Shown here: piece by piece, positions 1 to 40,238 of the stretch | How positions within the stretch are numbered: the first letter of the stretch is position 1 | Layout of the letters: every line of letters begins with the position of its first letter | Source of the DNA: Candidatus Omnitrophota bacterium | GTDB lineage: Bacteria; Omnitrophota; Gorgyraeia; JAGLLT01 | Assembly: GCA_023140385.1 (NCBI GenBank) | Contig: JAGLLT010000044.1 | Coordinates: 1 to 40,238 of the forward strand | Reading direction: 5' to 3' | DNA length: 40,238 nt | Notes under the pieces: generated by a model | Database searches by the model: none | What the model was told of the DNA's origin: nothing | The model's input: only the letters and a program-made list of their open reading frames with translations | Program-made: the position numbers and the translations under genes

Positions 1-946
1 TTGAAGGCGCGGGCCTGTTGTCAATAACGGCCAAAAAGGCCGGCATCACCTTGTCTTTTTTATCCCGCAGGCAAAAGAGCTTCTGGCCTTTTTTCATACT
101 GGTCATTAAAACTTCATCAGGCAGGGACAAAAATTTTTTACTAAAACTTCCTGAAATAAAACCGGGGCATTCAACAAGGTTAGTCATTTCATCAAGTAGT
201 TCCATGTCAAAATGCAGGCATCCTTTACACCTGGCGGCAAGAGCGCTAACGCCTTTTTCTATCTTCCGCCTTCTTTCGTTGAAATCTATATCAACACAAT
301 GTTTCTTCACCTTTCTAAAGTAATCCGCGGCGCCCTTAACCTGATAAGGCCCCGGCGCTAAAACCTGATGGCCAAAAGTAACGCCGCCTGATTTAACCCC
401 GGCCAACTCAAACGCAACCGGCATATCATTCCACAAAAGGAGAAGCCACCTGATGGGACGTATAAAGTCGTAGTTTTTATTCCACCGCATATTCTTTTCG
501 CAGGAAATAGAACCAATAAGTTCCTTTATGAGGCCGGGCAGCATAAGGATAGTTTTTTTAGCCGGCTCCTTTTTTATACCGTAAAGGTATTCGCCCTGTG
601 AAGTTTTCCTTATCTCAACATCAATTTCTCTCAAGCCGTTCTTCTTTAAGAATCCCAGAAATGCCCGGGTAGCCTTATTGTTTTCATCAAAGGCCATCTC
701 CTTTGACGGCCCTCTAAATTCTATCTCGCGAGGCTCCTGCAGTTCCCGCACACTCTTTACAAACACAACGAGTCTTCTGTAAGTATCAAAGGTTTCCACC
801 TCTCCAAAGACGATGTGATTACTTTTAAGTATACCGCGGATATTAGCCTTTAGCTGTTTAACTAAAGGATAAATAGAATTTGCCGGCAGCGGCTCTATTC
901 CAATTTCTAACAGTATAGTATTTTTTAAACTATTTTTTTCTGTCAT
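1..946 (-). CDS. glyS: Glycyl-tRNA synthetase beta subunit, N-terminal part (runs off the window edge)
   Basis: Own translation from ATG at 946 ([41 protein letters not shown]...), with GlyRS-beta-like features such as [10 protein letters not shown] and [10 protein letters not shown]. Directly downstream of glyQ with a short overlap. Absent from the ORF track because it has no stop in the window. Confidence 0.93.
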
Positions 947-1784
947 GATTTTTTTCATAATAAATACGGGCGCACCCGGAAGCAAGTTTTCTTACCCTTG
1001 TTATGTAAGTAGCCCTTTCCGTTGAACTAATAGCCCCCCGGGCATCAAGTACATTAAATATGTGTGATATTTTTAAAACACATTCATAGGCGGGAATAGC
1101 CAGGCCGGCGGCAATTAACCGTCCGGCTTCTCCTTCGTACATCTCAAACAATTTAAGATGCAAACCAACGTCGGCCTTTTCAAAGTTATATTCAGAGCAC
1201 TCCTTTTCTCTCTCCCTCTGAAGGTCTCCGTAAGTTATACCCTCTGACCATTCGAGTTCAAAAAGGTCATATTTATTTTGGAGAACCATAGCTATTCTTT
1301 CCAAGCCATAGGTAATTTCACAGGGCACCTCTCCTAACTCTATACCGCCAATTTGCTGCATATAGGTAAATTGTGTAATCTCCAGGCCATCCAGCCAGAC
1401 CTCCCAGCCCAACCCCTTAGCTCCAAGAGTAGGAGATGACCAGTCATCCTCAATAAACTTTAAGTCGTGTTTCTTTGTGTCTATGCCGATATGCCTCAGG
1501 CTTTCAAAATACAGGTCTCTGACATTTTCAGGTGAGGGCTTTAAGATTACCTGATACTGATAATAAAACTGGAGCCTTAGCGGATTATCGGCGTATCTGC
1601 CGTCAGTGGGACGGCGTGAGGGTTGAATAAAAGCGGTATTCCACTTACCTTTATCCAGGCACTTCAAAAATGTAGCTGTATGAAAAGTTCCCGCCCCAAC
1701 TTCAATATCATAAGGATAGACGATCACACAGCCCTTGCTTTTCCAGAAACTTTCTATCGTAGAAACCAAATCCTGAAATTTCAT
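930..1784 (-). CDS. glyQ: Glycyl-tRNA synthetase alpha subunit
   Basis: [40 protein letters not shown]...; highly conserved GlyQ sequence, 284 aa. Confidence 0.97.
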
Positions 1785-1876
1785 TTAAAAACCTTTAATT
1801 TTAGTTGAGCCATTTTAACACAGCAACTTTTACCAAGCAAGATTATATTTTTAATTTTAATTTTACGTTATCAACC

Positions 1877-1930
1877 ATCAGCTCATAGCTCTTTGTTTTA
1901 TACGCTATGCGCCATACGCTAAACGCTATT
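1877..1930. repeat. Heptanucleotide-phased intergenic repeat (ATCAGCT/CATAGCT, then ATACGCT/ATGCGCC/ATACGCT/AAACGCT)
   Basis: Read directly: ATCAGCT CATAGCT CTTTGTTTT ATACGCT ATGCGCC ATACGCT AAACGCT; 7-nt period. Confidence 0.7.
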
Positions 1931-1951
1931 AAAACACGCTTTACACTTTTT

Positions 1952-2698
1952 TTACGTGATGGCCTCTACAAAACTTTTTGATTTTATATTCGTATTAATG
2001 TGGAAACTAATAAAATCGCTTAATATTTTGCTTAACTGCCCTTTCACCTTACTGGTTAAATTGAGCCGCCAGACGTTATCAAAATCGGCCTTTTCTATGT
2101 GCAGCATAGTTGCCAGTGTTCCGTTATAAATCTCAAGAGAGCTTCTGTCGCTGCTAAAACATTCATCACAAAGAAGACCTCCGAGGCTGGTACTAAATCT
2201 GGCTCTTTTTGAAACAGACCTGGCGCAAATTATACAGGAATCTACTCTGGGCTTAAAACCGGAAAGGATTAAGGTTTTTATTTCATATATGTTTTTAACG
2301 GCGGCCGGATTACCCTTTTTTTTCAGGGAAAGCAGAGTTTTTAATATCAGCCTGAAAAGTTTCTCGTTTTTATCTTCATTTATAGTTATAGCATTGAGAA
2401 GCTCAATGAAATAAAAAGCATAGATTGTTTTTTCATAATCTATCCTTATCTCCTTAAAGTAATCTATTAAATCACACTGGCCAACCGTGTAAAGGCCGCC
2501 CCGGTTTTTTTTATAAAAAATAATTTCTGAAAGACTATATAATTCTAAAGAGTTATACGTCTTATTCAGGCCGCCCCTCACCCCTTTCATAACTCCGCTG
2601 ATCTTGCCAAAATCTTCAGTGTAAAAAGTGGCGAGAACTGACGTCTCCCGCAATCTTTGTTTTTTTAAGATTATTGCCCGGCTCTTCTCAACGCTCAT
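1952..2698 (-). CDS. recO: DNA repair protein RecO
   Basis: MSVEKSRAIILKKQRLRETSVLATFYTEDFGKISGVMKGVRG...; RecO OB-fold N-terminus, CIIC...CDEC zinc motif. Confidence 0.9.
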   Translation of the reverse strand: MSVEKSRAIILKKQRLRETSVLATFYTEDFGKISGVMKGVRGGLNKTYNSLELYSLSEIIFYKKNRGGLYTVGQCDLIDYFKEIRIDYEKTIYAFYFIELLNAITINEDKNEKLFRLILKTLLSLKKKGNPAAVKNIYEIKTLILSGFKPRVDSCIICARSVSKRARFSTSLGGLLCDECFSSDRSSLEIYNGTLATMLHIEKADFDNVWRLNLTSKVKGQLSKILSDFISFHINTNIKSKSFVEAIT

Positions 2699-2731
2699 TT
2701 AGAATACTCAAGGGGTACGCTTATAAAAAAT

Positions 2732-4030
2732 TCAGGTAAATACCCGAAACAGCCACGTGGCCAGTAAAAAGTAAATCAGAACACCCGTTATATCATTGGC
2801 CGTAGTTATAAAAGGGCCGCTGGCTATAGCCGGATCAATATCCAATTTCTCAAATAAAAAAGGAATTAAAACGCCGATGAGGGCAGCTACAATAATAGCG
2901 GCAAACATGGAAATCATTAAAACCAGGCCAAGTAAAGGATTGCTATCCAGCCAATAGGCCACCGCCCCAACCACAACTCCGCAGACCGTGCCCATTATTA
3001 AAGCCTGCTTTAACTCCTTCATCAATACTTTTATTACCTGGTCGATACTTATAGAGCCCGTCGCCAATCCCCGGACGGTAATAGTTGATGACTGCATACC
3101 TATATTGCCGCCCATACCTGTAATAACCGGAATGAAAAAAGCCATAGCGATAACCTTCTCCAGAGTCAGCTGGAAATTTTTGATAAGACTGGCCACAATG
3201 ATACCGCCGCACAAAGTAGCAATAAGCCAGGGCAGCCTGTACTGGGCGACCTTAAAGGCCGACCCTTTCAAAAGTTCTTCATGGCTGATGCCGGCCATCT
3301 TATATATGTCTTCCGTGTCCTCTTCTTTAATAACGTCAATAACATCATCAACCGTAATAATTCCAAGAAGCTTCTTATCTTCGGCTACAACCGGCACCGC
3401 TAAAAGGTCATATTTGGATACTATTTTAGCCACCTCTTCCTGATCCATCTCCGGATTAACAGTGACGGCCTCACGATTTACCAGCTCACGCAGTTTGGCA
3501 TTAGGCGGGGCTGTGATTAAATTCTTAATCGGCAAAATTCCGATAAATCTATTCTCTTTGTCAACTACATAGATGTAAACTATCTGCTCCTTAGTTTCTT
3601 TAGCAAACTGCCGCAAGGCCTCAATGGCCCGCGAGGTGGTGAAACTCTCATTTAAGGCCAAAAGATTAGTGGTCATAATTCCGCCGGCGCTTTCCTCGGG
3701 ATACTTCATTAGCTCCTGAACCTCCAGCGAATCCTCTTTTTTCATTAGGCGCAAAACATCTTTCTGCTTTTCGCTGGATAGATCGGCCAGTATATCCGCC
3801 GCCTCATCAGGAGGCAGCATTTCAACCATTTTGGAAATCTTAAAACTGGAAAGCTCTCTTAAAAGCTGAGATTCACCTTGCGCCTCAAGCTCGCTTAAAA
3901 CCTGGGCCGCCTTTTCATAATCCAGAGCCGCGAGTATAGCCAACCTGTCCCCATGCTCCTTTTTGCGCAAGACATCCGCTATGTCGGCAGGATGCATCGC
4001 TGACAGTTCCCTGATGTTTTTACTCTCCAT
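2732..4030 (-). CDS. mgtE: Magnesium transporter MgtE (N domain, CBS pair, TM domain)
   Basis: HPADIADVL, PEESAGGIMTT, CBS motifs, GMGGNIGMQSSTITVRGLATG. Confidence 0.95.
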   Translation of the reverse strand: MESKNIRELSAMHPADIADVLRKKEHGDRLAILAALDYEKAAQVLSELEAQGESQLLRELSSFKISKMVEMLPPDEAADILADLSSEKQKDVLRLMKKEDSLEVQELMKYPEESAGGIMTTNLLALNESFTTSRAIEALRQFAKETKEQIVYIYVVDKENRFIGILPIKNLITAPPNAKLRELVNREAVTVNPEMDQEEVAKIVSKYDLLAVPVVAEDKKLLGIITVDDVIDVIKEEDTEDIYKMAGISHEELLKGSAFKVAQYRLPWLIATLCGGIIVASLIKNFQLTLEKVIAMAFFIPVITGMGGNIGMQSSTITVRGLATGSISIDQVIKVLMKELKQALIMGTVCGVVVGAVAYWLDSNPLLGLVLMISMFAAIIVAALIGVLIPFLFEKLDIDPAIASGPFITTANDITGVLIYFLLATWLFRVFT

Positions 4031-4682
4031 CTTTTGGCCCTTCTTTTTTATAATCCGGCGTTACCTTGCCGCCGGAGACAACAAGTTTTAAGGCTTCTTC
4101 AACGCTCATATCAAGACATACCAGCTCTTTATCCGGCACCAGAATAAATATCCCTGAAGTTGGATTAGGTGTCGTGGGAATAAAAACGTTTATCATATTT
4201 AACCGTGTCCTGGCCTGCAGTTCTTCTTTGGTTTCGGAGATTACAAAACCGATTGAATAAATGCCCCTGCGGGGATATTCCACAAGAACCGCCTTCTCAA
4301 AGATAATTCTTCCCGAACCCAGAAAAGCGTTGCTTAACTGCTTAATGGACATATATATCTTGCTTATCATGGGCACTTTTAGAAAAAGCCGCTCAACAAA
4401 AGAAAATATTTTTCTGATTACAAAAATTCTCGCCGCCAGGCCCACTATAATTACTGAAGTAATAATACCAATAAAGACAACTCCTTTAAATATCTGAACG
4501 GCATAAGGAAAATAAATATCCGGCAGATAAGGCTGGACGGTCTGAATCAACAAGTTCGATATGGGTTCAACTATATAAGTAAGCGTTTTAATTACCAGCA
4601 GCCTGAATATTACATAAGTCAAAACTATCGGTAATATTACCACCAAACCTGTTAGAAAATAATTTCGCAGTTTTCTAAACAA
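4020..4682 (-). CDS. DUF502 family membrane protein
   Basis: RKLRNYFLTGLVVILPIVLTYVIF..., PTTPNPTSGIFILVP motif typical of DUF502. Confidence 0.85.
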   Translation of the reverse strand: MFRKLRNYFLTGLVVILPIVLTYVIFRLLVIKTLTYIVEPISNLLIQTVQPYLPDIYFPYAVQIFKGVVFIGIITSVIIVGLAARIFVIRKIFSFVERLFLKVPMISKIYMSIKQLSNAFLGSGRIIFEKAVLVEYPRRGIYSIGFVISETKEELQARTRLNMINVFIPTTPNPTSGIFILVPDKELVCLDMSVEEALKLVVSGGKVTPDYKKEGPKDGE

Positions 4683-4715
4683 CTTTAAACTCCTATGGTT
4701 TAATCAGTTTCACTT

Positions 4716-5429
4716 TTAATAAAAAAATCGATAAAAAATCTGAAAGCACAACAAAGTTACTATTACTCCCAGCACTCCCCCCGCAACAACCTCCCACAAG
4801 GTATGAATTTTAACCCGCACCCTGCTCTGGGCAATCAAGATTACCATTATCAAGACAAGAACCGCCACCAGGCTTTCTTTGGTCACCAAAACAAGAACTG
4901 TCCATATTGAAAAGGCAACCGCCGCGTGGCCCGAGGGCATCCCTCCCCGCAAAGGCTTCCCTTTTTTTGAAAGGGTCTTAGTTAAGATTACTAAAAAAAC
5001 AACAATTAATAACGAAGCAAATGTTATATGCCATGGCGAATACTGAATCCTTAACAAAATGGCTTCTATCTCAAAATCAATGATGGGCCTGGAGAAAACC
5101 AGGTAACCGACTATGAGGGAGTTAATGGCGGCAATTAACACACAGCCTGCTGTTACGTCTTTAACAACCCTTGCCAGCGGATGGAAGTTCGGCGTAATTA
5201 AGTCTATCACTTTCTCCACCGCCGTATTAAACATCTCCGTGATAAGAACCAGGCTCGCGGCAATGGCTACGAGGATAATCTCTGTCTTAGCCAGATTAAG
5301 AAAAAACGATAAAACAACTATAAGGACCGCGCATAAAAAATGCAGCCTCATATTTCTCTGGGTCTTTACGGTATAAATAACACCTTCTATGGCCGCGTTA
5401 AAACTATCAACCAAGGTTCTTTTTTGCAT
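4716..5429 (-). CDS. Diacylglycerol/undecaprenol kinase (DgkA-like) fused to PAP2 phosphatase domain
   Basis: N-terminal DgkA motif ITEMFNTAVEKVIDLI; C-terminal PAP2 motifs GMPSGHAAVAFS and SRVRVKIHTLWEV. Confidence 0.85.
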   Translation of the reverse strand: MQKRTLVDSFNAAIEGVIYTVKTQRNMRLHFLCAVLIVVLSFFLNLAKTEIILVAIAASLVLITEMFNTAVEKVIDLITPNFHPLARVVKDVTAGCVLIAAINSLIVGYLVFSRPIIDFEIEAILLRIQYSPWHITFASLLIVVFLVILTKTLSKKGKPLRGGMPSGHAAVAFSIWTVLVLVTKESLVAVLVLIMVILIAQSRVRVKIHTLWEVVAGGVLGVIVTLLCFQIFYRFFY

Positions 5430-5859
5430 AGTCTTTCAGGAGGCCTTCCTGCCGTTCAGCCAACTTTAAAAAATCTTTTTTAGTATAATCGCTCCAGCCT
5501 AAAAGATGCAATAAGCCGTGTATTATATAAAGCCTGATTTCACTTATAATACTTTTTTTTAAAGAAGCGGCCTGTCTTCTCGCGGTCTCTACAGAAATCA
5601 CAACATCCCCCAGATATGGCGCTGTCAAAGCCTTGGTGCGGCTGCTTTCCTGATAAAAAGATAAAACATCGGTCGCTTTATTTTTATTACGAAATTTCGC
5701 GTTAAATTTTTTTATCTCTTTATCACCGGTAAAAAGAATACTTACTTCCGTATTTTTACAACCTTCTTTTTTAAAAACAAACTTGCTAAACCGGCACAAT
5801 TCTTTCAAAGGCAAATGATAAAAATTTTGCTCATTTATTATATTTACCTTTAAGGCCAT
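5407..5859 (-). CDS. ybeY: Endoribonuclease YbeY
   Basis: TDVLSF and IIHGLLHLLGWSD zinc-binding motif. The ORF track starts at 5895; start MALKVNIINEQNF at 5859 is more likely. Confidence 0.92.
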   Translation of the reverse strand: MALKVNIINEQNFYHLPLKELCRFSKFVFKKEGCKNTEVSILFTGDKEIKKFNAKFRNKNKATDVLSFYQESSRTKALTAPYLGDVVISVETARRQAASLKKSIISEIRLYIIHGLLHLLGWSDYTKKDFLKLAERQEGLLKDYAKKNLG

Positions 5860-5881
5860 TACCGCTCTCTTCGCTCCTCTG

Positions 5882-8086
5882 TTACTCCGCTTCATTATCG
5901 GGATCGGGATACTCCACCCTGCTATGATAAATGCCGGCCAGCAGCCTTGAAAAACTCGCGGATATTTTATGCAAATCCTTTAAAGTTAAATCACACTCAT
6001 CTAACTGGCCGTCAATAAACTTATTGTTAATTATCTTTTGCACAGTCTTCTTAATTTTCTTGTGTGTCGGGCTGGCAATAGCACGCGTAGCCGCCTCGAC
6101 TGAATCAGCGAGGAGAACGAGAGCCACTTCCTTTGTTTGAGGCAGAGGCGCGTTATACCTGAAATCCTCCTCCTTTACCTCACCATCCTTCTTCTCCCGC
6201 TCTAACGCCCGCTGATAAAAATAAAAGGTAAGGCTTGTCCCGTGGTGCTGCCGTATAAAGTCTAAAATAGTATCGCTCAGTTTGTACTTCCTGGCTAACT
6301 CAACTCCCTCTTTTATATGACTGGTAATAATTAAACTGCTCATTTTTGGGGCAAGCTCAGCATGCTTATCATCAAAGCCCATTTGATTTTCACTAAAGTA
6401 CTCCGGTTTGCTCAACTTGCCAATATCATGATAATAAGCGCCGACCCTGGCCAGCAATGAGTTGGCTCCTATACTATCGGCCGCGCCCTCGGCTAAGTTA
6501 CCGACTATTAAACTATGATGGTAAGTCCCCGGCGCTTTAATAACCATTTCCTTCAGTAAAGGGTGATTAAGATCCGAGAGTTCCAGCAGGCTGATATTAG
6601 TTGTAATCTTAAAAAGATATTCGAGCACCGGCAAAATGCCCATTACGATAAAAGCGCAAACCAAACCGTTAATTAACCCCCAGAAACTTTCATATAATAC
6701 AGCTTTACCGTTTAATCCATGCATAAAATCTATATTTATAATAGTCAGGCAGCTCATTAGTCCGACAAAGAAGCCGGCTTTTAAAACCTGAGCCCGCCTT
6801 CTAACATTTTGTACTAAGTATATACCAATAAAGCCGCCGCTCAAACTGTAAATAAAGGTGCTCAACTGCTCACCGGTTATTATACCCACAAAGATACTTA
6901 AAAAAAGCGTCATAACAATAGCCAGCCTACCGTTAAGCAGAATGGCTATCAAAATAGAAATGCTTGCCAGAGGAATTAAGTAAACCGATAAAATCGAAAG
7001 CGATATTATTTTAGCTGACAGAATAATTAAAAAGGAAAGAAGCCCAATTAAAACCAGATACCTCGTATTTAAAAATACCGCGGGTTCATATAATTTGAGA
7101 TAAAGCAGAAAGAGCAGAAAAAACATGATAACAAACGTACTTATACTATAATAATAATATATTTTTGATGTTTTATTGCTTTCCTTATTTTGAATCTCCT
7201 GAGCTTTTTGAAGGTAAAGCGTATGCTGTCCGGTTACAAGCTGGCTTTTAGCAACTATAATACTGTTCTTTTTAATTAAATTCTGTCTGTAGACCGGAAG
7301 CGCTTTGTCTCTGGCTTCCTGCTTCCTTTTACCTGTCAACTCCTCGTTAAAAACGAGATTAGCCGATAAAACCCGGCTTATAATCTCCAAAGATGCGCTC
7401 CTGGCGTCCCGGCTGTCTAATCTGTCATTAATCAACCCTTGAGCAACCTCCAAAGCTTCAGCTTCCGTAATAACTTCATCAACTCCGGCGATCACCTCAA
7501 CATTCGCGCTTCGGTCTATAATGGTTATTTTCTTATCTCTCCTATCCAACTCCTTCTTTTTTTCAGGTACAACTATCGGCTTAGCCATTATCTCCCTAAG
7601 AAGGCCTTCAGTTACCCGCTCTATAGAGCTTAACTCTTTTTCCGCAAGAGCCATAAGGTAAGAAATATAGGAACTCTTTAAACTAATAGAGGTTTTGGTT
7701 TTTAAGGATGACGCTTTACGCTTTTCATTAAGCTTATCATCTTTTTTAAGCAGAGATATTTCATCAAAATAAATAGAAACCTCCGACAGAACCTGCCTTA
7801 CCTCTTCATTGTCTATCTCGTAAACATCCCGGACACCTGCGGCGGCATCTTCTTTTTTTTGCCTTGTCATCTTTTGGTTAATACCGGCCGGCACGTAAAA
7901 ATCACTGGGAGCCTTAATGGTTTTTGTAGCTATATCTCCCTCTCGTAAGCCGCCTTCATAAGGCCGCGGGCCGATGAGAATAATAAAAACGAAAGTGAGG
8001 CAAAAAACTGCTATTAAAAGAAAAGATGTCGTCTTCCTCAATACCGCGCGCGGATCTATAGACTTTAGAGCCTTATATCTTTTCAT
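5882..8086 (-). CDS. PgpH/YqfF-type 7TM-HD phosphodiesterase (predicted c-di-AMP hydrolase)
   Basis: 7TMR-HDED extracellular region, TM block, HD domain (GTYHHSLIVGNLAEGAA...YYHDIGKLSKPEYFSENQ). Start MKRYKALKSID at 8086 would cut the overlap with phoH to 14 nt; the track ORF begins at 8149. Confidence 0.92.
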   Translation of the reverse strand: MKRYKALKSIDPRAVLRKTTSFLLIAVFCLTFVFIILIGPRPYEGGLREGDIATKTIKAPSDFYVPAGINQKMTRQKKEDAAAGVRDVYEIDNEEVRQVLSEVSIYFDEISLLKKDDKLNEKRKASSLKTKTSISLKSSYISYLMALAEKELSSIERVTEGLLREIMAKPIVVPEKKKELDRRDKKITIIDRSANVEVIAGVDEVITEAEALEVAQGLINDRLDSRDARSASLEIISRVLSANLVFNEELTGKRKQEARDKALPVYRQNLIKKNSIIVAKSQLVTGQHTLYLQKAQEIQNKESNKTSKIYYYYSISTFVIMFFLLFLLYLKLYEPAVFLNTRYLVLIGLLSFLIILSAKIISLSILSVYLIPLASISILIAILLNGRLAIVMTLFLSIFVGIITGEQLSTFIYSLSGGFIGIYLVQNVRRRAQVLKAGFFVGLMSCLTIINIDFMHGLNGKAVLYESFWGLINGLVCAFIVMGILPVLEYLFKITTNISLLELSDLNHPLLKEMVIKAPGTYHHSLIVGNLAEGAADSIGANSLLARVGAYYHDIGKLSKPEYFSENQMGFDDKHAELAPKMSSLIITSHIKEGVELARKYKLSDTILDFIRQHHGTSLTFYFYQRALEREKKDGEVKEEDFRYNAPLPQTKEVALVLLADSVEAATRAIASPTHKKIKKTVQKIINNKFIDGQLDECDLTLKDLHKISASFSRLLAGIYHSRVEYPDPDNEAE

Positions 8087-9041
8087 CCTGTCCCTTTTCA
8101 AATTTTTCATAAGCCGAAATAATTTCCTGCACCAATTCATGCCTGACAATATCTTTGCCGCTTAGATAAACAAACTTTATGCCTTTTATGTCTTTTAATA
8201 CTGCCTGGATATGCACAAGCCCGGAGGGCTTGCCGCCGGGCAGGTCACTTTGAGTAATATCGCCCGTAACAACCGTTTTGGAGTTAAAACCTAAACGGGT
8301 TAAAAACATCTTCATTTGCTCGGCCGTGCAGTTTTGCGCCTCATCTAAAATAATAAAAGAGTCGTTTAATGTCCTGCCTCTCATATACGCCAGAGGAGCA
8401 ACCTCAATGACTCCCTTATCCATGTAACTCTTAACCCTGTCTACCTCCAGCATATCATACAAAGCATCATACAGCGGCCTTAAGTATGGGCTGACCTTTT
8501 CATAAAAATCACCCGGTAAAAATCCCAAACTCTCCCCCGCCTCTACCGCCGGCCTGGCCAAAATAATCCTGCTTGACTCTCCTTTTATCAAACTCTCCAC
8601 CGCCATAGCCATAGCCAGATAAGTCTTGCCTGTTCCGGCAGGGCCTATGCTGACTGTTATATCAAAGTTTCTAATGGCATCAATATACTCTTTCTGCCCG
8701 GCGGTTTTGGGAACTACAGGCTGTCTTTTATGGGAAACTTTTATTTTATCAAGATAAATTTTATCAATTTTTATTGGTTCATCGTTTTTTAGGTTTTTAA
8801 CGGCATAGGCCAGTTCAGATTTTTTTATTACTCCTCCCTTTCTGATGACCAGAAGGACCTCCTTAAATAAATCTATGGCCTTTTTTATATTTTTGTCACT
8901 GCCGCGAACGGTAAGCTTTTCACCGCGCGATATAACGGAAACATTCAACTCCTCCTCAATAAGCCTGAGGTTTTCATCATGCTTGCCAAAAAGCGCGCGG
9001 GCTTCTTTGTTATCCTTTAAGTCAATAGCCTTCGCCGTCAT
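8073..9041 (-). CDS. phoH: PhoH family ATPase
   Basis: GPAGTGKTYLAMAMAVESL Walker A, RPAVEAGESLGFLPGD, IILDEAQNCT Walker B. Confidence 0.95.
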   Translation of the reverse strand: MTAKAIDLKDNKEARALFGKHDENLRLIEEELNVSVISRGEKLTVRGSDKNIKKAIDLFKEVLLVIRKGGVIKKSELAYAVKNLKNDEPIKIDKIYLDKIKVSHKRQPVVPKTAGQKEYIDAIRNFDITVSIGPAGTGKTYLAMAMAVESLIKGESSRIILARPAVEAGESLGFLPGDFYEKVSPYLRPLYDALYDMLEVDRVKSYMDKGVIEVAPLAYMRGRTLNDSFIILDEAQNCTAEQMKMFLTRLGFNSKTVVTGDITQSDLPGGKPSGLVHIQAVLKDIKGIKFVYLSGKDIVRHELVQEIISAYEKFEKGQDEKI

Positions 9042-9058
9042 ATAGTTCTCGGAAAGGT

Positions 9059-9673
9059 TTATCGGGGAATCTTCAATTTCATGCCGGGCTTAATTAGCTT
9101 CGGCTTTTTTATCTTGTCTTTATTAGCATCATAAATAATCCGCCACCTGGTGGAATTTCCGTAAATTTCCGGACGGCCCGCTATATCCCACAAGGTCTCC
9201 CCTTTTTTTACGGTATATATATCAAATACGGGCTCTTTTATTTCTTCGATCTCCTCTATTTCCTCTATCCCTTCAAACTCTTCTATTATTTCACAGCTCA
9301 ATTCAGGAATTTCTACGGCCTCACCCTTTTTCCCTTCGGCTATAAAGTAACCTTTATTATAAGTACCGGGAGAATCAACCGCGCCTCTCTCAGACTCCCG
9401 TTTTTTCCTTGACTCATTCGCGCGTCTACTGTCTTCCTCAGGTGATTCATATCCCTGAAGGCGTGAAAGATCTACATCAACCTTAATAAATGATTTGGTC
9501 TTCTTGCGAGGCTTCTTCTCTCCGGCAGCCGGAGCACCCGAAAGATACCCCTGATTACCCGACACCTCCTGGTCAACCCTATCCACCGTAACAGTCTCAA
9601 CTGTAACGCACCCGGTAAGTGAAGTTACACCAACTAAAACACAAGCAAGCAAAATAGAATTTTTCTTAATCAT
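9059..9673 (-). CDS. LysM-domain lipoprotein
   Basis: Start [22 protein letters not shown] at 9673, downstream of AGGAG (track start 9697); lipobox LTGC; C-terminal [51 protein letters not shown] LysM. Confidence 0.85.
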
Positions 9674-9695
9674 ATTATTTCTCCTCAATGAGGAC

Positions 9696-9779
9696 ATCAG
9701 TTACAACAACGAAGTTGGTGTAACTGATAAGCCCGAATTGATCCCCCCTGCGTGTTTTTAAAGAAAACAAGGGGGGATA
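9696..9779 (-). promoter_or_regulatory. Two-hairpin leader module, copy 1 (upstream of the LysM lipoprotein)
   Basis: ATCAGTTACAACAAC-GAA-GTTGGTGTAACTGAT inverted repeat (9696-9728) and GATCCCCCCTGC...AAAGAAAACAAGGGGGGATA palindrome (9740-9779); the second part is closely shared with 15294-15341. Confidence 0.6.
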
Positions 9780-9794
9780 TTAACGTCACCCGAA

Positions 9795-11180
9795 TTATCC
9801 CTTCTTTAACTTAATCTCCAAACTCAATTCATCAAGCTGTTTTTTATCTACAATAGAGGGTGCTCCCGTTAAAGGGCACGTTGCCCTCTGTGTTTTAGGA
9901 AAAGCTATCACATCTCTGATACTTGCATCGCCGGTTAAAAGCGTAAGTAGTCTATCTATGCCAAAGGCTACGCCTCCATGTGGCGGGGCGCCATACTCAA
10001 AGGCTTCAAGTAAAAAACCAAATCTTGCCTCCACTTCATCACCGGGCATATTAATTATTTCAAATATTTTTTTCTGAAGCTCTTTTTTGTTTATTCTGAT
10101 TGAGCCGCTTCCAACTTCCACTCCGTTTATCACCAAATCATAAGAACTTGAACGCACACCTTCCGGACTTTTTGATAACATCTCTATGTCGTCTTCATGC
10201 GGAGAAGTAAAGGGATGATGCTCACTCTCCCAGCGCTTTTCCTGCTCGTTGTATTTAAAGAGAGGGAAATCAACTATCCAGACAAATTTATAACCTTCCC
10301 CTTTCTCTCTCAAATCAGGTTTATCGGTGTTATATTTTTCTAAAGATTCTTTATGCGTAAGCCTTAAAAAAGGCGTTTTTATCTCAATATCAAGAGCTTC
10401 TTTAAAAACCGCTTTAATAACATTTTCGCTGATTTTAAAAATATCATCCTGGCTAACGAAAGACATCTCCATATCAAGCTGGGTAAACTCCGGCTGGCGG
10501 TCAGCCCTCAGGTCTTCATCTCTGAAGCACTTCACAATTTGAAAGTAGCGATCAAGGCCCGAGACCATCAATATCTGTTTAAATAATTGCGGCGATTGAG
10601 GCAAGGCATAAAAATTTCCTTGATTTACGCGGCTGGGCACCAAGTAATCGCGGGCACCCTCTGGAGTACTTTTTGTCAATATAGGAGTTTCAACTTCAAT
10701 AAACTCTTCCTTATCAAGCGTATCTCTTATAATTTTGCAAACCCTGTAGCGCAAAATAATATTTTTAGTCATTTTAGGCCGCCTTAAGTCAAGGTAGCGA
10801 TATTTAAGCCTGCTCTCCTCACCCATCTCTGATTCATCGGAAATTTCAAAAGGCGGAGTTTCAGACTCATTAAGAATTCTCATAGACGCGGCATGGACTT
10901 CAATAAGGCCCGTCGGCATCTTATCATTTTCCGTCCCCTTGGGCCTTTCCTGCACAATACCTTCAATTAAAAGCACAAACTCGCTTCTTACTTTTTTAAT
11001 TTCTTCAAAGAGCTCTTTATTGCTCTTAAAAAAATCAATTTGTGTACAGCCAAAACGATCTCTCAGATCAATAAATATGAGGCTTCCGTGATCGCGGCGG
11101 CTATCTACCCAACCGCAAAGAGTTACTGTCTGGCCTACGTTATCTTTTGTAAGCTGTCCGCAGGTGTGAGTTCTCATCAT
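9795..11180 (-). CDS. aspS: Aspartyl-tRNA synthetase, bacterial-type but apparently lacking the GAD insertion domain
   Basis: Class II motifs (FRDEDLRADRQPEFTQLDMEMSF; GGVAFGIDRLLTLLTGDASIRDVIAFPK). 461 aa; KYNTDKPDLR runs almost directly into YKFVWIVDFPLF. Confidence 0.95.
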   Translation of the reverse strand: MMRTHTCGQLTKDNVGQTVTLCGWVDSRRDHGSLIFIDLRDRFGCTQIDFFKSNKELFEEIKKVRSEFVLLIEGIVQERPKGTENDKMPTGLIEVHAASMRILNESETPPFEISDESEMGEESRLKYRYLDLRRPKMTKNIILRYRVCKIIRDTLDKEEFIEVETPILTKSTPEGARDYLVPSRVNQGNFYALPQSPQLFKQILMVSGLDRYFQIVKCFRDEDLRADRQPEFTQLDMEMSFVSQDDIFKISENVIKAVFKEALDIEIKTPFLRLTHKESLEKYNTDKPDLREKGEGYKFVWIVDFPLFKYNEQEKRWESEHHPFTSPHEDDIEMLSKSPEGVRSSSYDLVINGVEVGSGSIRINKKELQKKIFEIINMPGDEVEARFGFLLEAFEYGAPPHGGVAFGIDRLLTLLTGDASIRDVIAFPKTQRATCPLTGAPSIVDKKQLDELSLEIKLKKG

Positions 11181-12337
11181 TTTTTCATACCTACTTTCTG
11201 AGCCGCCTGAAAAACCTTACCCTCTGTTTTAATTGCCGGCGCGATAATAATCTCTGTTAACTGGAAGTCCCGAATCGTACGCGCTCCGACCGCTCCCATG
11301 GATATCATTATAGCTCCGAGAAGATTCTGCGTACCGTCATCTGTTCGCGCCGGGCCAAGAAGAATTTCCTTAAGCGTTCCTGTAGTGCCGACACGAATGC
11401 GAGTACCGCGAGGCAGGTTTAAATTCGGAGTTGCCATCCCCCAATGACATCCACGACCCGGCGCTTCTTTCGCGCGGGCTAAAGCGGAGCCGACCATTAC
11501 CGAGTCAGCGCCGCAGGCAAACGCCTTACAAATATCGCCGCCGGTCGTCATTCCTCCATCAGTAATAATGGGGGTATATTTTCCTGTTTTCTTAAAATGA
11601 AAATCACGCGCCGCCGCCGCGTCACAAGTCGCGGTTACCTGCGGCACCCCGATGCCAAGGACACCGCGTGTCGTACAGGCGGCGCCGGGACCCACACCAA
11701 TAAGAACGGCGCTCGCGCCAAGCTCCATAAGCTCAAGCGTCATTTTATAGGTTACCGCGTTTCCAATCATTACCGGTATCTTACTGCGCTTACATAACAC
11801 GCCGTAATTACATACTTTATATTGTGTTGAGATATGAGTTGGAGAAGAAACCTGCGACTGGACAACAAAAACATCCGCCCCCGCGGACTGCGCTATCTTG
11901 CTATAGCGTTCCGCCTTCTGTGGAATCGCGCTGACAATTGCCGTTACTTTGGCTTTTTTAATTTCTTTTATACGTTTAATAATTAGTTTTTCTTTGACCG
12001 GAGGCCGGTAAAGTTTTTGGACGAGTTCGGTTGCGCGCGGGGGTGTCGCTTTTGAAATTTCACTTAGAATGTCACTTGGATCTTCATAGCGCGTCTGCAC
12101 CCCTTCAAGATTCAGGACCGCGAGACCGCCAAGTTTGGCCATTTTTACCGCGAATGAAACATCAACAACACCATCCATCGCGGCGGCAACAATAGGCACT
12201 TTATATTTTTTTCCCGCGAATTCCCAGGACGGATCAACCTCATTTGGATTAATTGATATATCTCCGGGAACAAGCGCGATTTCATCAAAACTATAACAAC
12301 GCCGCGCCTTTCTGCCGCGTCCTACCCACATTCCCAT
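11177..12337 (-). CDS. GuaB3-like IMP dehydrogenase/GMP reductase family protein (no CBS domains)
   Basis: [64 protein letters not shown]; 386 aa without CBS insertion. Confidence 0.85.
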
Positions 12338-12447
12338 CTATCTACCCTCCCAATAAAAGTTGCGCTAAAACTTATTAAGTATTTATATTATTGAAACGAT
12401 ATTATATCAAAACGATGAATAAAAGTCAACCGATTTACAAAATCACA

Positions 12448-13086
12448 TCACCCGCGCGTTATTTTTTTATCTTTAACCTTCTTCGCGTAAAGAAAAAATA
12501 AACCGGGGCCAAAGGACATAAGGGCAATAGATATACCGGTTATTATCCCGAAAAATGTAATTGGCGGAGCGCAGCATTCATTTCTATTGCGTGAAATAAT
12601 GTGGCTTGGAATAGCAACTATCAGCTCTAATATACTTCCCCTTAACAGCCAGCGTGTAATAGTCGCGGTAAAAGCTTTAGGGTTATCATTTGAATAATTC
12701 TTATAAAAGATTACCGCCCACGATATCCAGCAAACCGCGGGCACAATAAATAGCCACCATCTATATAGATATTCAGCAGAAGTATTCTCTCCCCAAACCA
12801 TAAGAACCGCGGATATAATAAACATCAAAACCAAAAAGCCCATCGGAAAAGCCCCCATTATCGCCGATGTTATTACTTTCCTGTGTTTTATAGGCCTCTC
12901 AGTAACAATATTAAACGGAATCAGTAATAGTACGGTTTGAATAAGGATTAAAACAGGTATGATGTACGTATACAAGAGAGGTATTATGTCAATACCGTCC
13001 TTATAAAAAAATAAAACTATCGGCACAACCAAAACCGACACTGAAACAACATAAAGCCCCACAACCAACAACACCCATCGTTTCAT
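12448..13086 (-). CDS. Multi-pass membrane protein of unknown function
   Basis: Several hydrophobic TM segments; no family recognised. Confidence 0.6.
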   Translation of the reverse strand: MKRWVLLVVGLYVVSVSVLVVPIVLFFYKDGIDIIPLLYTYIIPVLILIQTVLLLIPFNIVTERPIKHRKVITSAIMGAFPMGFLVLMFIISAVLMVWGENTSAEYLYRWWLFIVPAVCWISWAVIFYKNYSNDNPKAFTATITRWLLRGSILELIVAIPSHIISRNRNECCAPPITFFGIITGISIALMSFGPGLFFLYAKKVKDKKITRG

Positions 13087-13204
13087 CTTTAAGTCTCCCG
13101 TTCCACAATCCCGCCCTTCTTTTTAAACATCTTTATTTCCTTGTATATACTAACATAACCTGTCAAGCAATCAAAGATTAATTTCGTAAACAATCATTTC
13201 CCCA

Positions 13205-14923
<1,719 letters not shown>

Positions 14924-14937
14924 TTAAGTGTATTTTC

Positions 14938-15231
14938 TTACTTGGTAATTACCGCCAAAATATCCTCTTCTTTTGCTATCAAGTAAGTCTCACCGGCTGA
15001 ATCGGTTACCTCTGTCCCTGAGTACTTTCCAAAAAGAACTACATCGCCTTTTTTAATCAGGGGCTTCTGCCTTTTTCCGTCATCCAAAAGCTTACCTTCG
15101 CCGGCCTCTATTACCTTTGCCTGTTGAGGTTTTTCCTGCGCCGTATCGGGTAAATATATACCCCCTCTGCTCTTTTCCTGGGCATCCAGCACTTTCAGCA
15201 ATACTCTGTCTCCCAACGGTCTAATCGCCAT
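14938..15231 (-). CDS. groES: Co-chaperonin GroES
   Basis: MAIRPLGDRVLLKVLDAQEKSRGGIYLPDTAQEKPQ...; 97 aa directly upstream of groEL. Confidence 0.97.
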   Translation of the reverse strand: MAIRPLGDRVLLKVLDAQEKSRGGIYLPDTAQEKPQQAKVIEAGEGKLLDDGKRQKPLIKKGDVVLFGKYSGTEVTDSAGETYLIAKEEDILAVITK

Positions 15232-15250
15232 ACTTTTTCCTCCTTAATGA

Positions 15251-15341
15251 GCACATAACTTATGTCATCCTTCGGATGTCATAAATTATTTGTGCGAATT
15301 AATCCCCCCTGCTTTGTTTTCAAAGAAAACAAGGGGGGATA
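15251..15341 (-). promoter_or_regulatory. Two-hairpin leader module, copy 2 (5' UTR of groES)
   Basis: GCACATAACTTATGTCATCC-TTC-GGATGTCATAAATTATTTGTGC inverted repeat (15251-15295) and AATCCCCCCTGCTTTGTTTTCAAAGAAAACAAGGGGGGAT palindrome (15301-15340). Confidence 0.6.
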
Positions 15342-15400
15342 CATACAAAGTACATACTTTAATTAATCCCACCGTAACTGAGGGCACGTAAATCCCCCTT

Positions 15401-15427
15401 TTAGCACTCTATTGATAAGAGTGCTAA
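15401..15427 (-). promoter_or_regulatory. CIRCE element (HrcA operator)
   Basis: TTAGCACTC-TATTGATAA-GAGTGCTAA; perfect 9-N9-9 CIRCE consensus. Confidence 0.97.
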
Positions 15428-15438
15428 TTTAGTACCCT

Positions 15439-15467
15439 ATCATATTAGAATACTTCCTAAAAATCAA
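15439..15467 (-). promoter_or_regulatory. Predicted sigma70-type promoter of groESL
   Basis: Minus strand TTGATT-17 nt-TATGAT immediately upstream of CIRCE. Confidence 0.75.
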
Positions 15468-15544
15468 GTCACATATAAGACAGTAACAGGAATTTACAGA
15501 TAGTATGGATGAAATATTAGCAGTTATCTCTTGAATTCTTATAA

Positions 15545-16324
15545 TTACCCTGTTTTTCGCCCATTTTCGCTATAACTTATAAGTAGCCCCCTCAGCGTCA
15601 GGTTGGGCTCTACCTTATCTATACAAGATGTATGCTGCTTAATAAGCCCCGCGTAACCGCCTGTAGCCAGCACAATGAAACCCTTACCGAACTTCCTTTT
15701 ATACCTGGCGACTATCCCTTCACAGGCCGCCGCCGTAGCATATATGATGCCGTTACTCATACTGGTAACCGTATCGCGGCCTATCAAACCTCTGGCCTTC
15801 ATCAGGCTAATCTCAGGCAGCAACTCGGCATCAGCAGACAAAGCCTTGAGCGAACTCTTTATACCGGGAACTATCACCCCGCCCAGATAATCCCCCTTTT
15901 TATTAACCGCGTCAAAGGTTATGGCCGTGCCAAAATCTATGATGACGATATTTTTTTCACCGTAGAGATGATGAGCGGCTATAGCATTCACCAGCCTGTC
16001 AGCGCCAACCTGCCCGGGAGTTTTATACCTGTTTTTAATTTTATACTTCAAGTCTTTTCCCAATTCAAAAACCGCACAACTCAAGAGGCGCTTCAGCGCT
16101 CTCTTAAAAGAGCTGCTTAATGAAGGCACCACACTGCAAAAGACAACAGCTTCAATTTGCTTTTTAATAATCTTATTTTTTTTAAAATACCCTTTTACCG
16201 CTTTTTCTAAATACAAAACATTACTACCGGTTTCTGTGTCAATCCTATCCACCTTCATAATGCCCTTGTTTTTAGCCGCGCCTAAAACTATGCATGTATT
16301 ACCGATATCTATCAATAAAATCAT
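15545..16324 (-). CDS. coaX: Type III pantothenate kinase
   Basis: MILLIDIGNTCIVLGA, GADRLVNAIAAHHLYG, VIIDFGTAITFD, GGVIVPG. Confidence 0.94.
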   Translation of the reverse strand: MILLIDIGNTCIVLGAAKNKGIMKVDRIDTETGSNVLYLEKAVKGYFKKNKIIKKQIEAVVFCSVVPSLSSSFKRALKRLLSCAVFELGKDLKYKIKNRYKTPGQVGADRLVNAIAAHHLYGEKNIVIIDFGTAITFDAVNKKGDYLGGVIVPGIKSSLKALSADAELLPEISLMKARGLIGRDTVTSMSNGIIYATAAACEGIVARYKRKFGKGFIVLATGGYAGLIKQHTSCIDKVEPNLTLRGLLISYSENGRKTG

Positions 16325-17121
16325 TTTACTTCACCTCCGCGAATTCCCCTGCCGCCTCTCTCAATCTGAATATCTTCAGCGCTCATAATCTTTTCTATTA
16401 ACCCGCTGTCCTTTCTCAAAAGCAAGGCGCCATTTTCCTCATCGAGGCCGACGGCCATACCCGTTATTAAATCTTTACCGGTATTTATAGTCATCTGCGA
16501 TCCTATCGAGCAGGATAAATCATACCACGTTTTTATTACAGGTTTTATACCCTCTTCTTTAAATAAAAAATACTGTTTTTCGAGCTCTCTTAAAATCTCT
16601 TTTGCCAGCTCAACTCTCGAATATCTGACACCTGACTCCTCAAGCAAAGTAGTGCTTCCCGGGGGCAAACCATCGGAGGACAAATTAACGTTAATGCCTA
16701 TGCCTAAAATAAGAAACTCTGTTTTTTCGTCTCTTATCTCAGCTTCAGCTAAAATACCGGCCGCCTTTCCGCCGTTAATCATAATGTCATTGGGCCACTT
16801 GATAAAACAGTCAAGACTGCTTACCTTTCTAATTGCCAGAGCCAGGGCAACACCTGACAAAAGATAAAATCCGGCTAGGCTGTTCGCGCTTCCCTCCGGC
16901 CTTAAAATAACGGACATATAGAGGCCGCCCTCCTGAGAGACCCACTCTCTTTGCCTGCGGCCTCTGGCAGAAGTCTGGTTTTCAGCAAAAACCACCGCGC
17001 CCTCTTCTGTGCCCCTTCGCGCCAAAAGCCGGGCAACGTCATTAGTAGAACCTGTACTTTTATAGCAGAATATTTTCCTGCCTAACAGGCGGGTATTTAA
17101 ATTATAACTTACTTTCTGCAT
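16321..17121 (-). CDS. birA: Biotin--[acetyl-CoA-carboxylase] ligase
   Basis: STGSTNDVARLL, GRRQREWVSQEGGLYMSVILRP, IKWPNDIMINGGKAAGILAE, ILGIGINVN; no N-terminal HTH. Confidence 0.92.
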   Translation of the reverse strand: MQKVSYNLNTRLLGRKIFCYKSTGSTNDVARLLARRGTEEGAVVFAENQTSARGRRQREWVSQEGGLYMSVILRPEGSANSLAGFYLLSGVALALAIRKVSSLDCFIKWPNDIMINGGKAAGILAEAEIRDEKTEFLILGIGINVNLSSDGLPPGSTTLLEESGVRYSRVELAKEILRELEKQYFLFKEEGIKPVIKTWYDLSCSIGSQMTINTGKDLITGMAVGLDEENGALLLRKDSGLIEKIMSAEDIQIERGGRGIRGGEVK

Positions 17122-17174
17122 ACAGATGGAGTTTTAGTCCCTACGGGTACAATGGCAATTTCCATAATAGTCAT
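17109..17174 (-). pseudogene. 21-codon stub resembling the N-terminus of MTH1187/YqgV-type thiamine-binding proteins
   Basis: SD AAAGGAG then ATG; translation MTIMEIAIVPVGTKTPSVCRK*; stop lies inside the birA start region in another frame. Confidence 0.6.
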
Positions 17175-17212
17175 TTCATATCTCCTTTGAACAAAGATAC
17201 GCTAGGGATAGA

Positions 17213-17665
17213 TTAATCTTGAGTTAATATTTCAGGTATAACTTCGACTTTGGTTTTTATTGAATTAGAAATAAGACAATTTTTTTCAGAGAATTGTATA
17301 AGTTCCTTTGCTTTTTCAGTTTGACTGACCGATTTAACTTTTATTTTTGGTTTAACTTTAATTTCAGAAAATATAAATTGGTTCCCTACCCTCTCCAATA
17401 TTCCTTCTGCTTCACTCTCATAGCTTAAAAATTTAAGATTACTCTTTTGAGCATAGTGTAAAAAGGTGGTTTTAATGCAAATATTAACTGCCGCGACAAA
17501 TAATTCTTCCGGTGTCCATATACCCTCATGCCCTTTGAACTCCGGAGGAGTGGCTACTTCAATAGTCGGCTTGCCGGCTGAACACAAAATTCCTTTCTTT
17601 TCTTCCGTCCATGTGACATTTGTTTTATAAATAAATTTTTTACTTTTCCGCTCTATACTCCCCAT
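17213..17665 (-). CDS. OsmC/Ohr family protein
   Basis: GIWTPEELFVAAVNICIKTTFLHYAQKSNLKFLSYESEAEGILER, SEKNCLISNSIKTKVEV. Confidence 0.85.
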   Translation of the reverse strand: MGSIERKSKKFIYKTNVTWTEEKKGILCSAGKPTIEVATPPEFKGHEGIWTPEELFVAAVNICIKTTFLHYAQKSNLKFLSYESEAEGILERVGNQFIFSEIKVKPKIKVKSVSQTEKAKELIQFSEKNCLISNSIKTKVEVIPEILTQD

Positions 17666-17693
17666 TTGTTCATCTCCTTAACTTTTAGATACC

Positions 17694-17897
17694 TTAAAGG
17701 TTGCAAGCTCCCGTTGGGCAGCTCGGCCCTGAGGAACTTGAACTTTTTACACTAAAAGAGCTGAATGTTTTCTTAATTTTCTTACTACCGCATTTACTAC
17801 ATTTAAGCTCTACCTTTTCAGAAGTCATTCCAATCAACAAATCAAATTTTTCACCGCAATCTTCACAGATATATGTATATACCGGCATAATCATCAC
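17694..17897 (-). CDS. FmdB-type zinc ribbon protein
   Basis: MPVYTYICEDCGEKFDLLIGM...LKCSKCGSKKIKKTFSSFSVKSSSSSGPSCPTGACNL. Confidence 0.88.
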   Translation of the reverse strand: MMIMPVYTYICEDCGEKFDLLIGMTSEKVELKCSKCGSKKIKKTFSSFSVKSSSSSGPSCPTGACNL

Positions 17898-17918
17898 CTC
17901 CTATTCTCAATAAAAAAG

Positions 17919-18890
17919 TTACCGAATTATTGAGCTATTACACCCGTCCCTATTAAATCTGCATCCGCCGCCGCACTTCCGAAATTGGCTACAATCATCA
18001 CAATCAATTTTTAAGTTATTTCGTTGAAATAAGTTAACCGCTTCTAAATTTGATAACTCATAAAATGTATTATCAAAAAGACTCCCTAATATCTCGGGGT
18101 TTTGTTCGCAGGTTCTTAAATTTCCAAGGGGATCAATAACCCACTTCTCCCTGCCGCAGACGCAGGTACCAAAATTCAGATGAGGGTATCTTTTATGCTC
18201 TATGATGCAGGGTTCTACAGGTATTGTAATGTTTATCGGCATGTTATAATCCTTGGCCTTTTCCTCAGCCATAGATAACACTTTTTCAAGCTCCGCCTTT
18301 ATTATTTGTAATTGCGGGAGATAATTAAGCCCATTGCCTCCGGGAACAAAACGGTTTAAAGCAATGACATCAACCGAAAAAGAAAAACATAAATCAATGG
18401 TCTTTTCTATATCGGCTAAATTAGCTTTGGTAATAATAATAGAAACACTTAGCTTTGCCCTCTGCTTTTTTACCTCTAAAATAGCATTTTTAACCTCATC
18501 GAGCCGGCTGTTTTGAGATAAGTAATTATACGTTTCCCGTTTTATGCTATTCATAGATATCTCAAAATAATTAACTCCGTTAGCCGCTAAACTTTGCACC
18601 AGCTCTCTCTTGAGCAAGATTCCATTTGTAGCCACAGCTACCTTAATTCCTTTATTGCTTAATAAAGAAACGACCTTTAGTATTTCAGGATATAGTAACG
18701 GTTCTCCGCCGGCAAGAGTAATTCCATTGGGAGTAATTTCGCTTAATACTTTATCAAATAATCGCTCTATTTCAGATAAAGATAGCTCACCTTTTGGATA
18801 ATCGCCCGGCAGCTTCCAAACATTGTAACAGTATTTACAAGCGCTGGTACAGCGGGGCGTTATTTCATAGACGAAATAGGGCCGTATCAT
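17919..18890 (-). CDS. Radical SAM/SPASM domain protein
   Basis: CTSACKYCYN (CxxxCxxC), TLAGGEPLLYPEI; C-terminal CX10GX4C and CDDCSQFRKCGGGC (CX2CX5CX3C) SPASM signature. Confidence 0.9.
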   Translation of the reverse strand: MIRPYFVYEITPRCTSACKYCYNVWKLPGDYPKGELSLSEIERLFDKVLSEITPNGITLAGGEPLLYPEILKVVSLLSNKGIKVAVATNGILLKRELVQSLAANGVNYFEISMNSIKRETYNYLSQNSRLDEVKNAILEVKKQRAKLSVSIIITKANLADIEKTIDLCFSFSVDVIALNRFVPGGNGLNYLPQLQIIKAELEKVLSMAEEKAKDYNMPINITIPVEPCIIEHKRYPHLNFGTCVCGREKWVIDPLGNLRTCEQNPEILGSLFDNTFYELSNLEAVNLFQRNNLKIDCDDCSQFRKCGGGCRFNRDGCNSSIIR

Positions 18891-19870
18891 CTTTCTAAAT
18901 CTACGATAAGCTCACCGTAGGCGGGCAGAGCCTTCTTGATTTCCGCCAGGGCTTGTTTTGTCTGCCGATAATTTACATCTATATCCTTATATTGCGCAAT
19001 TGCATCATCGTTGAGCTTTCCTTCTTCTTTTTTAATCTGATAATCAGCGTAGTGCTTCTCAAATTCTTTTATGTGTCTTTCTGTAATATTTACTTTATCG
19101 CCAGTTTCTCGTGAACCAACGCCAGGATAATAGTAATATCTAACATAATGACTGTTGATTGCATCCAGTATAGAAAAAGTTTTGATATCTTCCTGAATAT
19201 TTAAGAGCGCTTGTTCATATTCCTTCGTTTCTATTTCTTCTTTTTCTTGTAATTCAATAAGAATATCTATCCTTCGTTCCAAATTTTTAATAGAGACTTC
19301 TTTAGCACTCTGCACTGGCGGCGGCATCATTCGCGTCAATGTAAAACCATAAGACATATAATTAATTCTTTCTCTGCAGATTTTTATTAGTAGTTCAATC
19401 TCTATAGTACTGATTTTCTCTTCTTGCTCGAGTTTTTTTAGGCCATTAGTTAATTCCGGCAGTTCTCCTCGCAGATTTTCCGCTTCCTCATTAGAGATTG
19501 CTCCTGTATATTCAGAAAAAAAATAATCCGCCTCTTTCTCATCTGTTTTCTGCTTCGGCGTTATCTCATCAAGTTTTTTCCAGAAGGCCTTAAAATTTAT
19601 CCACTCCTGAGTATTATTTAACTTATCTACTCTGCTTAACACTTGCTTTATGTTCTCTATTTCGGCAGGTTTCAGAGAAGAGTCTGCGCTTGACGCAGAT
19701 TTATCTGCCGCGTCACATCCCGTCAAACCCAATATTATCAACAGCGTACTCACAAAAAAACTATGCCTTGTTGTTTTATTTAATTTAAGACGTTTAATTC
19801 CAACCAAAACCAATATAAAGGCTGTTATTGACGCAAAAAATATAATGACAACACGAATTGTCTTATCCAT
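18887..19870 (-). CDS. Membrane-anchored lipoprotein-like protein of unknown function
   Basis: N-terminal TM, LIILGLTGC lipobox-like segment, then acidic helical region; overlaps the radical SAM gene by 4 nt. Confidence 0.6.
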   Translation of the reverse strand: MDKTIRVVIIFFASITAFILVLVGIKRLKLNKTTRHSFFVSTLLIILGLTGCDAADKSASSADSSLKPAEIENIKQVLSRVDKLNNTQEWINFKAFWKKLDEITPKQKTDEKEADYFFSEYTGAISNEEAENLRGELPELTNGLKKLEQEEKISTIEIELLIKICRERINYMSYGFTLTRMMPPPVQSAKEVSIKNLERRIDILIELQEKEEIETKEYEQALLNIQEDIKTFSILDAINSHYVRYYYYPGVGSRETGDKVNITERHIKEFEKHYADYQIKKEEGKLNDDAIAQYKDIDVNYRQTKQALAEIKKALPAYGELIVDLER

Positions 19871-19932
19871 AACCTCCTCCTTCTTTTTTCTTTTCTTTCA
19901 CCAAACAAATAAAGGGGACGGGTTCATTTTTC

Positions 19933-20811
19933 TTACACAACCTTTAAGGCCATATCCAGCGAAGGGTTTGAGTGGGTCAAAGCGCCGATGGATATCAGGT
20001 CTACCTTGCAGGCGGCGATTTTTCTGACGTTAGATAAGCTGACATTTCCGGAAACTTCAATAAGTATTTTTTTATGAGATTTATTTTGCTTGTAAAAGTT
20101 ATCCTTGATGGCAATTGCCTTTTTTATCTGTGCAATATTCATATTATCAAGCATAATGACATCCGGTTTGGCTTTAATGGTTTCCAGCAGTTGAGAAAAA
20201 TGCTTTATTTCAACTTCAATTTCTTTCTTTGTTCTTTTTCCGGCTAATCTCACACAATCAGCAGGTGTCATACCTGAAATTTTAATATGATTATCCTTTA
20301 TTAAAACCTTATCGTACAAACCCATTCTGTGATTTAAGCCCCCGCCTACCCTTACCGCGTACTTCTCAAAATATCTTAAGTTAGGTGTGGTTTTTCTGGT
20401 ATCGATTATTTTCGTCTTATAACCTTTGACTTCTTTGACAAATTTATATGTAAGGCTCGCGATGCCCGATAAATGAGCAATGAGATTGAGGCCCAATCTC
20501 TCAATTTTTAGTATATCCCGGGCGTTGCCGCTTACTTCAGCTATAACCTTAGCATTGCTTCCCTTCCCCGCCTTAATAAAATCACCGTCTTCGCGAAAAG
20601 ATTTAAACCTGATTTGCTTATTGGTCATTCTAAAAAATAACTTATAAATATCAAGGCCGGCTATAACTCCATCTTCTCTTAATATTAAATTGGCCTTAAC
20701 CTTTTGGCCTTTAGCTATTAACAAATTGGAAGTTATGTCGCCTGTCTTAACATCCTCTTTCAGCGCCGCCCTTAATAACTCCTTTATTTTATCCTTCTTT
20801 AATCTAATCAT
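19933..20811 (-). CDS. nadC: Nicotinate-nucleotide pyrophosphorylase (carboxylating)
   Basis: LIAHLSGIASLTYKFV, IIDTRKTTPNLRYFEKYAVRVGGGLNHRMGLYDKVLIKDNH. Confidence 0.96.
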   Translation of the reverse strand: MIRLKKDKIKELLRAALKEDVKTGDITSNLLIAKGQKVKANLILREDGVIAGLDIYKLFFRMTNKQIRFKSFREDGDFIKAGKGSNAKVIAEVSGNARDILKIERLGLNLIAHLSGIASLTYKFVKEVKGYKTKIIDTRKTTPNLRYFEKYAVRVGGGLNHRMGLYDKVLIKDNHIKISGMTPADCVRLAGKRTKKEIEVEIKHFSQLLETIKAKPDVIMLDNMNIAQIKKAIAIKDNFYKQNKSHKKILIEVSGNVSLSNVRKIAACKVDLISIGALTHSNPSLDMALKVV

Positions 20812-21553
20812 CTTTCATCCCCACTAGCTTTTTTAATGAATCCACTTCCTTCTTTGACAGCTTCCTCGCCTCGCCTTTTTTTAAACTGCCCAACGTAAGG
20901 CCGCCCAGCCGCAGCCTCTTTAAAGCCAGTACCCTGTAGCCAAGAGCGGAAAACATTCTTCTTATCTGGCGCTTGATGCCCTGATGAATAGTTATCTCCA
21001 CCCTTGCCTCATCCGCCTTTTTATAAACCTTAACGAGCCGGGCCTCACCGGAAACCCGAGGGCCATCTTCAAGGCTGACTCCCCTCTTAAGCTTCCCTAT
21101 ATCCCTGCCGGATATCACCGGCTTGATAAGCGCTTCATAAACCTTGTCAATCTCAAATTTGGGATGAGTAAGCCTGTAAGTTAAGTCGCCGTTATTGGTT
21201 AAAATAAGCAGCCCTTCCGTATCCTTATCCAACCTGCCGACAGGATAGATCCTCTCCTTATCCTTCACTAAATCCATAACGGTTTTTCTGCCGTGAGTAT
21301 CCGTAACCGTCGAGAGGCAGTCTACGGGTTTATTTAAAAGATAATAGACGTACTCTTTATTAATACCGCCGTCATCCTTAATCCGCCTTTTGCCAATCCT
21401 TATAACGTCTTTTTCCGGCTCCACCTTATAGAGCGGATCAGAGACCACCACATTATTAACTGTCACCTCTCCACCTTTAATTAAGGACGCGCACTTACGG
21501 CGGGAGGCAACATCATTTTTGAGGAGAAATTTATAGAGGTCCGCTTTAGCCAC
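20804..21553 (-). CDS. Pseudouridine synthase of RsuA/RluB family
   Basis: S4 domain then YPVGRLDKDTEGLLILTNNGDLTYRLTHPKFE, IHQGIKRQIRRMFSALGYRVLALKRLR. Confidence 0.92.
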   Translation of the reverse strand: MAKADLYKFLLKNDVASRRKCASLIKGGEVTVNNVVVSDPLYKVEPEKDVIRIGKRRIKDDGGINKEYVYYLLNKPVDCLSTVTDTHGRKTVMDLVKDKERIYPVGRLDKDTEGLLILTNNGDLTYRLTHPKFEIDKVYEALIKPVISGRDIGKLKRGVSLEDGPRVSGEARLVKVYKKADEARVEITIHQGIKRQIRRMFSALGYRVLALKRLRLGGLTLGSLKKGEARKLSKKEVDSLKKLVGMKDD

Positions 21554-21555
21554 TT

Positions 21556-24330
21556 TTAAGCCAATTCCTCTAAGTCTTTTTTCAAACTTTGCCGGCGAAT
21601 TTCAAATTCAACCTTCTTTTTTTTCATTTGTTCAATAGCTTTTTCGGGAGCCTTGTTCAAAAACCCTTTATTTTTAAGGTGGTTATCGGTCTTTAAAATT
21701 TCCTCATTTATTTTTTCTATCTCTTTTTTAAGCCTGGCACGCTCTATGCCAAAATCTTTCAACCCGCCTTCTATATATATAGACGCGCTCATAGCGGCTA
21801 CTTTTGACCCGACAGCTTCTTTTATTACTTCTTTTGACGGTACAATAAGTTCAACTTTAAGATGTGTTAGTTTTTCAACGTATTTTTTATACGTATTTAA
21901 TAAGTCTATTAAACCGGGATGGTTTGTTGAAATCCGAACCGTATGTTTTACGCGAAACTTTAAGCCTTCATTTCTTATTTTTAATACAATTTCTTTAATA
22001 CTGTCAAACTGCTCTCCGGCCGCCTCGCTAATCAGCTTCTTATCGGCCCCGGGCCAGGAACTTGTGGTAATGAGCTCCTCTTCTTTAGCCGGTAATTTCT
22101 GCCAAATCTCTTCCGTAATAAAAGGAACGTAGGGATGCAAAAGCTTCAGTATGGTTTTCAGGCAAACAAGAAGCACGCTCTGAGTAACCTCATCCTTAAT
22201 GTCTATCTTGGCTATCTCTATGTACCAGTCGCAAAACTTATGCCGGAAGAAGTCATAAAGCTTGCTGGCTGCTTCATAAAAACGGTACGCTCCAAAGGCT
22301 TCGTCAATATCCAGGATAAGCTGATTTAATTCACTTATAATCCACTTCTCAGCCAAATAAGAATCACCATCAGCTAATAATTTCTCTATATCTTTAAAAG
22401 AGATGTCTTGAGGTTTATTCTCTTCCAGATTCATAATAATAAAGCGAGACGCGTTCCAGATTTTATTCATCAGGTTCCTGCCAAACTCAAATTTATTTTC
22501 AGACAGATATAAATCCTCACCCGGTATAGAAATCAGGCTAAACCTGAGAGCATCCGCCCCATACTTTTCAATAACTTCCAGCGGGTCAATGGCATTACCC
22601 AGAGACTTACTCATCTTTCTTCCTTTATCGTCGCGGACGGTTCCATGAATATAAACGTCACTAAAAGGAATCTTCCCCATAAATTTAAGCCCCGACATTA
22701 TCATACGGGCAACCCAGAAAAATATAATCTCAGAAGCGGTAATCAAGCAAGAAGTAGGATAAAAATACTCTAAATCAGCATTCAGCACTTTTTTTTCTGC
22801 TGATGGCTGATGGCTGATGGCTGATGGCTCATTAAACGGCCAGCCAAAAACGGCAAACGGCCAGAGCCACGAACTAAACCATGTGTCAAGCACATCAGGA
22901 TCCTGAAATATCTCCTGAGACCCGCAATCAGGACACTTTCGCGGCTTATCCAAACCTACATGAATAATTCCGGTTTCTTTGTCTGATATCTCTAAAGGAA
23001 GTTTCAGTCTTTGAGCATGCCTGTTTTTTAAGTACTTATCATAACAATTTTTACAATACCAAACAGGTATTCTGTGACCCCACCATATCTGGCGCGATAT
23101 GCACCAGTCTCTTATATTTTCCATCCAGTTGACATAAATCTTATGCCAGCGCCTGGGATAAAAATTGATATTGCCCTTTTCTACCTCCTCAAGCGCCTTC
23201 CCGGACAGGGGCTTCATTCTCACAAACCACTGCTCGGAAAAGTAAGGCTCAATTACCGTATGACACCTGTAACAGTGCCCCACTGAATGCGTATGCGGCT
23301 CTATCTTTTCAAGCAGTTTTCTTTCTTTTAACTCCTCAATCAGAGCCTCTCTGGCTTCAAAGCGGTCCATGCCATCATAATTTTCCGTCGCGTTAGCGTT
23401 CATAGTGCCGTCGGGATTAATGCAAAGAATGCCATCCAGCTTATGGCGGTTACCCATCTCGTAATCATTGGGATCGTGAAAAGGTGTAACCTTAACTACC
23501 CCCGTCCCAAACTCAGGATCCACAAAATCATCGGCAATTATCTCAAGTTCTCTTTCAGCAATAGGCAGAATAACTTTTTTTCCTATTAAAGCCTTATACC
23601 TCTTATCATTCGGATTAACAGCTAACGCCGTATCTCCAAACATAGTTTCAGGCCGCGTAGTAGCAACTACAACATAGTCTGGTTTCTGGTTTCCGGTTTC
23701 TGGTTTCTTTCTCAATGGGTACCTAATGTAATAAAGATTTCCCTGTACTTCTTTATGCGGCGCTTCTTCATCGCTTAAGGCGCTTTGGCATCTGGGGCAC
23801 CAGTTAATAATATAGCTCCCTTTATAAATAAGGCCTTCATTATAAAGCCTCACAAAAACCTCATTAACCGCCTCAGAGTAGCCTTCATCAAGCGTAAAAC
23901 GCTCTCTCTCCCAATCACAGCTTGAGCCCATCTTTTTTAACTGCTCAATAATCTTTCCGCCGTTCTTACCGGTCCACTCCCACATCCTTTCAACAAACTT
24001 CTCGCGCCCCAGCTCATACCTCGTCTTCTTCTCCTTAGCGAGGTCTCTCTCCACCACGTTCTGCGTAGCAATACCCGCGTGGTCAGTACCGGGCACCCAT
24101 AAAGAGTTATATCCCTTCATTCTCTTATAACGGATTAGTATATCCTGGAGGGTATTGTTCAGGGCATGCCCCATATGAAGAATGCCGGTAACGTTGGGAG
24201 GAGGGATAACTATACAGTAAGGATCTTTATTGGGTGAACTTTCAGTATGAAAACAACCTTTTTCATTCCATATCTTAAACCACTTATCCTCAACATCCTT
24301 TGGAGTATATCTTGTCGAAAGATTTTCCAT
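21556..24330 (-). CDS. valS: Valyl-tRNA synthetase, with two repeat-derived insertions
   Basis: PPPNVTGILHMGHALNNTLQDILIRYKRM, WWGHRIPVWYC, GRKMSKSLGNAIDP; insertions KPETGNQKP and PSAISHQPSA. Confidence 0.97.
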   Translation of the reverse strand: MENLSTRYTPKDVEDKWFKIWNEKGCFHTESSPNKDPYCIVIPPPNVTGILHMGHALNNTLQDILIRYKRMKGYNSLWVPGTDHAGIATQNVVERDLAKEKKTRYELGREKFVERMWEWTGKNGGKIIEQLKKMGSSCDWERERFTLDEGYSEAVNEVFVRLYNEGLIYKGSYIINWCPRCQSALSDEEAPHKEVQGNLYYIRYPLRKKPETGNQKPDYVVVATTRPETMFGDTALAVNPNDKRYKALIGKKVILPIAERELEIIADDFVDPEFGTGVVKVTPFHDPNDYEMGNRHKLDGILCINPDGTMNANATENYDGMDRFEAREALIEELKERKLLEKIEPHTHSVGHCYRCHTVIEPYFSEQWFVRMKPLSGKALEEVEKGNINFYPRRWHKIYVNWMENIRDWCISRQIWWGHRIPVWYCKNCYDKYLKNRHAQRLKLPLEISDKETGIIHVGLDKPRKCPDCGSQEIFQDPDVLDTWFSSWLWPFAVFGWPFNEPSAISHQPSAEKKVLNADLEYFYPTSCLITASEIIFFWVARMIMSGLKFMGKIPFSDVYIHGTVRDDKGRKMSKSLGNAIDPLEVIEKYGADALRFSLISIPGEDLYLSENKFEFGRNLMNKIWNASRFIIMNLEENKPQDISFKDIEKLLADGDSYLAEKWIISELNQLILDIDEAFGAYRFYEAASKLYDFFRHKFCDWYIEIAKIDIKDEVTQSVLLVCLKTILKLLHPYVPFITEEIWQKLPAKEEELITTSSWPGADKKLISEAAGEQFDSIKEIVLKIRNEGLKFRVKHTVRISTNHPGLIDLLNTYKKYVEKLTHLKVELIVPSKEVIKEAVGSKVAAMSASIYIEGGLKDFGIERARLKKEIEKINEEILKTDNHLKNKGFLNKAPEKAIEQMKKKKVEFEIRRQSLKKDLEELA
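22801..22828. repeat. Heptanucleotide tandem repeat (TGATGGC)x4 inside valS
   Basis: TGATGGC TGATGGC TGATGGC TGATGGC read directly; encodes PSAISHQPSA on the minus strand. Confidence 0.95.
23678..23705. repeat. Heptanucleotide tandem repeat (TCTGGTT)x4, one mismatch, inside valS
   Basis: TCTGGTT TCTGGTT TCCGGTT TCTGGTT read directly; encodes KPETGNQKPD on the minus strand. Confidence 0.95.
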
Positions 24331-24359
24331 CGCGTCTTATTTTTCCTAAATAGTTTTTC

Positions 24360-24509
24360 TTAAGTAGATTGTGTCAAGTGCGCATGGTGCCGCGCCATAG
24401 CAATCTGTTCTCCAATGCAAAGATTTTGATATTCCTCATCAAACCTCTCGCGGAATTCTTTATCTTCCATTAGCTTGTCCATATAAGTTTTAGCTTTTCT
24501 CTTTTTCAT
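24360..24509 (-). pseudogene. Truncated HigA/XRE-type antitoxin N-terminus (49 aa)
   Basis: MKKRKAKTYMDKLMEDKEFRERFDEEYQNLCIGEQIAMARHHAHLTQST*; stops where the HTH would begin. Confidence 0.55.
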
Positions 24510-24515
24510 AGACAG

Positions 24516-24638
24516 TCACTTATAATCAAGATCGCTTTCTTCAAGCCTCTTGCCCTCCTCCTCGTAGTGTCTTTTAAATTCTTTGTCTTTAAGTTCCCCC
24601 TTTAAGACATCTTTAAAATCTAAAAGCTTCCTAATCAC
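24516..24638 (-). pseudogene. Second truncated antitoxin-like N-terminus (40 aa, GTG start with GGAGG SD)
   Basis: VIRKLLDFKDVLKGELKDKEFKRHYEEEGKRLEESDLDYK*; resembles the N-terminal region of antitoxins paired with Gp49-like toxins. Confidence 0.45.
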
Positions 24639-24671
24639 TACAAACACCTCCCACAGTTCAAATTTACCCTG

Positions 24672-24795
24672 CTAATACCGCAGAATAAAGTCTTCCATAT
24701 TTTTCTTCGCCTGTTCAATCTCCCTCTCGGGCAATTCTTTCCGTCTTCGGTGTTTGTGAAATTTTGCAAAGTAAAATTTGGGTGAGTGCCATTAA
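24672..24795 (-). pseudogene. C-terminal remnant of a Gp49/HigB-like toxin
   Basis: ...FAKFHKHRRRKELPEREIEQAKKNMEDFILRY*; no start codon; resembles the KKTQKTPxREIExAxxR C-terminus of PF05973-type toxins. Upstream boundary approximate. Confidence 0.45.
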
Positions 24796-24840
24796 GCACG
24801 AACTTTTTATGCTATATTATGTGAAGTGATGCAAAAAAAA

Positions 24841-25263
24841 TCAGTCAACTATTTTTAATATCCTATAATTTGAAAATTTCAGCTTGGTGTTCTTGTACTC
24901 TAAGTCCCTCCTCATTTCTAATACCAACTCACCAAGCATATTTTTGGCAGTATTTTGATCATCAGGGTGTCCTTGTTCATTAGAATGGATAAACTCATCT
25001 AAAAGTTTATTAGCTTTAAGAACAACGCTATCAGAAGCGTAGAGCCAAGATTCTGATAATTCATTTAGAAAAAGCTGTTTATCCTTTTTATTGGCAGTAC
25101 CTTCCATGAAACCTTTCAAATAACGCAAAAGGTTTTGGTATTTTTCTCTCTTCCTTTCAAAAATTCTAGTTTCCCGCTCAGCCCTTTTCTCTAACCAGCT
25201 CTTGATAAAATAGCCACTAACACCACCAAAAATTAAGTAAATCAGGTTGCCAATGTTTTCCAT
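24841..25263 (-). CDS. Small single-TM coiled-coil protein (cassette ORF)
   Basis: MENIGNLIYLIFGGVSGYFIKSWLEKRAERETRIFERKREKYQ...ELVLEMRRDLEYKN; N-terminal TM, charged helical body. Confidence 0.7.
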   Translation of the reverse strand: MENIGNLIYLIFGGVSGYFIKSWLEKRAERETRIFERKREKYQNLLRYLKGFMEGTANKKDKQLFLNELSESWLYASDSVVLKANKLLDEFIHSNEQGHPDDQNTAKNMLGELVLEMRRDLEYKNTKLKFSNYRILKIVD

Positions 25264-25305
25264 ATTTTACCCCATTTTGAGCAGATAATTTTTTTGCAAC
25301 ATTTC

Positions 25306-25385
25306 ATATAACGAAATGCAAAATTGCGAAGCGAAGCAATTTAGATACGCGACAATAAGAGCAAATCGCATATTCGCTGTTATAC
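25306..25385 (-). mobile_element. attC-like recombination site 1
   Basis: Minus: GTATAAC AGCGAATATGCGA ... AATTTTGCATTTC GTTATAT; R''/R' 7-mers complementary 6/7; GAAtATGCgA vs GAAATGCaA implies one extrahelical base; central AAATTGC-TTCGCTTC-GCAATTT hairpin; 80 bp. Confidence 0.62.
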
Positions 25386-25426
25386 AACCATAGCCCACCA
25401 TCTTTGAAACATACATCGCACTTCTT

Positions 25427-26095
25427 TTATTCTATATTACTTTTTCCAAGGTTGCATTTTTGGCACAGTGTTTGAAGATTTTCAAGTATAGTTTCTCCAC
25501 CCTTACTCCAAGGTTTTATATGGTCAACATGCAGTTCCACATTTTTATCTTTTGCAGGACTCACACCACATTGTTTACATGAAAAATTATCTCTTTTGAG
25601 GACCTTAAATCGTAAACGCAAAGATGGATCTCTATTTATTTTCTTTATACTATCCGAAATTTGAGGTGTTTCTATGTTTTGAATATCAGTTCCATTTGCA
25701 TATTTAACAAAAGATAGTAGTGTATATGACCAAGATTTGAACCGCCGGTTATATGGACTTTGAGAAATTTTTGAGGGCTTAAAATTCAAATCTTTTCGAA
25801 TAGGTTGTTTACCTTTATATTGCCAAATGTTTAATATGTTTTCAAATAATTCTTCGTCTGAATAATTAAAAATATTTCCTGGTTTCAAACCAACTTTTGA
25901 TAGTGCTTCTCTCCATGTCCCAAAACGTCTAGAGAAACTTGTAACATCATATTTTCCATATTCTAAATAAAGTTTTTGAGATAGAATATCTGTACCAAGT
26001 TTTTCTGCAACCTTTTTTAAATCATATAGCAACTTATCTGATTCAATTGGTGTATTTTTCGGTGGTGTGTATTCAAAATTATTCATATTTACCAC
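25427..26095 (-). CDS. HNH endonuclease with N-terminal HNH-associated repeats (cassette ORF)
   Basis: FKVLKRDNFSCKQCGVSPAKDKNVELHVDHIKPWSKGGETILENLQTLCQKCNLGKSN; repeats TSFSRRFGTWREALSKVGL and PYNRRFKSWSYTLLSFVKY. Confidence 0.9.
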   Translation of the reverse strand: MVNMNNFEYTPPKNTPIESDKLLYDLKKVAEKLGTDILSQKLYLEYGKYDVTSFSRRFGTWREALSKVGLKPGNIFNYSDEELFENILNIWQYKGKQPIRKDLNFKPSKISQSPYNRRFKSWSYTLLSFVKYANGTDIQNIETPQISDSIKKINRDPSLRLRFKVLKRDNFSCKQCGVSPAKDKNVELHVDHIKPWSKGGETILENLQTLCQKCNLGKSNIE

Positions 26096-26115
26096 TATTA
26101 TTTAGACAGTATGTT

Positions 26116-26207
26116 ATATAACATTCCCAGCATATGCAATGTGCGACCGAAGGGAGCATATCTCGAAGGGCAAGGGCAAAGCCCGTAGCGCATATGCTGT
26201 GTTATAC
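26116..26207 (-). mobile_element. attC-like recombination site 2
   Basis: Minus: GTATAAC ACAGCATATGC GC ... TT GCATATGCTG GGAAT GTTATAT; 10-bp L''/L' pairing inside complementary R''/R' boxes; 92 bp. Confidence 0.62.
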
Positions 26208-26235
26208 GCTGGTGCTGACTCTTCGTTATGCTCTC

Positions 26236-26679
26236 CTATTGTTTCCGGCCAACCAGATGCACTTTAGGAAAGAATCTATTTATATTTTTCCCCTTCCCAA
26301 AGAGATCTTGTCTCATTTCTTTTACAAGTTCAGTAAGTAAATCATCGTGTTTCCTTGTCCATTCTTCAGAATCTCGTGGAATAACAACATTCTCCATCTT
26401 TACAAAGTTATGAAACTCCATTAGTTTACTAACTACATTAGCATTTGCCATAAGAAGTAACGAGTTAAATCCTTCTGAAAGACTTTTTTGAGCATCATCA
26501 TCTTTATTATCAATAGCTACATCACTTAGTGCTTTGATAAATAATCTGTAAAATTCTTCTTTTAGCCTACACTCTTCCCGCTTTAATTGGTGCTTTTTAG
26601 TAAAATAATATGATAATGAAGCCGTGATTGCTGAAGCCAGTAATCCAATACTTGCTACGATAATTTCCGATAAATCCAT
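26236..26679 (-). CDS. Small single-TM coiled-coil protein (cassette ORF), resembling the product of 24841-25263
   Basis: MDLSEIIVASIGLLASAITASLSYYFTKKHQLKREECRLKEEFYRLF...ELVKEMRQDLFGKG; N-terminal TM and ELVxEMRxDL motif. Confidence 0.7.
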   Translation of the reverse strand: MDLSEIIVASIGLLASAITASLSYYFTKKHQLKREECRLKEEFYRLFIKALSDVAIDNKDDDAQKSLSEGFNSLLLMANANVVSKLMEFHNFVKMENVVIPRDSEEWTRKHDDLLTELVKEMRQDLFGKGKNINRFFPKVHLVGRKQ

Positions 26680-26707
26680 TTTTCACCCTATTTTTGCTGG
26701 CACTTGC

Positions 26708-26803
26708 GTATAACTTAAAATAACCGAACTGCTTCGTTCATGCTTCCAAATCGGCACTTTTTGCGAAGCAATTCCTCTATTCCTAACTATATCTAAGTTT
26801 AGT
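26708..26803 (-). mobile_element. Possible degenerate attC-like site 3
   Basis: Minus: ACTAAAC TTAGATATAG ... CGGTTATTTTAA GTTATAC; partial complementarity. A further GTTATAC box lies at 26891-26897. Confidence 0.35.
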
Positions 26804-26946
26804 CTTACCTTTCCGCTAACATCTCAGCCGCTTCCTTTATATCTTCTTGAAATATCCACTTTCGCTAAAAACTTCGACTGATAGGTATTCGTATAACATC
26901 TTAATATTCTCGTCACATCTACATATCTTAGATTTGTTTTGCGAGC

Positions 26947-27291
26947 TTAGCTTAAATCTTCCTTTATTTTTAAAATCTTAGCTTTTAAATCAACCATATC
27001 TTCTTTGACAACTTTCAGGGTTCGTTTTAGATTTACTCCAAAGTATTCATGGATAAGGATGTCCCGCATACCCGCAATTTGCTTCCATGGTACCCCTGGA
27101 TATTGATCTCGGAACTCATGGGGAATGTTTTTGACAGCCTCGCCAATAATTTCTAAGCGTCTTAAAATAGCATCCTGAATTAGAGTATTGTTATAAAAAT
27201 CGTCCTCGTTATTAAATCCCTTCATATACTCTTCTATCTTTACAATGGCCTCTAATATATCTTCAATATACACTCGTACATCTCTTTTCAT
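26947..27291 (-). CDS. HepT-like HEPN-domain toxin (DUF86)
   Basis: [12 protein letters not shown] (RX4H...Y HEPN motif); pairs with upstream MNT gene. Confidence 0.9.
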
Positions 27292-27575
27292 AAAAGCACC
27301 ACCTGTTCTTTGAGAATCCTTTCCTTAAGAAGGGGTTTGAGGGTGTCGTATTCTACTAAATCTACTTTCCGTCCCAGGGCCTCTTCGATTTTTTGTTTAA
27401 GCCCTACAAAACCAAGCAGGCTGATATCTGCCCTGATATCTATTAAGATATCAACATCACTCTCCTCTTTCATCTCACCCCGAACACAAGAGCCAAAAAG
27501 GGCTACTTTTTTAACTTCATAATCTTGCAGAATAGGAAGAATCTTTTGTTTTATTCCTTCAATATTTTCCGTCAT
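27288..27575 (-). CDS. MntA-like minimal nucleotidyltransferase antitoxin
   Basis: [27 protein letters not shown] (GSxxRGexxxxSDxDl). Confidence 0.92.
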
Positions 27576-29158
27576 AGCTTTTTTCCGTCCTTCAACAATT
27601 TATATTCAATACTATCAACCAGAGCTTGCCAGCTGGCTTCGATTATATTTCCTGAAACGCCTACTGTTGACCAGAGCTCCTCTTCGTCCTGCGATTGGAT
27701 AAGAACTCTTACTTTGGCGGCTGTGCCTGCTTTTTGATCGAGTACCCTTACCTTGAAATCTGCCAGGTGCATCTTCTTCAGGCTTGGATAAAAATCCTCT
27801 AGAGCTTTTCTTAAAGCGTTATCCAGGGCATTAATCGGGCCGTCGCCTTCGGCAGCCGTGTGCTCCATAATGCCGTTTACCTTAAGCTTAATAGTCGCCT
27901 CAGAGTAGAGTTGGGGCATCTTTGTTTTAGGGTCAATCCTTTTTTCATTGATAACCCGAAAGCCCTCTAATTCAAAAAACTTCTTGGACTTTTTCATCAT
28001 CCGCTTCATCAACAGTTCAAAAGAGGCTTCGCCGGCTTCAAAATGATAGCCTTCATTCTCCATATCCTGAAGCTGTTCTAATATCTTTTTTGTCTGGGGA
28101 GTATCTTTATCTAAATCAATATTAAGCTCCTTAGCCTTCATCAGAATACTACTCCTGCCGGCCCACTCAGAAATTAAAAATCTTCTTTTATTGCCCACCT
28201 CTTCAGGCTTTATGTGTTCGTAGGATGTCGGGTTTTTCATAACGGCATTAACATGCACACCTCCCTTATGGGCAAAGGCGCTCAAGCCGACGTAGGGTTG
28301 ATTGCCGCTCTGCTTCATATTACTTACTTCGCTTACGTAATGAGAAACCTCGGTTAACTCCTTTAATTTTTTGGGCGATAGGCAGTTAAGGCCTAACTTC
28401 AACTGCAATGTCGGAATAATCACACACAGATCGGCATTACCACATCGCTCCCCGCAGCCGTTAATCGTCCCCTGAACCTGAGTACAGCCGGCCTCAACAG
28501 CCGCGACAGAATTAGCCGCCGCCATTCCGATATCATTGTGTGTATGAATGCCTAAATTTATTTTTATCTCTTTTTTTACGGCTTTGACAATAGCAGAAAT
28601 TTCAGAGGTCAAACTCCCGCCGTTAGTATCACATAAAATAATCCCCTCTGCTCCGGCATCCTGAGCGGCCGTGAGAACCTTAAGCGCGTAGCCCGCGTTG
28701 TCCTTGTAACCATCAAAAAAGTGTTCCGCGTCAAAAAATACCTTCCGGCCCTTTTTCCTAAGATACCTGATACTTTCATCAACCATCTTCAGGTTCTCTT
28801 CCAGCGAAACTTTAAGAATGTCTTTCACCTGCAGAACCCAACTTTTTCCGAAAACGGTAATGTACTCCGTACCCGCTTTCAATAAAGCCTGGAGATTTTT
28901 ATCCTTATGGGCCTTGATATGACGGCGTCTGGTCGAGCCAAAAGCTACCAGCTTCGTCTTACCTAATTTTAAAGCCCCCGCTGTTTTAAAAAAAGTTAAG
29001 TCTTTCGGATTTGAGCCCGGCCACCCGCCTTCAACAAAGTGCACCCCTAACTCAGCCAGCTTTTTAACAATCTGCACCTTATCCCCGACAGAATAACTAA
29101 CCCCTTCCGCCTGAGCGCCGTCTCTTAAAGTCGTATCATATACTTTAATATGGGTCAT
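27572..29158 (-). CDS. cimA: Citramalate synthase
   Basis: VYDTTLRDGAQAEGVSYSVGDKVQIVKKLAELGVHFVEGGWPGSNPKD...; HTHNDIGMAAANS; LeuA-type C-terminal domain. Start MTHIKVYD at 29158 preferred over track start 29185. Confidence 0.93.
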   Translation of the reverse strand: MTHIKVYDTTLRDGAQAEGVSYSVGDKVQIVKKLAELGVHFVEGGWPGSNPKDLTFFKTAGALKLGKTKLVAFGSTRRRHIKAHKDKNLQALLKAGTEYITVFGKSWVLQVKDILKVSLEENLKMVDESIRYLRKKGRKVFFDAEHFFDGYKDNAGYALKVLTAAQDAGAEGIILCDTNGGSLTSEISAIVKAVKKEIKINLGIHTHNDIGMAAANSVAAVEAGCTQVQGTINGCGERCGNADLCVIIPTLQLKLGLNCLSPKKLKELTEVSHYVSEVSNMKQSGNQPYVGLSAFAHKGGVHVNAVMKNPTSYEHIKPEEVGNKRRFLISEWAGRSSILMKAKELNIDLDKDTPQTKKILEQLQDMENEGYHFEAGEASFELLMKRMMKKSKKFFELEGFRVINEKRIDPKTKMPQLYSEATIKLKVNGIMEHTAAEGDGPINALDNALRKALEDFYPSLKKMHLADFKVRVLDQKAGTAAKVRVLIQSQDEEELWSTVGVSGNIIEASWQALVDSIEYKLLKDGKKL

Positions 29159-29211
29159 AATCACTCCCCCTATTCGTATTGTCAAAAGTATTTACCCTTT
29201 ATACGTTTAAA

Positions 29212-29370
29212 AAACTCTAAACAAACTCTAAATCCTAATATCTAAATCCTAAATAATTTCAAAATTCTAATGTTCAAATGTTATAAACCTTAAGTGTCTT
29301 TGTTTTGGTCATTTGTATTTTGGACATTTGGATTTGTTTAGTATTTAGTGCTTAGTATTTAGGATTTCCC
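29212..29370. repeat. 7-nt-phased imperfect inverted repeat between lysC and cimA
   Basis: Left arm ACTCTAA ATCCTAA TATCTAA ATCCTAA ATAATTT CAAAATT CTAATGT TCAAATG; right arm CATTTGTATTTTGGACATTTGGATTTGTTTAGTATTTAGTGCTTAGTATTTAGGATT; arms imperfectly complementary. Confidence 0.75.
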
Positions 29371-29390
29371 TCCCCGTCTTTATGTCTTTT

Positions 29391-30629
29391 TTAACTTTGA
29401 CGCCTTTTTACTTTTTTGCCGAGGTCAAACTCTTTGTGGAGAATTTTAACGGCCATCTCCGCCTTATCTTTCTTTATCAGGCAGGATATTTTTATTTCAG
29501 AGGTAGATATGGTCTCAATATTAATACCCGCCTCACCCAAACTGCCAAACATTCTGGCGGCTACACCAGCGTGGCTTCGCATACCTACACCGACGACTGA
29601 AATCTTGGCTATATCATTATCCTGAATTACGCCCCCGGCTCCGACTATTGAAACAACCTTCTTGATAACTTTTGTGGCCCTGCTCAGTTCCGTCTTTTCA
29701 ACTGTAAATGATATATCGGTACTCCCTGTCCGAGAAGTATTCTGGACTATCATATCAATATTAACATTGCCGCTGGCAATCTCTTTAAATATCCTGGCGG
29801 CCACACCCGGCTTGTCAGGAACATCGCAAATAGTAATCTTGGCCTCATTTTTGTTTAAGGCAATACCGCTAACCAGAACACCCTCCATCATTTTAACCTC
29901 CTTGGTAATCCTTGTCCCTTCCGCTTCCAGGAAACTTGAACGAACATGTAAAGGTATGTTATACCTTTTGGCCACTTCTATTGAGCGGGATTGCAAAACC
30001 TGAGCTCCTAAAGAGGCCAACTCCAGCATCTCCTCATAGCTCAGCACAGACAACTTCCTTGCCTCGGGCACTATTCTCGGGTCAGCCGTATAGACTCCTT
30101 TTACGTCAGTATATATCTCGCAGACATCCGCCTTGAGCACCTTGGCCAAAGCTACAGCCGTTAAATCCGAACCGCCCCTGCCCAGCGTTGTAATCTCCCG
30201 CTCCGGGCTCACCCCCTGAAAACCGGCTACAATAACTATCTTTTTGTTTTTTAACTCAGCTTTTATCCGTTTAGTGTTTATGTCCACTATACGGGCTTTG
30301 GTATGAGAAGTATCCGTAACTATGCCAACCTGCCCTCCGGTCAGAGATACAGCCTCCCTGCCGAGTTTATGTATAGCCATTGCCAAAAGCGCCACCGATA
30401 CCTGCTCGCCGGTGGAAATCAGCATATCCATCTCTCTTTCACTGGGAGCGGCGGTTATCTGATAAGCAAGATTGATAAGTTCATCCGTCGTACCTCCCAG
30501 GGCTGAGACAACAACTACAATCCGGGTGCCCTTTTTGTGAGTTTTAACGATTCGCCCGGCAATCTTTTTAATCCGTTCGACAGAGCCTACGGATGTGCCT
30601 CCGTATTTTTGGATTATAAGTTTAGGCAT
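29391..30629 (-). CDS. lysC: Aspartate kinase
   Basis: IIQKYGGTSVGSVERIK, GRGGSDLTAVALAKVLKAD, two ACT regions. Confidence 0.96.
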   Translation of the reverse strand: MPKLIIQKYGGTSVGSVERIKKIAGRIVKTHKKGTRIVVVVSALGGTTDELINLAYQITAAPSEREMDMLISTGEQVSVALLAMAIHKLGREAVSLTGGQVGIVTDTSHTKARIVDINTKRIKAELKNKKIVIVAGFQGVSPEREITTLGRGGSDLTAVALAKVLKADVCEIYTDVKGVYTADPRIVPEARKLSVLSYEEMLELASLGAQVLQSRSIEVAKRYNIPLHVRSSFLEAEGTRITKEVKMMEGVLVSGIALNKNEAKITICDVPDKPGVAARIFKEIASGNVNIDMIVQNTSRTGSTDISFTVEKTELSRATKVIKKVVSIVGAGGVIQDNDIAKISVVGVGMRSHAGVAARMFGSLGEAGINIETISTSEIKISCLIKKDKAEMAVKILHKEFDLGKKVKRRQS

Positions 30630-31837
30630 AATTTACTATTTCCTGTGTTTAAAAACTCATTCATTAACTTATGGCCTTCTTTAAAATTTAAAGAGCCGCT
30701 TTTACTGGTATACTCACTGTAACTTTGAACGCTGTCAGCCATAATACCTTCGCCGCACATAGCAAAACATACGGCATCAGCGGTGTGGGTTTTAATCTTT
30801 ACAGGGGTTGGGTGGTCAGGCAAAATTAATATTCTGGCATCCTCTTTTTTTTCCACATACCTTAAAAACCTGCTGACAACCTCCCTGTCAATATTTTCAA
30901 TAGCCGTTATCTTTTCCCTCAAGTCACCGTTGTGCCCCGCTTCATCAGGCGCCTCAATGTGAACGAGGATAAAATCTTTATCTTCCAGCGAGCGCAGTCC
31001 ATATTCGGCTTTTGCTTTATAGTCCGTATCATAATAGCCGGTTATATTGGGCACATCGATTATATCCAGGCCGGCCAGCCGGCCGATACCTTTTAGCAGG
31101 TCAACTGCCGAAATTACCGAACCCTTAACCTTATACTTGCTGTAAAATTTTGGCAAATCAGGTTTTTTACCCTGTCCCCAGAGCCATATCATATTGGCGG
31201 GGTTTTCTCCTAAGTCCACCCTTACCTGATTTATCTCGTGCCGCATCAGAATATTATTAGACATCTTCATCAGGTCAATAAGAAACTGTCCCCCCTCGCC
31301 GCTGGGCAAATATTCGGCAATGCTTTTCCCCGTAATGTCATGAGGCGGTGTACAGCGGGCTGTAAACTCAGAATATTTGGGAGTTGGCTTAACACACATA
31401 ATATGCCTGTAACTTGTCCCCGGGTAGAACCTGATAAATTTAGTAGCCAGCCTCTTATTGAGGAGCTCGATAAGTACTCCCGCCTCATCGGTCGAGATAT
31501 GCCCGGAACTGTAGTCGCTCATTATATCGCCGGCTATAGTAACCAAATTACAGCGAAAAACAACCTCGTCCTTACCCAGCTTAACGCCCAAATTAGCCGC
31601 CTCAAGCGGCCCTCTGCCCGTATAATACTGTTTGGGGTCATAACCAAAGATAGACAGGTTGGCTACATCGCTTCCCGGAGGCATATTTTTGGGCACCATA
31701 TTTGCCTGGCCAACAACGCCGTTTCTGGCGATAAAGTCCATATTGGGTGTTTTGGCCGCCTCCAGAGGAGTCTTTCCGTCTAACTCATCAATCGGATAAT
31801 CGGCCATCCCATCTGCCACAATAACAATATATTTCAT
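30614..31837 (-). CDS. apgM: Cofactor-independent phosphoglycerate mutase, ApgM/homoserine-kinase-analog family
   Basis: MKYIVIVADGMADYPIDELDGKTPLEAAKTPNMDFIARNG..., PPGSDVANLSIFGYDP, EAPDEAGHNGD. Confidence 0.92.
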   Translation of the reverse strand: MKYIVIVADGMADYPIDELDGKTPLEAAKTPNMDFIARNGVVGQANMVPKNMPPGSDVANLSIFGYDPKQYYTGRGPLEAANLGVKLGKDEVVFRCNLVTIAGDIMSDYSSGHISTDEAGVLIELLNKRLATKFIRFYPGTSYRHIMCVKPTPKYSEFTARCTPPHDITGKSIAEYLPSGEGGQFLIDLMKMSNNILMRHEINQVRVDLGENPANMIWLWGQGKKPDLPKFYSKYKVKGSVISAVDLLKGIGRLAGLDIIDVPNITGYYDTDYKAKAEYGLRSLEDKDFILVHIEAPDEAGHNGDLREKITAIENIDREVVSRFLRYVEKKEDARILILPDHPTPVKIKTHTADAVCFAMCGEGIMADSVQSYSEYTSKSGSLNFKEGHKLMNEFLNTGNSKLCLNL

Positions 31838-31845
31838 TTTAACCT

Positions 31846-32919
31846 CTAATATCCCATCAACTTAAGAATGTTTTCTTTTTTTGCTTCAACCGCCTCCGGA
31901 CTGCTTACGCACTTAATTGCTCTTTCCGGATCCTTTAGGCCATGGCCGGTCAATACACAAACTATCTTCTTCCTTTTCCCTTTTAAGCCTTCCTCTTCAA
32001 AATAGCCCGCTTTGGATAATTTAATAAGCCCGGCTACAGAAGCCGCCGAGGCCGGCTCAACAAAAACACCTACCTCGCCGGCAAGAATCTTATAGGCCTC
32101 GATGATTTCCTCATCGGTTACCTTATCTATCACGCCTCCCGACTCATCACGGGCCGCCTCCGCCTTTTTCCAGCTGGCAGGATTTCCGATTCTTATGGCG
32201 GTAGCAATGGTTTCCGGTCTTTCTATTATTCTCCTCTCCACAATCGGCGCCGCGCCGGCCGCCTGAAAACCCATCATCCTCGGCAGGTTAGTTATCTTTC
32301 CCGCCTCCTTATACTCCTTATATCCCTTCCAATAAGCGGTGATATTGCCGGCATTACCGACAGGAATAAAATGAAGGCCGGGCGCCTCTCCTAAATCATC
32401 ACATATCTCAAAGGCCCCTGTCTTCTGGCCTTCAATCCTAAAAGGATTAAGTGAATTCACCAGAGCCACCGGATATTCATCGGTAATTTCCTTAACTAAA
32501 CTAAGCGCCTTATCAAAGTTCCCCTTAATAGCTATCACACAGGCTCCATGAATGAGCGCCTGGGCCAGCTTGCCCAAAGCAATATTGCCCTCCGGTATAA
32601 CCACAAAACTCTTCATCCCGGCTCTGACCGCGTAAGCGGAAGCAGAGGCGGAAGTGTTTCCGGTCGAGGCGCACATAACAGCCTCTATGCCGTCTTCTTT
32701 TGCTTTAGAGACGGCCATGGTCATACCCCTATCCTTAAAAGAGCCTGTCGGGTTCTGCCCCTCGTACTTGAGGAATATCTCGGCATCAACCTTTAATTTA
32801 TCTTCCAGCACCTTTGCTCTTATTAATGCGGTATTTCCTTCGCAAAGAGTGACAACCGGCGTTTTTTCACTTACCGGTAAATACCCTCTATATCTTTCTA
32901 TTACGCCTTTTATACTCAT
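31846..32919 (-). CDS. thrC: Threonine synthase
   Basis: [54 protein letters not shown]. Confidence 0.95.
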
Positions 32920-32922
32920 AAT

Positions 32923-34224
32923 TTAACATTCCTTCTCAATCTTAATTACCACCGACTTTGCCATTATAACCTTTTGCCTATCTATTTCCTTTAAAGCCTT
33001 TTTCAGGCTTATCTCTTTAACCTGATGAGTAAGCATAACTATAGGCACAGCTCCGACTTTTTCTCTGGACTTCTGCATTACAGAGGCAATGCTAATCTCG
33101 TGCTTTGCCAAAATGCCGGAAATTTTAGCCAGGACGCCCGGCCTGTCAATGGCCATAAAACGCACATAATAACAAGCTTCATTTTCATCAACTTTTTTTA
33201 TGCGTTTTACCTTTTCTTTGCGGCCGCTTAAAAAATTCCTCCGGCTCGCGCCGCCGCTTTTAATGTCCGAGACAACGTCGGCTATATCACTAACTACCGC
33301 GGAACTGGTGGAACTGCCTCCCGCTCCCTGCCCGTATAAAAATATATCTTTAGCCAAATCCGACTTGATATAAACAGCGTTATAGGCATTATTTACCTGG
33401 GACAACATATGCTGTGACGGCAGGAGGGTCGGTTCAACCCTTACCTCAATACAGTCTCTTGAGGCCTTGGCTACAGCCAGCAGTTTTATACAATAGCCCA
33501 GCTCTTTAGCGTACATCACGTCTCCGGACGAAATACTTGATATACCTTCAACATGAATATCTTCCAGCTTAATGTCCTGCCTAAAGGCCAAAGAAGATAT
33601 AATAGCCAGCTTATGCGCCGAATCAAAACCCTCAACATCAAGAGAATAATTTTTTTCGGCATAACCCTTACTCTGCGCCTCTTTAAGCGCCTCCTTGAAT
33701 TCAACGCCCTTAGAATGCATATTGCTGAGTATGTAATTGGAAGTTCCGTTAATTATCCCCCACATACTCTGAACACGGTTGCCCGCCAGGCTCTCCTCTA
33801 ACACCTTAATCACCGGTACACCGGCTAAAACCGAGGCTTCAAAATACAGGCCTACGCCATTCTCTTCAGCAACTTTAAACAGTTCCTTTTTATAATCTGA
33901 CAAAAGAGCTTTATTAGCGGTGATAACGTGCTTTTTATTTTTAAGCGCCTTTATTATCATCTCCCGCGCGGGATGCACTCCTCCTATCAGTTCTATCACT
34001 ACGTTAATTGCAGGGTCGCTTAATATCTCATCCGCTCTCTTCTTTATAATCTTCTTATTCAACCCCGAGCCCTTAAACACTCTCTGATCCCTATCGCAGA
34101 CGCTCTTTAGATTAATTCGGCACCCAAGCCGCTCACCCAAAGATTTCCCATTTTTTTTAATAGCCCCAACAACCGCGCTGCCAATAGTACCAAACCCAAT
34201 AAGCCCTATATTAATCTGTTTCAT
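32923..34224 (-). CDS. hom: Homoserine dehydrogenase (with ACT domain)
   Basis: IGLIGFGTIGSAVVGAI, HVITANKALLS, NGTSNYILSNM; ACT C-terminus DRPGVLAKISGILAKHEISIASV. Confidence 0.96.
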   Translation of the reverse strand: MKQINIGLIGFGTIGSAVVGAIKKNGKSLGERLGCRINLKSVCDRDQRVFKGSGLNKKIIKKRADEILSDPAINVVIELIGGVHPAREMIIKALKNKKHVITANKALLSDYKKELFKVAEENGVGLYFEASVLAGVPVIKVLEESLAGNRVQSMWGIINGTSNYILSNMHSKGVEFKEALKEAQSKGYAEKNYSLDVEGFDSAHKLAIISSLAFRQDIKLEDIHVEGISSISSGDVMYAKELGYCIKLLAVAKASRDCIEVRVEPTLLPSQHMLSQVNNAYNAVYIKSDLAKDIFLYGQGAGGSSTSSAVVSDIADVVSDIKSGGASRRNFLSGRKEKVKRIKKVDENEACYYVRFMAIDRPGVLAKISGILAKHEISIASVMQKSREKVGAVPIVMLTHQVKEISLKKALKEIDRQKVIMAKSVVIKIEKEC

Positions 34225-34272
34225 CTAAAACTCCCGCTATTATTCATATAGTTAAACCACTCTATCTAAAAT

Positions 34273-34350
34273 TGGTCGGGGCGACTGGATTCGAACCAGC
34301 GACCTCTTGAACCCCATTCAAGTGCGCTAGCCAAGCTGCGCTACGCCCCG
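34273..34350 (-). tRNA. tRNA-Pro (GGG), with encoded CCA
   Basis: Minus: CGGGGCGTAGCGCAGCTTGGCTAGCGCACTTGAATGGGGTTCAAGAGGTCGCTGGTTCGAATCCAGTCGCCCCGACCA; anticodon stem CTTGA/TCAAG, loop ATGGGGT. Confidence 0.96.
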
Positions 34351-34368
34351 ATATAAATTAAAAGCTTA

Positions 34369-35364
34369 TCAAATGTGCTCTCTCTTCCCTTCCCGCTTCA
34401 TTAAATCGTTTACCGCGCGGAGAGGGTCTTTGTTTTTGTATAATACTCTGTAAATCTCAGTAGTTATGGGGAGCTCTACGGAGTAATTCTTGCTTAGATT
34501 ATATACGCTCTTCGCGGTCTTTACCCCCTCTGCCACCATATGCATTTTATCTATAATATCATTTAATTTTTTACCCTTGCCAATCTTTTCTCCCACCTGC
34601 CGGTTACGGCTGTAGGGGCTCATACAGGTGGTTACTAAATCACCCAACCCGGTCAGGCCGCTGAAGGTCTCTTTTTTGGCGCCCATAGCCATACCTAAGC
34701 GTGCCATCTCTACCAATCCTCTGGTAACGATAGCCGCCTTGGCATTTACGCCAAATCCTAAGCCGTCCGATATGCCGGCGGCTAAAGCAATAATATTCTT
34801 TAAAGACCCTCCCAGTTCTACGCCGACGACGTCAAGATTAGTATATACTCTTAATCTCTCATCTATGAAAATCTTCTGCAAAGCCTTGGCGGTCTCTTCA
34901 CATCTTGAGGCTATAACACAGGTAGCCGGAAGCCCTCTGGCCACCTCATGAGCTATTGTGGGTCCTGAAAGAACCGCCATTTTGACCTGCCCCAAAACCT
35001 CTCTCACAAGTTCTGACATCCTCAGGTGTGTTTTTTCTTCTATGCCCTTTGAAACACTTAAAACAATCTTGTCTCTAAAGCAACTACTTTTCATTTTTTC
35101 CAGCACACCGCGCATATAACATGAGGGAACGGCCAGGATTATTAAATCAGCGTCACCAACGGCAGCTTCTATATCAGAGGTTATTAAGATGCCTTTGGGT
35201 ATCTTTATGCCCGGCAAAAACTTCAGGTTTTCGCGTATCTTGTTCAGCCTCGCGGCGTAAACTCCAAAGGCAGACCAAAGATTTACCTTATAGCCTTTTT
35301 TATAAAGATGCAGGGCCAGAGTCGTCCCCCATCCGCCATCACCAATAATTGCTGTTTTTCTCAT
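34369..35364 (-). CDS. gpsA: NAD(P)H-dependent glycerol-3-phosphate dehydrogenase
   Basis: MRKTAIIGDGGWGTTLALHLYKKGYKV..., LSVSKGIEE, GVELGGSLKNIIALAAGISDGLGFG. Start at 35364 preferred because the track start (35403) lies inside a terminator hairpin. Confidence 0.94.
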   Translation of the reverse strand: MRKTAIIGDGGWGTTLALHLYKKGYKVNLWSAFGVYAARLNKIRENLKFLPGIKIPKGILITSDIEAAVGDADLIILAVPSCYMRGVLEKMKSSCFRDKIVLSVSKGIEEKTHLRMSELVREVLGQVKMAVLSGPTIAHEVARGLPATCVIASRCEETAKALQKIFIDERLRVYTNLDVVGVELGGSLKNIIALAAGISDGLGFGVNAKAAIVTRGLVEMARLGMAMGAKKETFSGLTGLGDLVTTCMSPYSRNRQVGEKIGKGKKLNDIIDKMHMVAEGVKTAKSVYNLSKNYSVELPITTEIYRVLYKNKDPLRAVNDLMKREGKREHI

Positions 35365-35381
35365 ATTAATAGTTATTTTAG

Positions 35382-35414
35382 CAAAAAAACAGCTGCCGGG
35401 CAACTGTTTTTTAG
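35382..35414 (-). terminator. Rho-independent-like terminator downstream of plsY
   Basis: Minus: AAAAAACAGTTGCCCGGCAGCTGTTTTTTT. Confidence 0.75.
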
Positions 35415-35441
35415 TTCAACCGCGTTAACAAAAATTGATCG

Positions 35442-36065
35442 TTATAACTTAAGCCTCTTCTCTCTTTTATCGATCAGCCGCCTGATATTACCTTTATGCC
35501 GCCAGATAATCAAACCGCCTGTTATCACACCAAAAAAAATAGAAGCTGGCGTTTTAATAAATATCCAGAAACATACGGGCAGGCCTGCCGCCGCCAAAAT
35601 TGAACCCAGGGATACGTATTTTGAAATTACCACTACGAACAACCAAAAAATAAAAAGCAAACTTAAAACCTTGCCGGCTCCGGAAACCCAAAAACACAGG
35701 CCTATCAATACGCCCAGAGTAGTCGCTACACCTTTGCCCCCCCTAAAACCCAGAAATGGCGTATAGATATGGCCGGTTATAGCCGCCAAACCCGCTAAAT
35801 AAATATAAACCGGCTCGCGGCAGGCCGCGCCTTGATAAGAACAAATCTTCCCCGCGATTATTACGGCAAGCGCCCCTTTAAGAAGATCGAGAAGAAGAAC
35901 GGCGGCGCCCGCCGTCTTGCCCATTGCTCTTAAGGCGTTAGTGGCTCCGATGTTGCCGCTTCCGGACTTTCTGATATCCACTTTCTTAATTTTACCTATG
36001 ACATAGCCAAAAGGCACAGCGCCCAGCAGATAAGCAAACATTACTCCAAAAAAAGATACAATCAC
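35442..36065 (-). CDS. plsY: Acyl-phosphate glycerol-3-phosphate acyltransferase
   Basis: YLLGAVPFGYVIGK, SGNIGATNALRAMGK, FRGGKGVATTLGVL. Confidence 0.95.
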   Translation of the reverse strand: MIVSFFGVMFAYLLGAVPFGYVIGKIKKVDIRKSGSGNIGATNALRAMGKTAGAAVLLLDLLKGALAVIIAGKICSYQGAACREPVYIYLAGLAAITGHIYTPFLGFRGGKGVATTLGVLIGLCFWVSGAGKVLSLLFIFWLFVVVISKYVSLGSILAAAGLPVCFWIFIKTPASIFFGVITGGLIIWRHKGNIRRLIDKREKRLKL

Positions 36066-36616
36066 GCGCTCACCTTCTCTTTCTTAACGAGCCTTATACC
36101 GGACACCAGGTATTTTATACCTGACAAACAAGCCAGAGCAACAGCCAGATTCCAGATAACAAAAGAATGCTTAAAATTTAATAAAACCGCGATAATAACC
36201 AGCATCTCAACCGCGATACTAAGCTTGCCTGTTATATCGGGAAGGATATAAAGACGTTTTGTAATTATGTGAAATATAAAGATACTCAATATAACAACGG
36301 CATCCCTGCCTATAATAACAACAGCCACCCAAACAGGTACGTTAAGAGGCAGTTTCAACAAAAGACTTAATAACACAAAGGCGGTGATTAAAAAAATCTT
36401 ATCAGCCACTACATCAAGAACACGCCCCGAAGCCGTCTCCTGATTAAACCGCCGCGCGACATATCCGTCTAAAAAATCTGTGAAGGCGGAGACGGCAAAT
36501 ATGCCCAGAGCTATAAATCTGAGAAAATCTTTTTGCGGTGAATAGTTAATAAGCGCCAAGATAAAAAATGGCGTCAGCATTATTCTTATACTTGTTATTT
36601 TATTTGCCAGTGTCAT
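36062..36616 (-). CDS. pgsA: CDP-diacylglycerol--glycerol-3-phosphate 3-phosphatidyltransferase
   Basis: LANKITSIRIMLTPFFILAL, DFLDGYVARRFNQETASGRVLDVVADKIF (CDP-alcohol phosphotransferase motif). Confidence 0.95.
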   Translation of the reverse strand: MTLANKITSIRIMLTPFFILALINYSPQKDFLRFIALGIFAVSAFTDFLDGYVARRFNQETASGRVLDVVADKIFLITAFVLLSLLLKLPLNVPVWVAVVIIGRDAVVILSIFIFHIITKRLYILPDITGKLSIAVEMLVIIAVLLNFKHSFVIWNLAVALACLSGIKYLVSGIRLVKKEKVSA

Positions 36617-36621
36617 AGTAT

Positions 36622-36661
36622 CAAAAAGGGTACAACTAATTTCCTCGTTGTACCCCTTTTC
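36622..36661 (-). terminator. Rho-independent-like terminator downstream of the glycine-zipper lipoprotein
   Basis: Minus: AAAAGGGGTACAACGAGGAAATTAGTTGTACCCTTTTT. Confidence 0.75.
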
Positions 36662-36687
36662 TTTTATCCAATTAGTAGTTAGTTATT

Positions 36688-36987
36688 TTATTGTTTCCAC
36701 TCCAATTTTGTGCCGCAGGTCGGACAGAATTGTACGTCAGAAGGAAACTGTTTACCACAGGTTGGACAGAATTTTCTATCCATCTGCTCTCCAATAAGCG
36801 CGCCGCCCAAGCCGCCGACAGCGGCACCTATAGCGGCACCCTCAGCAGTATGACCTGACTGGTGGCCGATAATGGCGCCTAAGCCGGCGCCGCCCAGGGC
36901 TCCAACACCGGCACCCTTTTGAGTAGTCGTACAGCCGCATAAAGAAACAACGCTTAAAACCAAAATTAAAACCAGAATTTTTTTCAT
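36688..36987 (-). CDS. Glycine-zipper lipoprotein with C-terminal zinc ribbon
   Basis: Lipobox VVSLCGC; GAGVGALGGAGLGAIIGHQSGHTAEGAAIGAAVGGLGGALIGEQ; KFCPTCGKQFPSDVQFCPTCGTKLEW. Confidence 0.85.
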   Translation of the reverse strand: MKKILVLILVLSVVSLCGCTTTQKGAGVGALGGAGLGAIIGHQSGHTAEGAAIGAAVGGLGGALIGEQMDRKFCPTCGKQFPSDVQFCPTCGTKLEWKQ

Positions 36988-37150
36988 CTTATATCACTCC
37001 TTTCCAATTCACCCTCTATCACTCCTAAATCATTATAACATAAAACCGACTTCTTTTCAATCATGATTATTAAACCGGCCGCGTGAGCCGGACAATAAAT
37101 AATACAACTCCCGAAACAGCAAGCAGCAATACCATAGTTACACAACACAA

Positions 37151-38155
37151 TCAGGGGCTCTCCCCTTGCCGCCAGTCTCTTAGGCAAATAATAGTTTCAA
37201 AACCCGGCGGCGGATCAATTACTATAGAATCATCGTAAGTAATGGTCGCGCTATCGCTATCTTTAAGATCAAAATTTCCTCCAGCGATAATTACACCCGT
37301 TATATTAAGATTTACCGCCTCTTTTACATCAAGATTACCTTCCATATCCGCTCCGGCATAGATTAAGCCAAAAATAGTTACATTTAGCGTATTCTTTAAA
37401 TCAATATTGCCGTTCGCGACTAAGGCCGGATTTGGCGACGTAGCAGTAATGGTAATATTACTATTTCCCCTCATCTCAATGGCTCCCGTTGCTATAATTG
37501 AACCATCAATAGTAACATCGCTTTCAACGATAACACCACCATCAACAAACCACACACCGGAATAGTCCGTCCCGGGACCCTGATCGCTAAACGTATAATT
37601 CCCGGATATATCCTGGCCCGCATCTGCTACACCTTTAAAATAAGAAAAATTTACAGTTGGCAAATCGGTGGCGCCCTCCATTTGATCTCCTGTTACGGTA
37701 AGATTAGTGGCGCCCTTATCATCAATCTTACCACCCACATAAATAACGTAACTAAAAAGATCGGAAAGGCTATCCGTATCAATGCCTGCACTTTGATAAA
37801 TCGTCATAGTAATCTCATGCGCCGTAGCGGTCGACGCAAAGGTATGCACACCGCTATCTTCAGTAACTCGAACAGTATAAGTTCCCACCCCCAGCGGCAC
37901 GTCAGTAAAGTTGTTTACCCAGTATTGAGAGTCTGTGAGAAGGCTGGGAGCATCAATAGCGGCATTTAGGCTTTTTTCTAGACCGGCTTCTGCCAGCCAA
38001 AAAACCTGCTTTTCATGATAATCCCTAACGCTTAGCGCCTTTTCATTTAGGGTAATGTTTATATACAGGCTCATCATAAGAATAGAAGTAACCATCACAA
38101 ATACGACGGCAATTAAAATAAATCCTTTATTGCTTGTCGTCTTAATTTTTTTCAT
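37151..38155 (-). CDS. Type IV pilus-associated PilX-like protein with beta-solenoid-like passenger
   Basis: KGFILIAVVFVMVTSILMMSLYINITLNEKALSVRDYHEKQVFWLAEAGLEKSLN; later repeated DGSIIATGAIEM..NGNIDLKNTLNVTIFGLIYAGADMEGNLDVKE. Confidence 0.75.
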   Translation of the reverse strand: MKKIKTTSNKGFILIAVVFVMVTSILMMSLYINITLNEKALSVRDYHEKQVFWLAEAGLEKSLNAAIDAPSLLTDSQYWVNNFTDVPLGVGTYTVRVTEDSGVHTFASTATAHEITMTIYQSAGIDTDSLSDLFSYVIYVGGKIDDKGATNLTVTGDQMEGATDLPTVNFSYFKGVADAGQDISGNYTFSDQGPGTDYSGVWFVDGGVIVESDVTIDGSIIATGAIEMRGNSNITITATSPNPALVANGNIDLKNTLNVTIFGLIYAGADMEGNLDVKEAVNLNITGVIIAGGNFDLKDSDSATITYDDSIVIDPPPGFETIICLRDWRQGESP

Positions 38156-38171
38156 ATAATGCCTTAAGCTT

Positions 38172-38750
38172 CTAATTTCTTAAACCAGTTTTACTATTCA
38201 GCGTTTGTGTTTCATAAACTCCAGACCCTAAGGGCATTTTGATTTGCCCTGTTATACTAATGCCCACCATATCAACAACTCCGTCAACCGGGTCATCAAC
38301 ATCTAAATACGTAAATTCTAAAGCGGATATCTCTATCGGATCAACATTGACACTATGCCAGGTAAAGCTTCCGCCGGGTTCACCTACGTTCGCGTCTTTA
38401 GTATATTGCAAAGTTGTACCGTCCAGCCGGAAACGATGTTCTTCGCCCGCTCCAAGAAGCCCGTCGTTGTTTTCATCCAGTGTATAGCGAATTTCCGCGG
38501 CAGTACTTTCCGGGCTTATTCCAAAACTACCGGAGCCCTCAGGGTCATATCCTGTCCGCCTGATACCTTGGATTATTATATCCATCGATAATCTTAAATT
38601 TCTTTGCAATTGCGCTTTTTTTGCCTGCCCGATGCTGAAATTTTGCTGATTAAGATAAAAATTATAAACACCCAAAATAATAATCGAGGCAAGCAAAGCT
38701 GCAATCATACTTTCAATAACACTAAAGCCCTTAGAGTTCTTTAATTTCAT
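38172..38750 (-). CDS. Type IV prepilin-like protein (PilW-like)
   Basis: KGFSVIESMIAALLASIIILGVYNFYLNQQNF prepilin N-terminus. Confidence 0.82.
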   Translation of the reverse strand: MKLKNSKGFSVIESMIAALLASIIILGVYNFYLNQQNFSIGQAKKAQLQRNLRLSMDIIIQGIRRTGYDPEGSGSFGISPESTAAEIRYTLDENNDGLLGAGEEHRFRLDGTTLQYTKDANVGEPGGSFTWHSVNVDPIEISALEFTYLDVDDPVDGVVDMVGISITGQIKMPLGSGVYETQTLNSKTGLRN

Positions 38751-38757
38751 AAGTTAT

Positions 38758-39153
38758 TTACTTATCAGCTTTAATAGTGGTCAACGTAACTGAATTCATT
38801 GCTGCGGAATTTGAAGGGTAAGTTATAGTTACAGTAATCACAGAAGATGACCCCACGTAACCGCCGGAACTCCACGATTTCATATATACGCCATCCGTGT
38901 CACTTCCATCCGCTACACTGCCATAAGCAGAGACTTTGTATTCCTCCAGTTTATCCTGCGCCCACAAAGAAGCAATTGACATATGATGAGATTGAGCTCT
39001 AATCTGGCTAATAGTGATAAAGCTATAAGCAACCGCTGAAACTAAAATAACAATTACAGCAACTGCTACCATAACCTCCACCAAGGTAAACGCTTTTTTA
39101 GGCCTTAACCGGAAAACTCTGAGAAATTTCTTTTTATATTTCATCCTGCCCAT
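38758..39153 (-). CDS. Type IV prepilin-like protein (PilV-like)
   Basis: KKAFTLVEVMVAVAVIVILVSAVAYSFITISQIRAQ prepilin N-terminus. Confidence 0.82.
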   Translation of the reverse strand: MGRMKYKKKFLRVFRLRPKKAFTLVEVMVAVAVIVILVSAVAYSFITISQIRAQSHHMSIASLWAQDKLEEYKVSAYGSVADGSDTDGVYMKSWSSGGYVGSSSVITVTITYPSNSAAMNSVTLTTIKADK

Positions 39154-39237
39154 TTTTAATTTATCTTTTTATAAAGTTTATCATATAAAAATCATTTTGT
39201 CAAAGCGAATACCGATAAAAAAACCGGTGAAAAAAAT

Positions 39238-40224
39238 TTACAGCATAAGCTTTCTAACATCCTCTTTTTTAAGAGGCATTACCTCTATTATTTTAATCCC
39301 TGTTCCCGGTATTAAAAGGCTGACACTTACGGGGCCTTTACTTTTTGTATAGGCGGATAATATCCCGGCCGCCAGATTCTGAAGATCAGCCGCGGCCTCT
39401 TTATTAAGGAGAGCCGTGGGGCCGGGAACATCGCGGAGCTTTAACAGTATGCTTGCCTCAGCCCTTAACTCTTCGATAAGCTCATTGTCCTCTTTGTCTC
39501 TTCCGACGATTAGTTTTGTAAATTTATCAAGGCGAAAATGGCGTCCCGCCTTTAAGAGTTTGGCGTTATAAAAATCAAACTGCTTGTGCGCTATCAGATC
39601 CTTAACCTTTTGGCAAAACTGGCCATCGGTTAAAAGGCATCCGCCTCCGGGAGTTTGATATTTTTTTATTTTCATTCTTTTCGCCATCTCAAACTGTCTT
39701 TTTCTCGAACGCCCGTTAATATCAAACAATTTCTCTCTTATCACCCAGCCTTCTCTTTCAGGAACAGTCTCCGCTAAGAGTTTAGCTGACAGCGGCCGTA
39801 ATACTAAGCCTTCCACAGAAGCTTCTTTGTCTATTAATAAAAGGGTATTTTTCATCTGGGACATAGGCCGCTCACCCAAAACATCCCCGGTTATGATGAA
39901 ACTCGCCCCATCTTCTATCATAATCTTTTTTGCCTCTTTCAGCATAAAGGCGTGGCAATCAACACAGGGATTAAGATTTTTCCCATAGCCAAATTTAGGG
40001 CTTTCAATTATTCTTAAATAAGAAGTTGATTTATTCAAATCTAAAACGCGGCTTTTTATTTTTAAATCACGGCAGGCGGATAAGGCCGCGTCAAGGGGAT
40101 TTTTAGAAGGCATAAAAGGAAAATTGAGAGTCAGGGCTTCAACTTCAATATCCTGCTCGAGAAGCAGTTTAGCGGCCAGAATACTGTCCAGGCCGCCGCT
40201 TATGAGAGAAATAGCTTTAACCAA
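39238..40224 (-). CDS. PP-loop ATPase (ThiI/MnmA-like) with C-terminal NFACT-R-like domain, predicted tRNA thiolation
   Basis: ISLISGGLDSILAAKLLLE PP-loop, NPCVDCHAFMLKEA, TPGGGCLLTDGQF; C-terminal KLIVGRDKEDNELIEEL...DVPGPTALL. Confidence 0.8.
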   Translation of the reverse strand: MVKAISLISGGLDSILAAKLLLEQDIEVEALTLNFPFMPSKNPLDAALSACRDLKIKSRVLDLNKSTSYLRIIESPKFGYGKNLNPCVDCHAFMLKEAKKIMIEDGASFIITGDVLGERPMSQMKNTLLLIDKEASVEGLVLRPLSAKLLAETVPEREGWVIREKLFDINGRSRKRQFEMAKRMKIKKYQTPGGGCLLTDGQFCQKVKDLIAHKQFDFYNAKLLKAGRHFRLDKFTKLIVGRDKEDNELIEELRAEASILLKLRDVPGPTALLNKEAAADLQNLAAGILSAYTKSKGPVSVSLLIPGTGIKIIEVMPLKKEDVRKLML

Positions 40225-40238
40225 AGCACCAACCTGTT

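Follow-up and report, generated by a model that had tools for sequence, protein, structure and literature searches.

Between the genes valS and cimA of Candidatus Omnitrophota bacterium (assembly GCA_023140385.1, contig JAGLLT010000044.1) lies a block of DNA that we judge, on balance, to be a small foreign gene cassette array without an integrase, integron-like but of a non-canonical type; the array is probably a relict. The window, i.e. the whole stretch of DNA analysed, spans 40,238 nucleotides, and the block, which fills the 3.2-kb gap from cimA (27572-29185) to the valS boundary (24330), contains a hepT/mntA-like pair, what is left of a tyrosine recombinase gene, the three units and some apparently eroded fragments, as follows.

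24331..27575 (minus strand), inserted block between valS and cimA, defined by the cimA-valS adjacency in relatives, in which the block is missing
24816..25312 (minus), unit 1, with the P0001 gene; own-end repeat 21/26 with mutated tips (end = ATAAT), no palindrome after the unit
24841..25263 (minus), P0001, 140 aa, a distant paralogue of P0003 (29%)
25306..25385 (minus), site 1 palindrome, boxes GTATAAC / GTTATAT, 5.9 bits with the attC model
25379..26122 (minus), unit 2, with the HNH gene; weak own-end repeat of about 10 nt
25427..26095 (minus), P0002, HNH endonuclease with homing-endonuclease-associated repeats (PF18780, PF01844)
26116..26207 (minus), site 2 palindrome, boxes GTATAAC / GTTATAT, 6-6.7 bits with the attC model
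26201..26714 (minus), unit 3, with the P0003 gene; terminal inverted repeats with the position-11 A/G signature (GTTATACGCAAGTGC / GTTATACGCTGGTGC)
26201..26219 (minus), unit 3 end repeat, containing the R''-like box GTATAAC
26236..26679 (minus), P0003, 147 aa, with an N-terminal membrane segment and relatives in L007 and Leptospira
26696..26714 (minus), unit 3 start repeat, from the own-end comparison
26805..26852 (minus), tyrosine recombinase gene relic (3' end), 83% over 48 bp against G032 (G032:C17)
26947-27291 and 27288-27575 (minus), hepT-like gene and mntA-like nucleotidyltransferase gene (ORF table and domain matches)

Because cimA and valS are adjacent in 22 of the 22 relatives with both genes in the DNA examined, including the same-family genomes G002 and G003, the block is a lineage-specific insertion. 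The whole block is missing in the relatives compared at cimA/valS, and the array DNA was not found in 98 other genomes, three short matches excepted. At one edge of the block the mntA-like gene, the second of its pair, shares 4 nt with the end of cimA; the 48-bp recombinase relic sits directly upstream of the array, and the stretch from unit 1 to valS (24340-24815) consists of small coding fragments, apparently eroded. The initial annotation of this DNA, made from the letters alone, had described the three co-oriented minus-strand ORFs as they appear in the ORF table, together with the boxes and sites 1 and 2, and had overlooked the own-end repeats, the P0001 unit's end at 24816, the recombinase relic and the cimA/valS insertion.

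The boxes GTATAAC and GTTATAT bounding sites 1 and 2 are complementary, the one ending in AAC and the other beginning with GTT as in the R'' and R' boxes of attC, and the inner stems proposed for both sites are real (arm shuffling gave p values of 0.0005-0.003 at site 1 and 0.0015-0.003 at site 2). A single bulged T interrupts the R''-L'' arm of site 1, and site 2 has an unbroken 10-bp stem with box-to-stem spacers of 1 versus 5 nt. The single-strand folds of the palindromes gave modest z-scores (-1.1 to -2.6), no T-run follows the stems of either site, Rfam returned no match and the two sites had no matches among the plasmids. The third, weaker palindrome that had been suggested at 26708-26803 was dropped (p 0.89-0.96 by arm shuffling), leaving only its R'-like box GTTATAC at 26708-26714, where the P0003 unit starts. 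A further isolated GTTATAC box at 26891-26897 (minus strand) is present as described, with no palindrome found there. The initial annotation had suggested looking for more boxed palindromes elsewhere in the genome; across its full 1.5 Mb the pattern GTATAACN{50,80}GTTATA has a single further occurrence, which is self-complementary. Outside this genome, an 80% copy of site 2 lies 3' of an unrelated gene in G028, a member of another family, with the similarity stopping within the R''-like core.

The window sites had been proposed as attC sites of an integrase-less integron cassette array (CALIN). Support from a covariance model was sought using one built from 20 attC sites beside true IntI genes of relatives in the same taxonomic class (R1), rather than the published IntegronFinder model. 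In IntI-bearing loci R1 recovered 67 sites with E below 0.001, the 20 training sites among them, and in the positive control, three enterobacterial plasmids, it scored class 1 attC sites at 22-49 bits, the dfrA1 site being missed. Contig C6 of the genome of the window yielded four attC sites at 21-50 bits, and further sites lay in other parts of that genome. The window palindromes reached 5.9-6.7 bits with filters off, and several random places score higher; these scores are noise. The spacers of L007 and Leptospira, described below, were likewise not recognised. The low scores had been anticipated and ascribed to T/A at inner box positions; since genuine attC sites of the class share such boxes (ATATAAC/CTATAAC and GTTATAT/GTTATAG), the box sequence is not their cause; the window sites rather seem to lack the remaining attC anatomy. 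Scanning the window de novo with an attC grammar was rejected as non-discriminating, its best generic box-and-stem match being an AT-rich imperfect palindrome at 29216-29342, between cimA and the next gene.

Integrons are frequent in the class, whose genomes measure about 1-2.5 Mb (relatives G001-G275). Of 384 class genomes, 21 have a true IntI, G001 of the same genus among them, and R1-supported attC sites were found in 18 of 59 relatives. The search for intI in the genome of the window itself (93% complete), which the initial annotation had recommended, gave none above the TIGR02249 cut-off. Contig C6 (L098 2555-5227) carries a real CALIN with four canonical attC sites. Since this array adjoins a segment with 89.7% identity to the one immediately downstream of intI in G001, a resident integron of this genome seems, by sequence comparison, to have lost its integrase.

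The ends of the units were compared by setting each unit start, read from GTTA, against its own end, taken up to TAAC and reverse-complemented. Own-end matches reach far past the 7-nt core, the two ends of a unit matching over about 16-26 bp. Across nine units (three from the window, two from L007 and four from Leptospira) a mean of 10.3 of the 15 bases at positions 8-22 agreed, against 4.9 for mismatched pairs, whilst 50 canonical cassettes from integrons of the class gave 4.9 versus 4.2 for mismatched pairs and six class 1 cassettes gave 6.7. For the window units the own-end repeats have a joint p of 5e-5. Beyond the GTTA head the repeats differ between units, matching within a unit only. 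Own-end complementarity per se was rejected as a unique mark of these units since class 1 cassettes have a shorter form of it (8-13 nt).

A more specific mark lies at position 11. In unit 3 the two ends pair as a terminal inverted repeat with GTTATACGC at its head and a mismatch at position 11 (A in the start, G in the end). Position 11 is mismatched in 14 of 15 units, with A in the start and G in the reverse-complemented end in 13. Part of this unit set had served to notice the signature before a scan of 0.99 Mb for its exact form, in which the independent hits numbered one in the window, one in L007, ten on Leptospira plasmids (three lineages) and zero in both the class loci and the class 1 plasmids, two rows among the class loci being copies of the window itself. 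Control letter pairs and positions gave zero hits, the mirror image excepted, and in 12/12 signature hits the gene tables place a gene inside the unit and in the same sense. The window match is unit 3 (26201-26714), the sole strict pass among the window units; unit 1 has the signature pattern, its tips being mutated, and unit 2 is a weak case.

L007 is a locus from an unrelated bacterium with a genome of roughly 1 Mb. It holds the sole relative of P0003 obtained from the scan of genome contigs (57%), flanked by a site of the window type and beside a NUDIX unit whose ends carry the signature. Within the collection of plasmids, P0003 and P0001 have relatives in Leptospira only (48% and 36%, respectively), and the best match of P0002 is again in Leptospira. 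P0003 itself gave no match in Pfam, PHROG or PADLOC, it had no strong relative in 245 other class genomes (one weak match, 24%, E 8e-4), and neither P0001 nor P0003 was found in viral contigs. The Leptospira P0001 homologue lies in a signature unit beside mazEF, with palindromic spacers between. Some Leptospira plasmids carry, and others lack, one unit together with a copy of the spacer, a difference that may reflect homologous recombination between the spacers. Homologues of P0002 and distant relatives of P0003 are also found outside such arrays, and the P0002 homologues, which in the class sit outside such arrays, were discarded as weak evidence of a cassette pool. An integrase-less array fits these data because the P0003 gene recurs in the cassette-like array of L007 and a copy of site 2 follows an unrelated gene in G028.

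Integrase-less cassette arrays are usually read as orphaned integrons, and the nearest alternative to our reading is that this is a true CALIN of ordinary cassettes moved by IntI, with attC sites decayed or of an unusual lineage. Its genus has IntI, its genome has a real CALIN on C6, site 1 has a bulged base, and much of the anatomy is shared: small co-oriented genes, a palindrome after each (unit 1 excepted) at the gene 3' end, xxxxAAC / GTTxxxx boxes, a unit start complementary to its own end (over 8-13 nt in class 1 cassettes), no adjacent integrase and foreign cargo including toxin-antitoxin genes. We nevertheless regard this explanation as rather unlikely, given that a model able to detect class 1 attC sites of another phylum at 22-49 bits, and those of C6 at 21-50, yields about 6 bits here and also misses the spacers of L007 and Leptospira, that the 50 canonical cassettes are without long own-end repeats, that box-to-stem spacers here are short and uneven, and that own-end complementarity extends over 16-26 bp rather than 7-13 with a fixed mismatch at position 11. 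The earlier proposal of a CALIN fits the integrase-less cassette-array anatomy, with foreign co-oriented units and matched ends, and is not supported in the strict sense of attC sites recognised by IntI; the units are real cassettes, not demonstrably attC cassettes, and it is on structure, as judged by the covariance model, that CALIN membership fails. A similar division applies to the Vibrio-type superintegron repeats (VCRs), which are near-copies of one another: Leptospira spacers between unrelated genes resemble them in being near-copies of each other, but no IntI is known beside these spacers, and their sequence and fold are unmatched by the attC model.

Terminal inverted repeats around passenger genes with no transposase inside are also a feature of mobile insertion cassettes and MITE-borne genes, non-autonomous transposons mobilised by a transposase in trans. 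Such elements are a most improbable source of the block, for a shared end sequence is lacking, the repeats being unlike between units past the GTTA head and matching within a unit only, and the units stand in tandem with palindromes between them. An ordinary accessory island of toxin-antitoxin and other small genes, with terminator-like or chance palindromes, would account for the cargo, which is typical of islands, for the modest fold z-scores and for the P0002 homologues of the class outside such arrays. Against it stand the repeated core boxes, the own-end repeats with their position-specific signature, the structure shared with L007 and Leptospira and the stems without a T-run after them; the signature scan, in which control signatures gave no hits, disfavours it for unit 3, and we consider it improbable overall.

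For the non-canonical array that we favour, a mode of working similar to that of integron cassettes is plausible by analogy. Each unit comprises one gene, or a few, between imperfect inverted repeats (GTTA...TAAC), with palindromic spacers separating the units, and would move as a circle. In such a circle the joined own ends would lengthen the spacer palindrome to give a single long hairpin, which a tyrosine recombinase acting in trans could recognise as single-stranded DNA, much as IntI does attC. The position-11 pair could mark the strand, because its pairing is G.T for the bottom strand and A.C for the top. Folding predictions agree in part: on the bottom strand the joined-end hairpin of unit 3 reaches -29.2 kcal/mol versus -18.9 for the linear array, that of the L007 NUDIX unit -36.0 versus -15.9, and the bottom strand is favoured for both, whilst unit 2 shows no hairpin gain on joining its own ends. 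attC sites recombine from the folded bottom strand (PMC2727003); the proposed hairpin would be alike in this respect and differ in the anatomy of its ends. The genome of L007 has no IntI above the cut-off. Its recombinase nearest to IntI is a 271-aa tyrosine recombinase (G384:C21; L138 1222-2037) that fits the IntI profile except at 180-235; it is a possible candidate for the enzyme, is unlinked to the units in the assembly, and lies on a short contig devoid of signature units.

We tentatively suggest that these units may belong to a separate, non-integron cassette system, one with variable self-complementary ends, a fixed strand-marking mismatch, a long hairpin and a recombinase other than IntI (Xer-like, or IntI-like without the extra helix), moving toxin-antitoxin and small membrane-protein genes among Leptospira, the bacterium with the roughly 1-Mb genome and the class of the window. 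The evidence points to a little-described family of gene shuffling; no description of such cassettes was found in the literature covered, with preprints and most subscription papers outside its scope. A cassette type missed by an attC model, with genes common to bacteria only very distantly related, would add to the routes by which genes are known to be exchanged, and its end signature is simple and can be scanned for in any genome. It could also account for the toxin-antitoxin-rich arrays on plasmids of Leptospira, a genus without reported integrons; among spirochaetes, integrons were reported for Treponema only (PMC3607928). On one plasmid of the genus Leptospira, pLiSL16 of Leptospira weilii (L127), the genes at about 0.9-12.4 kb occur again, inverted, at about 30.4-41.9 kb, and those at about 14.5-21.5 kb occur again in direct orientation at about 43-50 kb.
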